Source: Chitinophagaceae bacterium (GTDB taxonomy: Bacteria > Bacteroidota > Bacteroidia > Chitinophagales > Chitinophagaceae). Taken from it: a stretch of 64,000 nt of DNA. The stretch lies in NCBI GenBank assembly GCA_947458275.1, contig CANGYR010000007.1, forward strand, positions 62,001-126,000, in the 5' to 3' direction. The stretch's first letter is position 1, and the number at the start of each line of letters is the position of its first letter. Positions 1 through 64,000 of this stretch are shown piece by piece. The notes beneath the pieces are model-generated. The model was given only the letters and a program-made list of their open reading frames with translations. It was not told where the DNA came from and did not search any database. The position numbers and the translations under genes were made by a program.

Positions 1-1
1 G

Positions 2-244
2 GGAAAAAACAAAATAAAGTATGCCCTCCGGCAACAACAGGTGAGTGAGTATTGCATCCGTACGGGGATGAATTCCATCAATGAAGAAGAGTACGAAAAA
101 AAACTGCAACAATTGTTTGATCAAAAACTCAAAACGCAGAAAGCAGAAAAAAATATTTTCATTAAAAAAAGAAAGCTGCAGGACTTTCTGATGCAAAGAG
201 GATTTGAAACATCCTTAATCAATAAACTTTTAAAAGATGTCTGA
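2..244 (+). CDS. recX: RecX-family regulatory protein, 3' part only
   Basis: RecX proteins bind RecA filaments and modulate recombination. The reading frame is open from base 2 to the stop at 244, so the gene begins to the left of the window and the ATG-less start offered by the ORF track is not the true start. The visible C-terminal part shows the charged helical pattern of a RecX repeat: KIKYALRQ, a stretch beginning INEEEYEKKLQQLF, a basic segment, and RGFETSLINKLLKDV at the end, where the aromatic-E-x-x-x-I signature of RecX repeats is recognisable. It overlaps the next gene by 8 bases, which suggests translational coupling. The assignment rests on pattern recognition of a short fragment. 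The recA gene lies about 12 kb away on the same strand. Confidence 0.72.
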   Translation, partial: GKNKIKYALRQQQVSEYCIRTGMNSINEEEYEKKLQQLFDQKLKTQKAEKNIFIKKRKLQDFLMQRGFETSLINKLLKDV

Positions 245-719
245 AGATATAATCTTATCACGCGGAACCAAAGAAGAGCAATATAAAAACCTGATTCCGC
301 AGATACAAGCCATCATTTCCGGCGAAACAGACCAAACTGCCAATCTGGCCAATATCGCCGCCTGTTTGAAACAGCAGTTTGGCTGGTGGTGGGTGGGGTT
401 TTATTTGGCGAAAAACGATGAGCTCGTTTTGGGACCTTTTCAGGGACCTGTTGCCTGCAACAGAATTAAAATGGGCAGGGGAGTATGCGGAACCGCCTGG
501 GAAAAAGGCACCACCATCATTGTTGAAGATGTAGAAAAATTCCCTGGACACATCGCCTGCAGCAGTCTTTCAAAATCAGAAATCGTAGTGCCGGTTATAA
601 TGAACAATCGTGTTATTGCCGTGCTGGATGCGGACAGCGAGCATTTATCGCATTTTGATGAAATTGATAAAACGTATTTGGAAATATTGGTTGATAAAAT
701 TGAAACGGTGTTTTCTTAA
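237..719 (+). CDS. msrC: Free methionine-(R)-sulfoxide reductase (GAF fold)
   Basis: This cytoplasmic enzyme reduces free L-methionine-(R)-S-oxide to methionine as part of oxidative-damage repair. The 160-residue length matches the single-GAF-domain fRMsr (YebR/MsrC) family. The family signature WWWVGFYL lies near residues 49-57, and three cysteines sit at 74, 84 and 108. Their spacing of 10 and 24 is, from memory, the same as that of the three catalytic cysteines of the E. coli enzyme. The motif GPFQGPVACNRI and the segment GRGVCGTAW are both present. The ATG at 237 overlaps the end of recX, so the two genes are probably co-transcribed. Nothing looks degenerate, and the call is secure. Confidence 0.93.
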   Translation: MSEDIILSRGTKEEQYKNLIPQIQAIISGETDQTANLANIAACLKQQFGWWWVGFYLAKNDELVLGPFQGPVACNRIKMGRGVCGTAWEKGTTIIVEDVEKFPGHIACSSLSKSEIVVPVIMNNRVIAVLDADSEHLSHFDEIDKTYLEILVDKIETVFS

Positions 720-721
720 TT

Positions 722-861
722 ACCTCACCCCCAACCCCTCTACTTTAGGAGAAATGGAATTTTTTTAGTAACTGGTATAAAGGATATTCATCTCAACGAT
801 TAAACGCCTATCCTAGAAAAACGATGTATTGTCCCCCTCCTTTGGAGGGGCTAGGGGAGGT
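722..861. repeat. MITE-like element with C-rich inverted ends
   Basis: The left end ACCTCACCCCCAACCCCTCT (722-741) is an imperfect inverted copy of the right end GGAGGGGCTAGGGGAGGT (844-861). The right side also forms its own perfect 7-bp hairpin, CCCCTCC-TTT-GGAGGGG (834-850). No open reading frame lies between. The design is that of a small non-coding palindromic insertion, of a type common in Bacteroidota intergenic DNA. It sits between the msrC stop and the convergent FAS1 gene. Confidence 0.5.
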
Positions 862-881
862 CAATATAAGCTGAGAATACG

Positions 882-913
882 CCACATCTCGTTCCGTAGG
901 AACGACACATCTC
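882..913. repeat. Short hairpin flanked by direct repeats (REP-like)
   Basis: CGTTCC-GTA-GGAACG (890-904) is a perfect 6-bp stem with a 3-base loop. It is bordered on both sides by CACATCTC. I recall similar GTTCC/GGAAC palindromes as dispersed repeats in Bacteroidota genomes, but only one copy is present here. Confidence 0.4.
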
Positions 914-920
914 TAACAAA

Positions 921-945
921 AAAGTGCCGGAAATTCCGGCACTTT
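921..945 (-). terminator. Rho-independent terminator of the FAS1 gene
   Basis: AAAGTGCCGG-AAATT-CCGGCACTTT is a perfect 10-bp stem with a 5-base loop. On the minus strand it is followed by a T run (TTTGTTAG). It lies 25 bases beyond the stop of the leftward gene ending at 970. Confidence 0.85.
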
Positions 946-969
946 CAAAAGAAATATAGAACCAATTAA

Positions 970-2220
970 CTATGGAAGTAGAATTCCAGAGATTTTGTGA
1001 ACCACTCCATTAAAGCAAGTGATGTCTTCTCTTGAAATATTAGCAGATGCACCTTGACCAATAAATGCATCATAGTTGCTTGTTACTTTTAATGGGGCGC
1101 TTGGTGTTAAAGTAGGAGTACCCGGAGCTCCTGTTTGAGATGCAATCAATGCATTTATGAAAAAAGTACGTCCAACAATTACATGTCCTTTCAATACATT
1201 GTACAAAGTAGCTGCAGGAACATCGTTGATTTGTTTAATAGTAGGATTGCCTGTTCCTAAAGCCTGAATTAACTGTGCAAAAGCCTCGTTAGATGGAGCA
1301 AATACTGTTACAATTGATGATTGCAACAGAGCCTTAACCTCAGGATAAGCTGCTTCAACTCTTTTAATAACCTTAGAAAGAGAATCTATTCCGGTTGATA
1401 TAGTTGGGTCTGTTACATAATCATATACATTGGATACCGGTGGCACCAAAATACCATTGATCTTGTATATATTACCATTAGAAGCATCAATTTTGTTCGT
1501 AGCTACAGAACCAACATATTGTTTACCATTTACAAAGAAACCGGGAACAACAGAAATTTTGGTGATGAACAAAGAATCCTGTGGTTGATTAGCAGTGAAT
1601 ACTTTAAAATTAGTTACATCAGCAGCTCCCGGCACATATTTGGTTGCTAATGTATGATAGCGAATTACCGCATCGTTTGTCTCCTGAGAAAAAGTTGCAA
1701 AATCAATTGAAGCGGGAATCGAAGCATTAGTAGGTGCAAAAACTGTATACTGTACATCAGGATTTTGCAGAACAGACTGAAGTTTTCCTTTGTCTATTCC
1801 AGCCTTTATTTTTGATAGGTCACTAGCACCACTAATCTTCGCATACAGATTGTTGGGATCTGGCACGAGATATGTGAATCCTGTTTTTTCACCAGTTCCA
1901 TTAGGAGTTGTGACAGAAACCGCTCCTGATGCACCGGTTCCAACTACAGCAGTGATAGATGTAGCGCTTACTACATTAAAACTTGCTGCAGCAGTACCGC
2001 CGAATTTAACAGCAGTAGCTCCAGTTAAATTTGTTCCAGTGATAGTTACAACTGTACCGGAAACTGCACGTTGAGGAGTGAATGACGTGATGGTTGGTTT
2101 GGTAGAAGTATTTCCTCCACCACCAGAATCAGATTTTTTACAAGAAGTAATCGTTGTGGTCAAAATGGCTCCTGAAAGCATCAACAGGAGGGCTCCATTC
2201 AATTTTCTTAAGATGTTCAT
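970..2220 (-). CDS. Surface lipoprotein with IPT/TIG and two fasciclin (FAS1) domains
   Basis: This is probably an envelope-anchored adhesion protein; its ligand is unknown. I place the start at the ATG at 2220 rather than 2280, because translation from there gives a clean lipoprotein signal: MNILRK, a hydrophobic core and the lipobox TTSC with Cys27, followed by KKSDSGGGG, a typical Bacteroidota lipoprotein linker. An IPT/TIG immunoglobulin-like domain follows at about residues 41-118 (PTITSFTPQRAVSGTVVTITG). Two FAS1 domains come next, at about 122-268 and 270-416. Both carry the family H2-like motif YTVFAPTNAS or VTVFAPSNEAF, and the second ends in the typical VVHKISGILLP. The gene is monocistronic, with a strong terminator downstream. 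The promoter could not be read with confidence. Confidence 0.9.
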   Translation of the reverse strand: MNILRKLNGALLLMLSGAILTTTITSCKKSDSGGGGNTSTKPTITSFTPQRAVSGTVVTITGTNLTGATAVKFGGTAAASFNVVSATSITAVVGTGASGAVSVTTPNGTGEKTGFTYLVPDPNNLYAKISGASDLSKIKAGIDKGKLQSVLQNPDVQYTVFAPTNASIPASIDFATFSQETNDAVIRYHTLATKYVPGAADVTNFKVFTANQPQDSLFITKISVVPGFFVNGKQYVGSVATNKIDASNGNIYKINGILVPPVSNVYDYVTDPTISTGIDSLSKVIKRVEAAYPEVKALLQSSIVTVFAPSNEAFAQLIQALGTGNPTIKQINDVPAATLYNVLKGHVIVGRTFFINALIASQTGAPGTPTLTPSAPLKVTSNYDAFIGQGASANISREDITCFNGVVHKISGILLP

Positions 2221-2373
2221 TGTTGTTTTTTTATGGTTTGTGAATAGTTTAAATTTTATTAAGCAATGTATTTCATGCACAGCTTAAAAAACGGAAAGCA
2301 ATATTATGAAAAATCTTTTATGGTTGCACTTATCGGAAGAAAAAGAAATATTTTTTTACAAAAAAATGATAAA

Positions 2374-3882
2374 TCAATCCAGATTCCAACTAGTCGAACC
2401 GTCTTTTTCGTCTTTCAGCAGTATCCCCAATTCAGTTAACTGTTTCCTTATTTTGTCTGATGTTGCGAAATCTTTTTTGGTTTTGGCCTCTTTCCTGATT
2501 TCTATCAACAATTGCATGACGGATTGCAACAGTTCACTATTACCTTCTTCCACTCCGCTCAAACCAAAAATATCCTCCAAAAACACTTTCCACTTGTCTT
2601 TCATCATTTGAAGTGTGGCACTGCTGATGCTTTCAGAAGGAATCAGCCGGTCCTTCAGTGAGTTGATGACGGGTGCCATTTCAAACAAATTGGCCAATAC
2701 CTTGGCAGAGTTAAAATCATCATCCATGAACTCCTCCAGCTCTCCTAGCCAATTAGTGATTTTTTCATCTAATGCGACATCCGAAGCTTGCTTATTATCT
2801 GTCACCGGAAGCTTAAGCAAAGTATTGTAGGCTTCCCATAATCTTTTAACTGCTTTTTCACTGGCCGCCAACGCCTCACTGCTGAAATCCAACGTACTGC
2901 GGTAATGGCTTTGCAAAATGAAAAACCTAACCGTCATCGGATGAAAAGGCTGCGTTAATAAAGGATGTTCGCCACTGAACAACTCAGTAAGCTTTATTAC
3001 ATTATTGTAACTCTTCCCCATCTTCCTGCCGTTGATGGTAATCATGTTGTTGTGCATCCAGTAATTTACCGGCGAGGTATGATTGCAAATGGTGCTTTGT
3101 GCTATCTCACTTTCATGATGGGGAAACTGTAAATCCATTCCGCCACCGTGTATGTCAAATTTTGTTCCAAGATATTTTGTCGCCATAGCAGAACACTCAA
3201 TATGCCATCCCGGGAAGCCCTCTCCCCATGGGCTTTTCCAGCGCATGATGTGTTCGGGTGGCGCGGACTTCCACAAAGCAAAATCAGCAGAATCTCTTTT
3301 TTCCTGTTGACCGTCTAATTCACGCACAGAATTTTCTCTTGATTCCGCATCAAGTAAATCCTCCAGTATCCTTCCGCTTAGTTTTCCGTAATCGTGAGCA
3401 GCAGCATATTTTTTTACATCAAAATATACAGAGCCATTTTTCTCATATGCATACCCCTGACGGATAATCTCCTCAATCATGTTGATCTGCTCCACAATAT
3501 GCCCGGTAGCGGTGGGCTCTATGCTTGGCTCTATGCAATTGAATTGCTTCATGGCCCAGTGAAACAAATTGGTGTATTTCTGCACCAGCTCCATTGGCTC
3601 CAGTTTTTCCAGCTGCGCTTTAGTACTTACTTTATCTTCCGCTTCTCTTCCTTCTTCTTCAAAATGTCCCGCATCCGTGATGTTCCTAACATAACGAACC
3701 TTCAATTTTTTGAATGTCAGATAACGATACACCACATCAAACGTGACATACGGCCGGGCGTGACCTAAATGACTTTCGCCACTCACCGTAGGGCCGCAAA
3801 CATACATTCCCACATGGCCGGGCGTGATGGGCGCAAAAAGTTCCTTTTTTCTGGTATATGAATTATAAATGTGCAGTGCCAT
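2374..3882 (-). CDS. cysS: Cysteine--tRNA ligase
   Basis: It charges tRNA-Cys with cysteine in the cytoplasm. The 502-residue class I synthetase shows the N-terminal zinc and substrate-binding segment MYVCGPTV (Cys29), the HIGH-equivalent SHLGHARP near residue 37, the segment GWHIECSAMA with another zinc-ligand cysteine, the HGGGMDLQFPHHESEIAQS block and the KMSKS-equivalent GRKMGKS. The C-terminal helical DALR-like region is present and ends at a normal length. The KMGKS variant (S replaced by G at the third motif position) is unremarkable for this family as far as I know. It lies downstream of the EEP-domain gene on the same strand, with an 87-base gap. Confidence 0.97.
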   Translation of the reverse strand: MALHIYNSYTRKKELFAPITPGHVGMYVCGPTVSGESHLGHARPYVTFDVVYRYLTFKKLKVRYVRNITDAGHFEEEGREAEDKVSTKAQLEKLEPMELVQKYTNLFHWAMKQFNCIEPSIEPTATGHIVEQINMIEEIIRQGYAYEKNGSVYFDVKKYAAAHDYGKLSGRILEDLLDAESRENSVRELDGQQEKRDSADFALWKSAPPEHIMRWKSPWGEGFPGWHIECSAMATKYLGTKFDIHGGGMDLQFPHHESEIAQSTICNHTSPVNYWMHNNMITINGRKMGKSYNNVIKLTELFSGEHPLLTQPFHPMTVRFFILQSHYRSTLDFSSEALAASEKAVKRLWEAYNTLLKLPVTDNKQASDVALDEKITNWLGELEEFMDDDFNSAKVLANLFEMAPVINSLKDRLIPSESISSATLQMMKDKWKVFLEDIFGLSGVEEGNSELLQSVMQLLIEIRKEAKTKKDFATSDKIRKQLTELGILLKDEKDGSTSWNLD

Positions 3883-3969
3883 TTTAGTTATAAGTTTTGG
3901 TCATCAACCGATTTATTGCTGCATTAGCAAAGATAGGTGCTTATAAAATAAATTATCAGAAGATATCTA

Positions 3970-5091
3970 TCAGGGAGTTTTTGAAAAAGCTAAATCAGCC
4001 ACAATCGGGAAGTGGTCGCTGAGTTTGTTTTTAAATCGATCATATTGTCTGACATCAAAAGACGGACTGCAAAAAATATTGTCAATCCTCAAAGTGGGAG
4101 AGATGCCGTTGAACGTGGCCCCGATTCCTATTCCCTTTTCTGCAAAAGCATTTTTGAGGTTCTCGCCAATTGTACGGTATGCGTAACTGTTAGGAACATC
4201 ATTAAAATCGCCACATAAAATAACAGGATAGGGACTCTGATCCAGATGTTTTTTAATGAAATCGCTTTGTGTGCGCCGCTCAATCAATCCCTTTTTATAT
4301 TTGGAAATGATGTTTTTCGAATTCTCAATATAAGCGTCATCACTCAGAGAAAAATCTTCCAGATATTTTCTGTTTATTTCACTAAAATGCAATGTCTGCA
4401 AATGAATATTAAAGACTCTGAAAGTGTCTTTTCCCTTGGCAATATCAGCATAAATAAAAGTAGCATTATACCTTTTTCTGTTGTAGCTCTCGCTTTCTTG
4501 TTTGATTATGGGATAACGGCTGGCAATTACCATTCCGAAATGATGGTCTCTGTCAAAATCATGGACGGGATTGTAGTAATAATAGTAATCAAATTTGCCC
4601 ATCCTTTTCATAATATCCGGCATGTAGTTGATTGCTTTAGGACTGTTGTCTGAGGCCGCCATCTCCTGCATGCAAAATATATCGGGCTTTAGCTCATGAA
4701 CCAAATCAATCATTTCAAATTTTTTGCCGGGAGCAGTTTTATAATTCAATAAATTAAACAACTCCACATTCCAGTTCATGACCCTGATCTGCGATTCTTC
4801 TTTCTTGTTATTAAATTCATCAAGCGGATGAATGCCAATAAGATTTTTCAAAGGCATCCAACAACATGCAATTGCAATTACTCCAATAAAAGCATATTTA
4901 GGCTTGACCAAAAGCCAGAAAAAAATGAAAATTATCAGGGCTAGTAAAAAATAGAGTGATGCAAGGGTGAACAATCCTAAAAACCAGTATTTACCTGACT
5001 TAAAGTCGCTACCGTAACAGCCGATGATAAAGGATATGGCTACTGCTATGTTGCAGGTAATCAGTAAAAATTTGGCAAAGCTTTTAGCCAT
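3970..5091 (-). CDS. Membrane-anchored endonuclease/exonuclease/phosphatase (EEP) family protein
   Basis: The N-terminus carries three hydrophobic segments at about residues 7-25, 35-62 and 68-88. A C-terminal EEP catalytic domain follows from about residue 100. The catalytic landmarks are visible in order: MNWNVELF (metal-binding Asn), DIFCMQEM (metal-binding Glu), VILCGDFNDVPNS (the Asp and Asn of the active site) and SDHFPIVADL (the general-base Asp-His pair). Such proteins are common in Bacteroidota; whether this one hydrolyses DNA, a phospholipid or another phosphodiester cannot be read from sequence. It sits 41 bases downstream of the rhomboid pair in a co-directional run. The topology suggests that the catalytic domain faces the side of the membrane opposite the N-terminus. 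Confidence 0.88.
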   Translation of the reverse strand: MAKSFAKFLLITCNIAVAISFIIGCYGSDFKSGKYWFLGLFTLASLYFLLALIIFIFFWLLVKPKYAFIGVIAIACCWMPLKNLIGIHPLDEFNNKKEESQIRVMNWNVELFNLLNYKTAPGKKFEMIDLVHELKPDIFCMQEMAASDNSPKAINYMPDIMKRMGKFDYYYYYNPVHDFDRDHHFGMVIASRYPIIKQESESYNRKRYNATFIYADIAKGKDTFRVFNIHLQTLHFSEINRKYLEDFSLSDDAYIENSKNIISKYKKGLIERRTQSDFIKKHLDQSPYPVILCGDFNDVPNSYAYRTIGENLKNAFAEKGIGIGATFNGISPTLRIDNIFCSPSFDVRQYDRFKNKLSDHFPIVADLAFSKTP

Positions 5092-5132
5092 GTTGAAATT
5101 TGTGCGTCAAATAATCGCTTTGTTAAAAACAG

Positions 5133-6080
5133 CTAAACATCTTCTTCGGATGCTTTTTTCAAAAATTGCTTTTCTTCATCAGTTAAAAAATGATACCCTT
5201 TTTCGTTGATTTTATCCAGCAATTCATCAATCCGCTGTTGTGTTATATTGGGCTGTTTGTCAAACGGCTTTCTATCTCCTGTTTGGTAAAAAATTTTATC
5301 TTTCACCGATTCTTTATCAAATGTTTTTGCTGGAGTAAATAAATGAATAATTCTGAAATAGGCTTTATTCATCCAACGACTTCCATCGTGACCTTTACGC
5401 AATAAAACAACAAAAATAAATCCGGCCAGCGCTCCGCCAACATGGGAAGAAAGCAAAGGCAGATTACCTGATATACCGGCAAAATCAATCAACACAAAAA
5501 ATACAAACAACACCCAAACCGGCATTCCTTTTCGGATATGACGGAAAATGCGGTAGTCGGGAGATAATGTGGTGGTGGCTGTGGCTACTGACATCACGGC
5601 GGCATTCGCGCCAAGCAATGTTGATTGACTTGCAAACAGGCGTAAAGACGGGATGAAATAATTGGCTGCAATAAAAAAAACACCGCCCAATAATCCTCCA
5701 TACAGATATACGGGAATAATCTTCTCGTTGCCTGCCATCTCCTGCAGGATATAGCCAAAAGACCATAGCCATACCATATTTCCCAACAACCGAAACAGCA
5801 TGCCACTGGTATCGCTGAACATATAAGTCAATATAGTCCACGGACGCTCACTGAGTTTGGTTAGCGCTGCAGGTAAAGAAAACCACTGAACAATTTGCCG
5901 GTAAAATGATTCCGCACTCTGTTCCCCGAAATAGAATCCCACCTGAATGGTAAGCAACAACAAAAAGAAAACAACATTCAGCGCAAATAGCGCTACGATG
6001 GCGTTGTTGTCCTGACCAAGTGTAAATCTTCTTCTCGGTTTGTGATGCTTATATTCCAGATATCTTTCAGATTCACCCAT
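5133..6080 (-). CDS. Degenerate rhomboid-family membrane protein, catalytic serine missing
   Basis: The 315-residue protein has a cytoplasmic basic N-terminus, six or so membrane segments and a charged C-terminal tail rich in K, D and E. The rhomboid fold is clear from the HVGGALAGF motif, which retains the His that forms the catalytic dyad (residue 213), and from the L1-loop/TM2 region. The serine motif is altered: where active rhomboids have GxSG, this protein reads GANA at residues 157-160, with Asn at the serine position. It therefore should not cleave peptide bonds and is better seen as a pseudoprotease, which in other organisms can bind and route membrane proteins. It lies 23 bases downstream of an intact rhomboid, so a partnership is plausible but unproven. 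No frameshift or stop is present. Confidence 0.88.
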   Translation of the reverse strand: MGESERYLEYKHHKPRRRFTLGQDNNAIVALFALNVVFFLLLLTIQVGFYFGEQSAESFYRQIVQWFSLPAALTKLSERPWTILTYMFSDTSGMLFRLLGNMVWLWSFGYILQEMAGNEKIIPVYLYGGLLGGVFFIAANYFIPSLRLFASQSTLLGANAAVMSVATATTTLSPDYRIFRHIRKGMPVWVLFVFFVLIDFAGISGNLPLLSSHVGGALAGFIFVVLLRKGHDGSRWMNKAYFRIIHLFTPAKTFDKESVKDKIFYQTGDRKPFDKQPNITQQRIDELLDKINEKGYHFLTDEEKQFLKKASEEDV

Positions 6081-6103
6081 TTTATAAAGTACTTCCGGTA
6101 TTA

Positions 6104-6799
6104 TTAAAATAAACTATTTCGGTTGGTTTTGTTCCAGTAAAGCACCAGCAAAAATCCCGCCAGCGCTCCTCCCACATGAGCAAAATGAGCAACATTATCA
6201 TTTGCCGTGTTAACCACCCCTCCAAAAATATCCAAAGCAATGATGCCCATAATCGCCCATTTAGCTTTTACAGGAAATGGAATAGGCATGATGAAAAGCT
6301 GTGTGTTGGGAAACAAATATCCGAATGCCGCTAAAATTCCCATCACCGCACCGGATGCGCCAATAGTACAATTTAAACGCATCGCCAGTTGATATTGTTC
6401 CATTGTTTCTGCGTCTAGCAGAACCCTGTCTATCTTATGATAATCCGCTACATAATTCAGCATTTGAGACACTCCTGCAACAAAACCGCAAATCAAAAAA
6501 AACAACAAGAATCTTTTGGAGCCCCAAACCTTTTCCAGCACATTTCCAAACATCCATAGCCCAAGCATATTAAACAGAAGATGAAAAAAACTGCCGTGCA
6601 TAAACATATGCGTAATCAGCTGATAAGGGCGGAATTCATTTGATTTGTAATGATGTAAAGCAAACAGGTCATTTACTGTATTGGGCTGATTTTCAGACAA
6701 ACCGCCAAAGGCCATCTGAGCAAAAAAAACCAACCCGTTGATAATGATGAGATTCAACACTATGGGGGAGGTTTGCTGAAACCTGTTTCTGAATTCCAT
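6104..6799 (-). CDS. Rhomboid family intramembrane serine protease
   Basis: It is a predicted inner-membrane protease that cuts transmembrane helices. The 231-residue protein has six membrane segments, the catalytic GASG motif at 147-150 (Ser149) in TIGASGAVMGIL, and His208 in HFAHVGGALAGF. The HGSFFHLLFNMLGLWMFG segment in TM2, with its conserved HxxxN, completes the oxyanion-site signature. The start at 6799 gives a short cytoplasmic N-terminus before TM1. It is followed at once by the catalytically dead paralogue, and preceded by rlmD 24 bases upstream, so the set is probably one transcript. The substrate is unknown. Confidence 0.95.
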   Translation of the reverse strand: MEFRNRFQQTSPIVLNLIIINGLVFFAQMAFGGLSENQPNTVNDLFALHHYKSNEFRPYQLITHMFMHGSFFHLLFNMLGLWMFGNVLEKVWGSKRFLLFFLICGFVAGVSQMLNYVADYHKIDRVLLDAETMEQYQLAMRLNCTIGASGAVMGILAAFGYLFPNTQLFIMPIPFPVKAKWAIMGIIALDIFGGVVNTANDNVAHFAHVGGALAGFLLVLYWNKTNRNSLF

Positions 6800-6823
6800 A
6801 AGGTAAAGTTAGGCGTTAATCAT

Positions 6824-8236
6824 CTATTTTTTTAAAACAAGCAACACCACACATTCAATGTGATGGGTATGAGGAAACATATCAACAGGCTGCACTTTCT
6901 CTATCATATATTTTTCCGAAAGCAAAGCGAGGTCTCTTGCCTGTGTGGCCGTATTACAACTTACATACACAATTTTGGGCGCCTCCATCTCCAGCAGTTT
7001 GACAACCAGCTTTTCGTGCATCCCCGCCCGCGGAGGATCAGTAATGACCACATCCGGCCGGCCATTCACGCGGAAAAACTCATCATTACATACCTTAATC
7101 ACATCTCCGGCAAAAAAATGCGCATGATGAATGTCATTCAGTGCAGCATTTTTCTTTGCATCTTCAATGGCATCTTCCACCACTTCAACTCCAATAATTT
7201 TTTTCGCACCGTGACTTAAAAATATTCCTATACTTCCCGTTCCGCAATACAAATCATACACCACTTCGTTTCCTGTAAGTCCTGCAAAGTCTCTGGTAAC
7301 CTGATACAGCTTTTCTGCCTGTCTGGTGTTTGTCTGGAAAAATGATTTCGGACTGATGATGAATTCAAAATCCTCCAGCTTTTCAATCACAAATCCTTTT
7401 CCATGATATACCTGCGGCACGAGATCATAAATACTGTCATTCCATTTGGGATTAATAGTATACAACAACGTTGTGATGGTAGGAACTTGTTGAAGCAAAT
7501 GATCAAGCAATAAAATGCGATTGCCTTCGTCTTCATAATTCAGACAAATATTTACCATCAACTCGCCGGTGGAGCAATACCTTATGATGATATTGCGCAG
7601 CCAGCCGGTATGTTCCTTGATATCATAAAAAGAAAATAAATGCTTTTTAGCAAAATCTCGAATCGTATTGCGTATGTCGTCATTTACAGGATCCATCAGA
7701 TGACACTCAAATATATCTATCACCTTGTCAAATACGCGGGGTACATGATAGCCGAGCGCGTCTTGTTGCGGTACAACTCCATCCGTGTTTATCTCATCAC
7801 TGGTCAAAAATCGTTTGTTGCTAAATGTAAACTCCAGTTTATTGCGGTATCGGGCAGTAGCTTCCGACCCAATAATGGGCATTATTTCCGGAATCTCTAA
7901 TTTGCCTATCCGGGTAAAATTGGCTTCTACTTCTTGTTGTTTGTACTGAAGTTGTTTTTGATAAGGCAACATTTGCCACTTACAACCGCCACAAATCCCA
8001 AAATGCCGGCAAAATGGAATTAGACGGTCTGGTGCCGGTTGAATAATTTTAATAACCCTGCCTTCGGCCCAGTCCTTTTTATTTTTAAACAATTGAATGT
8101 CGGCCACATCGCCCGGAACTGCTCCGGATACAAAAATGACCTTTCCCTCATGCCTGACGAGTGCCTTTCCCTCCGCCGCATAATCTGTAATCGTAATATT
8201 CTCCAGGATGACCCTGTTCTTTTGTTTTTTTCTCAC
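6824..8236 (-). CDS. rlmD: 23S rRNA (uracil-C5)-methyltransferase, RlmD type
   Basis: It methylates a uracil in 23S rRNA (U1939 in E. coli) using S-adenosylmethionine. The 470-residue protein has an N-terminal TRAM domain (about 8-65) and an iron-sulfur cluster motif, CRHFGICGGC, with Cys76, Cys82 and Cys85. The SAM-binding motif YDLYCGTGSIGIFL follows, then DPPRAGM and the catalytic-cysteine block YVSCNTATQARDL. The cluster points to RlmD-like enzymes over TrmA; RlmC-like activity cannot be excluded from sequence alone. The first codon at 8236 is in MRKKQKN, directly upstream of the TRAM domain. It heads a co-directional leftward run with the rhomboid pair. Confidence 0.93.
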   Translation of the reverse strand: MRKKQKNRVILENITITDYAAEGKALVRHEGKVIFVSGAVPGDVADIQLFKNKKDWAEGRVIKIIQPAPDRLIPFCRHFGICGGCKWQMLPYQKQLQYKQQEVEANFTRIGKLEIPEIMPIIGSEATARYRNKLEFTFSNKRFLTSDEINTDGVVPQQDALGYHVPRVFDKVIDIFECHLMDPVNDDIRNTIRDFAKKHLFSFYDIKEHTGWLRNIIIRYCSTGELMVNICLNYEDEGNRILLLDHLLQQVPTITTLLYTINPKWNDSIYDLVPQVYHGKGFVIEKLEDFEFIISPKSFFQTNTRQAEKLYQVTRDFAGLTGNEVVYDLYCGTGSIGIFLSHGAKKIIGVEVVEDAIEDAKKNAALNDIHHAHFFAGDVIKVCNDEFFRVNGRPDVVITDPPRAGMHEKLVVKLLEMEAPKIVYVSCNTATQARDLALLSEKYMIEKVQPVDMFPHTHHIECVVLLVLKK

Positions 8237-8357
8237 CCGGCAAATTTAACCTTTATTAAAGCAACTTGTTTTGTTAATGAATTGTAATTTTACCTGCTTA
8301 TATCAGTAAAGGCAGGTTTGCTTTCGACTGTTCACAATCGGTAAAAAAAATAATGGT

Positions 8358-9815
8358 ATGAAACATTTATCCCTTCTCGTATTTATTTTTTCATTGTTGA
8401 ACCTAGGGGCTTTTGCTCAAAAGAAAGAAAATTCAATGACTGACTCCGGTTTCGTTGTAAGGCTTACATGCAAAAACTTTAAAGAAGGCATTTCCTATTT
8501 CTGCTACCGTATGGGCGAAAAACTCAATGTGGAAGATTCTGCAGCCATGGAAAGCAACGGAACGGCTGTTTTTATAGGAAAAAGAAGACTTCCCGGAGGC
8601 ATTTACACCATTGTTTTCCCGGGCAAAAACATCAGTGCTGATTTTTTCATAGACAAAGAACAGGAAATTTCCATTGAAGCGGATACATCGGATTTGCTTA
8701 ATATGAAAGTCAACGGCTCGCCGGAAAACCTCCTTTTCAATCAATACCAAAAATTTGTCGGAGAAAAAGGCAGCTTGTTGCAAAAAGAAAGAAATGCTTA
8801 TACAAAAGCGACAAACAAAAAAGATTCTTTGCTTCATGAAGAAAATTATCTGCGCTACAATAAAGAACTTTCTGATTACAGAGAAAGCATTTTGACAAAT
8901 CAGTCTGAATCGATGATGGCCGTGATGCTGAAAGCAATGAAAGAACCAGAAATCCCCATTAAAAATGCTAAAACACGCCAGGATACCATTTACAATTATC
9001 ATTATTTCAAAAAACACTACTGGGATGGCATAACGTTTATGGATGAACGCGTCATCCGTACTCCGTTTTTTATGCCCCGAATGGAAAGATATTACAGAGA
9101 TATTTATCCTCAGATTCCCGATAGTCTGATACAGGATATTGACTACAAACTTTTGCTTGCGAGATCCTGTCCGGAAATGTATAAATTTCTCCTCAACTGG
9201 TTTACGGATGAATATCTGAATCCCAAAATCATGGGACTCGATGCGGTATTTGTTCATCTCTTTGAAAAATACCACAGCAAAGGTCTAAGCACCTGGCTGA
9301 ATGAAAAACAAATGGAGACCATCTCCAGAAGAGCATACATGCAGATGAGCAACCTGATTGGAGTAACGGCCGCTAATATGGAGATGACAGACTCTACGGG
9401 AAAGCCTGCGGAACTTTATGACGTTGCAGGAGATTATACGCTCGTTATTTTCTGGGATCCTACCTGTGGTCACTGTAAAGAAGAAATCCCTCGTATAGAT
9501 TCCATATACAGGGCATCCTGGAAAAATAAAAACGTAAAAATATATGCGGTGCTGACAGAGCCCGATAAAAAAACAGAGTGGGTAAATTATATTAAAGAGC
9601 ATAAAATTGGCGACTGGAAACATGTATATCAAACAAAAGAAAAAGAAAAAAGTATCACCGATTCCGGAAGGCCGGGCTTCAGACAGCTCTACGATGTGAT
9701 ATCAACCCCTTCTCTGTTTTTACTGGATAAAGAAAAAAGAATCATCGGTAAAAAACTGGGCTGGGAGCAATTGAACGATTTTTTACAGACGAAATGGAAA
9801 GAAAAGAAAGGCTAA
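8358..9815 (+). CDS. TlpA-like thiol-disulfide oxidoreductase with N-terminal DUF4369/DUF5106-type region
   Basis: This is a probable periplasmic redox protein. A signal peptide precedes the cleavage region at about residue 20 (SLLNLGAFAQ). A beta-rich N-terminal domain resembling DUF4369 (GGIYTIVFPGKNISADFFID, about 25-130) is followed by an alpha-helical central part like DUF5106, and a C-terminal thioredoxin-like domain from about residue 340. The active site reads FWDPTCGHCKEEIPR, with the redox pair Cys370 and Cys373. The cis-proline region appears in VISTPSLFLLDKEKRIIGKK. This architecture is frequent in Bacteroidota. The next gene, a parvulin chaperone, begins 25 bases downstream, so the pair probably forms an envelope protein-folding operon. 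Confidence 0.88.
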   Translation: MKHLSLLVFIFSLLNLGAFAQKKENSMTDSGFVVRLTCKNFKEGISYFCYRMGEKLNVEDSAAMESNGTAVFIGKRRLPGGIYTIVFPGKNISADFFIDKEQEISIEADTSDLLNMKVNGSPENLLFNQYQKFVGEKGSLLQKERNAYTKATNKKDSLLHEENYLRYNKELSDYRESILTNQSESMMAVMLKAMKEPEIPIKNAKTRQDTIYNYHYFKKHYWDGITFMDERVIRTPFFMPRMERYYRDIYPQIPDSLIQDIDYKLLLARSCPEMYKFLLNWFTDEYLNPKIMGLDAVFVHLFEKYHSKGLSTWLNEKQMETISRRAYMQMSNLIGVTAANMEMTDSTGKPAELYDVAGDYTLVIFWDPTCGHCKEEIPRIDSIYRASWKNKNVKIYAVLTEPDKKTEWVNYIKEHKIGDWKHVYQTKEKEKSITDSGRPGFRQLYDVISTPSLFLLDKEKRIIGKKLGWEQLNDFLQTKWKEKKG

Positions 9816-9840
9816 TATTATTTAAAATACCCGAAACTAC

Positions 9841-11757
9841 ATGAAGAAATTTGCTTTTATTCTACTTCTCTTAGGTACTAACATCAATGCATACACGCAA
9901 TCACTGATTACCTACGGAAATAGTATCGTGAAAAAAGATGAATTTCTGCGTGCTTATAACAAAAACAATACCGTCGTTACAGACAAAGAAAAATCTGTGC
10001 GCGACTATGTGGAATTGTATACCAACTTCAAACTGAAAGTAAAGGCCGCTCAGGAATTAAAGCTGGATACTTCCGAACAGATGAAAGCAGATCTGATTAA
10101 TTTCAGGCAACAGATTGAAAACAATTACCTCGATGACCCTGAAACAATCAAAACACTACAGGAGCAGGCATTTGAAAGAAGTCAGCTTGATTTACATGTA
10201 TTGCATTTTTTTACTCCGGTCAGCGAAGGCGCCTCTCCGAAGGACACATTGAATGCATTTCAGCTTACAAAAGATTTATTTGCTCAACTAAAAACAGGCA
10301 ATGAAAAATATAATGAAATTGTTCCTGCAAATGACATAAAGCTATCTGATTTTGGTTTCATCACAGCATTCACACTTCCCTATCAATATGAAAACATTGT
10401 GTACGGATTAAAACCCGGACAGGCATCAGAACCCTATCGCACAAAAAAGGGGTGGCATATTTTTAAGGTGACCGAATCCCGCAAAAGCATCGGTAAATGG
10501 AAAGTAGCGCAAATACTTTTTTCTCTTCCTCCCGATGCCGATCAGCAATCCATCAGCATCATGAGACTCAAGGCTGATTCTGTGTATGATTTAATTTTAA
10601 AAGGAGGTGATTTTGCAGCTCTGGCTATGATTATCAGCGAAGACAAATTAACCTATCTCAATGGCGGAGAAATGGCGGAGTTTAGCACCGGAAAATATGA
10701 GCCCGCTTTCGAAAAAGAATTATTGGGACTTAAAAAAGATAATGATGTTTCAAAACCCTTTGTCACCTCTTTTGGCATTCACATCATTAAAAGACTATCG
10801 GTAACGCCTACCCCCTCCGACAAAAAAGACGAAGTATATCAGAATGAGCTCAGGAATAAAATATCACAAGATGATCGTGTAAAATTGAGCAAAGACAAAT
10901 TTGCCGAGGCTGCCGTTAAAAAAACCGCGTTAAAAATTCTGCCTGCAGTAAAAGAATCCGACTTGTTTAGATTTGCCGATTCGGTGAAAACCAATACTTC
11001 TTCTACAACTGAAGATTATCCCATCAGCAAAAAATCAATCTTACAATTTAAAAAAGAAACTGTAAAAGGTCTGGACTGGCTTAATTATGTAGTCAACTAT
11101 ACTGCCGATCCTGCTAATAATAAAGAAGAAAGCAACGCTGTTTTATGGAAGAATTTTCAGTCTGCCTCTGCGGTTGATTACTATCGCAAACATCTGGAAG
11201 ATTTCAGTCCGGAATTCAATTATCAGTTGCAGGAGTTCAAAGATGGCAATATGCTTTTTGAAATCATGGAAAAAAATGTGTGGGGTAAGGCGGGGGGTGA
11301 CAGTGCGGGATTGAAAAAATATTATGAAGCGAATAAAGAAAAATATCTGTGGACACCCAGTGCGGATGTAATTATCATAAATGCCCTTTCGGACTTTGCT
11401 GCTCAGGAGGCATTAGACAGTATGAAAGCTGGAGTGGACTGGAGGGTGCTTATAGAAAGCAGACAGGGGGAGTTGCAGGCCGACAGCGGGAGGTTTGAAA
11501 TTGCACAAATAAATGAAGGGAAAATCAACCCTGTTGCGCGAACTTATTCCGAAATTATAAATAATGAAGACGGCACTTTTACCTTTTATAAATTTTTACG
11601 CAAGTATGAAATGGGCCAGCAAAGAACCTTTGAAGACGCCAAGGGAATGGTTATTAATGACTACCAGAATGTGCTGGAAAAAGAATGGATTGCTCAACTG
11701 AGAAAAAAATATCCGGTTAAAGTGAATGAGATTGTGCTGAAAGAGATTTTGAGGTAA
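9841..11757 (+). CDS. Periplasmic peptidyl-prolyl isomerase with two parvulin-like domains (SurA-like)
   Basis: It likely helps fold outer-membrane or secreted proteins. The 638-residue protein starts with a signal peptide (MKKFAFILLLLGTNINAYTQ). A helical N-terminal chaperone region follows at about 22-120, a first parvulin-like domain at about 120-215 (LHVLHFFTP ... KKGWHIFKVTES), and a second with clearer rotamase features at about 220-325 (WKVAQILFSLPPDAD ... NGGEMAEFSTGKYEPAFEKELLGL ... FVTSFGIHIIKRL). The long C-terminal part, residues 330-638, repeats the chaperone-type helical layout. The gene ends at 11757 without an obvious terminator. It sits 25 bases after the TlpA-like gene. The gene name is withheld because SurA orthology cannot be shown here. 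Confidence 0.87.
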   Translation: MKKFAFILLLLGTNINAYTQSLITYGNSIVKKDEFLRAYNKNNTVVTDKEKSVRDYVELYTNFKLKVKAAQELKLDTSEQMKADLINFRQQIENNYLDDPETIKTLQEQAFERSQLDLHVLHFFTPVSEGASPKDTLNAFQLTKDLFAQLKTGNEKYNEIVPANDIKLSDFGFITAFTLPYQYENIVYGLKPGQASEPYRTKKGWHIFKVTESRKSIGKWKVAQILFSLPPDADQQSISIMRLKADSVYDLILKGGDFAALAMIISEDKLTYLNGGEMAEFSTGKYEPAFEKELLGLKKDNDVSKPFVTSFGIHIIKRLSVTPTPSDKKDEVYQNELRNKISQDDRVKLSKDKFAEAAVKKTALKILPAVKESDLFRFADSVKTNTSSTTEDYPISKKSILQFKKETVKGLDWLNYVVNYTADPANNKEESNAVLWKNFQSASAVDYYRKHLEDFSPEFNYQLQEFKDGNMLFEIMEKNVWGKAGGDSAGLKKYYEANKEKYLWTPSADVIIINALSDFAAQEALDSMKAGVDWRVLIESRQGELQADSGRFEIAQINEGKINPVARTYSEIINNEDGTFTFYKFLRKYEMGQQRTFEDAKGMVINDYQNVLEKEWIAQLRKKYPVKVNEIVLKEILR

Positions 11758-11783
11758 ATGAAAAATCTCCAATAAACAATCTT

Positions 11784-11850
11784 AAACTACATTCAACAAC
11801 GTTCAGCTGCTTTCTACATTGATTATTGAATAATCGTTATTCTACATTTT
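11784..11850. repeat. Dispersed intergenic repeat, copy A
   Basis: The segment from AAACTACATTCAACAACG to ATTCTACATTTT resembles 31353-31412. Both share TTCAACAAC, CTTTCTACATTGATTATT and a second TTCTACATTTT. Copy A contains a small inverted repeat, GATTATTGAATAATC. Both copies lie in short non-coding gaps. Confidence 0.55.
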
Positions 11851-11907
11851 ACATGCATTTCCTCTTATTTTTCCCGTTTTTTTCTCCCTAAAAGATGTAT
11901 AAAAAAC

Positions 11908-11923
11908 TTAGCAATTTTGCTAA
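11908..11923. promoter_or_regulatory. 16-bp perfect palindrome upstream of recA
   Basis: TTAGCAATTTTGCTAA is a perfect inverted repeat. Its right end lies 29 bases upstream of the -7 box proposed for recA, a position suited to a dimeric regulator. It could be the operator of a damage-response repressor; no such repressor is encoded in the window. Confidence 0.4.
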
Positions 11924-11952
11924 AATAATTAGTGTTTGTAAAAATATTCCCC

Positions 11953-11960
11953 TATCTTTG
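11953..11960 (+). promoter_or_regulatory. recA promoter -7 box
   Basis: TATCTTTG matches the Bacteroidota TAnnTTTG consensus. The ATG of recA follows 52 bases later. The nearest TTTG upstream (11935-11938) leaves only 14 bases between boxes, less than the usual 17-20 or so, so the -33 element is uncertain. Confidence 0.5.
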
Positions 11961-12012
11961 TATTCGATTATACATTTACAAGTATTCAGACACATCAATT
12001 AAAACTAAAAAC

Positions 12013-13011
12013 ATGAGTAACACAGAAAAGCTTAAAGCACTGAAACTGACTATCGACAAGATCGATAAAGACTTTGGAAAAGGATCGGTAATGATGATGA
12101 ACGAAAAAACCAATATTGAACAAGGGGTTATTTCTACCGGTTCAATTGGTTTGGATGTGGCGCTGGGAATCGGCGGTCTCCCCAAAGGACGTGTAGTTGA
12201 AATATATGGCCCGGAATCTTCCGGTAAAACAACGCTGGCCACTCATATTATTGCAGAGGCACAGAAAAAGGGAGGCATCTGCGCTTTCATAGATGCGGAA
12301 CATGCCTTCGATAGTGTTTACGCACAGAAACTGGGAGTAGACATTGACAATCTCCTGATTTCGCAACCTGATTATGGAGAGCAGGCTTTGGAAATAGCCG
12401 ACCGTCTTATTCTTTCGGGTGCATTGGATGTGGTGGTGATAGATTCTGTTGCCGCACTTGTACCAAAAGGCGAACTGGAGGGAGAAATGGGAGACAGCAA
12501 AATGGGACTGCATGCCAGATTGATGAGCCAGGCACTCAGAAAATTAACCGCAACCATTTCCAAAACCAATAGCTGCTGCATTTTTATCAACCAGCTCAGG
12601 GAAAAAATAGGTGTAATGTTCGGTAATCCCGAAACTACTACCGGCGGTAATGCCTTAAAGTTTTATGCATCTGTTCGTCTGGATATCAGAAGAATGGCTC
12701 AGATAAAAGACGGTGACGAAGTAGTTGGAAACCATGTTAAAGTAAAAGTGGTTAAAAACAAAGTGGCACCACCTTTCCGTCAGGCTGAATTTGACATCAT
12801 TTACGGAGAAGGTATTTCTAAAGCAGGCGAAATCATTGATATGGGTGTCGAATTAGGCATCGTACAAAAAAGCGGCAGTTGGTTCAGCTACAATAACGAT
12901 AAACTTGGTCAGGGAAGAGAGTCTGTAAAACAGTTGATGATAGATAATCCCGGGCTAGCTACTGAAATTGAAACTAAAATCAGAGAAAAAATAAAAGAAT
13001 CTCAGAGCTGA
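12013..13011 (+). CDS. recA: Recombinase A
   Basis: RecA forms filaments on single-stranded DNA, carries out strand exchange and activates the DNA damage response. The true start is the ATG at 12013 ([10 protein letters not shown]): the 27 extra residues in the ORF track are hydrophobic junk that overlaps the promoter. The resulting 332 residues match the usual size. Walker A reads GPESSGKTT and the segment [13 protein letters not shown] contains the Walker B strand. The L2 and MAW regions ([36 protein letters not shown]) are intact. A strong terminator follows at 13072. The upstream palindrome and -7 box suggest a regulated promoter. Confidence 0.98.
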
Positions 13012-13071
13012 TAATCTCTGCCAGGGTTCTGCTCGATTTAAACGATTTGTTTTGGGTTAGTTAAGTATTAC

Positions 13072-13098
13072 ACCGTCCTTTTCTAAGGACGGTTTTTA
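13072..13098 (+). terminator. Rho-independent terminator of recA
   Basis: ACCGTCCTT-TTCT-AAGGACGGT is a perfect 9-bp stem with a 4-base loop followed by TTTTTATTTT. It lies 60 bases beyond the recA stop. Confidence 0.92.
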
Positions 13099-13200
13099 TT
13101 TTAAAACAATAAAGCAAAACAAAGACTGTTTAGGATTGATTATAGAATAATTAAATTGCACTCAAATTTTTTATAACCTTCTGAAAACAGATTTGCAGTA

Positions 13201-14091
13201 TTGAGAAAAAATATACTTCCGCATCTCGCGCTTTTAGCAACGAATTTATTTTTCGGGATCAACCTAAGTGCTATAAAACATCTTGTTAATAACGGATTTG
13301 TACAAGCTTTCGGATTGAACTTAATAAGAATAGGCATAAGTTCTTTACTCCTTTGGATTTTATTTCTACTATATCCTTCAAAGATCAGGATTAAGAAAAA
13401 TGATATCCCTAGATTTATCTTGTGTTCAATTACAGGAATTGTAATTAATCAGCTACTTTTTGTCAAGGGATTGTCTCTGACGTTTTCAATTCACGCCGTA
13501 TTACTCATGTTGATTACCCCAATTCTAATTACAGTATTTGCAGCATGGGTTTTAAAAGAAAAACTTACTGCAAATAAAATAGTTGGTTTGTTTTTGGGTG
13601 TATTGGGTGCTACTATTTTAATCAGCTCAAGGACTTATTCCAAGACGGCCACAAATGTCTTACTTGGTGATACATTTATAATTATCAATGCTATTGCCTA
13701 TACTGTTTATTTTATTTTAGTAAAACCATTAATGGTCACTTACAGACCAATTGATGTAATAAGAATAATCTTTACCATAGGTTTATTCCTTGCTCTTCCA
13801 TTTTGCTGGAGCGAGTTTAAAGAAACTAAATGGGAATTGTTTGGTCTCACTGAATGGGTGTTACTTGGATTGGTTGTAATTGGAGGGACTTTTTTAGCTT
13901 ATCTTTTCAATATTTATGGGATTAAAAAACTGGGTGCCTCTATAGCAGGTGCTTATATCTACTCACAGCCGGCCTTTGGAACCATTATTGCTGTATTCTT
14001 TTTAAAAGAAAATATTGAGTTGTATAAAATAATCGCGGCTGTGTTTATTTTCTCCGGAGTATATCTGGCAAACAGAAAAACTATTGCATAA
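13201..14091 (+). CDS. EamA/DMT-superfamily membrane transporter
   Basis: It is an inner-membrane carrier of the drug/metabolite transporter superfamily. The 296-residue protein has about ten hydrophobic helices arranged as two EamA repeats. The first ends near FLGVLGATILISS and the second holds GGTFLAYLFNIYGIKKLGASIAGAYIYSQPAFGTIIAVFFLKE, the characteristic proline- and glycine-rich end. A TTG start at 13201 is forced: the frame contains no ATG between the upstream stop at 13174 and this codon. The substrate cannot be read; related proteins move amino acids, nucleotide bases or other metabolites. It stands alone between the recA terminator and the convergent SixA-type gene. Confidence 0.85.
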   Translation: MRKNILPHLALLATNLFFGINLSAIKHLVNNGFVQAFGLNLIRIGISSLLLWILFLLYPSKIRIKKNDIPRFILCSITGIVINQLLFVKGLSLTFSIHAVLLMLITPILITVFAAWVLKEKLTANKIVGLFLGVLGATILISSRTYSKTATNVLLGDTFIIINAIAYTVYFILVKPLMVTYRPIDVIRIIFTIGLFLALPFCWSEFKETKWELFGLTEWVLLGLVVIGGTFLAYLFNIYGIKKLGASIAGAYIYSQPAFGTIIAVFFLKENIELYKIIAAVFIFSGVYLANRKTIA

Positions 14092-14122
14092 TAGATTAAT
14101 GGATCTTACTCTCAATAATAAA

Positions 14123-14617
14123 TCAGCTTAATTTAGGATAATCAAAAAACTTAAACTTCTTTTCTGATTTTTCAAATTGCTTCCAGTCGATAATATTCGA
14201 CTCAACGCAAAATACTCCACAGGTTGGCATATTATCAATATTCATACCATCAATTAATCCATTCACAAAATCGGTAACGCCCGGATTGTGCGTAAAAATG
14301 GCAACACTTTGAAATCTGTTGTCCAGCATTCTGATTACATAATGAATCATATCGGAAGAGGCATGATAAAGAGAGTCATCAAGCACAATATCTTTTCTGT
14401 TTTTTCCTAATGTGTCAGAAAAATGCTCGCAGGTTTGACGGGCTCTTTTGGCAGTACTCGTCAGCAACAAGTCTATTTCTAATTTCTTTTTTAAAATTCT
14501 CTCCGCCATCATTGGGGCATCCCCATTACCTCGATCATTTAATGGACGCTCAAAATCAGAAAGGTCTCCAAAAGACCAGTTGCTTTTAGCGTGCCTGATG
14601 ATGAAAACTGTTTTCAT
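14123..14617 (-). CDS. sixA: SixA-type histidine phosphatase
   Basis: It belongs to the histidine phosphatase superfamily, whose SixA branch removes phosphate from phosphohistidine in signalling or phosphotransfer proteins. The start is the ATG at 14617, nine codons inside the ORF-track start, giving MKTVFIIRHAKSNW. RHAKS holds Arg8 and the catalytic His9. The family elements FERPLNDRG and TSTAKRARQTCEHF follow, and FTHNPGVTDFV supplies the second catalytic His. The 164-residue length is typical. Its upstream region carries the tandem hairpin units at 14642-14797, which would be transcribed with it if its promoter lies beyond them. The partner phosphoprotein is unknown. Confidence 0.85.
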   Translation of the reverse strand: MKTVFIIRHAKSNWSFGDLSDFERPLNDRGNGDAPMMAERILKKKLEIDLLLTSTAKRARQTCEHFSDTLGKNRKDIVLDDSLYHASSDMIHYVIRMLDNRFQSVAIFTHNPGVTDFVNGLIDGMNIDNMPTCGVFCVESNIIDWKQFEKSEKKFKFFDYPKLS

Positions 14618-14641
14618 GTGTTTATTTTTATTGTTTCTAGC

Positions 14642-14797
14642 CACATGTTATGCCCTAAATAATCATCCCCGGTTAGTATGAGCTGGCTCTTATGGGCATT
14701 TCATGTGTTTATTTAGTCTTTTAATTATTGTCACATGGTATGCCCTGAATAATCATTCCCTTTTTGTGTAAGCTCGCTCTTCTTGGCATTGCATGTT
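14642..14797. repeat. Two tandem 66-nt hairpin units
   Basis: Unit 1 (14642-14707) and unit 2 (14732-14797) are imperfect direct repeats with a period of 90. Each folds end to end: CACATG-TT-ATGCCC pairs with GGGCAT-TT-CATGTG in unit 1, and ACATG-GT-ATGCC pairs with GGCAT-TG-CATGT in unit 2. Both therefore have two short helices separated by a 2x2 internal loop whose bases differ. The apical part conserves TAATCAT-YCCC and AGCTSGCTCTT. They lie upstream of sixA on its template side and match no structured RNA that I can name. Confidence 0.7.
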
Positions 14798-14815
14798 AAA
14801 AAAAAATTACAAAAA

Positions 14816-14839
14816 AGTCGCCCTTAATTAAGGGCGACT
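14816..14839 (-). terminator. Rho-independent terminator of the T9SS cargo gene
   Basis: AGTCGCCCTTAATTAAGGGCGACT is a perfect 24-base palindrome. On the minus strand it is followed by TTTTTTGTAATTTTTTTTT. It lies 20 bases past the stop at 14860. Confidence 0.9.
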
Positions 14840-14859
14840 CATCAATATAATCAGATTGA

Positions 14860-16341
14860 TTAAAGCTTGTTAATCTTTCTTACGATTGTCTCTTCGCCGA
14901 GTTGCAGCGTTACAATATAAGAACCTCTTGATACATTGTTCATTGGAATATCAAGCATGTTAGGACCGGAAACAATATTCATCGTTCTAGTCATAACTTT
15001 TTTACCACTTAAGTCGGTAACAACCATTACCCCTCTTTCTGTTCTTTCAGCGTCTATTCTTACTTTCATATTTGAAGGAACGGGGTTTGGCGCTACAATC
15101 ATCTCAGCCACTCCGGTGTTTTTGATATTTCTCACCTGGCTGAATTTTTGAGCGGCTCCATTGTCCACTATGCGTATACGATAGTAGTTGGTTGCTTTAA
15201 CGGGCTCCATATCAGTAAAGAAGTAAGAACGGGTTGTATTGCTATTTCCGGTAGCAGCTACTTCACCAATTTGTTTGAAGTTTTTGCCGTCAATACTGCG
15301 CTCAACTATAAAGCTTTTTGCATTCAACTCGCGACCAGTATTCCACTGAAGGTTATTTATTGATCCGCTCTTCTTAGCACTAAAGCTTAATAAAGAAACC
15401 GGAAGAGGACCGCTAAAATTAATATTGATATCATCTATACCGATTACATTTCCATTTTTACTTACTCCTTCAAAACCAATTTGAATGGTTTGGTTGTTGT
15501 ATAGAGAAATATCTACTACCTCTATTTTCCAGCCGGGAGTGATGAATAATGGATCATATCTTTTTACTCCGTAAATTCTTTCCCATGTCACACCTTTATC
15601 GGTAGAAATTACCATATAAATACTGTCTTCTTTTTCCGGAAATAAATCATCGTGACTTGCATAAAAAGTTATAGTAGTAACAGGAGGATTAAGTGGGTCA
15701 ATTAAATCAGGCATATCAATACAGTTACTGTACAATCTGCTGATTGAACCTTCTGCTCCATTGTAACTGTCAAACAAATAAAAATTATTTTTTGCAGGAG
15801 CACCAAGAGGAGACAGAGGCTGCGCCTGATCGCCATTGGTATAATCTCCTATCTGTAAATTCCATAATTGATTAACCCCTGTTACTTTCTCTACATATGG
15901 AAGCACTGGAGGAATTGCTTCAAAGTCTTCAACTATCGGATAAAGACTGATGATGGTAGCCGTAATGGTTCCGCTGATAAGCGTATCATTGGTTGGATCA
16001 ATATCCCCGCTTAACTTAACTATTGCAGTATCAATGTTTGGTCCGTCATTATTCAAACCGATGCCTGCGAAAGTATACGTTACTTTAGCTCCCGGTGCAA
16101 TGGGGGATGAATTCTTAATAGTATTTACATAAGTATTTGAGCCGCCAATTTTCAATGTAACCGCAGCGCCATTTGTCAAAATATTTGAAGCACCATTGTT
16201 GATGATGTCAACATAAATAATCTGAGGGTTGCCGTAACAAGAGATGGGCGGATGTGTTATTGATACAACTCCCGCATCAATTTGAGCATAGGAAGAAAAG
16301 CTAAAAAAACTAAGTAATAAAAAGTAAAATACTTTTTTCAT
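14860..16341 (-). CDS. Secreted protein with T9SS type A sorting domain
   Basis: This is an extracellular or cell-surface protein exported by the type IX system. It starts with a signal peptide (MKKVFYFLLLSFFSFSSYAQ). A CARDB-like immunoglobulin region follows at about 25-130 (ISCYGNPQIIYVDIINNG). A jelly-roll, MAM-like or choice-of-anchor segment covers about 135-310 (TITFYASHDD ... WERIYGVKRYDP ... GNVIGIDDININ). A conserved linker, PVSLLSFSAKKSGSINNLQWNTGRELNAKSF, leads to the C-terminal sorting domain at about 410-493 (VAPNPVPSNMKVRID ... GSYIVTLQLGEETIVRKINKL). The terminal beta pattern with a basic end is the T9SS signature. No catalytic motif was seen; adhesion or matrix roles are guesses. 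The gene is monocistronic with its own terminator. Confidence 0.93.
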   Translation of the reverse strand: MKKVFYFLLLSFFSFSSYAQIDAGVVSITHPPISCYGNPQIIYVDIINNGASNILTNGAAVTLKIGGSNTYVNTIKNSSPIAPGAKVTYTFAGIGLNNDGPNIDTAIVKLSGDIDPTNDTLISGTITATIISLYPIVEDFEAIPPVLPYVEKVTGVNQLWNLQIGDYTNGDQAQPLSPLGAPAKNNFYLFDSYNGAEGSISRLYSNCIDMPDLIDPLNPPVTTITFYASHDDLFPEKEDSIYMVISTDKGVTWERIYGVKRYDPLFITPGWKIEVVDISLYNNQTIQIGFEGVSKNGNVIGIDDININFSGPLPVSLLSFSAKKSGSINNLQWNTGRELNAKSFIVERSIDGKNFKQIGEVAATGNSNTTRSYFFTDMEPVKATNYYRIRIVDNGAAQKFSQVRNIKNTGVAEMIVAPNPVPSNMKVRIDAERTERGVMVVTDLSGKKVMTRTMNIVSGPNMLDIPMNNVSRGSYIVTLQLGEETIVRKINKL

Positions 16342-16566
16342 AAAAAATTAATTTGGTTAATAGATCTTTAACGGTTAAATCGTTGGTAAATCAGCGGAGA
16401 ATGGATTGAAATGTTCCCACAATTTAGATAAAAAACAGGTGTTTTTCAAAATATTATATAGATATTAATAAATAAACACATGCCTTTCTTTTAATTTTTT
16501 ATTAAATAAAACAAATTGATGAACATTGCATTCGCTTTATAAAACAAAAAATATAATTTAGAAGAA

Positions 16567-17295
16567 ATGAAAAAAATAGCTGTAATCCCAGCCCGATATG
16601 CTGCGGTGAGATTTCCTTACAAACTGATGCAGCCCCTGGGAAATAAAACCGTCATTCGTCATACTTATGATAATACAGTTGCAACCGGTTTATTTGACGA
16701 AGTGTTTGTGGTTACCGACAGTGAAATAATTCTGACTGAAATCATCTCCAATGGAGGCAAAGCCATTATGAGTAAGCGGCAACACGAAAGCGGTTCCGAC
16801 AGGATTGCTGAAGCGGTGGAAAACCTTGATGCCGACATCATCCTGAATGTACAGGGCGACGAGCCTTTTGTAAACAAGGAAGCTTTAAGTAAACTCCTGA
16901 ATGCTTTTGAAGATTCCGAGGTGGAAGTGGCTTCCATCATGAAGGCTTTCACAGACTCCTCACTGGTGAATAACACAAACTATGTAAAAGTCGTTGTAGA
17001 TAAAAACAACTATTCATTGCTATTTAGCAGAAGCGTCATTCCCTATCTGAGGGAAGAATCTTATTCCCCGACATACTATGAACACATCGGCGTATACGCA
17101 TTCAGAAAATCAATACTTCTGCAATTCACTCAATGGGAGATGACTCCATTGGAAATCAGCGAAAAAATTGAATGTCTTCGTTACCTGGAAAACGGTATCC
17201 GGTTAAAAATGGTAGTTACTGATGAATCGGGAATTAAAATTGATGTGCCGGAAGATCTGGCTAAAGCGGAAGCGTATTTACAATCAAAACAATAA
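16567..17295 (+). CDS. kdsB: 3-deoxy-manno-octulosonate cytidylyltransferase
   Basis: It activates KDO to CMP-KDO for the lipopolysaccharide inner core. The 242-residue length and the N-terminal nucleotide-binding motif IPARYAAVRFPYKLMQPLGNKT are standard. DIILNVQGDEPFV supplies the metal- and nucleotide-binding segment, and YYEHIGVYAFRK the KDO-site region; the ending GIKIDVPEDL is a family hallmark. It lies convergent to the aminotransferase gene with a 6-base gap between stop codons. The isomerase that starts the KDO route (kdsD) is 2.4 kb away on the other strand, so KDO genes cluster loosely here. Confidence 0.96.
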   Translation: MKKIAVIPARYAAVRFPYKLMQPLGNKTVIRHTYDNTVATGLFDEVFVVTDSEIILTEIISNGGKAIMSKRQHESGSDRIAEAVENLDADIILNVQGDEPFVNKEALSKLLNAFEDSEVEVASIMKAFTDSSLVNNTNYVKVVVDKNNYSLLFSRSVIPYLREESYSPTYYEHIGVYAFRKSILLQFTQWEMTPLEISEKIECLRYLENGIRLKMVVTDESGIKIDVPEDLAKAEAYLQSKQ

Positions 17296-17301
17296 CATTT
17301 T

Positions 17302-18456
17302 CTACCCGAAATATTTGACAAGCCGGTTAACTGCTTCCTCCAGCGTTGATTCCTTTTTTGCAAAACAAAAACGAAGGACTTTATTGTCAACCGGCGTTTT
17401 ATAAAAGGCATTCACCGGAATGGTGGCCACACCTGCCTCTTTGGTTAGCCGAATCGCAAATTCACTTTCGCTTTCATCGCTGATGGCTGCATAACTGTAC
17501 AACTGAAAATAGCTTCCATAAGAAGGAAGCGGTTCAAATTTTGTGTCACGCATAATCGACCTGAAATAATCTCTTTTTTGCTGCAAAAAATTTCCAAGTT
17601 GTAAATAATGTGCCGGCTCCTCCAAAAATTCGGCAAGCGCATATTGAGCAGGACTGTTACAGGTAAAACAATTGAACTGGTGTACTTTTCTGAACTCTGT
17701 CATCAGTTTGGCCGGAGCTATACAATAACCCATCTTCCAGCCGGTACAGTGGTACACTTTTCCAAAAGAAAAACAAACAAAACTTCTTTCAAATAACTCT
17801 GGATAGCGCAGTATAGACAAGTGCTCTTTCTGATCAAATATCAAATGCTCATACACTTCATCACTGATGATAAAAATTCCCGTTCCTTCCACAATTGATT
17901 TGAGTTGATCTATGTCAGATTGAGTCAACACCGACCCCGTAGGGTTATGTGGCGAATTGATTACAATTGCTTTGGTACTCGGATTTATTTTTTCTCTTAC
18001 TACATCCCAGTCGATACTGTAATCAGGGTATCTTAATGAAACAGCTACCGGAACCGCTCCATTAATCTCAATATTGGGAATATAGGAATCGTATGACGGG
18101 TCAAATACAATCACCTCATCTCCCGGACGCAAAATAGCAGTAAGAGCAGTGTAAATAGCATAAGTGCCGCCGGGAGTAATCGTTATATCAGTATCCACAT
18201 TTACGTTTGATTGATACGCCCTATTTACCTTTTCGGCTATTCGTTCCCGTAATAATGGCAGGCCGCACATATGCACATACTGATTGTTTCCATCCTTCAT
18301 GGTTTTGTTCACCAAGGCAATCAGTTCATCATTCATTGTATAATCTGGAAACCCCTGTCCTAAATTGATGGCTTTATGTGACGCAGCCAGTGAGCTCATC
18401 ACTGTAAAAATAGTCGTACCCACATTGGGCAACTTGCTTTCTATGTTAATGCTCAA
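17302..18456 (-). CDS. PLP-dependent aminotransferase, methionine aminotransferase type
   Basis: It is a fold-type I, class I/II aminotransferase of 384 residues. Visible landmarks are NLGQGFPDY near the N-terminus, the cofactor-phosphate and ring-stacking segment TPGGTYAIYTAL, INSPHNPTGSV with the conserved Asn, DEVYEHLIFD, SFGKVYHCTGWKMGYC with the Schiff-base lysine, and a C-terminal LRFCFAKKE that holds the substrate-carboxylate Arg. The sequence looks most like YbdL/kynurenine-glutamine transaminase relatives, which often act on methionine in salvage. Substrate choice is inference. It is the last gene of the kdsD-manC-aminotransferase leftward run. Confidence 0.88.
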   Translation of the reverse strand: MSINIESKLPNVGTTIFTVMSSLAASHKAINLGQGFPDYTMNDELIALVNKTMKDGNNQYVHMCGLPLLRERIAEKVNRAYQSNVNVDTDITITPGGTYAIYTALTAILRPGDEVIVFDPSYDSYIPNIEINGAVPVAVSLRYPDYSIDWDVVREKINPSTKAIVINSPHNPTGSVLTQSDIDQLKSIVEGTGIFIISDEVYEHLIFDQKEHLSILRYPELFERSFVCFSFGKVYHCTGWKMGYCIAPAKLMTEFRKVHQFNCFTCNSPAQYALAEFLEEPAHYLQLGNFLQQKRDYFRSIMRDTKFEPLPSYGSYFQLYSYAAISDESESEFAIRLTKEAGVATIPVNAFYKTPVDNKVLRFCFAKKESTLEEAVNRLVKYFG

Positions 18457-18485
18457 AAGATACTTTTTTATGTGAAAGCCTTCAA

Positions 18486-19568
18486 TTAAATGAATTTATC
18501 TCCTTTGTTGCGCTTTACCTCAGCAACATATTCTTTGATTTCCTGCTCCTTGTCTTTTTTGCAGATCAGCAACACATCTTTAGTATCTACTACGATAAAA
18601 TCTTCCAGCCCTTGAATTAAAACCAGTTTTTTATTATCGGCATGTACCATGTTTTTGGTGGCATCAATGATCATCACATTCTTTCCGGCTACTGCATTAT
18701 CGAGATAGTCTTTTTCCAGCGTATCATACGCACTTGCCCAGGTTCCCAAATCACTCCAGCCAAAAGAGGAAGGTATTACATACACATTGTCTGCCTTCTC
18801 CATAATTCCATAGTCAATAGAAATATTTACGCACTGAGGATAAATGCGTTCGATTGCTTCTTTCTCTTTGTTTGTATTTAAAGCACCCCGCTCCGCATCA
18901 AAAACCTCATGTATTTCCGGCAGCAATTTCTCAAATGCCTTTACAATATTTTTTATCTGCCATACAAAGATGCCGGCATTCCAAAGAAAATCACCACTCG
19001 CCACAAATGTCTTCGCCAGCTCACGATCGGGCTTTTCAGTAAATGTCTTTACCTTATATACACTGTCACTCACCGGCATTTGCTGGAATTGTATGTATCC
19101 ATAACCCGTATTCGGATTGGTTGGTTTTACCCCCAGCGTTACCAACGCTTTTATGTTTGAGGTGAAATGCAGTGCCTTTAAACAAATATCTTCAAAAGAA
19201 GGCTCATCCAAAATCAAATGGTCAGCAGGCGCACAAATCAAATTGGCATCCGGATTAAGCTGGTCTATTTTATAGGAAACATAGGCAATACAGGGAGCGG
19301 TATTCTTCCTCGATGGCTCACACAAAATGTTTTCCTCGGGTATCGCCGGTAATTGCTCTTTTACAATATGCCTGTATGATTCAGAAGTAACAACATATAT
19401 ATTATCAGCAGGAATAAAACGCGCAAATCTGTCGTATGTTGATTGAATAAGCGTTTTGCCAATATTTAAAATATCCAAAAACTGTTTGGGATAATCCGTT
19501 CTGCTCATCGGCCAGAAGCGACTTCCAATACCACCGGCCATTATCGCCACGTAATTGTTTTTGTTCAT
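18486..19568 (-). CDS. manC: Mannose-1-phosphate guanylyltransferase
   Basis: It makes GDP-mannose from mannose-1-phosphate and GTP. I use the ATG at 19568 (MNKNNYVAIMAGG), nine codons inside the ORF-track start. The 360-residue short form contains the pyrophosphorylase signature AGGIGSRFWPMSRTDYPKQFLDI, followed by EPSRKNTAPCIAYV, CAPADHLI, FTEKPD and GDFLWNAGIFVW. SIDYGIMEKADNVYVIPSSFGWSDLGTW closes the sugar-binding part. The C-terminal phosphomannose isomerase domain of bifunctional ManC/AlgA proteins is absent. Its product feeds gmd and fcl encoded at 24-26 kb. It lies 30 bases upstream of the aminotransferase. Confidence 0.95.
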   Translation of the reverse strand: MNKNNYVAIMAGGIGSRFWPMSRTDYPKQFLDILNIGKTLIQSTYDRFARFIPADNIYVVTSESYRHIVKEQLPAIPEENILCEPSRKNTAPCIAYVSYKIDQLNPDANLICAPADHLILDEPSFEDICLKALHFTSNIKALVTLGVKPTNPNTGYGYIQFQQMPVSDSVYKVKTFTEKPDRELAKTFVASGDFLWNAGIFVWQIKNIVKAFEKLLPEIHEVFDAERGALNTNKEKEAIERIYPQCVNISIDYGIMEKADNVYVIPSSFGWSDLGTWASAYDTLEKDYLDNAVAGKNVMIIDATKNMVHADNKKLVLIQGLEDFIVVDTKDVLLICKKDKEQEIKEYVAEVKRNKGDKFI

Positions 19569-19659
19569 GAATGTTGTTTTTATCGTTAAATACAAATCGT
19601 CACTACAGGACGAGACATCGGTTATTACTTTTTACTTTGTACTTTTAACTTTCTACTTT

Positions 19660-20625
19660 CTATATAATCCCCTCTCTTATCAAATCCTGTATATGTACAA
19701 TTCCTGAATAGACGCCTTTTTCTGTAACAAGCAAATGGTTAATGTTGTATTGTCTCATCAATTGAAGTGCCTCTGCAGCCAATGCATCCGCTTCAATCAA
19801 TTTGGGTGAACAACCCATGATATCCGCTGCTTTGAGTGTAATGAAATGATCATACTTTTCCAGCATTCTTCGTATATCCCCATCCGTTATGATGCCGCCG
19901 ATTTCCCCATTTTCATCTGCAACCGCAACGGCCCCAAGTCTGTTTTGTGTTATATGTATGATAACCTCCCTGACATCCATATTACGACTCACCGCAGGTG
20001 CATTCTTTTTGCTTAATATATCCGACACCCGGATATACAGTTTTTTACCCAATGACCCTCCGGGATGAAAACGAGCAAAATCGCTGCTGTTGAATCCCCT
20101 GAGCTCCATCAGACAAACCGCCAACGCATCCCCCATTACCATTTGTGCAGTAGTGCTGCTCGTAGGAGCGAGATTATTGGGACAAGCTTCCTGCAAAACA
20201 GTAGTATTAATTAATATGTCGCATTGCTGCGCAAGATAAGATTCCACATTCCCCGCCATGCCAATGAGAAGATTTCCGAATCCTTTTATCAGGGGTAGTA
20301 ATACCTTTATTTCCGGACTGTCGCCACTCTTGCTGATGACCATTACCACATCTTCTTTTTGAATCATTCCCAGATCGCCGTGAATGGCGTCTGCAGCATG
20401 CATAAATATGGAAGGCGTGCCCGTACTGTTCAGCGTTGCCGCTATTTTTTGAGCCACAATCGCACTTTTGCCAATGCCACTCAAAACGAGGCGACCTTTT
20501 GCGGCAGCAATGCTGCTCACCGCATGGGCAAAGTCATCATTAATAAAGGCTCCCAAATCCGCAACCGAAGATGCCTGAATCTTAATTACGCGCTGCGCTG
20601 CTGATATAATAAGGCTTTTGTCCAT
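19660..20625 (-). CDS. kdsD: D-arabinose-5-phosphate isomerase (KpsF/GutQ family)
   Basis: It converts ribulose-5-phosphate to arabinose-5-phosphate, the first committed step to KDO. The 321-residue protein has an N-terminal SIS sugar-isomerase domain at about 30-180, with LSGIGKSAIVAQKIAATLNSTGTPSIFMHAADAIHGDLGMI and SKSGDSPE. Two CBS domains follow at about 205-320 (AVADENGEIGGIITDGDIRRML and LLVTEKGVYSGIVHIQDLI). The HGDLG motif is the one associated with isomerase activity. It is first in a leftward run with manC. A poly-T-like spacer separates it from manC without a clear terminator. Confidence 0.94.
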   Translation of the reverse strand: MDKSLIISAAQRVIKIQASSVADLGAFINDDFAHAVSSIAAAKGRLVLSGIGKSAIVAQKIAATLNSTGTPSIFMHAADAIHGDLGMIQKEDVVMVISKSGDSPEIKVLLPLIKGFGNLLIGMAGNVESYLAQQCDILINTTVLQEACPNNLAPTSSTTAQMVMGDALAVCLMELRGFNSSDFARFHPGGSLGKKLYIRVSDILSKKNAPAVSRNMDVREVIIHITQNRLGAVAVADENGEIGGIITDGDIRRMLEKYDHFITLKAADIMGCSPKLIEADALAAEALQLMRQYNINHLLVTEKGVYSGIVHIQDLIREGII

Positions 20626-20872
20626 TTATGAAAGGGCAAACCTACTTTAATTAGCGGAAAATACAAAGTGTAAGTAAATTAGAACCACAAAAAATAGGCA
20701 GTATCACTAAATTAATTTAATTTAAAAAGAGAACGCCCTATGCAGAATGAAAACCAGATGTTAATTTATTTTAACGACTTTGTATTTGAAAAGATTTTAA
20801 ACTAATTTCGTTCACCTTTCAAATTATCAAGAAGGTAAATGAACATAGATGATTAGTGATAATTAAAAAGTA

Positions 20873-23131
20873 ATGGCCGCCAAAAAAACAACCTCAAAGA
20901 CCTCTGAAAAAAATACAGGCAACATAAAAAATGCCCCCTCTGATCTGGTAGTCCATTTGCAGAAACATTTCGGTTTTGATCAGTTCAAAGGACCGCAGGA
21001 AAAAATCATAGAAACCATCTTATCCGGAAAAGATACTTTTGTCATCATGCCCACGGGCGGAGGAAAAAGTCTTTGTTATCAGCTTCCTGCCATGATGAGC
21101 AATGGGGTGGCCATCATCGTTTCTCCATTGATTGCCCTGATGAAAAACCAGGTAGATCTGGTCAGAAGTTACAGCAGCAAAGACAATGTGGCGCACTTTC
21201 TCAACAGCACACTCAATAAAAGTCAACAAAAAAAGGTAAAGGACGACGTTACCGATGGCACCACAAAAATGCTCTATGTGGCACCAGAAACAATGACCAA
21301 GGAAGAAAATATTGCTTTCTTCAAATCTATTTCAATTTCATTTTTTGCTGTCGATGAAGCGCACTGTATTTCAGAGTGGGGACATGATTTCAGACCGGAA
21401 TACAGAAGACTGAAAGAAGTAAAAGAACTGATAAACCCCGATGTGCCCATCATTGCACTGACAGCAACGGCCACTCCGAAAGTGCAGAATGATATTGTAA
21501 AAAATCTTGGTCTAAACAACCCAAGCATCTTCTTATCGTCATTCAACAGACCAAATTTATATTACGAAATACTGCCTAAAGTAAATGTTGATCAAACCAA
21601 TAAAAGCATAGTGAGGTTTATCCAGTCTCACAAAAACAAAAGCGGTATTATTTACACCCTCAACAGAAAAACTACGGAAGAACTGGCTAAAATGCTTATG
21701 GCTAACGGCATTAAGGCTGTTGCCTATCATGCCGGATTAGACAGTAAGTTAAGAGCAGAACGGCAGGATCAGTTTTTGAATGAAGATGTAAATGTAATCG
21801 TTGCTACCATCGCATTCGGTATGGGCATCGACAAGCCCGATGTTCGGTTTGTAATCCACTACAACATTCCCAAATCAATTGAAAACTATTATCAGGAAAC
21901 TGGAAGGGCCGGCAGAGATGGACTAGAAGGAAAATGTATTTTATACTATTCGCATAAAGACATTGCCAAGCTGGAACATTTCATGAAAGATAAGCCACTC
22001 AGCGAAAGAGAAGTAGGCGCTCAGTTAATAAACGAAACGCTTGCCTATGCAGAAAGCAGCGTGTGCAGAAGAAAAACACTGTTATACTACTTCGGTGAGG
22101 AATACAACGATGCTAAAAGCTGCGGCAGTTGCGACAACTGTCTTCATCCAAAAGAAAAAATTGAAGCCAAACAGGAAGCTGCTATTGTACTTAAAACCAT
22201 TGCTGCTCTCGGAGAGCATTTTATCATTGATTATATCCTTCAGATACTTACAGGTAAAGCAAGTAATCAGGTGAAAATGTACCGGCATGAAACGCTGGAT
22301 GTGTTTGGTAGCGGCGGAGATCATGATATGCATTTTTGGAGCAGTCTAATCAGACAAATGTTACTAAGCGGTTTACTGGAAAAAGATATTGTGGAATATG
22401 GTGTTCTTAAAATAACGAAGAAGGGTTCTGCGTTCGCGAAAAAACCTACTTCATTTAAAATTGCACTTAATAATCTTTTTGAAGATGCCAATGCAGATGA
22501 AGATGAAGCAGGAGGCACTCCCGATGCTTCCGGAGCGGCAGATCCTGTATTGCTGGAACAATTAAAAGAACTCAGAAAAAAAGTATCCAAAGAAAAAAAT
22601 CTTCCGCCATTTGTCATTTTTCTGGAAACCTCGCTGGAAGATATGGCAACCATGTATCCCACGAATACCGCCGAGCTTGAAAAAATCAGTGGCGTAAGCA
22701 AAGGAAAAGCTGTTCGTTACGGAAAACCTTTTATAGATATTATTGCCGCTTACGTAGAAGAAAACGATATCATCAAGCCGGATGATTTTGTAATGAAAAG
22801 TGTTGTCAACCGCAACAACAATAAAATCTTCATCATACAAAATGTAGATAAAAAAATTCCGCTGGAAACCATCGCCAAAAATAAAGACCTCCGACTCGAT
22901 GAATTACTCGAAGAAATGGAAACCATCGTAGCCAGTGGCACCAAGCTCAATTTGAATTACGCCATCAACGACATGGTAGATGAATACGAACAGGAAGAAA
23001 TTATGGAGTACTTCAAACAATGCGAAACATCCTCATTACAAGTAGCCCAGGAAGAACTGTCTGAAGGCAATTTCAACTGGGAGCAACTCAAACTGATGCG
23101 CATTAAATTTTTGTGTGAGTACGGTAATTAA
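20873..23131 (+). CDS. recQ: ATP-dependent DNA helicase RecQ
   Basis: RecQ unwinds DNA 3' to 5' in recombination and fork repair. The 752-residue protein shows Walker A in MPTGGGKSLCYQLPA, the DEAH box with the RecQ aromatic loop DEAHCISEWGHDFRPEY, motif III LTATATP, and motif VI YYQETGRAGRDG. A zinc-binding cluster follows, with CRRKTLLYYFGEEYNDAKSCGSCDNC. The RQC winged helix covers about 420-520, and an HRDC-like domain lies near 570-640. A basic N-terminal extension of about 20 residues (AAKKTTSKTSEKN) precedes the helicase core. The C-terminal 110 residues are acidic and probably form the additional helical region typical of Bacteroidota RecQ. It converges on proC with a single base between the stops. 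Confidence 0.96.
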   Translation: MAAKKTTSKTSEKNTGNIKNAPSDLVVHLQKHFGFDQFKGPQEKIIETILSGKDTFVIMPTGGGKSLCYQLPAMMSNGVAIIVSPLIALMKNQVDLVRSYSSKDNVAHFLNSTLNKSQQKKVKDDVTDGTTKMLYVAPETMTKEENIAFFKSISISFFAVDEAHCISEWGHDFRPEYRRLKEVKELINPDVPIIALTATATPKVQNDIVKNLGLNNPSIFLSSFNRPNLYYEILPKVNVDQTNKSIVRFIQSHKNKSGIIYTLNRKTTEELAKMLMANGIKAVAYHAGLDSKLRAERQDQFLNEDVNVIVATIAFGMGIDKPDVRFVIHYNIPKSIENYYQETGRAGRDGLEGKCILYYSHKDIAKLEHFMKDKPLSEREVGAQLINETLAYAESSVCRRKTLLYYFGEEYNDAKSCGSCDNCLHPKEKIEAKQEAAIVLKTIAALGEHFIIDYILQILTGKASNQVKMYRHETLDVFGSGGDHDMHFWSSLIRQMLLSGLLEKDIVEYGVLKITKKGSAFAKKPTSFKIALNNLFEDANADEDEAGGTPDASGAADPVLLEQLKELRKKVSKEKNLPPFVIFLETSLEDMATMYPTNTAELEKISGVSKGKAVRYGKPFIDIIAAYVEENDIIKPDDFVMKSVVNRNNNKIFIIQNVDKKIPLETIAKNKDLRLDELLEEMETIVASGTKLNLNYAINDMVDEYEQEEIMEYFKQCETSSLQVAQEELSEGNFNWEQLKLMRIKFLCEYGN

Positions 23132-23132
23132 A

Positions 23133-23927
23133 CTATCCCTTTACAATTTTCTCGTAACTCGTTGCAATACCTTTTATTAATGAAGAGCTGAAGCCCTGGT
23201 GTTCCATCTCGTTCAAACCCGCTATGGTACAGCCTTTGGGAGTAGTTACCTTATCTATTTCCTGCTCGGGGTGAGTGCCTTTTTGCAACAACAATTCCGC
23301 TGCGCCTTTCACCGTCTGTGCTGCAATTAAATTGGCTGTGGCCGCATCAAAACCAATTTCTATACCGCCCTGTATATTGGCGCGGATATATCTCATGGCA
23401 TAAGCCGTTCCGCACGCACCCAGTACTGTAGCGGCATCCATGTATTTTTCATCTATCACCACCACTTTCCCCAAATTGGAAAACAACTCTTTTACAAAAT
23501 CAATCTGTGCATTGGTGGCGTGAGAAAAACTCAGACAAGTCATGCTCTGCTGAATAGATATAGCCGTATTGGGCATTACCCTGCATACAGGAATTTTCTT
23601 TTTCAGCATATCCAGAATATCATTAATCAGCACCCCGGTAATGACAGACGCGACGATATGCTTAGGGTTGAGTCCACTTTTAATCGAAGCGAGGACTTCC
23701 TTCACCTGAAATGGCTTGATGGCTAAAATAACCAGCTCACTTTTTTTGACTGCAGAAAGATTATCGGAAGTAACATTCACGCCTTTATCCTGTAAAGATT
23801 TTAGCGTGGCAATATTTCTTTTTGTAATGGTAATATCCTGAGGTTTGCAATATTTACTTTTTATCAGTCCCTCGGCTATCGCCGTACCTAAATTTCCTCC
23901 TCCGATTATAGCTATTTTTTTACTCAT
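23133..23927 (-). CDS. proC: Pyrroline-5-carboxylate reductase
   Basis: It performs the last step of proline synthesis, reducing pyrroline-5-carboxylate with NAD(P)H. The 264 residues include the Rossmann motif IIGGGNLGTAIAEGL at the N-terminus, ILAIKPFQVKEVL, and VCRVMPNTAISIQQSMT. The C-terminal signature lies around VTTPKGCTIAGLNEME (Ser/Thr-Pro-Gly-Gly/Cys-Thr type). One position of the usual PGGTT motif reads PKGCT, a mild variant. The gene faces recQ, and 241 bases without another gene separate its start from gmd. Confidence 0.95.
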   Translation of the reverse strand: MSKKIAIIGGGNLGTAIAEGLIKSKYCKPQDITITKRNIATLKSLQDKGVNVTSDNLSAVKKSELVILAIKPFQVKEVLASIKSGLNPKHIVASVITGVLINDILDMLKKKIPVCRVMPNTAISIQQSMTCLSFSHATNAQIDFVKELFSNLGKVVVIDEKYMDAATVLGACGTAYAMRYIRANIQGGIEIGFDAATANLIAAQTVKGAAELLLQKGTHPEQEIDKVTTPKGCTIAGLNEMEHQGFSSSLIKGIATSYEKIVKG

Positions 23928-24168
23928 GATATGGTGGTTTTGTACTGAACCGGGCTCAATACATATTAATTTGTCTTAATTATTCTGAAAATTTTTTTCT
24001 AAGATAGTTGATTTTGACAATTTGTACCTAATTAGGGCAAGCTAAACCCTCTAATTGGCTGTTTTTACGTCACGAAAAAAGAAATAAAATCATAATTTCG
24101 TGTCCTGTCGTTTCACGATAATTATCTGAATTAATACGGATATACTATAATTAAAACCAAACTGACTG

Positions 24169-25281
24169 ATGAAAGTTGCATTGATTACCGGGGTAACCGG
24201 ACAAGACGGAGCGTATCTGACGGAGTTTTTGCTCAAAAAAAATTATATCGTTCACGGTATAAAACGCAGAAGTTCTTCTTTAAATACAGAAAGGATTGAT
24301 CATCTTTATGAAGACCCTCATGTAAACAATCGTCATTTTGTTTTGCATTATGGCGATCTCACCGACAGTACCAACCTGATCAGAATTATCCAGGAAGTAC
24401 AGCCCGATGAAATCTACAACCTTGGTGCGATGAGCCATGTTAAAGTGAGCTTTGATACGCCCGAATATACTGCCAATGCCGATGGTATCGGAACACTTCG
24501 CATCCTGGAAGCATTGCGCCTATTGGGTCTTACCAAAAAAACCCGCATCTATCAGGCATCCACCTCCGAATTGTACGGATTGGTTCAAGAAGTTCCTCAG
24601 TCTGAAACAACGCCTTTCTACCCACGTTCTCCGTATGGTGTAGCCAAATTATATGCTTACTGGATTACAGTAAACTACAGAGAAGCCTACGATATATATG
24701 CTTGTAATGGCATTCTTTTCAACCACGAATCACCCTTACGCGGGGAGACTTTCGTAACCAGAAAAATTACCAGAGCCGCATCTAAAATTTCTCTTGGACT
24801 TCAGGAAAAATTGTGGCTGGGTAATCTCGATGCCAAGCGCGACTGGGGTCATGCAAAAGATTATGTAGAAGCAATGTGGCTGATATTGCAACAGGAAAAA
24901 GCCGAAGATTATGTAATTGCCACCGGTATCACTACCACCGTAAGAGATTTTGTGAAAATGGCTTTCAGAGAAGCCGGCATCGAAGTGGAATTCAAAGGAA
25001 AAGAAGAAAATGAAATTGGTTACGTAGTATCAACTGCTAGCCATATAGAGCACCTCAGTCCCGGAACAGAAATCGTGTCCGTAGATCCACGCTATTACAG
25101 ACCTACGGAAGTTGAGTTGCTCATCGGTGATCCCACTAAATCAAATGAAAAACTGGGCTGGAAACCAAAATACGATTTGAATATGCTGGTTAAGGAAATG
25201 GTGGAATCGGATCTGAAATTGTTCAAAAAAGCGAAGTTTTTAAAAGACAATGGATTTGATGTAAAAAATCAATTCGATTAA
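24169..25281 (+). CDS. gmd: GDP-mannose 4,6-dehydratase
   Basis: It converts GDP-mannose to GDP-4-keto-6-deoxymannose, the first step towards GDP-L-fucose and related deoxysugars. The 370-residue SDR protein has the NADP-binding [20 protein letters not shown] at its start, the catalytic Ser/Thr-Tyr-Lys set in ASTSELYG and [15 protein letters not shown], and the substrate-site [17 protein letters not shown]. The end carries [18 protein letters not shown]. fcl follows after a 2-base gap. The upstream 240 bases include CACGAAA (24071-24077) and TTTCGTG (24096-24102), an inverted pair that may be regulatory. Confidence 0.97.
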
Positions 25282-25283
25282 AA

Positions 25284-26234
25284 ATGAATACACAATCAAA
25301 AATATTTGTAGCAGGTCATAACGGAATGGTGGGTTCTGCCATTGTGAGAAATCTGAAAACTAAAGGATACAACAATATTATTGTTCGCTCTTCAAAAGAA
25401 CTGGATTTAAGAAACCAGCAGGCGGTAAATGATTTTATCAAAACTGAAAAACCTGAGGTGGTTTTTGATGCAGCTGCAAGAGTAGGCGGTATTTTAGCCA
25501 ACAACAATTATCCTTATCAGTTTTTGATGGAGAACATGCAGATTCAAAACAATCTGATTGATGCCTCACTTCAGAATGATGTGAAAAAATTTATTTTTTT
25601 AGGCAGCTCCTGCATTTATCCCAAACTGGCGCCACAACCGCTGAAAGAAGAATATCTGCTGACCTCCTCACTTGAACCTACCAACGAGTGGTATGCCATT
25701 GCAAAGATATCCGGCGTAAAAGCATGTGAAGCCATCAGAAAGCAATTCAATAAAGATTTTCTTTCGCTTATGCCGACCAATGTATATGGGCCCGGCGACA
25801 ATTTTGATTTACAAACTTCTCATGTTTTGCCGGCAATGATCAGGAAGTTTCATGAGGCAAAACAAAACAACCATGCTCCTGTTACTTTGTGGGGCAACGG
25901 GTCTGCCATGCGTGAGTTTATTCATGTAGATGACCTGGCAGATGCGGCGGTGTTTGCATTTGAAAATAATCTCAGTGAACATTTATACAATACCGGAACT
26001 GGCGTTGATTTGACCATTAAAGAACTCGCGCTTGCCATTCAGGAAATTGTTGGTCATACCGGCGATATTCTTTGGGATGAAACCAAACCCAACGGCACTC
26101 CAAGAAAATTACTTGATGTATCCAAATTGAGCAATGCCGGCTGGAAAGCAAAAATCGAACTCAAAGAAGGAATCAGAGAAACCTATCAGTGGTTTACTCA
26201 ACATGTAGAACAAATCAGACTCGTACAAATATAA
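25284..26234 (+). CDS. fcl: GDP-L-fucose synthase
   Basis: This is a bifunctional 3,5-epimerase/4-reductase that finishes GDP-L-fucose. The 316-residue SDR protein shows the N-terminal Rossmann motif VAGHNGMVGSAIVRNL, the segment LGSSCIYPKLAPQPLKEEYLL, and the catalytic Tyr-x-x-x-Lys in NEWYAIAKISGVKACE. PTNVYGPGDNFD and the C-terminal WGNGSAMREFIHVDDLADA are diagnostic. With manC and gmd this gives a complete route from mannose-1-phosphate to GDP-fucose within 8 kb. The gene ends the operon and is followed by a hairpin at 26238. Confidence 0.97.
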   Translation: MNTQSKIFVAGHNGMVGSAIVRNLKTKGYNNIIVRSSKELDLRNQQAVNDFIKTEKPEVVFDAAARVGGILANNNYPYQFLMENMQIQNNLIDASLQNDVKKFIFLGSSCIYPKLAPQPLKEEYLLTSSLEPTNEWYAIAKISGVKACEAIRKQFNKDFLSLMPTNVYGPGDNFDLQTSHVLPAMIRKFHEAKQNNHAPVTLWGNGSAMREFIHVDDLADAAVFAFENNLSEHLYNTGTGVDLTIKELALAIQEIVGHTGDILWDETKPNGTPRKLLDVSKLSNAGWKAKIELKEGIRETYQWFTQHVEQIRLVQI

Positions 26235-26237
26235 AAA

Positions 26238-26268
26238 GAAGGCGGAATCATTATAGATGTCCGCCTTC
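26238..26268 (+). terminator. Hairpin after fcl, possible terminator
   Basis: GAAGGCGG and CCGCCTTC form a perfect 8-bp stem around a 15-base loop, 3 bases after the fcl stop codon. No T run follows on the plus strand (AAAACGAATC), so intrinsic termination is doubtful. It could instead protect the 3' end of the message. Confidence 0.45.
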
Positions 26269-26811
26269 AAAACGAATCTGCAGTTTTACAATCTTTTGCA
26301 ATTGCTATTCTGCATTACTCTTAGTTAAGCGTCAAGCATCAAAGAACAACAACATTTTTTCTTCTGTCTTTTCGGTCGGTAAGTTTAGTGTCTGTTATAA
26401 CGTTTATTTCTTACTTCCTATCGTTCCAATGTTTGATCAATTAATCTGAAACAAAAATACACCGCGTTTACTCCGATAAAAATAACGTTCATCAATCAAT
26501 AAAATGATCTTAGTTGAAATACCTGTTTTATTTCATATTAAGTATGTACACGTATGAATTACAAGTGAAAAAACCGAAATTAAAAAACAATCAGCGCAAT
26601 CAGTTTGTGGGTAAAAAACAGCAGACTATTTTTACATCATAAAGCAAGAGCAAATCCAATATCACTGAAACCAACCAATATCCTAACCTAAAGATTTCTG
26701 TTGTTGTAAGAGGAAGTTTTCCAAATACATACAATATAAATCTTACGAAAAACAATCCGGCTTCCAATTCCTATACTCAATGTAAACTTATAAGAAGCCC
26801 AATATATTAAA
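26269..26811. other. Gene-free stretch ending in an orphan terminator
   Basis: No ORF longer than 60 codons with protein-like character was found. The only short frame of note is 26544-26642, giving a basic 32-residue peptide (MYTYELQVKKPK...), which I do not trust. AT content is high. Because a good terminator closes the stretch at 26812 while fcl already has its own hairpin, a small RNA transcribed rightward is possible. Confidence 0.35.
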
Positions 26812-26834
26812 CCCCGATTTTTATCGGGGCTTTT
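26812..26834 (+). terminator. Rho-independent terminator without a clear gene
   Basis: CCCCGAT-TTTT-ATCGGGG is a perfect 7-bp stem with a 4-base loop, followed by CTTTTTATTTATT. It lies 578 bases beyond the fcl stop and only about 40 bases beyond the end of the convergent gene at 26874. Confidence 0.75.
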
Positions 26835-26873
26835 TATTTATTATTAAAAATGAATAGCAAAGGTTTGTTTATC

Positions 26874-27209
26874 TCAATTATAGGCCTGTAATTCCATGAA
26901 ACAATAAGGATCTATTGAAGCGCTGAAATCCATTTCTCTGGGCTCTTCTGCCATTTCTAGTGTGAGTGTATTCTTACAGGTTCTCATTTGCCATAAAAAA
27001 AGCTGGGTATCAGAATGGTGCTGGATAAATAATTCGGGCAACATATCTTTAAGCATGCCATTCCAGCAGGCGTTCATGAATTTCTCTTCTTGGTCAGCGT
27101 TGTTTTCCTGCCCTTTCTCATTTTTCTCGCAATACTGGCGACGGGCGAATTGACTATTGGTAGCTAAAACAACTTCTTGCTGAATCGTAGGGTTGGATAT
27201 TCGTTTCAT
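26874..27209 (-). CDS. Hypothetical protein, 111 residues
   Basis: I do not recognise a family. The protein is soluble and mostly polar, with an early QQEVVLATNSQFARRQYCEKNEKGQ, a mid-region beginning EEKFMNACWNGMLKDMLPELF, and a C-terminal part rich in Glu and Met. It has four cysteines and no signal peptide or membrane segment. Codon-level composition is protein-like, and the frame ends just before a terminator, which favours a genuine gene. Similar short unannotated proteins are frequent in Chitinophagaceae. Its upstream neighbours are repeats, and no partner gene lies beside it. Confidence 0.6.
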   Translation of the reverse strand: MKRISNPTIQQEVVLATNSQFARRQYCEKNEKGQENNADQEEKFMNACWNGMLKDMLPELFIQHHSDTQLFLWQMRTCKNTLTLEMAEEPREMDFSASIDPYCFMELQAYN

Positions 27210-27280
27210 CGTCTTTGAGGTTTATAATACAAAAACGAAGAAAATGGGAGATTATTATACGAAAGCTAAAAATTCCCCCC

Positions 27281-27301
27281 TTGTTGGTGTTATCACCAAC
27301 A
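27281..27301. repeat. GTTGGTG-TTAT-CACCAAC palindrome, copy 1
   Basis: TTGTTGGTGTTATCACCAACA contains the 7-bp stem and TTAT loop shared by all four copies in the window. The pairing here stops earlier than in the other copies. Confidence 0.75.
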
Positions 27302-27310
27302 GCGGTGTAA

Positions 27311-27440
27311 ATTTTTACCGCAAAGAAAGAAGAGCGCAGAGGTTACGCTGAGAATCCAGCCTCTGCGTAAACTTCGTTTTCTCTGGTTCTCTGCGGTAAA
27401 ACCATATAAATGTTGAAAACAAATGGAAAATGGCTGAAAC
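27311..27440. repeat. 130-bp repeat with nested inverted repeats, copy 1
   Basis: It runs from ATTTTTACCGCAAAG to ATGGCTGAAAC and is nearly identical to 27495-27624. Within it TTTTACCGCAAAGA pairs with TCTCTGCGGTAAAA (one mismatch), and CGCAGAGG pairs perfectly with CCTCTGCG. This ACCGCAGAG/CTCTGCGGT type of intergenic repeat is, from memory, widespread in environmental bacterial genomes. Confidence 0.8.
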
Positions 27441-27446
27441 GCTTCG

Positions 27447-27470
27447 CTTGTTGGTGTTATCACCAACAAG
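27447..27470. repeat. GTTGGTG-TTAT-CACCAAC palindrome, copy 2
   Basis: CTTGTTGGTG-TTAT-CACCAACAAG is a perfect 10-bp stem with a TTAT loop. It lies between the two copies of the 130-bp repeat. Confidence 0.8.
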
Positions 27471-27494
27471 AAAAATGATTGTGGTGCCAATTTG

Positions 27495-27624
27495 ATTTTT
27501 ACCGCAAAGAAACAAGAGCGCAGAGGATACGCTGAGAATCCAGCCTCTGCGTAAACTTCGTTTTCTCTGGTTCTCTGCGGTAAAACCTTATAAATGTTGA
27601 AAACAAATGGAAAATGGCTGAAAC
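27495..27624. repeat. 130-bp repeat with nested inverted repeats, copy 2
   Basis: This is the second copy of the unit at 27311-27440, offset by 184 bases and in the same orientation. Only a handful of base changes separate the copies, so the duplication is recent or is kept uniform by gene conversion. Confidence 0.8.
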
Positions 27625-27683
27625 TTTTTGAAATTCAAACCGTTAAACCCTTAAACCAGCGTCAGCGACTTAAACCTTTAACC

Positions 27684-28637
27684 CTACACCAACTCCCTCA
27701 CCACATTCGCCACCAACTGCGGTCTGCCAAGTGTATAATAATGTAGCACCGGAACGCCGGCTTTTTTCAATTCTTTTGATTGCTCCAGCAACCACTCCTG
27801 TCCGATTTTCTCCACATCAAGATCATTTTTGCAGGCCGCTATCGCTTCGGAAAGAGGAGTGGGCAAATCTATATGGAAAGTCTTCGGTAAAATGGTAAGC
27901 TGTTTTTTAGTATAAATTGGCTTTAATCCCGGAATGATAGGCACGTTGATGCCAACTTCTCGGCAGGCATTTACGAAAGAGAAGTATTTAGCATTGTCAA
28001 AAAACATCTGCGTCACAATGTAATCGGCTCCGGCATCCACCTTTGCCTTTAGATTTTTTAAATCCGTTTCCATATTGGGCGCCTCAAAATGCTTTTCCGG
28101 ATAACCCGCTACACCGATGCAAAATTTTGTTTTGGAACTGTCTTTCAAATCTTCCTCCAGATAAATTCCTGAATTCAAATCAGTGACCTGTTTCAACAAG
28201 TCTATTGCATATTTATGTCCCCCCGGCTCCGGTTCAAAGTTGGCTTCATTTTTAGCCGCATCGCCCCTCAATACCAATACATTGTCAATACCCAGATAAT
28301 GAAGATTGATTAATGCATCTTCCGTTTCATTGATATTGAAACCGCCACAAATCAGGTGTGGTACAGTATCTACATTATACTTATTCATGATCGCCGCACA
28401 AATCGACTCTGTGCCCGGTCTTTTTCTAACCACCACCTTCTCAAATATTCCATCTGCACGCTTTTTGAAAACATGCTCACTGCGGTGATAGGTAACATTT
28501 ATAAAAGCCGGCTTAAACTCCGCAAGCACATCCAGGTGGTTGTACAATGATTGAATGCCCTTGCCTTTCAAAGGTGGCAATATTTCAAAAGAAATCAACG
28601 TCTGTTTGGCATTATTAAGGTGGTCAATTACCCTCAT
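27684..28637 (-). CDS. metF: Methylenetetrahydrofolate reductase
   Basis: This is a flavoenzyme that reduces 5,10-methylene-THF to 5-methyl-THF for methionine synthesis. The 317-residue TIM-barrel protein starts MRVIDHLNNAKQTLISFEILPP, with the conserved SFEI/FPP segment. The key landmarks are INVTYHRS, VPHLICGGFN, VLVLRGDAAKNEANF with the FAD-binding Arg-Gly-Asp, CIGVAGYPEKHFEAPN and YIVTQMFFDNAKYFSFV. The ending HYYTLGRPQLVANVV is the normal C-terminus. The gene is alone; methionine synthase is not in the window. The repeat block at 27281-27624 lies just beyond its 3' end. Confidence 0.97.
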   Translation of the reverse strand: MRVIDHLNNAKQTLISFEILPPLKGKGIQSLYNHLDVLAEFKPAFINVTYHRSEHVFKKRADGIFEKVVVRKRPGTESICAAIMNKYNVDTVPHLICGGFNINETEDALINLHYLGIDNVLVLRGDAAKNEANFEPEPGGHKYAIDLLKQVTDLNSGIYLEEDLKDSSKTKFCIGVAGYPEKHFEAPNMETDLKNLKAKVDAGADYIVTQMFFDNAKYFSFVNACREVGINVPIIPGLKPIYTKKQLTILPKTFHIDLPTPLSEAIAACKNDLDVEKIGQEWLLEQSKELKKAGVPVLHYYTLGRPQLVANVVRELV

Positions 28638-28825
28638 GAGTCTGTTTGTTTTGAATGAAATTTTGCCGAAGAGAATAACTTTCCTTTGAAAAGTACCTAT
28701 TGAAAGACTGATACCCGGATAATTAACCTTTTCGATTTAGCCCGTAAAGATAACCCCAATTTGAAAAATACTGCAGGTTTGTAGAGGTTAATCAACAAAA
28801 TAGAGTCCCTTAGCTTGATTTAATG

Positions 28826-28833
28826 TAATTTTG
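28826..28833 (+). promoter_or_regulatory. Candidate -7 box for lptB
   Basis: TAATTTTG matches TAnnTTTG and lies 19 bases before the TTG start of lptB. No well-spaced TTTG was found upstream. The short distance would leave a leader of about a dozen bases. Confidence 0.35.
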
Positions 28834-28852
28834 AAATGTAATACAACTAAAA

Positions 28853-29626
28853 TTGGGACTAACCATACATACTCAAAATCTGGTAAAAATTTACGGCAGC
28901 CGTACCGTCGTAAATAACGTGTCTTTTAATGTCAGCCAGGGTGAAATTGTTGGATTGCTCGGACCAAACGGAGCCGGGAAAACTACTTCTTTTTATCAGG
29001 TGGTGGGACTCGTAAAGCCAGATAGCGGAGAGGTTTTTCTCAACGACCTCAATATTACCAAGCTTCCTATGTATAAAAGGGCAAAAATGGGCATTGGTTA
29101 TCTTCCCCAGGAAGCAAGTGTTTTCAGAAAACTGAGTGTGGAAGACAACATAACTGCTGTTCTGGAAATGACGGATTTATCAAAATCGGCACAGAAAGAA
29201 AAACTAGAGGCCCTACTTGAAGAATTTAATCTGGGGCATGTGCGTAAAAACAACGGTGACACATTGAGTGGGGGAGAGCGCAGAAGAACGGAAATTGCCC
29301 GCGCTTTGGCCGTAGATCCGAAGTTTATCCTGTTAGATGAGCCCTTCGCCGGGGTTGACCCCATTGCTGTAGAAGACATTCAGGAGGTTATAGCACGCTT
29401 AAGATACAGAAATATAGGAATTCTTATTACCGATCACAACGTAAACGAAACCCTTTCGATTTGCGACAGAGCCTACCTGCTGATTGACGGTAAAATATTC
29501 AAACACGGAACCGCGGAAGAGCTGGCTGAAGATGAAAAAGTACGACAGCTTTATCTGGGTCGGAATTTTGAACTCAAAAGAAAAGATTATTTGCACAAAG
29601 CAGCTGAAGAACATGAAAATTCATAA
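28853..29626 (+). CDS. lptB: LPS export ABC transporter ATP-binding protein
   Basis: LptB powers extraction of lipopolysaccharide from the inner membrane through LptFG. The 257-residue ATPase has Walker [10 protein letters not shown], the Q-loop [14 protein letters not shown] typical of LptB, the signature [15 protein letters not shown], Walker [17 protein letters not shown] and the switch His in [10 protein letters not shown]. The start must be TTG at 28853, because an in-frame stop occurs at 28832 with no ATG between. A basic C-terminal extension ([16 protein letters not shown]) goes slightly beyond the E. coli length. The GH3 gene follows after 55 bases on the same strand. Confidence 0.94.
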
Positions 29627-29681
29627 TAGCGTAAGACGGCTGTTTGATTTTCGTATAAAATTTTTCTTTACCTTTCTCTAA

Positions 29682-31193
29682 ATGAAACTGCTATCTCCCG
29701 CTATATCAAGACTGGCCAGGATGAGGTTTTGGCGTATAGAAAACTGGACCAGGCATCCGGTGGAGATTCAAAGGGCAGTTTTACAAGACCTGGTTACAAC
29801 AGCTCAGTACACAGCATTCGGTAAGAAATATAATTTTTCAAGCCTTTTTACACTGAAAGAATTCAAGCTCAATGTTCCTATACATGAATATGAAGACCTT
29901 CGTCCCTATATTCAAAGAATGATGGATGGAGAGGAAAATGTATTGTGGAATTCTCCGATTAACTGGTTTGCCAAAAGCAGCGGAACATCAAGTGATAAAA
30001 GCAAGTTTATTCCTGTTAGCGAAGAAAGTTTGCAGGAAAACCATTTCAAAGCCAGCAAAGATGTGCTCACCGGATATTACAACTACTTCCCTTCCAGCGA
30101 TTTGCTTACCGGAAAGGGATTGGTGGTGGGAGGTTCACATCAAATCAATCATATCAATGAAGACATACACTATGGCGACCTCAGTGCCGTATTAATGCAA
30201 AATGCGCCATTTTGGGGACAATGGCTGAGAACACCTGAACTCAGCGTGGCGCTGCTGGATGAATGGGAAGATAAAATTGAAAAACTGGCACAAACCACCT
30301 CTAACGAAAATGTCACCTCAATTGCCGGAGTGCCTACATGGACGTTGTTGTTATTGAAAAGAATTCTGGAAATTAAAAACAAAAAGACCATAAAAGAAGT
30401 TTGGCCCAATTTAGAATTATATATCAATGGCGGCGTTTCGTTTATTCCTTACCGTGAGCAGTTTGAAAAAATCATCGGCGCGCCAATTAACTATCTTGAA
30501 ATTTACAACGCCAGTGAAGGTTTTTTTGCCGCTCAGGAAAAACCCGAAGATGAAGGAATGACGTTGTTTACAGAGCACGGTATATTTTATGAATTCATGC
30601 CGGTGGAAGAATACGGAAAACCTAACCCAATAACAGTCGGGTTGGATAAAGTACAGCTCGATAAAAACTATGCTTTGGTGATTAGCACTACCGGGGGGGT
30701 GTGGAGATATCTGGTAGGAGATACGATTAAGTTCTGCTCACTTCATCCATATAAAATAAAAGTAACCGGAAGGCTGAAACATTATATGAATGCCTTTGGA
30801 GAAGAAGTGATTGTGGACAATGCTGACAAAGCCATTGCTATCGCTTCTCAACAAACCGGTGCCATTGTAAATGACTATACCGCAGCTCCGATATATTTTA
30901 CCGAAAAACACAATGGCGCTCACGAATGGTTGATTGAATTTGAAAAACTTCCGGATAATCATGAACTATTTGCAGTTGCTCTTGATGAAGCATTAAAAAG
31001 CGTAAACAGTGATTACGAAGCCAAAAGACAAAAAGACATTGCACTTAGTCCGCCAAAAATACACTTCCTGCAACCCGGTGTTTTTAAAAAATGGCTACAG
31101 CTCAAAAATAAATTAGGCGGCCAGCATAAAGTACCACGGTTGAGCAATGAGAGAAAGATTGTGGAGGAGATTTTGGGAATGATGAATGTATAA
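29682..31193 (+). CDS. GH3 auxin-responsive-promoter family protein (acyl-adenylate-forming fold)
   Basis: Plant GH3 proteins adenylate carboxylic acids such as jasmonate or indole acetate and conjugate them to amino acids. Bacterial members have the same fold but their substrates are mostly unknown. The 503-residue protein shows the family core in order: FAKSSGTSSDKSKFIPVS (the nucleotide-phosphate loop), KGLVVGGSHQINH, SIAGVPTWTLLLLKRI, LYINGGVSFIPYREQF, LEIYNASEGFFAAQ, TTGGVWRYLVGDTIKF and VTGRLKHYMNAFGEE. All lie in the positions expected for a functional adenylation domain. It may share a transcript with lptB, but a role in the envelope is only suggested by that neighbour. Confidence 0.9.
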   Translation: MKLLSPAISRLARMRFWRIENWTRHPVEIQRAVLQDLVTTAQYTAFGKKYNFSSLFTLKEFKLNVPIHEYEDLRPYIQRMMDGEENVLWNSPINWFAKSSGTSSDKSKFIPVSEESLQENHFKASKDVLTGYYNYFPSSDLLTGKGLVVGGSHQINHINEDIHYGDLSAVLMQNAPFWGQWLRTPELSVALLDEWEDKIEKLAQTTSNENVTSIAGVPTWTLLLLKRILEIKNKKTIKEVWPNLELYINGGVSFIPYREQFEKIIGAPINYLEIYNASEGFFAAQEKPEDEGMTLFTEHGIFYEFMPVEEYGKPNPITVGLDKVQLDKNYALVISTTGGVWRYLVGDTIKFCSLHPYKIKVTGRLKHYMNAFGEEVIVDNADKAIAIASQQTGAIVNDYTAAPIYFTEKHNGAHEWLIEFEKLPDNHELFAVALDEALKSVNSDYEAKRQKDIALSPPKIHFLQPGVFKKWLQLKNKLGGQHKVPRLSNERKIVEEILGMMNV

Positions 31194-31206
31194 TGTGGAT
31201 TTCTCC

Positions 31207-31230
31207 GCTGTTGGTGTTATCACCAACAGC
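31207..31230. repeat. GTTGGTG-TTAT-CACCAAC palindrome, copy 3
   Basis: GCTGTTGGTG-TTAT-CACCAACAGC is a perfect 10-bp stem. Compared with copies 2 and 4, the outer CTTG/CAAG pairs are replaced by GCTG/CAGC, a paired change that preserves the stem. Confidence 0.8.
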
Positions 31231-31253
31231 TATTAAGAGGAGCATTCCAAAAA

Positions 31254-31277
31254 CTTGTTGGTGATAACACCAACAAG
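31254..31277. repeat. GTTGGTG-ATAA-CACCAAC palindrome, copy 4 (inverted loop)
   Basis: CTTGTTGGTG-ATAA-CACCAACAAG is a perfect 10-bp stem. Its loop ATAA is the reverse complement of the TTAT loop in the other copies, so this copy is inverted. It lies 24 bases from copy 3, forming a head-to-head pair. Confidence 0.8.
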
Positions 31278-31330
31278 GGAGGAAATATCCAATATAGATG
31301 TTTGTTTATTATTGTTTAAAATCGTTGAAT

Positions 31331-31412
31331 GTAGTTGAACTTCAACCAACTAAAACTATTTTCAACAACCTTCAACTACTTTCTACATTGATTATTCAAT
31401 ATTCTACATTTT
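31331..31412. repeat. Dispersed intergenic repeat, copy B
   Basis: Bases 31353-31412 align with 11784-11850, sharing TTCAACAAC, CTTTCTACATTGATTATT and TTCTACATTTT. Here GTAGTTGAA (31331-31339) also forms a perfect 9-bp inverted repeat with TTCAACTAC (31371-31379). Confidence 0.55.
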
Positions 31413-31419
31413 TTCTTTC

Positions 31420-33174
31420 TCACCTACAACTCTCCAAAAAATCCTTCACCCCCTGCACTATCTTTTCTGCCATCTGTTGCTGAAATGACTCATCCAGCAT
31501 TTTCATCTCTTCCTCAGGATTGCTGAGAAAAAGTGTTTCTATCAAAGCATTGGGATATTCAGTGGGACTGTTGAGCATAAAATTAAATGAGCCGTTATTG
31601 CCATACTCATCTAATCCTAGTTCAAGCATGCGCTGATAGATAGCCTTGCTCAAAGGCCTGAAACCTATGTACCGATAAAAGGTACTCGTCCCTTTTGATC
31701 TGATAGGATCTGAAGATGAATTTAAATGTATACTCAGTAATAAATCGGGAAGACTGTCACGGTAAAATAGTATTCGCTGTTTATTATCAAAAAATGTTTC
31801 TGTCTCCCTTGTCATAATGACTTTGGCTCCTTCTTTTTCAAGCAACTTTTTCAACTTTAATGAAAGGGCCAAAGTGAGTGTTTTCTCAGCAACGCCCGTT
31901 GGACCGCCCGCTCCTGTATTGGTGCCACCATGACCCGCATCTATAGCTATCGTCAGTTTGTTGAGAAATAAATTTTTCGGTTGTTGTTTTACTTTTACCA
32001 CCAGCGCATTCCCTTCATAATATATTTGATGTCCCCAATGTTGTTGGTGACTTAGAAAGATGACCACTCTATATATATCATCTGCAATCTGTTCGTATTG
32101 AACATTTTTTATTTCTTTTGTTGAATTGAGCTGATTAATCCAATTGGTATTATTGGTAGCGCCAAAAAGATCTACAACAATACGCGAGGGTTCTGTCAGT
32201 TGAAAAGACTGATAAGGTAATCTGCCGGTCAATCCAATTTTTACATAATCATACACCGAGTCGCCATAAACTCTCCATTTATCAGTCAATACATACGGAA
32301 CTAAACTTCCTTTAGGCATCACCGTTACATGCTCATCGGGAATAAAGGCGCTCCTATTATTGCTTAGTCTGACTTTAAAATGAGTATCTACTTTTCCAAT
32401 GACTTTTAATGGAATCATACTGTCAATATAACCAACTTTTGCTCCGCCCAATCTGTCATCTCCCAGACCATATTCCAGATGCGCGAGTCTTCCCTTTGTA
32501 ATAACAACATCCGAATCGGAATCATTCATTACTGTAAAAACATTTTTCGTTGGGCGTGTTTGTGTTTTTCCCGAATTATCTTTAATCTCTACGTTCAAAG
32601 ATTTTTTTCTCAGGGTATCATTCGGTTGAATCAAATATTCCCCCTGGTATATACCCGGCATGGAATCTGATAAAGAAAGCGGCAGCTCATTAAGCGGATT
32701 ACCTGCAACGAATACACCACAACCCGGAAAAGCCTTTACTTTAAACTGAATTATATCGCCCGGCAATAAGACTACATCTCCTTCCGGAAAAGTTTTAATG
32801 GATTCAATTCCAAAAGTTTTCATCGGCTTCGCCGGTAATGGAGGTGTATAAGTATATGTAATGGTTTTGGATGTTTTATTGTTGTTCACAACTGCTTCAA
32901 TCTGAATCACATTTTCTTTTTCCGAAAGTTTCAATTCATGAGCAAACGCTCCAGTGACGTATACTTTTACGGGTTGGTTATTGACGGATAAAGAACATCC
33001 TTTACAGGTGCTGCCGATAATGAATTGCTGTGGTTTTGATACCTGGTTGGCAGATTTAAGCGGCTCTACCAATTTGATGAAAGGTATATTCTGCGCTTTT
33101 GGTAATAATGGATTAAAGAAACAAAATAACAGTAAATATAAAAATGACTTCTTCAGAAATAAATTCGTGTTCAT
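31420..33174 (-). CDS. N-acetylmuramoyl-L-alanine amidase (Amidase_3 family)
   Basis: It cleaves the bond between MurNAc and the stem peptide of peptidoglycan, in the periplasm. A signal peptide is followed by a long beta-rich N-terminal region of about 350 residues, including SH3-like or AMIN-like parts (PSRIVVDLFGATNNTNWINQL). The zinc-amidase domain spans about 400-580. Metal ligands and catalytic residues appear in IAIDAGHGGTNTGAG (His), GVAEKTLTLAL (Glu), LLLSIHLNSSSDP (His) and ALIETLFLSNPEEEMKML (catalytic Glu). The repeated KPQQFIIGSTCKGCSL near residue 50 may be a small Ig-type domain with a disulfide. It is alone and convergent with the GH3 gene. Confidence 0.92.
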   Translation of the reverse strand: MNTNLFLKKSFLYLLLFCFFNPLLPKAQNIPFIKLVEPLKSANQVSKPQQFIIGSTCKGCSLSVNNQPVKVYVTGAFAHELKLSEKENVIQIEAVVNNNKTSKTITYTYTPPLPAKPMKTFGIESIKTFPEGDVVLLPGDIIQFKVKAFPGCGVFVAGNPLNELPLSLSDSMPGIYQGEYLIQPNDTLRKKSLNVEIKDNSGKTQTRPTKNVFTVMNDSDSDVVITKGRLAHLEYGLGDDRLGGAKVGYIDSMIPLKVIGKVDTHFKVRLSNNRSAFIPDEHVTVMPKGSLVPYVLTDKWRVYGDSVYDYVKIGLTGRLPYQSFQLTEPSRIVVDLFGATNNTNWINQLNSTKEIKNVQYEQIADDIYRVVIFLSHQQHWGHQIYYEGNALVVKVKQQPKNLFLNKLTIAIDAGHGGTNTGAGGPTGVAEKTLTLALSLKLKKLLEKEGAKVIMTRETETFFDNKQRILFYRDSLPDLLLSIHLNSSSDPIRSKGTSTFYRYIGFRPLSKAIYQRMLELGLDEYGNNGSFNFMLNSPTEYPNALIETLFLSNPEEEMKMLDESFQQQMAEKIVQGVKDFLESCR

Positions 33175-33212
33175 TAGATAAAACTACACAAATTGTTGAT
33201 TGGTATTATCAT

Positions 33213-35006
33213 TCAGAGGTAATACTTATTTTCTGCAATCATTTTATCTGCAATCCTTCGCCTTGCCTCTTTAGTGTTATATGGAGTTGTTTTTGTAAAT
33301 CTTTTCAATCCAAGCAACAACATTTTTTGTTCATCTCCGTCGGAAAAAGCACAGACTGCGTCTTTTCCGTATTTATGAATTCTATCAGCAGCGTCAAACA
33401 AATAACAATAGGTCATATCCTGTTGAACCGAAAAATCAGTAATAGATTTATTTTCCGATAATTTAATCAACCTCAGCAATGCGCTCTCTGCATGATAAAC
33501 GGTTATGGCCATATCTGCTATGTTCATTAAAATTTCCTGCTCTTGTTGAAGTTTCATCATCAGCTTTTGCACCGCCGCTCCGGCAACAAGCAGAACGGAT
33601 TTTTTCATGTTGTGCACCGCTTTTAGTTCAGCAGCAAATGCTTGTCCGTGTTCATCGCCAAACTCCGGAATGCTCATCAATTCAGAAGCCACTTTGGTGG
33701 CAGCATTAAGTAAATCAAGCTTGCCTTTCATGGCTCTTTTCAATACCATGTCCACCGCAAGCAATCTATTGATTTCATTGGTGCCTTCAAAAATTCGGTT
33801 GATTCTGCTATCACGATAAGAGCGGCTGATATTATACTCATCGCTGAATCCGTTGCCTCCATAGATTTGTACGCCTTCATCCGCAACAAAATCCATCATC
33901 TCACTTCCCTCCACTTTCAGCATGGCACATTCCACCGCGTATTCTTCTGCAGCGCCTAATAATGCTTCTCCGAAAGGCTTACTCGCTTTGAGCAAATCAT
34001 CCTCCTTGGCGGCAATCCAATCTGCAGTGCGATACAATGCGGTTTCGGATACCCATATCCGTATGGCCATCTGCGCAAGCTTATGTTTGATGGCACCAAA
34101 GCTTGATATGGGAACTTTAAACTGTTCTCTCGTATTGGCATATTCAATGGTTTCATTCAAAGTTTGTTTCGCTCCACCCAGCACCGCTGCACATAATTTC
34201 AGTCTGCCGATGTTTAATATATTGAATGCAATCACATGTCCTTTGCCAATTTCTCCCAGCACATTTTCAACCGGCACTTTACAATCCTGAAAATATAGCT
34301 GTACGGTGGAAGAGCCCTTGATGCCCATCTTATGTTCTTCCGGACCTTGGGTAAACCCTTCCATGCCGCGCTCAATGATAAAGGCAGTAAACTTATCTCC
34401 GTCAATTTTGGCAAACACGGTATAGATATCAGCAAAACCGCCATTGGTAATCCAGCATTTTTGTCCGTTGAGTATATAATTTTTACCATCTTCCGATAAT
34501 CGGGCACTGGTCTTGGCTGACAGTGCATCACTGCCACTATGCGGCTCCGTTAGTCCATATGCACCCTTCCATTCACCGGAAATTAATTTTGGTATGTATT
34601 TTTCTTTTTGAGCAGTAGTTCCAAAATATAAAATAGGCAATGTTCCTATTCCGGTATGTGCTGCTACTGCTACGCTGAAGGAATGGCCGCTGCCAAGGCC
34701 TTCGTTGACCAGCGTGGCTGTGATAAAATCTTTTCCCAAACCACCATAGGTTTCCGGTATGCTCACACCCAGCAGACCCTGTGCACCCGCTTTCATCAGC
34801 AAAGCCGGCATTAGTCCTTCTTCCAGTTTATCAATACGGTCCAAAATGGGTTTTACCTCATTACTAACAAAATCAATACACATGTCCTTTGTCATGCGCT
34901 GTTCCTCATTAAAATCTTCCGGAATAAAGGTGTCCTCAGGTAATGAAGGTTTAATAAGCCATTCGGCTCCTGATAATGTTTTGTGAGTGGCGGAAGCATC
35001 TTTCAT
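33213..35006 (-). CDS. Acyl-CoA dehydrogenase, long form
   Basis: It is an FAD enzyme that introduces the 2,3-double bond in acyl-CoA during beta-oxidation. The 597 residues exceed the usual 380 because of a C-terminal extension of about 180 residues, the arrangement seen in very-long-chain (ACADVL/ACAD9-like) enzymes. The N-terminal helical domain, the middle beta domain with YGLTEPHSGSDA and CWITNGGFADIYTVFA, and the ending of the core, QIYGGNGFSDEYNISRSYRDSRINRIFEGTNEINRLL, are all present. The last contains the position of the catalytic Glu. Its promoter region is shared with the divergent glycosyltransferase gene. Chain-length preference cannot be read from sequence. Confidence 0.95.
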   Translation of the reverse strand: MKDASATHKTLSGAEWLIKPSLPEDTFIPEDFNEEQRMTKDMCIDFVSNEVKPILDRIDKLEEGLMPALLMKAGAQGLLGVSIPETYGGLGKDFITATLVNEGLGSGHSFSVAVAAHTGIGTLPILYFGTTAQKEKYIPKLISGEWKGAYGLTEPHSGSDALSAKTSARLSEDGKNYILNGQKCWITNGGFADIYTVFAKIDGDKFTAFIIERGMEGFTQGPEEHKMGIKGSSTVQLYFQDCKVPVENVLGEIGKGHVIAFNILNIGRLKLCAAVLGGAKQTLNETIEYANTREQFKVPISSFGAIKHKLAQMAIRIWVSETALYRTADWIAAKEDDLLKASKPFGEALLGAAEEYAVECAMLKVEGSEMMDFVADEGVQIYGGNGFSDEYNISRSYRDSRINRIFEGTNEINRLLAVDMVLKRAMKGKLDLLNAATKVASELMSIPEFGDEHGQAFAAELKAVHNMKKSVLLVAGAAVQKLMMKLQQEQEILMNIADMAITVYHAESALLRLIKLSENKSITDFSVQQDMTYCYLFDAADRIHKYGKDAVCAFSDGDEQKMLLLGLKRFTKTTPYNTKEARRRIADKMIAENKYYL

Positions 35007-35050
35007 ACAAGCAAAATTTTGGTTCGAGGGAGACTATATAAATTTATACA

Positions 35051-35079
35051 TTTGCTTCGTTACCAAAAAATTAACTTTG
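35051..35079 (+). promoter_or_regulatory. Bacteroidota promoter of the glycosyltransferase gene
   Basis: TTTG (35051-35054), a 17-base spacer and TAACTTTG (35072-35079) match the TTTG/TAnnTTTG architecture. The ATG at 35091 follows 11 bases later, so the leader is almost absent. Confidence 0.55.
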
Positions 35080-35090
35080 TTAATTCCCGC

Positions 35091-36233
35091 ATGATAATCG
35101 TCACCACGATACTGCTTTTTCTCTTTATAGTTTATGCCGCGCTGCTGGTATACTATCGTTTGTCCTGGCAATCGATTCCAAATCTTATATCGGAAAATGT
35201 CTCTGCTGATTTGAACATTTCGATAAGTGTCATCATTCCTGCGCGCAACGAAGAAAAGAATATAACTGCATTGCTGAATTCGCTGAGAGGGCAGTCTTAT
35301 CCGGCTTCATTGTTTGAAGTGATTGTGGTGGATGATTACTCTACCGACCGGACAGCTGATTGGGTGAAGAATTGCGGGATTTCAAATGTTCGTTTGATTT
35401 CTCTTAAAGATATTCTTGGCGTTACTGCTATCAACTCTTACAAAAAAAAGGCAATTGAGGTGGGGATTAGTACGAGCAAAGGAGCACTTATTGTCACGAC
35501 CGATGCAGATTGTATGGTTCCTGAAAAATGGCTGGAGAAAATCTCAGCAGCATACAATCAAACAAACGCCTCTTTGCTGGTGATGCCCGTGGCCATCAAG
35601 TATAAAAACAGATTTATTGAAATTTTTCAGGCGCTGGATTTTATGACGTTACAGGGAATCACCGGTGCGGCTGTACATAAAAAACTGCATAGTATGTGTA
35701 ATGGGGCGAATCTGGCTTATACCAGAAAAGCATTTGAAGAAGTGGATGGGTTTAAAGAGATAGACCATATTGCAAGTGGCGATGACATGCTGCTGATGCA
35801 TAAGATGGTGATGAGGCGGATGAAGGTTTGTTATCTCAAATCCGAAGATGTCATCGTCAGTACTGAAGCAGTTGGCTCGGTAAAAGAATTTTTCCAGCAA
35901 CGCATCAGATGGGCAAGCAAGGCCGACAAATACCAGGATAAAACATTGTTTCCCGTTTTGTTGATGGTTTATCTCTTCAATATAGCGTTGCTGTTTATCG
36001 GAATCATCGCAATTTTTGTAAACCCAATCATCTCTTATTTAGTTGCAGGTGTTTTAATTTTAAAAACTTTGACAGAGTTATTATTTCTTTACCCGGTAGC
36101 TGATTTCTTTAAGATGAAAAAACTATTGTGGTATTTCCCGTTGATGCAGCCATTGCATATCATATATACCGTCATTGCAGGTTGGCTGGGAAAATTCGGG
36201 AGTTATCAGTGGAAAGAAAGAAAAGTACAATAG
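35091..36233 (+). CDS. Membrane-anchored family 2 glycosyltransferase
   Basis: It is a processive-type GT2 enzyme that probably builds or modifies an envelope glycan on the cytoplasmic face. The ORF-track start at 34983 would run through the promoter and the divergent gene, so I use the ATG at 35091. The 380 residues start with one membrane helix (IIVTTILLFLFIVYAALLVYY), then the GT-A domain with SVIIPARNEEKNITALL, VVDDYSTDRTAD, TTDADCMVPEKWL and SGDDMLL. The QQRIRW motif marks the acceptor site. Two or three helices at the C-terminus complete it. The substrate is unknown. Confidence 0.9.
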   Translation: MIIVTTILLFLFIVYAALLVYYRLSWQSIPNLISENVSADLNISISVIIPARNEEKNITALLNSLRGQSYPASLFEVIVVDDYSTDRTADWVKNCGISNVRLISLKDILGVTAINSYKKKAIEVGISTSKGALIVTTDADCMVPEKWLEKISAAYNQTNASLLVMPVAIKYKNRFIEIFQALDFMTLQGITGAAVHKKLHSMCNGANLAYTRKAFEEVDGFKEIDHIASGDDMLLMHKMVMRRMKVCYLKSEDVIVSTEAVGSVKEFFQQRIRWASKADKYQDKTLFPVLLMVYLFNIALLFIGIIAIFVNPIISYLVAGVLILKTLTELLFLYPVADFFKMKKLLWYFPLMQPLHIIYTVIAGWLGKFGSYQWKERKVQ

Positions 36234-36274
36234 CTTTTGATTGAATTGCCCGATGATTAATTATCTTCATATTG

Positions 36275-37372
36275 ATGAATCAGTCTGAATCATTTGGTTT
36301 TAATGTATGGAGACGGTTGCGTAAAAACAAAACTGCAGTGTTTGGGCTTTCCATTATTGCTGTATCATTAGTAGTGGCGCTGTTTGGTTATGTAATTGCT
36401 CCGGATAACTCACCCAATGCTGATTTTCAAACAATTGAAATACAGGCAAAAAAGCCCGGATATGATCAGCTTTTTCTGACTATTCCTTTACAAAACACCG
36501 AGCAGGTTTCATTTTTTCATCAACTATTTTTCGGAAAGCCGGTACAAGAAAAATATATTCCTGTGACAGGATACAGGATTAATGGAGGTGCATTAATAAT
36601 TAACAAGTTTGTTGATGAAGACACTTCTGTCGCCGAACAATACAGCGTAAAAGAAATTACTCAAAATCATCCTGAAAGAATCCACCGTTTATTTGTAAGA
36701 AAGAAATATTATCTCGGGACGGATGTGTTGGGAAGAGATATTTTAAGCCGGCTTATTATTGGCACTAGGGTTAGTCTGGCAGTAGGGTTTATTGCTGTAG
36801 TGATTTCTTTATTGTTAGGTGTATTTCTTGGTGCCATTGCCGGATACTACCGTGGACGAATAGACGCGGTGGTGATGTGGCTGGTGAATGTGGTCTGGAG
36901 TATTCCTACCTTATTGCTTGTTTTTGCATTTACCATTGCCATGGGTAAAGGTTTCTGGCAGATTTTCATTGCGGTGGGACTTACCATGTGGGTGAATGTG
37001 GCGAGGTTGGTGCGCGGACAGGTGATGGGCATTAGAGAGCTGGAGTATATCAAAGCTGCGGAGTTGATGGGGTTTAGTACAACAAGAATTATCGTGAAAC
37101 ATATACTCCCAAATATCGCAGGTCCACTGATAGTAATTGCGGCAGGCAACTTCGCTTCAGCAATGATCATCGAAGCGGGGCTGAGCTTTCTGGGCATCGG
37201 CATACAACCACCACAACCGAGCTGGGGATTGATGATAAAAGAAAATTACAATTTTATCATTACCAATAATGCCACGCTTGCTCTTGTTCCGGGAATAGCG
37301 ATTATGTTGCTGGTGCTGTCGTTTAACTTATTGGGCAATGGATTGAGAGATGCGATGGAGGAAGGGGGTTAA
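36275..37372 (+). CDS. ABC transporter permease of the OppC/DppC type
   Basis: It is one of two membrane subunits of a peptide/nickel-type importer. The TTG at 36272 directly precedes the ATG at 36275, and I choose the ATG. A first membrane helix near residues 20-40 is followed by an unusually long periplasmic loop of about 110 residues before the conserved OppC core. The core starts at YLGTDVLGRDILSRLIIGTRVSLAVG and contains the EAA motif AAELMGFSTTRIIVKHILPNIAGPL. No ATPase, second permease or binding protein lies nearby, so the partners must be elsewhere. The loop insertion is, I believe, usual for Bacteroidota members. Confidence 0.9.
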   Translation: MNQSESFGFNVWRRLRKNKTAVFGLSIIAVSLVVALFGYVIAPDNSPNADFQTIEIQAKKPGYDQLFLTIPLQNTEQVSFFHQLFFGKPVQEKYIPVTGYRINGGALIINKFVDEDTSVAEQYSVKEITQNHPERIHRLFVRKKYYLGTDVLGRDILSRLIIGTRVSLAVGFIAVVISLLLGVFLGAIAGYYRGRIDAVVMWLVNVVWSIPTLLLVFAFTIAMGKGFWQIFIAVGLTMWVNVARLVRGQVMGIRELEYIKAAELMGFSTTRIIVKHILPNIAGPLIVIAAGNFASAMIIEAGLSFLGIGIQPPQPSWGLMIKENYNFIITNNATLALVPGIAIMLLVLSFNLLGNGLRDAMEEGG

Positions 37373-37527
37373 GGGTTATATGTCAATTTCACCAAAAGCA
37401 AAAAAGCAGCACAATCTCAATTCTTAATGGTGATAACAGCAACCAGGGCGGAAGAGCTAAAATTCCTTATTTCTTATTTCTTATTTCCCAGGGCTATTGA
37501 CTATTTTTACTTCCAAATATTTATTCA

Positions 37528-38376
37528 TTGCAATTCTCCATCGTCATCGTCAATTACAACGTAAAGCATTTGCTGGAAGGATGCCTGACTTCGGTGGAGG
37601 CGGCATGTAAAAATATTTCCGCGGAAATCTTCGTCGTGGACAATGCCTCCACCGATGGAAGCAAAGAATATTTTAATGGAAAATTTTCGAACGTACATTT
37701 TTTATGGAATAAAGAAAATGTTGGTTTTGCAAAAGCCAACAACAGTGTATTGCGTGAAACAAAAGGCGATTATACTCTGTTTCTCAACCCCGACACTGTT
37801 TTGCCGGCTGACTGTCTGGAAAAATGTCTTCAATTCTTTTCAACCCATCCGGATTGTGGAGGACTCGGCGTAAGAATGACTGATGAAAACGGCATTTACA
37901 GAAAAGAAAGCAAGCGTGGCTTTCCGGGTGCCACCACCTCTTTGTTTAAAATGCTCGGCTTGCACAAATTATTCCCCCGCACCGAAATATTTGCCCGCTA
38001 CTATCTCGGTCATCTTTCTGAAAATGAAACCAATGAGATTGAAGTGCTGTCCGGCGCATTTATGATGCTGAGCAGAAACGCATTGGAAAATGTAAAAGGT
38101 TTTGATGAGGACTTTTTTATGTATGCTGAAGATATTGATCTGAGTTGCAGAATCATCAAAGCGGGATTTAAAAATTATTATTTCCCCGGCACTTCAATCA
38201 TTCACTTCAAAGGTAAAAGCACCAAAAAGAAAAGCAACAAGTACATAAATGATTTCTATGGCGCAATGAAAATTTTTGTAAACAAGTACTATCCACAAAA
38301 ATCAATAGGTAAAATCTTTTTACTACTAGGTATTGAAATCCGCAAGCACATTGCCCTAATCATTCGTCTTTTTTGA
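37528..38376 (+). CDS. Family 2 glycosyltransferase (rhamnosyl-transferase-like)
   Basis: It is a soluble GT2 enzyme that transfers a sugar onto a cell-surface glycan. A TTG start at 37528 fits the N-terminus (L/MQFSIVIVNYNVKHLLEGCL). The GT-A elements are VVDNASTDGSKEYF, FLNPDTVLPADCL (DxD-like metal site) and DEDFFMYAEDIDLSCRI with the catalytic aspartate pair. The end is basic and slightly hydrophobic (FLLLGIEIRKHIALIIRLF), suggesting membrane association. The 282-residue length fits WbbL-like enzymes. Its last 17 bases overlap the end of the convergent glycosyltransferase gene. The donor sugar is unknown. Confidence 0.9.
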   Translation: MQFSIVIVNYNVKHLLEGCLTSVEAACKNISAEIFVVDNASTDGSKEYFNGKFSNVHFLWNKENVGFAKANNSVLRETKGDYTLFLNPDTVLPADCLEKCLQFFSTHPDCGGLGVRMTDENGIYRKESKRGFPGATTSLFKMLGLHKLFPRTEIFARYYLGHLSENETNEIEVLSGAFMMLSRNALENVKGFDEDFFMYAEDIDLSCRIIKAGFKNYYFPGTSIIHFKGKSTKKKSNKYINDFYGAMKIFVNKYYPQKSIGKIFLLLGIEIRKHIALIIRLF

Positions 38377-39430
38377 GACCGGCAATCCATTCTCTTATGA
38401 CGGATTCATTAGTACTCGCTTTTTCAGGAAAATTATATTCAAATGATAAGGCTAGAGACAGTGCTTCACTTAACAGGAATGCATCCTGACTAACGTGAAT
38501 GCATAACTGCTTTTTTGACAGATATTGTGCAAGATATTCCTGTTCAGTCTGCCCGGGCGTAGGGATCAATATTGATTTTGTTCCGGTTGCCATCAAATCC
38601 ATAACAGTAGAATATCCGGAACGGGCAATCACAACTTGAGACTGCTGCATTATTTGACTTAATTCATCCGCATTCAAATGATTGAAAATGGTCAGATTAG
38701 AATTTTCGGTTTTCATCGGATTTTTTTCATCCGGCAATCCTCTTACCACAACGACCTGCTTTTCAAATCCGTTTAATTGTTCAAGAATGATTTTCTCAAA
38801 AATTGATCGCTGGGGTTCAGGTCCGGATATTATAATTGCTGCGGCATATTTTACTGGCTGATTTAATTTTTTAAATCGGGATAATATTCCAAGATATTTT
38901 ACTGGAACCGACGGCAGCAATCCGGGGTGAGACAAATCGCCTGCAAAATTATTATTGCCTTCAACATCCGGTACCCAGCATTCTGTGAAGCGGTTGATGA
39001 AGCCATAGTTTAGTTTTTGAATTACGGAATCCAGAAAACCGGAGCCGGATTGAATTTGCAATTGATGTGTAATAAAAATACAGGGAATTTTATTGCTGTA
39101 TAGCCCAAACCTGTTGTCGCTGATGACTCCACTTATCTGATACTGCTCTATCACGCTTTCCAGCCATTTTCTTTCGCGGCGGATGGAATATAAAATTTTG
39201 GGCAACTGCAATAATATCTTAAACGAAAAGAATCTTTTATTCCTGGAATATTGAATTCGATAACCCTTCAGAGGCAGTATCGTTATTCCGGGAAATGCCT
39301 CGGACAAAATAAGGGCAATTTTTCCTTCAGCGGCAACAATTACGTCTACTTGTTGTTGTTGCAGATGACGAATAACAGGAATACATCTTGTCGCATGTCC
39401 AAGTCCCCAGTCCAGCGGAGCAATCAGCAC
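38360..39430 (-). CDS. MurG-like family 28-type glycosyltransferase
   Basis: The protein has the GT-B fold with two Rossmann halves. The N-terminal motif APLDWGLGHATRCIPVIRHL is typical of a group of MurG-related glycosyltransferases in Bacteroidota. The C-terminal half has VIARSGYSTVMDLMATGTKSILIPTPGQTEQEYLA, the donor-nucleotide binding region. The only usable start is GTG at 39430; several upstream codons remain open but contain no ATG, GTG or TTG. The 356 residues cover the full fold. The substrate is unknown. It is convergent with the preceding GT2 gene and overlaps it by 17 bases. Confidence 0.85.
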   Translation of the reverse strand: MLIAPLDWGLGHATRCIPVIRHLQQQQVDVIVAAEGKIALILSEAFPGITILPLKGYRIQYSRNKRFFSFKILLQLPKILYSIRRERKWLESVIEQYQISGVISDNRFGLYSNKIPCIFITHQLQIQSGSGFLDSVIQKLNYGFINRFTECWVPDVEGNNNFAGDLSHPGLLPSVPVKYLGILSRFKKLNQPVKYAAAIIISGPEPQRSIFEKIILEQLNGFEKQVVVVRGLPDEKNPMKTENSNLTIFNHLNADELSQIMQQSQVVIARSGYSTVMDLMATGTKSILIPTPGQTEQEYLAQYLSKKQLCIHVSQDAFLLSEALSLALSFEYNFPEKASTNESVIREWIAGLKKDE

Positions 39431-39526
39431 TTTGGGAAATGTGGATAGGCTGTTAATATGATTAAAATTTGTTAAAATAGGACAATATTTTTCGGTGAAT
39501 TTAGTTTAAATTGTAAATTGTTCTTT

Positions 39527-39655
39527 ATGAAACATTCAACAAAAATTATTGCGCTCGTATTTATTGTCCTAATTGCGGTGTCTTCAGGATGTGCTTCAGG
39601 TAAAAGACCTTTCTGCGGCTGTCCAAACGAACGCGGTTTTGTTGGCTATAAATAA
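39527..39655 (+). CDS. Tiny lipoprotein, 42 residues
   Basis: It is too short for the ORF track. Translation gives a signal peptide with a hydrophobic core (IIALVFIVLIAV) and the lipobox SSGC with Cys24 as the lipidated residue. The mature peptide is only about 19 residues and holds two further cysteines in FCGCPNERG. A lipobox within a 42-codon frame is good evidence of a real gene. I recall similar tiny CGCP lipoproteins from Bacteroidota genomes but cannot give a function. The next gene, on the same strand, starts 10 bases later, so the two are probably co-transcribed. Confidence 0.72.
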   Translation: MKHSTKIIALVFIVLIAVSSGCASGKRPFCGCPNERGFVGYK

Positions 39656-39665
39656 TACTAATATC

Positions 39666-39914
39666 ATGAACAAATCAAACAGGGACATCTTGGTGTTGTA
39701 CAATGAAAACATCACGACACCCCAGTCACTGGAACATGAAGTGGAATGGTTGCATGAGTTGTTGTTCAATGTTGAACGAATGGACAATTTTGCATCCGCC
39801 CACGAAATCATAAATCTGAATAACTACAAGGTCTACCACAACAAAGTAGAAATCAAAAAATACATTCGCAGAAAAAAAGAGCAGGCATTTGTCTTTTTAA
39901 ACAACAGAAACTAA
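39666..39914 (+). CDS. Hypothetical protein, 82 residues
   Basis: I use the ATG at 39666 (MNKSNRDILVLYNENI), since the ORF-track start would overlap the tiny lipoprotein in another frame. The protein is soluble and mainly helical, with HEVEWLHELLFNVERMDNFASAHEI and a basic end EIKKYIRRKKEQAFVFLNNRN. There is no signal peptide. It follows the lipoprotein by 10 bases and ends one base before the stop of the convergent aminotransferase gene. No family is recognised. A nucleic-acid or protein interaction through the basic tail is possible but unsupported. Confidence 0.7.
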   Translation: MNKSNRDILVLYNENITTPQSLEHEVEWLHELLFNVERMDNFASAHEIINLNNYKVYHNKVEIKKYIRRKKEQAFVFLNNRN

Positions 39915-41180
39915 TTACGACAACTGCTGCAAAGCCTCTCTCAGCTTGCTTATCACCGTATCAATCTCTTCTTTTTTACAACACCCTACACTCACTCTGT
40001 ACCAGCTGCTTTCCTTGTCATATCCAAAAGAACCGAATGGAACAATGGCCAGTTTTGCTTCGCTTAAAATATAATCAGTTACCCGTTCCTGTGAGTCGAG
40101 GACAATACCCGAAGATGTTTTTTTCCCTTTAAGATCTATCTGAACAGATAAATATATTGCTGCTTTGGGTTCTATTACATCAACATTAAATCCTTCTTTT
40201 TTCAGCTGAATAAATCCGTTGTAAAGATTATTCAGTCTGTATTCCACTTCAGATTTGAAATGTTGTAAATAAGCATCCACTTCAGCTTCATTGCTCAAAA
40301 ACCTTGCGGTTGCTTTTTGTTCTGCCATAGGCGCCCAAGATCCAATATGACTGTTGATGCCCCGCATTTTTGCAATGAGCTCCTGAGGACCCATAGACCA
40401 GCCTACCCTTACTCCGGTGGCGGCAAATGCCTTGCTGATACCATCAACAAAAACAGTGTATTCTTTCATTTTGGGTCTGAGCGATACCGGATTGTAGTGA
40501 TGGGCGTCTCCAAAAGTAAGCGTCCAGTATATTTGGTCATACATTAAATAGAGCTTCTTTGCTCCGGCAGGGCGACTTTCATTCTCCGCAATCACCAGGT
40601 CGCAGATGGCCTCCAGCTCTTCTTTACTGAAAATTGTTCCTGTTGGGTTCAGAGGAGAACACAGTGCCAGTAATGTGGCGCCTTTTACATGTGGAGCGAT
40701 CTGCGCGGCAGTGGGTAAAAAATTATTTTCGGCGGTTGAGGAAATCTGAACATGAACAGCCTCGGTGAAATGAGAATAATGATTATTGTTCCAGCTCGGA
40801 ACAGGATAAATAACCCTATCCCCTTTATCCACAATACTTCTGAAAATTGAATAAATCAATGGTCTGCCACCACAGGCTATCAAAATTTCCTGCGGAGAAT
40901 AATAAATCCCTTCTTTTTTTTCCAAAAAACCGGAGAGTGCAATACGCAAATCCAACTCTCCCTCAGCAGAGGGGTAATTGGTGTAACCCTCTTTGTAGGC
41001 ATTGATAATTTCTTTCAATAAACTATCCGGAATGGGAAACAATGCAGAATCAAAGTCACCAATAGTATAATTGTAAATATGCTCCCCGGCTTTGATTTTT
41101 TCTTTAATGGCCGCTCCTAATTTCACAATTTCAGACGGAATCAGCGTTTCAGCCAGATTACTAAGGGGATAGGCATTCAT
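39915..41180 (-). CDS. PLP-dependent class I/II aminotransferase
   Basis: It is an aspartate-aminotransferase-like enzyme. I start it at the ATG at 41180 (MNAYPLSNLAETLIPSEIVKL), because a perfect Bacteroidota promoter at 41214-41244 would place the transcript start near 41207. The 421 residues contain IGDFDSALFPIP, the cofactor-binding ACGGRPLIYSIF, SPLNPTGTIFS, the Asp-Gln-Ile segment YDQIYWTLTF, and the Schiff-base lysine in VDGISKAFAATGVRVGW. The substrate Arg lies in WYRVSVGC. The substrate is not certain; aspartate or aromatic acids are usual for this group. It is convergent with the small hypothetical gene. Confidence 0.88.
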   Translation of the reverse strand: MNAYPLSNLAETLIPSEIVKLGAAIKEKIKAGEHIYNYTIGDFDSALFPIPDSLLKEIINAYKEGYTNYPSAEGELDLRIALSGFLEKKEGIYYSPQEILIACGGRPLIYSIFRSIVDKGDRVIYPVPSWNNNHYSHFTEAVHVQISSTAENNFLPTAAQIAPHVKGATLLALCSPLNPTGTIFSKEELEAICDLVIAENESRPAGAKKLYLMYDQIYWTLTFGDAHHYNPVSLRPKMKEYTVFVDGISKAFAATGVRVGWSMGPQELIAKMRGINSHIGSWAPMAEQKATARFLSNEAEVDAYLQHFKSEVEYRLNNLYNGFIQLKKEGFNVDVIEPKAAIYLSVQIDLKGKKTSSGIVLDSQERVTDYILSEAKLAIVPFGSFGYDKESSWYRVSVGCCKKEEIDTVISKLREALQQLS

Positions 41181-41213
41181 ATAAGTGTGTTTAATATGTT
41201 CTCTCGCGGGGAA

Positions 41214-41244
41214 CAAAATTAGAAATTAGGTATTGGAATACAAA
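41214..41244 (-). promoter_or_regulatory. Perfect Bacteroidota promoter of the aminotransferase gene
   Basis: On the minus strand TTTG, exactly 19 bases, then TAATTTTG match the TTTG-N19-TAnnTTTG consensus. It lies 33 bases before the chosen ATG at 41180 and is the best promoter in the window. Confidence 0.75.
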
Positions 41245-41398
41245 AAATAGAATTCCATTTGCATCAGTATTTTAAAATACTCATATCAGCCTGTTTTGTG
41301 CAAAGTTTATGAAAAATATTCGTTAGATAAGGAGAATGATTAAATAAATTCTAATGAAAACGGTTTTTTGTTAAATAATAAATTGATTTTAATAAAAT

Positions 41399-41443
41399 TT
41401 GGCTTAAAAACGGGTAAGAATTGGCTTAAAAATTGTATATTTG
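41399..41443 (+). promoter_or_regulatory. adk upstream region: spaced direct repeats and -7 box
   Basis: TTGGCTTAAAAA occurs at 41399-41410 and 41421-41432, exactly 22 bases apart, two DNA turns. TATATTTG (41436-41443) follows at once and matches the -7 consensus. No TTTG with proper spacing is present, so a bound activator could compensate. The rest of the 342-base gap 41181-41522 is AT-rich, with no other feature seen apart from the opposing promoter. Confidence 0.45.
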
Positions 41444-41522
41444 AAGAAATTAAGGTTAATTATCCATTTATCATTAATCGAATAGATTTTTTAAAATCAT
41501 TTCGCAGAATTTATTGTTTACC

Positions 41523-42098
41523 ATGTTCAATGTTATACTTTTTGGTCCTCCCGGCAGTGGAAAAGGTACTCAAAGTGAAAAACTTATCGCCAAATATGGC
41601 CTTAAGCACCTAAGTACCGGCGATTTGCTGCGGTCTGAAATTTCCGGACAAACCGCATTGGGTCTGGAAGCAAAAAAATTTATGGACAAAGGTCAGCTGG
41701 TTCCCGATGAGGTGGTGATTGGTATGATCAGCTCGGCTATCGATCACAATGATAAAATCACCGGGTTTTTATTTGACGGATTTCCCCGAACAGCCGCACA
41801 GGCAGAGGCTTTGGATAAGTTGCTTGATTTGAAAAACGCCTCCATCGCCATCATGCTGGCTTTAGATGTAAGCGAAGAAGAACTGGTAAAACGATTGATG
41901 AAAAGAGGTGAGACCAGTGGACGCAGTGATGATACAAACGAAAGCGTCATTCGCGCGCGTATTGATGAATATCATGCAAAAACCACTTCCGTTGCAGATT
42001 ATTATCATCAGTTTGATAAAGTGAAAATGATAAAAGGTGAAGGCAGCATCGATGATATCTTCCTGGCCCTCTGCCAAGAGATTGATACCCGCCTTTAA
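41523..42098 (+). CDS. adk: Adenylate kinase
   Basis: It interconverts ATP + AMP and 2 ADP. The ORF track starts at a TTG; the ATG at 41523 (MFNVILFGPPGSGKGTQ) fits the family exactly. The P-loop GPPGSGKGTQ, the AMP-site HLSTGDLLRSEI, and GFPRTAAQAEAL with the conserved DGFPR are present. The LID is the short type without zinc cysteines, running through KRLMKRGETSGRSDD. The 191-residue length fits Bacteroidota enzymes. An unusual paired repeat lies upstream. The next gene starts 104 bases downstream on the same strand. Confidence 0.97.
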   Translation: MFNVILFGPPGSGKGTQSEKLIAKYGLKHLSTGDLLRSEISGQTALGLEAKKFMDKGQLVPDEVVIGMISSAIDHNDKITGFLFDGFPRTAAQAEALDKLLDLKNASIAIMLALDVSEEELVKRLMKRGETSGRSDDTNESVIRARIDEYHAKTTSVADYYHQFDKVKMIKGEGSIDDIFLALCQEIDTRL

Positions 42099-42202
42099 TG
42101 TACTCTTTCGGCGCTTCTTTACCCCACCCGTTTTTTTGGTAATTAAAGTATCTTTACACGCTATCTTATACAAAAAACAAACGATAACTATTCCTTATTA
42201 AT

Positions 42203-42973
42203 ATGATCAAAGAATTTCAGGAAGGATATGTAAAATCCGAAACGCATCGCGGCATAACAACGATTGAATTTTTTCATCCCCAAAGCAATTCTCTTCCCGG
42301 GAAAATCCTGGAATCGCTTGCGCAGGAAATACATTTTGCCGGCACTCATGCAGAAACCAAGGTTATTGTGCTGAAAAGCGGTGGTGAAAAAGCATTTTGT
42401 GCGGGTGCTTCTTTTGATGAACTGTTGTCCATTACCACGGCAGAGCAAGGTCTCGCCTTCTTCAGCGGTTTTGCTCAGGTAATCAACGCAATGAGACGCT
42501 GTCCAAAATTTATCATAGCAAGAGTACAAGGTAAATGTGTGGGAGGAGGTGTTGGACTGGTGGCAGCAGCGGATTATACCATAGCTGTAGAGCCGGCCGA
42601 TATAAAACTCAGTGAATTGTCCATTGGTATCGGACCGTTTGTGGTAGGACCTGCCATCGAAAGAAAAATTGGAATAGGTGCTTTCAGCGCGCTGGCCATC
42701 GATGCCAATATGTGGAGAAACAGCGACTGGGCAAAAAAGAAAAGTCTCTTTGCTGAAGTTCATCCTTCCGTTGAAAGTATGGACGAATCAGTAAGCCGCC
42801 TTGCCAATTCTTTGTCTCACTCCAATCCGGAGGCAATGGCCGAAATAAAAAAAATGAACTGGAAAGGGACAGAAAACTGGGATACACTTCTACCGGAAAG
42901 AGCAGCCATCAGCGGAAGGCTTGTATTGACTGATTTTACAAAAAATGCCATTGATAAATTAAAGAAAAAATAA
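42203..42973 (+). CDS. Enoyl-CoA hydratase/isomerase family protein
   Basis: It is a crotonase-fold enzyme acting on acyl-CoA, probably in beta-oxidation or a related route. The 256 residues contain the first oxyanion-hole segment GGEKAFCAGASFDEL and the second VQGKCVGGGVGLVAAADYTIA. ADIKLSELSIGIGPFVVGPAIERKIG provides the region where hydratases carry one of two catalytic glutamates (E in SELSIGI). The first catalytic Glu position cannot be clearly assigned, so isomerase or hydratase roles stay open. An acyl-CoA dehydrogenase is encoded 7 kb away, but on the other strand. The gene is preceded by TATCTTTA at about 42150, a near match to the -7 consensus. Confidence 0.88.
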   Translation: MIKEFQEGYVKSETHRGITTIEFFHPQSNSLPGKILESLAQEIHFAGTHAETKVIVLKSGGEKAFCAGASFDELLSITTAEQGLAFFSGFAQVINAMRRCPKFIIARVQGKCVGGGVGLVAAADYTIAVEPADIKLSELSIGIGPFVVGPAIERKIGIGAFSALAIDANMWRNSDWAKKKSLFAEVHPSVESMDESVSRLANSLSHSNPEAMAEIKKMNWKGTENWDTLLPERAAISGRLVLTDFTKNAIDKLKKK

Positions 42974-43113
42974 ACCTTCCATTATTTTTATCTGATTGAG
43001 CAGTACAAAAAACATCATCAGGAAAAATTGAACACTAAGATTTCAATCGGCGAGGTGGATGATTTGTTAAGAAAGTTTAATACCCGAATTTATTATAAAC
43101 GTTTGTCTGCTTT

Positions 43114-43449
43114 CTAATACATCAGCGCTCTCTTTGAAGAGTTTCTCCAACCTGCATAACTTTCCCTGTCGACAAAATAAATTTTTAAATCCGCGTACGA
43201 CTCTCTGTCAACGAAATAAATCTTTTTTTTAGCGTAAGATTCACGATCCACAAAAAACCATTTCCCATCGTTATTTCCCGCATAGCTTTCTCTGTCTACC
43301 TTATAGACCAGTAAATCGGCATAGCTTTCACGATCAACTACAAAGACCTTTACATCTGCGTAACTCTCTCTATCTACCGAATATACCTTTTGTGCCTTAA
43401 GTTCGTTTAGGCTTAATAGAATGATTGAGATTAATAATAACTTTTTCAT
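43114..43449 (-). CDS. Secreted six-fold VDRESYA repeat protein (DUF6150/Septknot-like)
   Basis: The ORF track starts with GTG at 43455; I use ATG at 43449. The 111-residue product has a signal peptide ending at about residue 20 (LLLISIILLSLNELKAQ). Then come six copies of VDRESYA at 25-31, 38-44, 51-57, 67-73, 80-86 and 93-99, alternating with short hydrophobic strands such as DLKIYF. The spacing is 13, 13, 16, 13 and 13 residues, symmetrical around one longer spacer. The repeat resembles the DUF6150 family, which from memory is linked to a deeply knotted fold (Septknot); this needs a profile search. No cysteine and no catalytic motif were seen. Neighbours give no clue. Confidence 0.8.
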   Translation of the reverse strand: MKKLLLISIILLSLNELKAQKVYSVDRESYADVKVFVVDRESYADLLVYKVDRESYAGNNDGKWFFVDRESYAKKKIYFVDRESYADLKIYFVDRESYAGWRNSSKRALMY

Positions 43450-43506
43450 TTTCACTCTTTTATTGTTTTTAAACCTCGATACCTTGTTCTTTTATTAGAA
43501 TCACTC

Positions 43507-44535
43507 TTAGGCAATAGTCCAGGTTTCGCTTCCTCTCAATAATTTATCCAAATCACCTTTACCTTTCTGTGCAATGATTTCTTCAATTTGCATGGTCATG
43601 ATGTCTTCATAACAAGCTCTTTCGGTTTCGTAGAAAACGCCGAATGGACGGGGAAGATGCCCTTGTATGGTGGGATCGTCAAACATTCTGACCAGTATCT
43701 GTGCTTTATAAAAATCTCTTTCATCGTGTACCCATAAATCGTCGGTACTTGCTCCTTCGGTTAAATCAACCACAACGGGTTTGAATCCGTCAAGCTTGAT
43801 GCCCTTGCTTTGATTGGCTCCGAAAATAAGGGGTTTGCCCTGCTCCAGGAAAATAGCCTCATCAACCTTGGTTCCTTTTTCGGTAAATATTTCAAAAGCT
43901 CCATCATTGAAGATGTTGCAATTCTGATAGATTTCTAAAAATGAGGCACCCTTGTGTGCATTAGCTCTTAACAACATTGCCTGCAAATGCTTGGGGTCTC
44001 TGTCCATAGACCTGGCTATGAAACTGGCATCTGCACCCATTGCGAGCGCAAGCGGATTAAAAGGATGATCAATGCTTCCAAAGGGAGTGCTCTTGGTAAT
44101 TTTATGCTCCTCTGATGTGGGAGAATACTGTCCTTTAGTCAGACCATAAATCTGATTGTTGAACAACAATATGTTTACATCAAAATTTCTTCTTAATAAA
44201 TGGATGGTGTGATTACCGCCAATGCTCAATCCATCGCCATCTCCCGTTACTATCCAAACACTCAGTTCGGGACGTGCTGCTTTCAAACCGCTCGCAACAG
44301 CCGTAGCTCTTCCGTGGATGCTGTGCATTCCATAGGTATTCATATAATATGGAAAGCGGCTACTGCAACCAATACCCGATATGATGACGATGTTCTCTCT
44401 GGGAATGCCTATGGTGGGCATCACTTTTTGTACCTGTGCAAGAATGGAATAATCACCACAACCCGGACACCAGCGAACTTCCTGGTCGGTTGCGAAATCT
44501 TTTGCCGTTAATGCCGGAGCAACTGTCTCACTCAT
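43507..44535 (-). CDS. korB: 2-oxoacid:ferredoxin oxidoreductase, beta subunit
   Basis: This is the thiamine-diphosphate-binding subunit of an enzyme that oxidises 2-oxoglutarate (or a related 2-oxoacid) with ferredoxin. The 342 residues show WCPGCGDYSIL near the N-terminus, with cysteines of the cluster and cofactor region, then GIGCSSRFPYYMNTYGMHSIHGRA, and GDGDGLSIGGNHTIHLLRRNFDVNILLFNNQIYGLTKGQ, which binds magnesium-ThDP. The 2-oxoglutarate call follows the usual naming of this group. The alpha/gamma subunit normally lies next to it, but here the neighbours are a divergent transporter and the repeat protein. Any korA gene must be outside the window. Confidence 0.92.
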   Translation of the reverse strand: MSETVAPALTAKDFATDQEVRWCPGCGDYSILAQVQKVMPTIGIPRENIVIISGIGCSSRFPYYMNTYGMHSIHGRATAVASGLKAARPELSVWIVTGDGDGLSIGGNHTIHLLRRNFDVNILLFNNQIYGLTKGQYSPTSEEHKITKSTPFGSIDHPFNPLALAMGADASFIARSMDRDPKHLQAMLLRANAHKGASFLEIYQNCNIFNDGAFEIFTEKGTKVDEAIFLEQGKPLIFGANQSKGIKLDGFKPVVVDLTEGASTDDLWVHDERDFYKAQILVRMFDDPTIQGHLPRPFGVFYETERACYEDIMTMQIEEIIAQKGKGDLDKLLRGSETWTIA

Positions 44536-44639
44536 ATTTCAGCGTTTTTGAAGGTGTAAAGTTAATACATAATTGGGAGATTGGCTTATACTGGCCCATC
44601 TCATCTGCTATTTGATTTTTCTTGTTTATATTTAGTTAT

Positions 44640-46118
44640 ATGAAAATGAATAGAATAAAAAATTTCTTCTCTGGGTATAAAAAATTATTGGCCCTAGGTG
44701 CTGGTTTGTCGGTTTTCCTTTTTTTTATGCTGGTAAACCCTTTTTCACTCCATATAAAAGCAAATCTTGTTTTATCCATAGCTACTTTAATGATTAGTTG
44801 GTGGATTTTTGATGCACTGCCTCTCGCCGCCGTAGCGCTGCTGCCCATTGTACTTTTTCCTATACTAAATATCAGCAGCATTAAAGATGTAACTAAATCC
44901 TATTCCGACTCCATCATATTTTTATTCATGGGTGGATTTTTTATCGGTATTGCCGTTGAGAAATGGAATCTGCATAAAAGAATTGCACTGAACATAATCC
45001 GCGTTACCGGAACTAATGGCAACCGCATTATTCTTGGCTTTATCATTGCTACCGGTTTTTTGAGCATGTGGCTCAGCAATACAGCTACCACCATGATGAT
45101 GTTTCCCATTGCCGCCTCCGTGATTCATGTAATTTCGGGCCACCGCAACGAGGACGGGAATTTGAACAATTTTTCTCTGGTGCTGATGTTGTCCATCGCT
45201 TATGCTTCCAACTTTGCGCTGGGAACCATTATAGGAACGCCACCCAATGTTGCTTACGTTAACTACATAGCTGAAGAGTTTAATTACACAATAGGATTTA
45301 CAGAATGGATGATTGTATTCACACCGCTAACCATTGTACTGTTGCTGGCATTGTATTTTGTCACAGTAAAAATTCTTTATCCTAATCACATCAAACACAG
45401 CGAACAGGGGAAAAAGTTTATTGAAGATTCTTTAAATGAAATGGGAAAACTCACCACTCCGGAAAAAAGAGTGTTGGCGGTATTTTTCAGCGTCGTTCTT
45501 TGTTGGATTTTAAAAGACCTGATTAATAAATGGCAAAGCCAGCTGGTACTCGATGATACCATTATTGCGCTGGCGGGTGCAATTGTTTTGTTCATGATTC
45601 CTTCAGGAAGAAAAAATTCAATCAATGAAGAGCGTTTATTGGAGTGGGATGATACAAAAAAAATGGCCTGGGGAATTCTGATATTGTTTGGTGGAGGACT
45701 AGCCCTTGCCAAAGCTTTGGAGGAAGTAAAACTGATGGAACAATTCGGTGCGTTTATTGCTTCTTATTCCACCAACAATGTGTTGCTGATGATGTTGATT
45801 GTTACAACGATTTCTGTTTTTCTCAGCGAAGTCATGAGCAATGTGGCGCAGGTAATCGTGATGGCGCCCGTCATTACTTCTGTTGCAACCGCACTTCATA
45901 TGGACCCATTGATTCTCGGTATTCCAATGACATTGGGCGCCAGTTGCGCTAGTATGCTTCCGATGGGAACGCCTCCCAATGCTATCGTCTTCTCAAGCGG
46001 ACATATCAAAATGAAGGACATGGTCAAAACCGGTTTTGTACTAAATCTAATCTCAATCGTTTTAATATCACTGTTTTGTTATTTTCTACAACCGATGTTT
46101 ATACAGTTGATAAAATAG
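44640..46118 (+). CDS. SLC13/DASS-family anion:sodium symporter
   Basis: It is a predicted sodium-coupled carrier of dicarboxylates, sulfate or similar anions in the inner membrane. I choose the ATG at 44640 (MKMNRIKNFFSGYKKLL). The 493-residue protein has about 11-12 helices. The first re-entrant SNT motif is intact, in MWLSNTATTMMMFPIAASVI. The second is altered: SEVMSNVAQVIVMAPVI carries Val where Thr is usual. The conserved TLGASCASMLPMGTPPNAIVFSSGHIKMKDM region, typical of the C-terminal half, is present. The gene is divergent from korB and convergent with the Lrp/AsnC regulator. The true substrate is unknown. Confidence 0.9.
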   Translation: MKMNRIKNFFSGYKKLLALGAGLSVFLFFMLVNPFSLHIKANLVLSIATLMISWWIFDALPLAAVALLPIVLFPILNISSIKDVTKSYSDSIIFLFMGGFFIGIAVEKWNLHKRIALNIIRVTGTNGNRIILGFIIATGFLSMWLSNTATTMMMFPIAASVIHVISGHRNEDGNLNNFSLVLMLSIAYASNFALGTIIGTPPNVAYVNYIAEEFNYTIGFTEWMIVFTPLTIVLLLALYFVTVKILYPNHIKHSEQGKKFIEDSLNEMGKLTTPEKRVLAVFFSVVLCWILKDLINKWQSQLVLDDTIIALAGAIVLFMIPSGRKNSINEERLLEWDDTKKMAWGILILFGGGLALAKALEEVKLMEQFGAFIASYSTNNVLLMMLIVTTISVFLSEVMSNVAQVIVMAPVITSVATALHMDPLILGIPMTLGASCASMLPMGTPPNAIVFSSGHIKMKDMVKTGFVLNLISIVLISLFCYFLQPMFIQLIK

Positions 46119-46146
46119 AGATCGCGGCGTTTAATGGTGTAAAGGT

Positions 46147-46614
46147 TTACGCTCCCACCTGCACATTTCTCACAAACCCTTCCTCCAGGGAGATGAACGT
46201 TTCTGTTCTTTCAATGCCTTTGATTTTTTGCAGGTCATCGTGAAGAACATTTCTTAATTGTGTGATGTCTTTACAAACGATTTCGATGAACATACTATAG
46301 TTACCAGTGATATAATTCAAACGAACTATTTCGGGAATTTTCATCAACTCTTTGGCTACTACATCGTAGAGCGAGCTTTTTTCAAGATAGATACCCACGA
46401 AGGCGGTAATGTCGTATCCGAGTAATTTCAGATTTACGTTTAGCCGAGTGCCCTTTACGATATTATACTCCTGCAATTTCTTGATGCGCACGTGGATGGT
46501 GCCTCCGCTGACAAAAAGTTTCTTACCCAGTTCGGCATAGGATATCTCTGCATTGTCCATCATGGCATCTATAATCTGAAGATCCAGTTTGTCAAGATTC
46601 AATTTTGCGGGCAT
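46147..46614 (-). CDS. Lrp/AsnC family transcriptional regulator
   Basis: It is a small DNA-binding protein that senses amino acids or related metabolites. The 155 residues have an N-terminal winged helix-turn-helix (LDLQIIDAMMDNAEISYAELGKKLFVSGGTIHVRIKKLQ) and a C-terminal RAM/AsnC ligand domain with LKLLGYDITAFVGIYLEKSS and the segment VRLNYITGNYSMFIEIVCKDI. The length fits. The gene is convergent with the SLC13 gene, and its start region faces the tRNA-like RNA. The regulon is unknown; divergent placement upstream of the RNA makes that RNA a candidate target, though this is only suggestion. Confidence 0.93.
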   Translation of the reverse strand: MPAKLNLDKLDLQIIDAMMDNAEISYAELGKKLFVSGGTIHVRIKKLQEYNIVKGTRLNVNLKLLGYDITAFVGIYLEKSSLYDVVAKELMKIPEIVRLNYITGNYSMFIEIVCKDITQLRNVLHDDLQKIKGIERTETFISLEEGFVRNVQVGA

Positions 46615-46722
46615 TTTAGAGGAGTGTTTTAGATTTTTTTAAAATTATTATACAAATATTTAGATTTATTCTATAATTTCAAAAAATTACTTAAAATATT
46701 TTTAAATAACAGGCCCGTTCCT

Positions 46723-46730
46723 TAGTTTTG
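46723..46730 (+). promoter_or_regulatory. -7 box upstream of the tRNA-like RNA
   Basis: TAGTTTTG matches TAnnTTTG. With a start 7 or so bases later, the RNA at 46774 would have a leader of about 35-40 bases. The leader contains GGTA-GTTGATTT-TACC, a small hairpin. The -33 region is AT-rich without a clean TTTG. Confidence 0.45.
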
Positions 46731-46773
46731 TGTCATCAAGTTCTTAACTGGTAGTTGATTTTACCGGAAAAAT

Positions 46774-46945
46774 TGTGGGGTGATGAAATTTTTGGCAGAC
46801 ATGCCCTCTTGTCTCGGGGGTGGGGGTTACAGGATAAATATAGCATAGAGCCGCTTGTGCAGCAATGCATTTGCGACCAGGGTCGACCACTGAACTTTGT
46901 GCTACAACTAACTGCCCCGTGGAGGTTCGACCCCTCCCCCTACAG
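46774..46945 (+). ncRNA. tRNA-Leu-like RNA with a very large structured variable region
   Basis: All tRNA arms can be paired. Acceptor TGTGGGG (46774-46780) pairs with CCCTACA (46938-46944), one G-T wobble. U8-G9 follow, then a 3-bp D stem ATG:CAT with loop AAATTTTTGGCAGA, which resembles the leucine tRNA text GAAATTGGCAGACGC. The anticodon stem is CCCTC:GGGGG with loop TTGTCTC (anticodon GTC). The T arm is GGAGG-TTCGACC-CCTCC, with the canonical TTCGA. Between anticodon and T arms lie about 100 nt instead of the usual 4-24. Nested helices are possible there: GGGG/CCCC plus GTTA/TAAC, TAGCA/TGCTA (46841-46845 with 46900-46904), and TGCA-GCAA-TGCA, a GNRA hairpin. No CCA is encoded. A T run follows. 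It could be a functional novel RNA or a decayed tRNA. Confidence 0.6.
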
Positions 46946-47053
46946 CGATACTTTTTTCATAAGAGTCCTTGCAGCGTGAGTTGTGAGGGTTTTTTGTTGG
47001 AGGAATAATTAAAGAATAACTATGTTGAATTAAGAACAAACGAATTGTATATA

Positions 47054-47088
47054 AAAGCCCCTCTGTAATTGAATTAGAGAGGGGCTTT
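47054..47088 (-). terminator. Terminator of the giant-gene operon
   Basis: AAAGCCCCTCT (47054-47064) pairs with AGAGGGGCTTT (47078-47088), an 11-bp stem. On the minus strand it lies 28 bases past the stop of the PID-CTERM-like gene and is followed by TTATATAC. On the plus strand it could also stop the tRNA-like RNA transcript. Confidence 0.75.
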
Positions 47089-47115
47089 ATATCGTTTGGA
47101 GTAAGTTTAATTGCA

Positions 47116-47358
47116 TCAGGAATCGGTATCGACTCCTCTCTTCTTCCTGTATTCCCTTAGTTTCTTTGCTCCGTATCCCGCGCCAACTGCGAGCACAATG
47201 GATAATCCACCATCTACAGGCACTTCAGGAGGGCCCTCAAGACCTGTACCACTTGGACCTCCTCCCATTGGTCTTGGTAATATTAGCTGAGCATAAGACA
47301 CAACCGATATGCACATCAACAGAAAAGTCAACGTCACATTCAAGAGGAAATATTTCAT
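47116..47358 (-). CDS. PID-CTERM-like small envelope protein
   Basis: The start is set at the ATG at 47358 (MKYFLLNVTLTFLLMCISVVSYAQ), giving a clean signal peptide and an 80-residue precursor. The mature part has a Pro/Gly-rich stretch (LPRPMGGGPSGTGLEGPPE), then VPVDGGLSIVLAVGAGYGAKKLREYRKKR. This is a P-[IV]-D-G-G tripartite tail with a hydrophobic helix and a basic end, like the PID-CTERM sorting tails of Bacteroidota. Such tails are thought to be recognised for membrane sorting or processing. It sits 42 bases downstream of the giant T9SS gene and shares its terminator, so the two are probably co-transcribed. Its biological role is unknown. Confidence 0.82.
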   Translation of the reverse strand: MKYFLLNVTLTFLLMCISVVSYAQLILPRPMGGGPSGTGLEGPPEVPVDGGLSIVLAVGAGYGAKKLREYRKKRGVDTDS

Positions 47359-47400
47359 AGTTTTGAATAAGCTAGATTGCATAAAATTCATTTATTCTTT

Positions 47401-50400
47401 TTACTGAATAACTACTTTTTCTGTTTGTTTGATCTCATTGTTTGAATAAACTACAAGAATATATTCACCACCACTGAGACGTTTCTTGCCTTTCAACTCC
47501 AGCGAGTAGGATGATGTCCCTCCGGCATGTTGTAACACATTGCTGTATACTCTTTGTCCTGATACTGTTGTCAATACTACCTGGTATCTGCCGGACTGCT
47601 GGTCTTGCAATTGTAGATTAATTTTTCCATTTGCAATAACATTAGGATACACCCGAATCTGCGCATTTCCCAACCATTGTGCCTTAACCACGCTGCTGTA
47701 TGTGTAACTTCCGCTCACATCATTGCTGCGGATACGATAGTAATTCCAGCCGGTTAATGGTTGGTTATCCATTATTGCATAATCACGCAGACCGGAAGTA
47801 TTTACCGCTGCAACACTGTTCACTTTAGCAAAAGACACGCCGTCCGCACTTCTCTCCACATCAAAATCTTTCACTCCGCTCACATTCGCTGTCTGCCAGC
47901 TTACGGCTATGCCATCGGCTTTTTTCTGTGCAGCTACTTTGGTGAAGCGTACAGGTAATGTAACAGCATTTTTAAATACTAGGATAAATCTGTCTGAACT
48001 GATACCCATTCCTGCATTGTCTATAGAGAAATTATAGTCTGTAGTAGCACCGCTCATATCAATTGGAGTAGATTTTTTGGTCAGACGATCTATCAATACC
48101 GCTGACTCTATTTTCGCATCCCAATCTGTTGTATTGATTCTTAACGTATAACTACGAACACCCAGATTCCAGAATGAGAAGTAAACCGTATCCGTTGTGG
48201 TAGGTATTGGGCGACTTTCAATACTTAAGTATCGATTATCACGTAAAATACTCAGATTCTCAGCAAACGCATTTAGCTTGGCTACATCAAAAGTCTCATC
48301 GGATGCCTTATCATAATAATCATTCAATCTCACTTTAACCCCATCGAGTAATAGACTGCCGGCGGCACCATCATGAAGATTCACATTGATTTTTGTTATC
48401 GCACCTGTAAGGCCTCCTGTAGGATACGTTCTTAAAGCATAGCCATTAGAGCTAACCTTATTGCTTTCTTTAATGGTAATAGATCCGCCGCCACTCTTTT
48501 CAACAAAGAAGGCCTGGCCGGATTGTACTTTGAGGTAATCCAATGGCGATCCAGGGCCTCCGGTCATATCATAAGAAGACGATCCATCCCAACCTATTGA
48601 ACGATAACCACCAAATGTACCCATTGTAGCATCCCATATCCAGAAATTACGTTCAATCTTAGCGCTATTGCCGGAATTGAGGTACATCGAATTTAAATCA
48701 ATTGCTGATGCATACGGATTACCCACAACCTCAAATGGATTGCTCACTGTAACTGTCCTATCTCCAGTTTTAAGTGTTCCGGTTGGACGTAAAGTAGTAT
48801 TTGCATTACCAAAGAAAGTAACAGTTCGATCTCCTCTTACAAACAACATGTATCCTTGTTTGTCAGGAGCTGCTGTTGTGGTTGGCGTGTTGGTAGCAGA
48901 ATACCAGTTATCATTTTCATAGAATCTTATAGAAGATGTTGCAACGTTACTCAATCCGCTAAACCAATCGAAGCCCGCTGCTGCTGCTGCCGTACCATTA
49001 GGATATGTAGCTCCGTGTCCTGTAATCAACGTTCCAGATCCTGCACTTTCTCCTGTGGGTGCATTGGCATTGGCATTAGCTCCTGCCCACGCCTGACGGA
49101 TAGTTGGTCCTGTTACAGGTATCGTTAGCAATCTCCAAGCGCGTCTGCCGCTACCTATATAACGCTCTACTGTAACACTGGTAGCACCATTTAAAGTACC
49201 GGTAATCTGACCAATGGCAGCAGTACCTGCAGCAGTTGATTTTAGTGTAACAGGAAGGCCACCGAAATTGGCGGTACCGGCAACAGTGAAGGTAATGCCC
49301 GGGTTGATTGTAAGAGATCCGGCAGCTACTGTGAACGTTTTACCCGATCCAACAGTAAAATCATCATCTATTGTCGTTGGGTGTGATATTGTTATGTTGT
49401 TGGTACTAACCGGTGGCTGAACCGCCTGAACCCATCCGTTACCATTGTTATACTCCCAGCCTGAACCGCTGCTAAAGTTTGCTGATGATGCTCTGGTACG
49501 GAAGCTGGCAAGGCCTATGTCTTCCCACTTCGCGTATAGGGTAACATTAGATGCGGTGCTCATCGTATAACTTGCCTGGTTTGCATAGGCTACTGAACCG
49601 CCGCTGCTTGTTGCCCATCCAGTAAAAACATAACTGGTACGGGTAAACGAATTGGTTGTTAGGTTGGCTGACGTGCCAAATGTAATTGATTGAACTGACA
49701 TAGATCCGCCATCAGAACCATTACCATTAAAAGTAATTGTATAGTCATTTGTCGTCCACTGAGCATACAAAGTTACATTTGAAGTAATGGGGAATGTAGA
49801 GGCCACAGCGCGCGAAGTACCGCTGCCATCTGCTGCCGTATTCCAGCCGGCAAATTCAGAGCCTGCTTTAGCTATGGTGCCTTCATTCTTAACAGTTACT
49901 GTGGTGTTATAGTTATAGGGGCTGCTTGCGTCAGATTGAGAACCCGAACCGCCGTTGGCATTATAAGTAACTGTAAAAGTATTTATTGTCCATTGAGCAT
50001 ACAATGTTACATCTGAAGTAATAGAGAAGGTTGAGGCTACAGCTCGAGATGTACCGCTGCCATTCTGAGCTGTATTCCATCCGGCAAAGGTATAACCTGT
50101 TTTAGCTATGGTGCCCGCATTCTTCACTGTTACCGTTTGATTATAAGTATAATTTGTTGCGTCACTTTGACTGCCTGTACCCGTATTCTCATCATAGGTA
50201 ACGTTGTAATTAATAGCCGTCCATTTAGCATACAAGATTACATTAGCTGTACCCATATTGAAGGTCTCTCCGGGATTATAGCTTGTTCCACTACCATCTG
50301 CAGCTGTATTCCATCCGTTAAATATATAGCCGACTCTTGCAACTGTTCCCGCATTTTTTACTGTTACTGTTGAATCGTAATCGTATGGGCTATCGGAATC

Positions 50401-53400
50401 TGACTGAGAGCCACTGCCGCCGTTAGCATTATAAGTTACCGTGTAGCTGTTAATCACCCACTTCGCAAATAGTGTGGTGTTTTCAGCAGGAATGGTAAAG
50501 GACGCGCTGCCAGTTGCTGCATAATTATTACCGGATCCGTCAGCTTCTGTATTCCAGCCCGAGAAGGTATAACCAGTCCTTGCCAAATTGCCTGTATTTG
50601 CACTTACGGTTTGAGATGAGCCAAAACTGTATGTGCCACCGGCTGGAGCCGTTCCTGTGCTATTGAGATTTCCACTGTAGTTCAACGTATAAGAACCGGT
50701 AGACCACTGAGCATACAAAGTGATATTATTTGCCGGCATATTAAAGTTGTCTCCTGTACCATAGTTATTACCACTACCGTTTGCTGCTGTATTCCAGCCG
50801 GCAAAGGTGTTTCCTGTTTTAGCAAGGGTATTCGGTCCGCTGACGGTTACTGTTGTGTTATAATCATAGTCAGCCTGATTGGGCGCAGATCCACCTGTAC
50901 TTCCGTTGCCATTATAAGTAATTCTATAGCTGTTGATTGACCATTCCGCATATAGAATTACGTTAGATGCATCCATAGTAAAGGACCCCGTTCCTGCGGG
51001 AAGATTTGTACCACCACCATTAGCTTGTGTATTCCAACCCAAAAATGTGTACCCGGCTCTAACTAAACTTCCTGAGTTAGACGACACAGTAACATTTGTA
51101 TTATAATTATGATTGGTTGTGGATGGCTCTGTTCCTCCTGTTGCGCCATTACCGTCATATGTAACAGAATAGCTGTTGATCGTCCACTTAGCATAAAGCG
51201 TAACATTGGAAGAAATAACAAAGGTTTCTGTTGCATTGTATGTTGAACCGGTTCCATTCGCTGCAGTATTCCAGCCGGCAAATGTGTAACCGATTCTGGC
51301 AATAGTTCCGGAATCCTTTACTGTTACTGTTGAGTTGTAGTTATAAGGACTGCTGGCATCTGGCTGAGATCCTGTGCCACCGTTATTATTGTATGTAACC
51401 GTGTAGGTGTTGATAGTCCACTGTGCATATAATGTAACATCAGAAGCGATGGAAAATGTTTCTCCCGCCTCTCGAGATGTACCACTTCCGTTAGCTGCAG
51501 TATTCCATCCGGCAAAGGTATATCCGGTTCTTATCATTGAGCCCGCACTCTTAACTGTTACCGTTGAATTATAGTTGTAAGGACTGCTGCCATCTGATTG
51601 AGAGCCGGTGCCCCCGTTATTGTCGTAAGATAGGGTATACGTATTAATTGTCCATTGAGCATAAAGGGTAACATCAGATGTTCCAATAGCAAAAGTTTGG
51701 TTGGCAGTATAGGTTGTCCCGCTGCCGTTAGCTGCCGTATTCCATCCGGCAAAAGTATAGCCGGTTTTGACTATTGTACTTTGATTTTTAACCGTTACTG
51801 TTTGATTATAAATATAATTTGTAGCGTCTGACTGACTTCCCGAAGTAGCTCCGTTATCATCATAAAAAACATTGTATGGTATGGCAGTCCATTTTGCGTA
51901 AAGGGTTACATCGGCTGCGCCCAGGTTAAACGTTTCTCCGGCAGTATAGGTTGTACCGCTGCCATTCGCTGCCGTATTCCATCCGGCAAAAGTATAGCCG
52001 GTTTTGGTGAGCGATCCTGAATTAGAAGCCGCCGTAATCTCAGTATTGTAATTGTAGTTAGTTGAAAGCTGTGGTATATCCCCTCCTGTATTTCCGTTGC
52101 CATTGTAAGCAAAGGTGTATTGATTAATTGTCCATTTAGCAAATAACGTGGTGTTTTCAGCAGGTATGATAAAGCTGGCACTTCCTGTCGCGGCATAATC
52201 AGTACCAGACCCGTCAGATTCTGTATTCCAGCCAGCGAAGGTATAACCAGTCCTTGCCAAATTGCCTGTATTTGCACTTACGGTTTGAGATGAGCCAAAA
52301 CTGTATGTGCCACCGGCTGGAGCCGTTCCTGTGCTATTGGAATTTCCACTGTAGTTCAACGTATAAGAACCGGTAGACCACTGAGCATACAAAGTGATAT
52401 TATTTGCCGGCATATTAAAGTTGTCTCCTGTACCATAGCTGGAACCGCTGCCATTCGCAGCAGTATTCCATCCGGCAAATGTGTTTCCTGTTTTAGCAAG
52501 GGAACCTGGTCCGCTCACAGTAACAGATGCATTGTAATTATAGTTCGCTGATGCGGGAGCCGATCCACTTGAATTGCCATTTCCATTATAAGTGATGGTG
52601 TAGCTATTGATGTTCCATTTCGCATATAATATTACATTGCCAGCACCCATTGTAAAGGTTCCCGTACCTGCAGTATAATTGGTGCCGGTTCCATCTTCGG
52701 CTGTATTCCATCCACCAAAAGTATATCCGGTTCTAACAAGAGTTCCAGAGTTGGCTGATACGGTAACCGTTGAATTGTAATTATGATTAGTGGAAGACGG
52801 CTCTGTTCCTCCTGTTGCGCTATTACCATCATACGTTACTGAATAACTATTGATTGTCCATTGTGCATATATGGTAACATCTGAGGTAAATGTAAAATTT
52901 TCGGCAACCAAATAAGGAGTACCACTTCCGTTGGCTGCGGTGTTCCATCCGGCAAATGAATAGCCAGTTTTCGCGAGCGAGCCGGAATCAGATATCGCTA
53001 CTGAAGTATTATAGTTCTGCGTAACAGCAGTTGGGGCAGAACCTCCTGTGTTTGTATTGCCATTATACGTTAGTGTGTAAGAGTTGATTGTCCACTGTGC
53101 ATATAATGTTACGTTTGATGTTACAGAGAAAGTAGAGGATACCGCACGTGCTGTGCCACTTCCATTAGCAGCTGTGTTCCAACCGGCAAATGTATATCCG
53201 GTTTTAGTCATAGTTCCTGCATTCTTCACCGTCACGGTTGCGTTGTACTCATAATCTGTGGCATCTGTTTGACTGCCGCTTCCTGTATTTTCATCGTAGG
53301 TTACTGTGTAGGTTTGTATTTCACCGATTGCATAATAGCCAACACCCTGTCCGGCTGGAGAGGTGATTGCTCCGGATGCAACCGTCTGCGGTGTTCCAAC

Positions 53401-56400
53401 AGACACATAAGTTCCGGCTTGATTATTGTTTGACTTGGCAATCACATGTGTGCCATTTGTCATGTCTGTTTCAGTAATGGCAAGAGTGGCTGAAGTGAAT
53501 AATGCGGTTGTAATCTCCTCAATTCTCCAGTTTCTTGCACTGAATAAAGTAGTTTTAATGGTAGTATTGTTTCCCGTTGTTGCACCAGTTGATGCAAATG
53601 TTGCGCGCACAACCGGGTTTCCTGGAGCCACTACTGATTGAAGTGTTACAGGACGATAGAAAGAAGACCCCCCGATAGGATATGTATAACTGGTTGCATT
53701 AGCAAGGGTTCTGTCCAGTGGTCCATTTACATAACTGGATGTACTACCACCGGAAATTGCACCCGTTGCTGAACTATTGATGGTTAATTTGTTTGTTGAG
53801 GTAGTGGTAAGAATACCTGAAGTTAGCGTCAGTGTACCAGCAACCGTTGTGGCTGAACCAAGGGTAACACCACCTGTACCGTTCATGGTAAGGTTATTCA
53901 CATTACCACTGAATACAGAAGCGGGCAAGGTAAGCGGGTCTGTATTGGTAAAGGTAATAGTTGAACCGGTGCTGGCATCAATCGTACCACTGGTACGCGC
54001 TATGGAGCTGCCCGAGTATGTCAATGTGTTTGTGCCTACTGTAAACGTACCATTCGTTAATGTTAATATACCGGTTACTTTTAACGCATTACCCAAAGTA
54101 ACCGTGCCTGTGGATGTACGATTGATTGTCAGGTTATTTAATACATTGGTAGTGCCGGGTGTGGTTTGATCAAACCTAACAGTACCCAATGCCCCTGTGC
54201 CTAATATAGTAAGCGAAGAACTACTGCTGCCTTTGATAAAACCGGAGCCTGTTATTCCTGATCCCACAGAGCCTTTTCCAAGAGTAAGTGTGAAATCGTT
54301 TAGATTCAGGGTGTCTGTTGTGTTGGTAAGTGTGATGGCATTACCTCCATTAGGACCTTCCACCAATAAATTGCAAAGCATGCGGATAGACCCTGAAGCT
54401 TTATCCGATACGATATAATCAATATTAAATGTGCCGGATCCGCTTACATCCTGGGTGCCTGTTCCTGTAAAGAATACAGCCCGGTTATTGGAGTTGAATG
54501 TTGCATTATCCACCAAACTGCCCGTGATTTCAAGATCACCACCACCAACTGTTGATAAAGTGACCGTGCCAGAGCTGTTGGTAAAATTAGCGCAACGCAA
54601 ACGTCCGTTGGCATCTCCCATAGAAAGTGTGCCACTATTGGTAACATTACCGGTTACCACCACCACTTGTGTGATTGGCGCTGTATTGATTTTAGCTGCG
54701 ATGGTAAGCGTACCGCTATTGCTTATATTGCCTCCAATGTACAACACAGCATCTTCTTTCGCACCCGTTGCGAAAGTAGCTCCGGATGCAATGGTAAGAG
54801 AACCATTGATAGCTCTGTTTGTGGTCGCATCACCGTTTAGTAATGTATAGAAGCCGGAGTTAATAGTTACATTATTTGGATAACCTACGGTCGATCCTAT
54901 TGTGCCTATCCCGCTGGCGCTCCACTCCGTTGAGCGGTTATAATTTGAATTATAGAGTAGGGTTGAATTAGCAGAATATCTTGGAGCGGCTGAAACAAAG
55001 CCACCATTAATTCTCAGTGTACCATCTATTGTCGGAATAGTAGTTAATGTTACCGCACCTGTATTGATGGTGAAATTATTGAAGGTAATAGCAGCACTAC
55101 CATCCACTGTTGCCGCGCCGGCAAAATTGACAGTTCCAGCTCCACGCGTAAATGTTGAATTATTGGTAAGCGTACCAGATGCTGCAATTGTTAATGTACC
55201 ACCTGCTGTCATCACAACGGATCCATTGTTAGTAACGGTAGTAGCCGTAAGCGCACCACTGGCAACGAAGGTGAGTGATTTTGTGCTGTTAATGGTTACA
55301 GATGAAGGCGCATTTGTTACAGTGCCATCCACAGTTACAGCGTGATCAATCGTCACCGTAGCTCCGGCAGTAGGCAAGGCGTTGCCTGCCCATGTACCGG
55401 TAGTATTCCAGTCACCTGTGCCTGCGGTAATATGACCCAGGAAGTTAAAGGCACTGCTGGCACTTGAACTCGCGGTCGGGTTGTTCACCACCACGGTAGT
55501 ACCACTAACGGCAGCGCCGGTATTGGCTATAGTAGCGGTAATAGACGTACTACTTTGAGCGGTTATTGTTGCACTTACGCTGTTTATACTTACAGTAGCA
55601 TTTGAAGCAAAACTGGTTCCGTTAATTGTAATCGATTGTCCGGAGTAACCTGAAGCCGCGCTGAGTGATGCAATAGACGGACTAAGCAAAGTACTCATCA
55701 CAAAGAAGTTGGAATTTCCTAATGAAATAGCACCAATTGCATTGGCCGTACCATTGATAGTTGTTCCGCTGGCGGATCCTCCGATAGATGCGTATGCGCC
55801 GCTCTGAGCGGTACTTCTTCCTATTACATTCAGAGAACCTAAAGCCGATTGGCGGGTGATATCTGCTCCACCATTTGAAAAGTTTCCTGATACAACATTC
55901 AGTTGCCAGTACTCGGATGTGCTTATTGATGAAAGAACATTTGGATTATCAATAGATCCACCGGCACTACCCGAATTAGCAGTTACCTGCAGTACCGGAC
56001 CTGTTGCTCCGGTAGTAGGATTATTCAAAGTAAATGGAAGATACGTTGAACCTGATCCTACTGGGAATGAGAAGACATTAGATGCTCCAGTCAAATTTGG
56101 AGCCAATGTTCTTCTCAACGGACCATTAACAAATGTTGTTGTAGATCCGCCTGTGACGGCATTAGTTGCTGTATTGGTTACGGTTAATGTATTTGATCCC
56201 GTGGTTAGGTTACCAGAGTTCAGATTTAAAGTGTTCGTAACAATGACTGGGGTTGAAGCAGCCAAAGAAACTCCTCCACTTGTGTTACTGATTTTAAGGA
56301 TGGCAAAGTTGTTAGATGAACCTTCCGTACCAAAAGATCCGGTGATGGTTTGCGCAGCGCCTCCCAAAAATTCCACCATTCTTGATGAAGGCGTGAAAGT

Positions 56401-59400
56401 ACCATTATTAGTAAAATTACTGCCCACATACAGATCCCCTCCGGAAGCACTTGAAAGTGTCAAACCACTGGATGCACTGATAGTGACATTTCCGTTTGCA
56501 CGTCTATACGATCCACTGGATCCAAATGACAATGTAGTATTTACTCCATTACCAATGGTTACATTTCTGGGCACACCGACTCCTGAGGCAGCATTGGCTG
56601 TCCACTCAAATCCGGCGGTATAAGTTCCTCCTGAATTATAAATCAAGGTAGAAGAAGATCCATAAGTAGGTAATTTAATATCAGCCGTTGAGCCGCCGGA
56701 CATCGTACCATTTCCACGCACATAACCATTGGAGTTAATCTGCAACGTACCATCTACTGTGAATGTGCCATATTTTACCAGAATACCTCTTTGAAGAATG
56801 AGCGTACCTCCGCTATTAACATTCACCGATACGAATTTTTTCTCATCATCATCTGTCGTTGTAGCATCACCCGTAAAAGTGGTAGTAGAACCACTTGCAA
56901 TGGCTAATGTCAAATCATTGCCAAATTCATTATCTGTTCCATAAACTCCACCTCCAGATGTAGTGCTGACAGTAAATGTTTGTGTGCTTCCGGCCATTGT
57001 AAGTGTATTTCCTCCGGTAGATTGTAAACCTCCGCTAGTAATTGTTACGTTACCGGTCAGACTTCTTGCTCCCGCAAGTTGTATCCAAGACCCATTAGTA
57101 AGCGTCAGATTAGCCGGACCACTTGTGGAAGGCCATTCCAGCGCCTGAGTTCTTCTGCTTGCAAAATTACCACCATGGTTATACTGTAAAGTAGAAGATG
57201 AACCGAATAAAGGACTTCTCGTTGCAATAGAAGAACCGCTATTAACTTGTAGCGTTCCATTGATAGTAGTACCTGTACTTGGTGTGAGTGCTCCATTAAT
57301 AGTTACGTTGTTGAATGCAACTGTACCGGTTACAGAACCTGTACCTGCAAAGGAGAAAGTACCGGCATCTGTACCAGAGGCCAGCGCACCTGATGTTTGA
57401 GCAACTAATGTATTAATGGTAACTGTATTTGCACTACCTACTGTAAGTGTACCGGATGTAAGGTTTAGGGTACCCATCGTGGTATTACCGCCCAGCGTTA
57501 CACCGCCTGATCCGTTAACGGTAAATGTAGATACTGTACCGCTGAATAAAGATGCAGGTAATGATAAAGATGACCCCGTATTTGTAAATGCAACAACAGC
57601 CGATGCGTTGCTTGCATCAATATTTCCATTGGTTCTTGAAATAGATGAACCGGAGTAAGTGAGTGTATTGGCTCCGGTAGTAAGTGTACCGTTGATAAGT
57701 GTAAGATTACCGCTGATGGTTATTGCGCTACCAAGAGTTGCAGTACCTGAACTTGTCCTGTTGAGTGTAAAGTCTGCAATTCTGTTGGTGGTACCACCAG
57801 CAGTAGCATCCAAAAACAAAGTACCCAATGCACCAGTTCCGGTGATGTTCAAATTGGAACTTGCAGAACCTGTAATGTTGTTTGTAATACTCATAGAAGC
57901 CACCGTACCGGCTAGGTTCAATGTGTTAGAACCGATACTTAATCTACCTGCAGTAAATGTTAGTGCACCATTAATAGTAGGTGAACCGGTCAAGCTAAAT
58001 CCACTTCCGTTTAAAGTCAGGTTTTGTAAAGTAGCACCTGAAATGGTTTTTGTTGTTCCTGTCATTGTGATACTTCCCGCACCAGTATGTGTAGCTGTAC
58101 CGGCGATGTTACCTCCTACAGACAAAATATTTCCGGCATCGGCAAGTGTACCAGCTGTAAGTGTAAGGTTTCCTGTTAATGATCTATTGGCCGATCCGAG
58201 CATAGTTACCGTACTACCACTGTTGTCAACGATCAGATTAGCAGGTCCACTACTAGCAGGCCATTCAATAGCGTTGGTAGTTCTTGTTCCAACATTTTTA
58301 TATTCCAACGTACTGGTTGATCCATAAGTTGGAGCTGTGGATGCAAGTGTAGCGGTACCTTGAAGTGAAAGCGTACCACTAACCGAATAAGCACCATCCG
58401 GCGTTTTTGTATTTGTACCAGTTCCGGATAAAGTTAAGTTTGTATATGCAGCTGCTCTTATAGGCTGCGCACCGGACCTTGAATACTCTACCGTTGCACT
58501 AGTACCATTTAGAGTAATGGTATTTGTTCCATCTGTATCCAGCGTAAATGGTGTAGTTCCTGTTAATCTCAGAGTACCAGTTTGAGCTCCGGATAGCAAC
58601 GAAACAGTCGCGACAGTAACAGGAGATACTACAGGATGTACAGTGGTAATATCCGTAGCAGTAACTGTACCGCTTTGGATATTAAAAGTGGGATTGATAT
58701 TACTAGTAGACTTCCTTGCTGTTAATGTTATTGTTCCTGAACAAGTAAGCGCATTAATTGAACTGGTTAGTGTGGCCGTTCTTGTAGCAGCTGCGCTTGT
58801 AGCTGACGTTGTTCCAATTCCTACGGTTGCACACGTTAAAGTTCCGCCTCCTGAAATTGTACCCGCATTATTTTGAGAAGCTGACTGTTCTACTTCCACA
58901 GATGATGAAACGGATAATTGTTGTCCGGCATCAACAGATAAAACTCCTCCTGTGCCCGTAAATGACACTTTTTTACAAGAAGCACTTGCAGTCACAGTAA
59001 CCTCATGTGTTGACGCAATAACCACATTATCAAAACTTGTCGGCACAATACCTCCCACCCACGTACCGGCACTGTTCCAGAACCCGGAAGCATTGGAAGT
59101 AATTGTTGTAGAATTCACTGGTGTTATCTCTCCTGAAGAACCGCTTGACACAAACTCTGCGCCAGTATTTGCGTAGCCGCTGAATGTGAATGCATCTAAT
59201 TGAGTTTGTCCTAACCCCGTGTTATTTGTAAAGAAAATTCTACCGGCAGTTCCCGCATTTCCTGCAGTCGTTGCCCAATTACTTACTGTAATTGTTTTTG
59301 ATCCGGTCCATGATTCTAATGCACTTGATGCAAATGTAATTGAATGACTAGTTGATGCAGCTAATGCAATGGTTGAATTTTCCTGAACCAATAATGTTGA

Positions 59401-62400
59401 AGAACTAGTGAATGTTCTGGTTGCTGTTATTCCTGTAGTTCCCAATCTACCTCCGTTTAATACTATTTTTGAAGCGAAAGTGGCATTAGCTGAAGGATTC
59501 AATCTGAGTTCACCGCTGGTGATGGTGGTGTTACCTGTATATGTGTTAGCAGAGTTTGTGAGAATGAGTGCAGCTGTAGAGAGGGTGCTATTAACAATAA
59601 TTCCTCCCGTACCGGAGATAACTCCGGAAAGAGTTAGTCCACTACCGGAAGCGGCAGTACTCGTAAAAGTAAGGTTGCCGTTTAGAGTTATGTTGGAAGA
59701 AATAGTTGGACTTGAGGTGCTTTGATTTTCAATTGTACCACCACCAGCAGCAACACTGGTCAGTGACGAGGACAATGTTCCTCCAACGCCGGTCCAATTA
59801 AATTTACCTGATGTCGTTGCTGTGCCCAAACTAAATGATCTACTTCCTAATCTTACAGAACTAGAAGTAGTCAAAGCTCCTTGAGCTATAACCCAACTTC
59901 CAGTATTGAACGAAGCTGTATTATCTGAAAATGCAATAGTAAGATTGCCGATACCAACTTTAGTAAATATAAATCCACCTGAGTTTGTTATTTGATTAGA
60001 TGTCACAGCGCTTGTACCAATAGTCAAGTCTCCACCACCACCAACACTGACATCTGAGCCGAGTGTTAATGTACCACTCCAAGTAGCACTACCTGTTGAG
60101 TTTATGAATGCACCTACGGAGGAAATTCCCGTTCCATTGATGGTAAGTGCTTCTTGCGTGGCTAAAGAATAACCATTTAAATCAAGCACCCCTCCCGAGT
60201 TTACTGTGGTTGCACCTCCAGTAGTTCCCAAAGGCGTATTTGAACCCGAACCTGCTGCTCCTAATTGTAAAGTACCTGCACTGATGGTTGTGGCGCCTGT
60301 ATAGGTACTCGCGCCCGATAAAGTAGCAGTTCCGTTTCCGTCCTTTGTAATTGTACCAGTTCCGATATTGGTTGTACCGGAAATGGCAATATTACCTGCA
60401 CCGCCAAGGGTCAGTGCAATATTCGTTGAAGCAATTGATGCTGCATTACTCAGCGTAAGAGTGCCTGCATCAGAATTAATTCTAGTAGCATTGGTGGAAA
60501 GTGTAATAGCACCGCCCCATGTATTATTACCGGAAATATTACGCAAAGAACCACCGCTTGAAATACCCGTATTATTAATCGTTAATGTTTCCGCACCAAC
60601 AGTAATCCCCCCTTGCAATTCTATTGCAGCACCGGAAGAAACCACCACACCACCGGCTGTAGTACCCGTACCCTGAGCGTTTTGAACATTGAGAATACCC
60701 GCTGTTACGTTTGTTTGACCAGTGTAAGTATTGGTTCCGCTGGCAACCATTTTACCAGCACCAGCTTTATCGAGTGTAAACGCACCACTTATCACGCCAC
60801 TCACCGTTAAGTCAGTAGCCGCATTTGTATCATCAGCAACCGTTATGGTTCTGTTGGTACCCAATGCTACCGGACAAGAAATAGTTGCGCCATTTGCTCC
60901 GAAGCCTGAGTTGACTGTAATATTTCCACCAAGTGTAAGCGTGCCGGATGATCCACTTATAGTAGAACCAGTTGCACCGGTTTCAACAACAACAGAAGAT
61001 GGAGAGCCGATATTGAAAGTTGATAAAGCTAAAGTAGTACCGGCACGAACTGTAAGTGTGCTATTCACAGTTTTATTGCTGTTCAATGTAACATTGGTGC
61101 CGCTATTTTGGATAGTTACGTTGGGCACATTTGTTGTTGGCCATTCAATACTTGATGCAGTATAATTACCTCCATTATTATAAACAAGTGTGCCACTAGC
61201 TCCGTAAGTAGCTGCAGCACTTCCGGAATTCATATAGCCATTAGCATTAATTTGAAGAGTACCATTAACAGTAAAGGTTCCGTAACGACAAAACAAACCT
61301 CTACTCAGGCCTAATGTAGCACCTGAATTTACATTTACGGTAATGAATTTTTTATCAGCATCTGAAGTTGTAGTTGCATTTCCATCTAATGTGATAATTC
61401 CGCCGGAGACAGTTAGCGTCAAATCATTACCTGAACCGGCATCTGTTCCCGTTACCGTACCTCCGTTCGTATTATTAATTTGTAAGGTTCCGGTACCATC
61501 AGCGCCACTCATAGTAAGCGTCTGTGCTCCTGAAGTTCTAAAGTCACCATTGTTAACTACAAGGTTTCTCCTAACTGTAATTCCGGTGCTTAAAGTAGTT
61601 GTTGTACTTCCACCATTTACGGTATAATCATATAAAGTTGTCGGTTGAGTATTATTATAACCAAAAGTTGCTCTGGTTTCAAAAGACTGGTAGTTAGAAC
61701 TGAAAGGGTTTGTTGTTCCTGAGTTTGTCGTATTAACAACTGTTTGATAAAAATAAAAACGAGGAGATGCGGCATTACCACTTGGATTACCTGTTGCTGG
61801 TCTTACATCATAAATACCCGTAGAATAAGCACAAAATCCTACCCAGTTAAATGCAGTTGGTCTACCAGGTAAAAGTGAACCTGTAGTCCAGGGAAATCTA
61901 ATTGTACGTGTAGGACTTCCACTTGTACCCACATTTCCTGATGAAATATCTACCTCTGTATTCCATCCACCAGATCCATTTCTTGTTGAATAACCTAAAT
62001 AAGTTGGAGTAATAACCAATCGTATATCTGCTCTGAAGGGTAATGTTCCCGTAACACCATAATCGGTTGTTGTCGTAAGGTTACCATTGCTGTTGGTCCC
62101 TCCGGAAACACCCCCATTTGCAGGTGATAAGGGATCAATATCAAGATATACAAAACACGCCTCACCTGCAGCACCTCCGGTTTTTCCAATGTATAGATAA
62201 GTATTATCCCAGCCCATAAACCATGGAGTTGAGTTACCGTACGAACCAAAAGTAGCATCTGTTGGTGTACTTGTTAATGTTGGGGCGGATGATAAAAACT
62301 GAGCACTTGCAAATCTTGAAAAGAAACTAAAAATAACGAGAACTAAAATAAATTTCACATTTAATTTCTTCAAAGTATTTGCCTTAAAACCAGCATTCAC

Positions 62401-62430
62401 AATCATTTCAGAGCGTGTAAAAATATTCAT
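47401..62430 (-). CDS. Giant T9SS-secreted repeat protein (about 5,009 residues)
   Basis: This is a probable cell-surface or secreted adhesin. The ORF-track start at 62622 is unlikely; I use the ATG at 62430, whose product has a signal peptide (KFILVLVIFSFFSRFASAQ). Residue numbers below follow the ORF track. An N-terminal beta domain covers about 109-325. Then about 2,000 residues of autotransporter-like beta repeats (SGTNTYTGQTNVTAGIL, LNLTSGTLTV and similar) build a long solenoid. An IPT/TIG domain lies near 2313-2395, followed by a TGDWNTTGTWAG-type unit and more solenoid. Sixteen InlB B-repeats occupy about 3104-4368. The C-terminal part includes YIGSGRRAWRLLTIPV, and a T9SS sorting domain (about 4985-5073, VYPNVIANGKIN ... 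EQTEKVVIQ-like end). No enzymatic domain was seen. Confidence 0.93.
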   Translation of the reverse strand: MNIFTRSEMIVNAGFKANTLKKLNVKFILVLVIFSFFSRFASAQFLSSAPTLTSTPTDATFGSYGNSTPWFMGWDNTYLYIGKTGGAAGEACFVYLDIDPLSPANGGVSGGTNSNGNLTTTTDYGVTGTLPFRADIRLVITPTYLGYSTRNGSGGWNTEVDISSGNVGTSGSPTRTIRFPWTTGSLLPGRPTAFNWVGFCAYSTGIYDVRPATGNPSGNAASPRFYFYQTVVNTTNSGTTNPFSSNYQSFETRATFGYNNTQPTTLYDYTVNGGSTTTTLSTGITVRRNLVVNNGDFRTSGAQTLTMSGADGTGTLQINNTNGGTVTGTDAGSGNDLTLTVSGGIITLDGNATTTSDADKKFITVNVNSGATLGLSRGLFCRYGTFTVNGTLQINANGYMNSGSAAATYGASGTLVYNNGGNYTASSIEWPTTNVPNVTIQNSGTNVTLNSNKTVNSTLTVRAGTTLALSTFNIGSPSSVVVETGATGSTISGSSGTLTLGGNITVNSGFGANGATISCPVALGTNRTITVADDTNAATDLTVSGVISGAFTLDKAGAGKMVASGTNTYTGQTNVTAGILNVQNAQGTGTTAGGVVVSSGAAIELQGGITVGAETLTINNTGISSGGSLRNISGNNTWGGAITLSTNATRINSDAGTLTLSNAASIASTNIALTLGGAGNIAISGTTNIGTGTITKDGNGTATLSGASTYTGATTISAGTLQLGAAGSGSNTPLGTTGGATTVNSGGVLDLNGYSLATQEALTINGTGISSVGAFINSTGSATWSGTLTLGSDVSVGGGGDLTIGTSAVTSNQITNSGGFIFTKVGIGNLTIAFSDNTASFNTGSWVIAQGALTTSSSVRLGSRSFSLGTATTSGKFNWTGVGGTLSSSLTSVAAGGGTIENQSTSSPTISSNITLNGNLTFTSTAASGSGLTLSGVISGTGGIIVNSTLSTAALILTNSANTYTGNTTITSGELRLNPSANATFASKIVLNGGRLGTTGITATRTFTSSSTLLVQENSTIALAASTSHSITFASSALESWTGSKTITVSNWATTAGNAGTAGRIFFTNNTGLGQTQLDAFTFSGYANTGAEFVSSGSSGEITPVNSTTITSNASGFWNSAGTWVGGIVPTSFDNVVIASTHEVTVTASASCKKVSFTGTGGVLSVDAGQQLSVSSSVEVEQSASQNNAGTISGGGTLTCATVGIGTTSATSAAATRTATLTSSINALTCSGTITLTARKSTSNINPTFNIQSGTVTATDITTVHPVVSPVTVATVSLLSGAQTGTLRLTGTTPFTLDTDGTNTITLNGTSATVEYSRSGAQPIRAAAYTNLTLSGTGTNTKTPDGAYSVSGTLSLQGTATLASTAPTYGSTSTLEYKNVGTRTTNAIEWPASSGPANLIVDNSGSTVTMLGSANRSLTGNLTLTAGTLADAGNILSVGGNIAGTATHTGAGSITMTGTTKTISGATLQNLTLNGSGFSLTGSPTINGALTFTAGRLSIGSNTLNLAGTVASMSITNNITGSASSNLNITGTGALGTLFLDATAGGTTNRIADFTLNRTSSGTATLGSAITISGNLTLINGTLTTGANTLTYSGSSISRTNGNIDASNASAVVAFTNTGSSLSLPASLFSGTVSTFTVNGSGGVTLGGNTTMGTLNLTSGTLTVGSANTVTINTLVAQTSGALASGTDAGTFSFAGTGSVTGTVAFNNVTINGALTPSTGTTINGTLQVNSGSSIATRSPLFGSSSTLQYNHGGNFASRRTQALEWPSTSGPANLTLTNGSWIQLAGARSLTGNVTITSGGLQSTGGNTLTMAGSTQTFTVSTTSGGGVYGTDNEFGNDLTLAIASGSTTTFTGDATTTDDDEKKFVSVNVNSGGTLILQRGILVKYGTFTVDGTLQINSNGYVRGNGTMSGGSTADIKLPTYGSSSTLIYNSGGTYTAGFEWTANAASGVGVPRNVTIGNGVNTTLSFGSSGSYRRANGNVTISASSGLTLSSASGGDLYVGSNFTNNGTFTPSSRMVEFLGGAAQTITGSFGTEGSSNNFAILKISNTSGGVSLAASTPVIVTNTLNLNSGNLTTGSNTLTVTNTATNAVTGGSTTTFVNGPLRRTLAPNLTGASNVFSFPVGSGSTYLPFTLNNPTTGATGPVLQVTANSGSAGGSIDNPNVLSSISTSEYWQLNVVSGNFSNGGADITRQSALGSLNVIGRSTAQSGAYASIGGSASGTTINGTANAIGAISLGNSNFFVMSTLLSPSIASLSAASGYSGQSITINGTSFASNATVSINSVSATITAQSSTSITATIANTGAAVSGTTVVVNNPTASSSASSAFNFLGHITAGTGDWNTTGTWAGNALPTAGATVTIDHAVTVDGTVTNAPSSVTINSTKSLTFVASGALTATTVTNNGSVVMTAGGTLTIAASGTLTNNSTFTRGAGTVNFAGAATVDGSAAITFNNFTINTGAVTLTTIPTIDGTLRINGGFVSAAPRYSANSTLLYNSNYNRSTEWSASGIGTIGSTVGYPNNVTINSGFYTLLNGDATTNRAINGSLTIASGATFATGAKEDAVLYIGGNISNSGTLTIAAKINTAPITQVVVVTGNVTNSGTLSMGDANGRLRCANFTNSSGTVTLSTVGGGDLEITGSLVDNATFNSNNRAVFFTGTGTQDVSGSGTFNIDYIVSDKASGSIRMLCNLLVEGPNGGNAITLTNTTDTLNLNDFTLTLGKGSVGSGITGSGFIKGSSSSSLTILGTGALGTVRFDQTTPGTTNVLNNLTINRTSTGTVTLGNALKVTGILTLTNGTFTVGTNTLTYSGSSIARTSGTIDASTGSTITFTNTDPLTLPASVFSGNVNNLTMNGTGGVTLGSATTVAGTLTLTSGILTTTSTNKLTINSSATGAISGGSTSSYVNGPLDRTLANATSYTYPIGGSSFYRPVTLQSVVAPGNPVVRATFASTGATTGNNTTIKTTLFSARNWRIEEITTALFTSATLAITETDMTNGTHVIAKSNNNQAGTYVSVGTPQTVASGAITSPAGQGVGYYAIGEIQTYTVTYDENTGSGSQTDATDYEYNATVTVKNAGTMTKTGYTFAGWNTAANGSGTARAVSSTFSVTSNVTLYAQWTINSYTLTYNGNTNTGGSAPTAVTQNYNTSVAISDSGSLAKTGYSFAGWNTAANGSGTPYLVAENFTFTSDVTIYAQWTINSYSVTYDGNSATGGTEPSSTNHNYNSTVTVSANSGTLVRTGYTFGGWNTAEDGTGTNYTAGTGTFTMGAGNVILYAKWNINSYTITYNGNGNSSGSAPASANYNYNASVTVSGPGSLAKTGNTFAGWNTAANGSGSSYGTGDNFNMPANNITLYAQWSTGSYTLNYSGNSNSTGTAPAGGTYSFGSSQTVSANTGNLARTGYTFAGWNTESDGSGTDYAATGSASFIIPAENTTLFAKWTINQYTFAYNGNGNTGGDIPQLSTNYNYNTEITAASNSGSLTKTGYTFAGWNTAANGSGTTYTAGETFNLGAADVTLYAKWTAIPYNVFYDDNGATSGSQSDATNYIYNQTVTVKNQSTIVKTGYTFAGWNTAANGSGTTYTANQTFAIGTSDVTLYAQWTINTYTLSYDNNGGTGSQSDGSSPYNYNSTVTVKSAGSMIRTGYTFAGWNTAANGSGTSREAGETFSIASDVTLYAQWTINTYTVTYNNNGGTGSQPDASSPYNYNSTVTVKDSGTIARIGYTFAGWNTAANGTGSTYNATETFVISSNVTLYAKWTINSYSVTYDGNGATGGTEPSTTNHNYNTNVTVSSNSGSLVRAGYTFLGWNTQANGGGTNLPAGTGSFTMDASNVILYAEWSINSYRITYNGNGSTGGSAPNQADYDYNTTVTVSGPNTLAKTGNTFAGWNTAANGSGNNYGTGDNFNMPANNITLYAQWSTGSYTLNYSGNLNSTGTAPAGGTYSFGSSQTVSANTGNLARTGYTFSGWNTEADGSGNNYAATGSASFTIPAENTTLFAKWVINSYTVTYNANGGSGSQSDSDSPYDYDSTVTVKNAGTVARVGYIFNGWNTAADGSGTSYNPGETFNMGTANVILYAKWTAINYNVTYDENTGTGSQSDATNYTYNQTVTVKNAGTIAKTGYTFAGWNTAQNGSGTSRAVASTFSITSDVTLYAQWTINTFTVTYNANGGSGSQSDASSPYNYNTTVTVKNEGTIAKAGSEFAGWNTAADGSGTSRAVASTFPITSNVTLYAQWTTNDYTITFNGNGSDGGSMSVQSITFGTSANLTTNSFTRTSYVFTGWATSSGGSVAYANQASYTMSTASNVTLYAKWEDIGLASFRTRASSANFSSGSGWEYNNGNGWVQAVQPPVSTNNITISHPTTIDDDFTVGSGKTFTVAAGSLTINPGITFTVAGTANFGGLPVTLKSTAAGTAAIGQITGTLNGATSVTVERYIGSGRRAWRLLTIPVTGPTIRQAWAGANANANAPTGESAGSGTLITGHGATYPNGTAAAAAGFDWFSGLSNVATSSIRFYENDNWYSATNTPTTTAAPDKQGYMLFVRGDRTVTFFGNANTTLRPTGTLKTGDRTVTVSNPFEVVGNPYASAIDLNSMYLNSGNSAKIERNFWIWDATMGTFGGYRSIGWDGSSSYDMTGGPGSPLDYLKVQSGQAFFVEKSGGGSITIKESNKVSSNGYALRTYPTGGLTGAITKINVNLHDGAAGSLLLDGVKVRLNDYYDKASDETFDVAKLNAFAENLSILRDNRYLSIESRPIPTTTDTVYFSFWNLGVRSYTLRINTTDWDAKIESAVLIDRLTKKSTPIDMSGATTDYNFSIDNAGMGISSDRFILVFKNAVTLPVRFTKVAAQKKADGIAVSWQTANVSGVKDFDVERSADGVSFAKVNSVAAVNTSGLRDYAIMDNQPLTGWNYYRIRSNDVSGSYTYSSVVKAQWLGNAQIRVYPNVIANGKINLQLQDQQSGRYQVVLTTVSGQRVYSNVLQHAGGTSSYSLELKGKKRLSGGEYILVVYSNNEIKQTEKVVIQ
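49521..53313 (-). repeat. Sixteen tandem InlB B-type repeats within the giant gene
   Basis: Each unit of about 74-82 residues ends in LYAQWT, LYAKWT or a close variant and contains GYTFAGWNTAANGSGT. Units 3-5 match 10-12 and units 7-8 match 14-15, so the array has a seven-unit super-period. The tract is the likely adhesive or spacer part of the protein. Confidence 0.9.
50563..50764. repeat. 202-bp near-identical block, partner at 52237-52438
   Basis: The two blocks differ at 2 adjacent-region bases only (TATTGAGATTT against TATTGGAATTT), while the flanks are more diverged. The offset is 1,674 bases, exactly 558 codons or seven repeat units. Confidence 0.9.
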
Positions 62431-62971
62431 AAAAGATTTTTTATTTTTTTCTGCACAAGAATTTTTAATCGCAAGATTGTTGATAACATTGTTAACAACG
62501 ACACACGAATCGTTTAAAATCTGTCCGAGATTTTGCATAAAACAAGCATGTTTTGATAAAAAATAAATTAATCTGTGATGATTAATTGGGTGTTTTCGGA
62601 AGGATATGTGGTTGAATTCCAACGTTAAATTACAGTTAATTTTGAAAAAAAAAACTTTTTACCACTTTTTTTTAAAAATATGTGTTAATTGTTTAATCTT
62701 TTCGAGTGGTTTTGACAAAAGATGTGTTGAAAAATGGATTAAGAATATCATAAATATTAGAAACCATATCAATGCATCGCTACGGAGTGATTCATTTAAA
62801 CAATATTAAGATTGTATATATGTAATGGTCTAATGAAATTGTTCCAAACAGGTAAAACATAGGCATTTTACCAGAAAATAGTGGAATAATTTGTAATGAA
62901 AATTGGTAAAAGAAGGTGATAAACGCAGAAAATAGACTAAAGCTTATACATCAATAGTGAAAATAACTCAA
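62431..62971. other. Gene-free stretch upstream of the giant gene
   Basis: The 541 bases are AT-rich and hold the leader and promoter region of the giant gene. The plus-strand ORF 62606-62809 is Asn/Lys-rich without protein-like features and I reject it. An inverted repeat lies at 62479-62499. I saw no RNA gene and no clear -7 box with correct spacing. Confidence 0.6.
62479..62499. promoter_or_regulatory. Inverted repeat upstream of the giant gene
   Basis: GTTGATAAC-ATT-GTTAACAAC is a 9-bp inverted repeat with one mismatch and a 3-base spacer. It lies 49 bases upstream of the chosen ATG, in the region where a promoter or operator would be. Confidence 0.35.
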
Positions 62972-63961
62972 CTATCTGGCCACCCTCATCAAATCCGCCA
63001 GCACCATCGCCGTCACTGATTCCAGCACAACCGGCACGCGCAAGGCGATGCACAAATCATGGCGACCTTTTACAGAGAAAGACTCTACGTTGCCGGTCTC
63101 AAGGTTTAATGTTTGTTGTTCTTTAGGTGTTGAGGAAGTTGGTTTGATGGCTATGCGAAATACCAATTCATTGCCGTTGGTGATACCGCCCACAATACCC
63201 CCGCTGTGATTGGTACGAGTCTGCCCTTCTGTATTCAACAATGCATCGTTGTGCTGACTGCCAAACATAGACGCTGCCGCAAATCCGCTGCCAAACTCAA
63301 TACCTTTTACTGCAGGAATGGCAAAAACTGCATGACTCAGCAAAGATTCTGCAGAATCGAAGAACGGCTCTCCCAATCCTATCGGCAATCCGTTTACACT
63401 GCACTCTACAATTCCGCCAACTGTATCTTTTGCCTCAATGGCTTTTTGCAATCCTTTTTCGGGATCCGACTCTCCCGCAATAGAGAGAATTTTTGCATTG
63501 ACTTCAATCTTATTTTCTTTACTCAAATGCTGCAATACTTTTTTCGCTACCACTCCGGCAGCAACAATGCACACAGTCAGCCTTCCGCTGAAATGTCCGC
63601 CACCACGAAAATCTTCAAAGCCCAAAAACTTTTTTGAAGCCACAAAATCAGCATGACCTGGACGTGGAGTTGCACGTTGCTTTTCATAATCACCGCTTCG
63701 TGTATTGCTGTTGGTAAATAATATAGTAATAGGCGCACCGGTAGTATGATCATTGAACACTCCATTTTGGATAATAGGCAAATCGTCTTCTTTTCTCGGC
63801 GTAGTTCCTTTTGCACCGGGCTTGCGACGCTCAATGTCTTCTTTAAAATCATCTACCGTAAGTCTGATGCCGGAAGGACAACCATCAATATTGATACCAA
63901 CGATTGGTCCGTGTGATTCTCCGAAAACATGCACCCTGAAAATGCGTCCAAATGTGTTCAT
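62972..63961 (-). CDS. aroC: Chorismate synthase
   Basis: It makes chorismate from EPSP using reduced flavin, the last step of the shikimate pathway. The 329-residue protein starts MNTFGRIFRVHVFGESHGPIVGINIDGCPSG, the family's first signature. RRKPGAKGTTPRKEDD and RPGHADFVASKKFLGFEDFRGGGHFSGR are the second. The third lies around GSQHNDALLNTEGQTRTNHSGGIVGGITNG. The C-terminus ends a little earlier than in E. coli (361 residues), within normal range. No partner shikimate gene lies in the window; the region to its right is cut by the window edge. Confidence 0.97.
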   Translation of the reverse strand: MNTFGRIFRVHVFGESHGPIVGINIDGCPSGIRLTVDDFKEDIERRKPGAKGTTPRKEDDLPIIQNGVFNDHTTGAPITILFTNSNTRSGDYEKQRATPRPGHADFVASKKFLGFEDFRGGGHFSGRLTVCIVAAGVVAKKVLQHLSKENKIEVNAKILSIAGESDPEKGLQKAIEAKDTVGGIVECSVNGLPIGLGEPFFDSAESLLSHAVFAIPAVKGIEFGSGFAAASMFGSQHNDALLNTEGQTRTNHSGGIVGGITNGNELVFRIAIKPTSSTPKEQQTLNLETGNVESFSVKGRHDLCIALRVPVVLESVTAMVLADLMRVAR

Positions 63962-64000
63962 TGTTTTTGATTATTTTTTTATCACGCTGTTGATGTGTTC

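Follow-up and report, generated by a model that had tools for sequence, protein, structure and literature searches.

The 64,000-nucleotide stretch of Chitinophagaceae DNA analysed here (the window) encodes a DUF6150 protein that is exported and has about 92 residues in its mature form, for which we estimate a probability of roughly 70% that it folds as two interwound coils forming a torus knot, with ladders of motif positions keeping its repeat copies alike. Repeats 1–3 and repeats 4–6 would be wound into each other as a two-start solenoid, and the 16-residue central step would carry the chain back across the sheet to its opposite end. Such a winding combined with a returning central step would make the chain a torus knot, either 7_1 or, if the tail does not supply one further wrap, 5_1. 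Running down the sheet, the motif positions would form ladders, which would disfavor a change in a single copy unless its neighbors changed too; selection on the protein would hold the six copies alike, while synonymous codons would drift or stay different. We place a little short of even odds on the broader reading, which makes DUF6150 a torus-knotted family, exported and widespread in Bacteroidota and relatives, whose interwound halves force the six copies to coevolve without DNA homogenization, leaving the contact map recorded in the sequences.

The gene (43114–43449, minus strand, as are all features of the protein given below) is a real open reading frame of 111 codons followed by a TAG stop, and its product reads MKKLLLISIILLSLNELKA-QKVYSVDRESYADVKVFVVDRESYADLLVYKVDRESYAGNNDGKWFFVDRESYAKKKIYFVDRESYADLKIYFVDRESYAGWRNSSKRALMY, the signal peptide preceding the mature part. 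The hydrophobic N-terminal signal peptide (MKKLLLISIILLSLNELKA, about residues 1–19, 43393–43449) has its putative cleavage site at ...LKA/Q and displays the lowest pLDDT of the full-length model; the mature domain spans residues 20–111 (43117–43392). Translation places six exact VDRESYA heptads at residues 25–31 (43357–43377), 38–44 (43318–43338), 51–57 (43279–43299), 67–73 (43231–43251), 80–86 (43192–43212), and 93–99 (43153–43173). Between the third and fourth heptads, the central linker GNNDGK (residues 58–63, 43261–43278) carries a three-residue insertion separating the halves, with Gly62 and Trp64 invariant in the family alignment (A1). The C-terminal tail GWRNSSKRALMY (residues 100–111, 43117–43152) comprises a two-residue strand bridge and then a helix, as assigned by DSSP from the models. 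A preliminary description of this DNA had portrayed a secreted, cysteine-free protein of about 90 residues with six VDRESYA repeats in a mirror-symmetric 13-13-16-13-13 spacing, and the translation confirms each of these points, with heptads starting at residues 25, 38, 51, 67, 80, and 93, not one Cys in the protein, and a mature part of 92 residues. Its further statement that nearly the whole mature protein consists of repeats holds for the 13-residue units (78 of 92 residues) but goes too far if only the heptads are counted (42 of 92). When the mature sequence was shuffled 20,000 times, a repeated heptamer appeared in a single trial, and never in more than two copies; with 19,999 shuffles lacking any repeated heptamer, the repetition lies far beyond chance.

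The same description had likened the motif to DUF6150, an assignment borne out by the Pfam profile PF19647 (E 3.7e-25, 88.2 bits against a cut-off of 27), of which the protein covers positions 6–97 of 98, a full-length match. Judged by sequence, the protein is an unambiguous member of this known but uncharacterized domain family, to which it adds a genuine new sequence. The exact 13-13-16-13-13 spacing recurs in 210 of 236 relatives, and in another 21 the middle step is 15 or 17; the symmetry is a family rule, since the three-residue insertion splits two three-repeat halves. The six-unit layout and the central GxW insertion are common to the family and the window protein, whereas VDRESYA in all six copies sets the latter apart, RESY occurring in no other of the ~239 collected members. 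The nearest relative, from Fluviicola (L092), is 76% identical. Within the window's own genus, 23 of 93 genomes have a member; in the other samples the counts were 43 of 299 (its order), 17 of 297 (its phylum), 72 of 398 (the order of G594), and 25 of 197 (the class of G502), with none among the 14 control genomes. Most named relatives belong to Flavobacteriales, Chitinophagales, Bacteroidales, and Ignavibacteria. The phage, plasmid, and viral collections searched yielded no relatives, an NCBIfam search returned no family match, and a literature search retrieved no papers directly on DUF6150. In InterPro the family now goes by "7(1) septoil knot domain"; the name "Septknot" is absent from the Pfam version searched and was not found in the literature searched.

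Several individual family members merit a remark. Two metagenome bins, one titled Competibacteraceae (L101) and one Anaeromyxobacter (L110), contain DUF6150 genes close to Bacteroidota ones, which reflects either transfer or a binning error. For some matches (L014, L040, L053, L055, and others), the search reported in-frame stops within the matched region; in those examined, the frame stays open until shortly after the last unit, so these stops seem to mark where shorter members naturally terminate. One DUF6150-like protein (L059:985-1701, minus strand) lacks a signal peptide; its five KYAYEAD-type units are spaced 13 residues apart, and it also has a serine-rich linker, a probable transmembrane segment, and a weak match to a bacterial SH3 domain just under its Pfam cut-off.

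The most interesting aspect of the window protein is the concerted change of its motif. Across the family, motif positions +1 to +4 are 0.78 alike within one protein against 0.52 between proteins, and the latter value stays at 51–53% whether the same or different repeats are compared. Strand positions of the 13-residue units behave in the opposite manner, agreeing in 60% of cases for the same repeat between proteins, against 29% for different repeats and 33% within proteins. The window protein is the most extreme instance: 12 of its 22 differences from the Fluviicola protein are the changes Y→R and Q→Y, each made in every one of the six copies. The host genome encodes a second DUF6150 copy (L016, G000:C12:55005-55262) built of six T-x-YKS(E/D)A units and lacking the C-terminal helix tail. 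Both paralogues are thus uniform inside but differ from each other in motif, which speaks against an effect of overall genome composition.

These observations could also be accommodated if the motif ladder served to bind a partner, such as a polysaccharide or some other periodic ligand, and the concerted change were driven by ligands that differ between lineages rather than by packing. An exported, cysteine-free protein with identical copies, a paralogue with a different motif, and a Y/F column conserved in every strand would all suit such a role, but the Pfam and NCBIfam searches matched no ligand-binding families, no conserved neighbor or operon was found, and the covariation between specific repeat pairs described below fits packing equally well. 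We regard a ligand-driven motif as unlikely, though not far-fetched.

The case for interwound coils begins with the predicted structure. AlphaFold2 modeled the precursor with a mean pLDDT of 92 (46 sequences) and the mature part with a mean pLDDT of 97, a pTM of 0.85, and each residue at 90 or above (104 sequences). The models consist of six units, each a short strand leading into a helical (3-10) turn of three residues at the ESY positions, and end in the two-residue bridge G100-W101 and the C-terminal helix. In both Foldseek runs against the PDB, the sole matches above noise were chains of Q9PR55 (8IWA/8IWB/8JRM) from Ureaplasma urealyticum, to our knowledge the most complex knotted protein known. 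In the second run these chains took ranks 1–4 with probabilities of 0.92, 0.91, 0.75, and 0.44, the next unrelated entries reaching 0.06–0.07. The weak remainder of that run consisted mostly of SPOUT-type methyltransferases, which are trefoil-knotted, and ordinary solenoids were missing from the list. A BFVD fold search gave only noise.

The 7_1 knot of Q9PR55 was predicted by Brems et al. (PMC9278004) and confirmed crystallographically (PMC11223836, PMC13352647). The window protein resembles it in size and in a locally matching strand-turn pattern, but differs in being exported and in having the three-residue central insertion. Superposition on Foldseek's own alignment, which is perhaps one repeat out of register, is poor (TM 0.32–0.39, rmsd ~10 Å over 73 columns) and falls short of the TM > 0.5 expected of a shared global fold. 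In toy backbones, two interwound folds aligned one repeat out of register gave an rmsd of 9–13 Å, and a sequential solenoid compared with one interwound order gave about 10–11 Å; because a register shift and a different topology both reproduce it, the poor rmsd decides nothing. Neither phmmer, queried with the window protein, L059, the L059 repeat domain, and a family-like consensus, nor three profiles searched against all PDB chains matched 8IWA, 8IWB, or 8JRM, indicating no detectable sequence homology. A probable homologue of Q9PR55, P73136 (112 aa), has an AlphaFold-predicted 5_1 knot (PMC9278004), which illustrates that this fold type is predicted as either 5_1 or 7_1. AlphaFold is reportedly blind to topological barriers (PMC10672856).

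Covariation within the family provides a second view of the fold. Pseudo-likelihood couplings (220 sequences, effective number 73) and mean-field couplings (a larger set, of up to 229) were compared at equivalent positions of the repeats. By pseudo-likelihood, repeat pairs 3-4, 1-4, 2-5, 3-6, 4-5, and 1-5 are the most strongly coupled and pairs 1-2, 2-3, and 1-6 the most weakly, and couplings across the halves exceed those within them (Mann–Whitney p 0.025). When all 360 strand orders are scored, the two-start order 4-1-5-2-6-3 ranks 10th, and third on strand positions only, while half-alternating orders fill 16 of the top 36 places against 3.6 expected. The mean-field preference is modest (rank 30 for the two-start order against 90 for the sequential one); over 150 bootstraps, 4-1-5-2-6-3 beats the sequential order in 95% and the other two-start order does so in 80%. 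Taken together, the sequence covariation is suggestive of two interwound halves and disfavors a simple sequential solenoid, without fixing the strand order. The G100-W101 bridge fits a seventh strand pairing with strand 3 in 4-1-5-2-6-3, and the sequential order also permits a seventh strand.

The main structural competitor is an unknotted single-start beta/3-10 solenoid with its coils in sequence order, whose match to Q9PR55 would reflect shared local strand-turn geometry only. The low global TM to Q9PR55 speaks for it, as do the tandem 13-residue strand-turn units expected of a simple solenoid and the high (3,4) and (4,5) couplings. We nevertheless consider it improbable, given that by pseudo-likelihood the sequence neighbors 1-2 and 2-3 show the weakest coupling (14.0 and 14.5) whereas 1-4, 2-5, and 3-6 belong to the strongest pairs (about 23.5), that the sequential order ranks 237th of 360, and that ordinary solenoids are missing from the Foldseek matches. 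Toy coordinates were used here and above to gauge only possible topologies and the effect of a register shift on TM, and prove nothing: the sequential order came out unknotted, two-start orders with the linker outside formed knots (for the most part 5_1 or 3_1, and in some closures 7_1), and two-start orders with the linker inside were mostly unknots. Since the last class is interwound and mostly unknotted, covariation alone is no proof of a knot. The highly knotted fold suggested in the preliminary description thus stands in part, with a confident model that matches only the 7_1-knotted Q9PR55 in the PDB and covariation that argues for interwound halves, set against a poor superposition. The modeled protein is likely knotted, a reading drawn from fold match and covariation; in view of the superposition and the lack of sequence homology, we do not file it as a 7_1 knot and say only that in all likelihood it behaves as one.

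The codons of the repeats bear on how the motif is kept uniform. Codon identity among the six window heptads is 0.276, compared with 0.413 ± 0.062 expected from host codon usage (P 0.005), with both AGY and TCN codons used for Ser and both AGR and CGT for Arg. Homogenization at the DNA level, through gene conversion or recent tandem duplication, would readily yield six exact copies in one gene and family-wide homogeneity within proteins, but is very unlikely, as the six copies differ in codons beyond chance, including in the codon class used for Ser and for Arg, between-repeat codon identity is near background in 214 genes (0.518 versus 0.479, no repeat pair raised), and the repeat-specific strand half of each unit would confine conversion tracts to ~7 codons ending precisely at the motif borders. 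Gene conversion between the halves was likewise rejected as a source of the i/i+3 covariation, codon identity not being raised there. With motifs homogeneous within proteins, strands repeat-specific, and codons divergent, concerted change appears to proceed through selection on the protein, and we infer that this selection, most simply the ladder packing of neighboring coils, best explains the uniform motif. Concerted motif change of this kind would offer a clean case of repeat homogenization by selection alone.

We know of only one protein for which a 7_1 knot has been established experimentally. Should DUF6150 share this fold, it would supply hundreds of homologues, natural and exported, whose internal repeats are nearly perfect, for studying how so complex a knot folds, evolves, and crosses a membrane unfolded before re-tying.

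The genomic surroundings of the gene are less distinctive. A TPP-binding 2-oxoacid:ferredoxin oxidoreductase beta-type gene (43507–44535, minus strand) lies 57 bp upstream, and cotranscription with it is possible, though relatives do not preserve this arrangement; on the other side, an enoyl-CoA hydratase gene is oriented convergently with the DUF6150 gene. The surrounding sequence shows no conspicuous promoter or terminator, and no constant partner accompanies the family, neighbors being shared only inside close clades. As to function, our guess, a tentative one, is that the protein may be a very stable periplasmic or surface domain that presents identical side chains, arranged as a regular ladder, to some partner or polymer. 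Elsewhere in the window, a 5073-codon open reading frame (47401–62622, minus strand) with many GYTFAGWNTAANGSGT-type repeats looks like a giant surface protein; its C-terminal 999 residues, the part searched, gave a Pfam match to Flg_new (Listeria-Bacteroides repeat), and its C-terminal region resembles a type IX secretion sorting domain.
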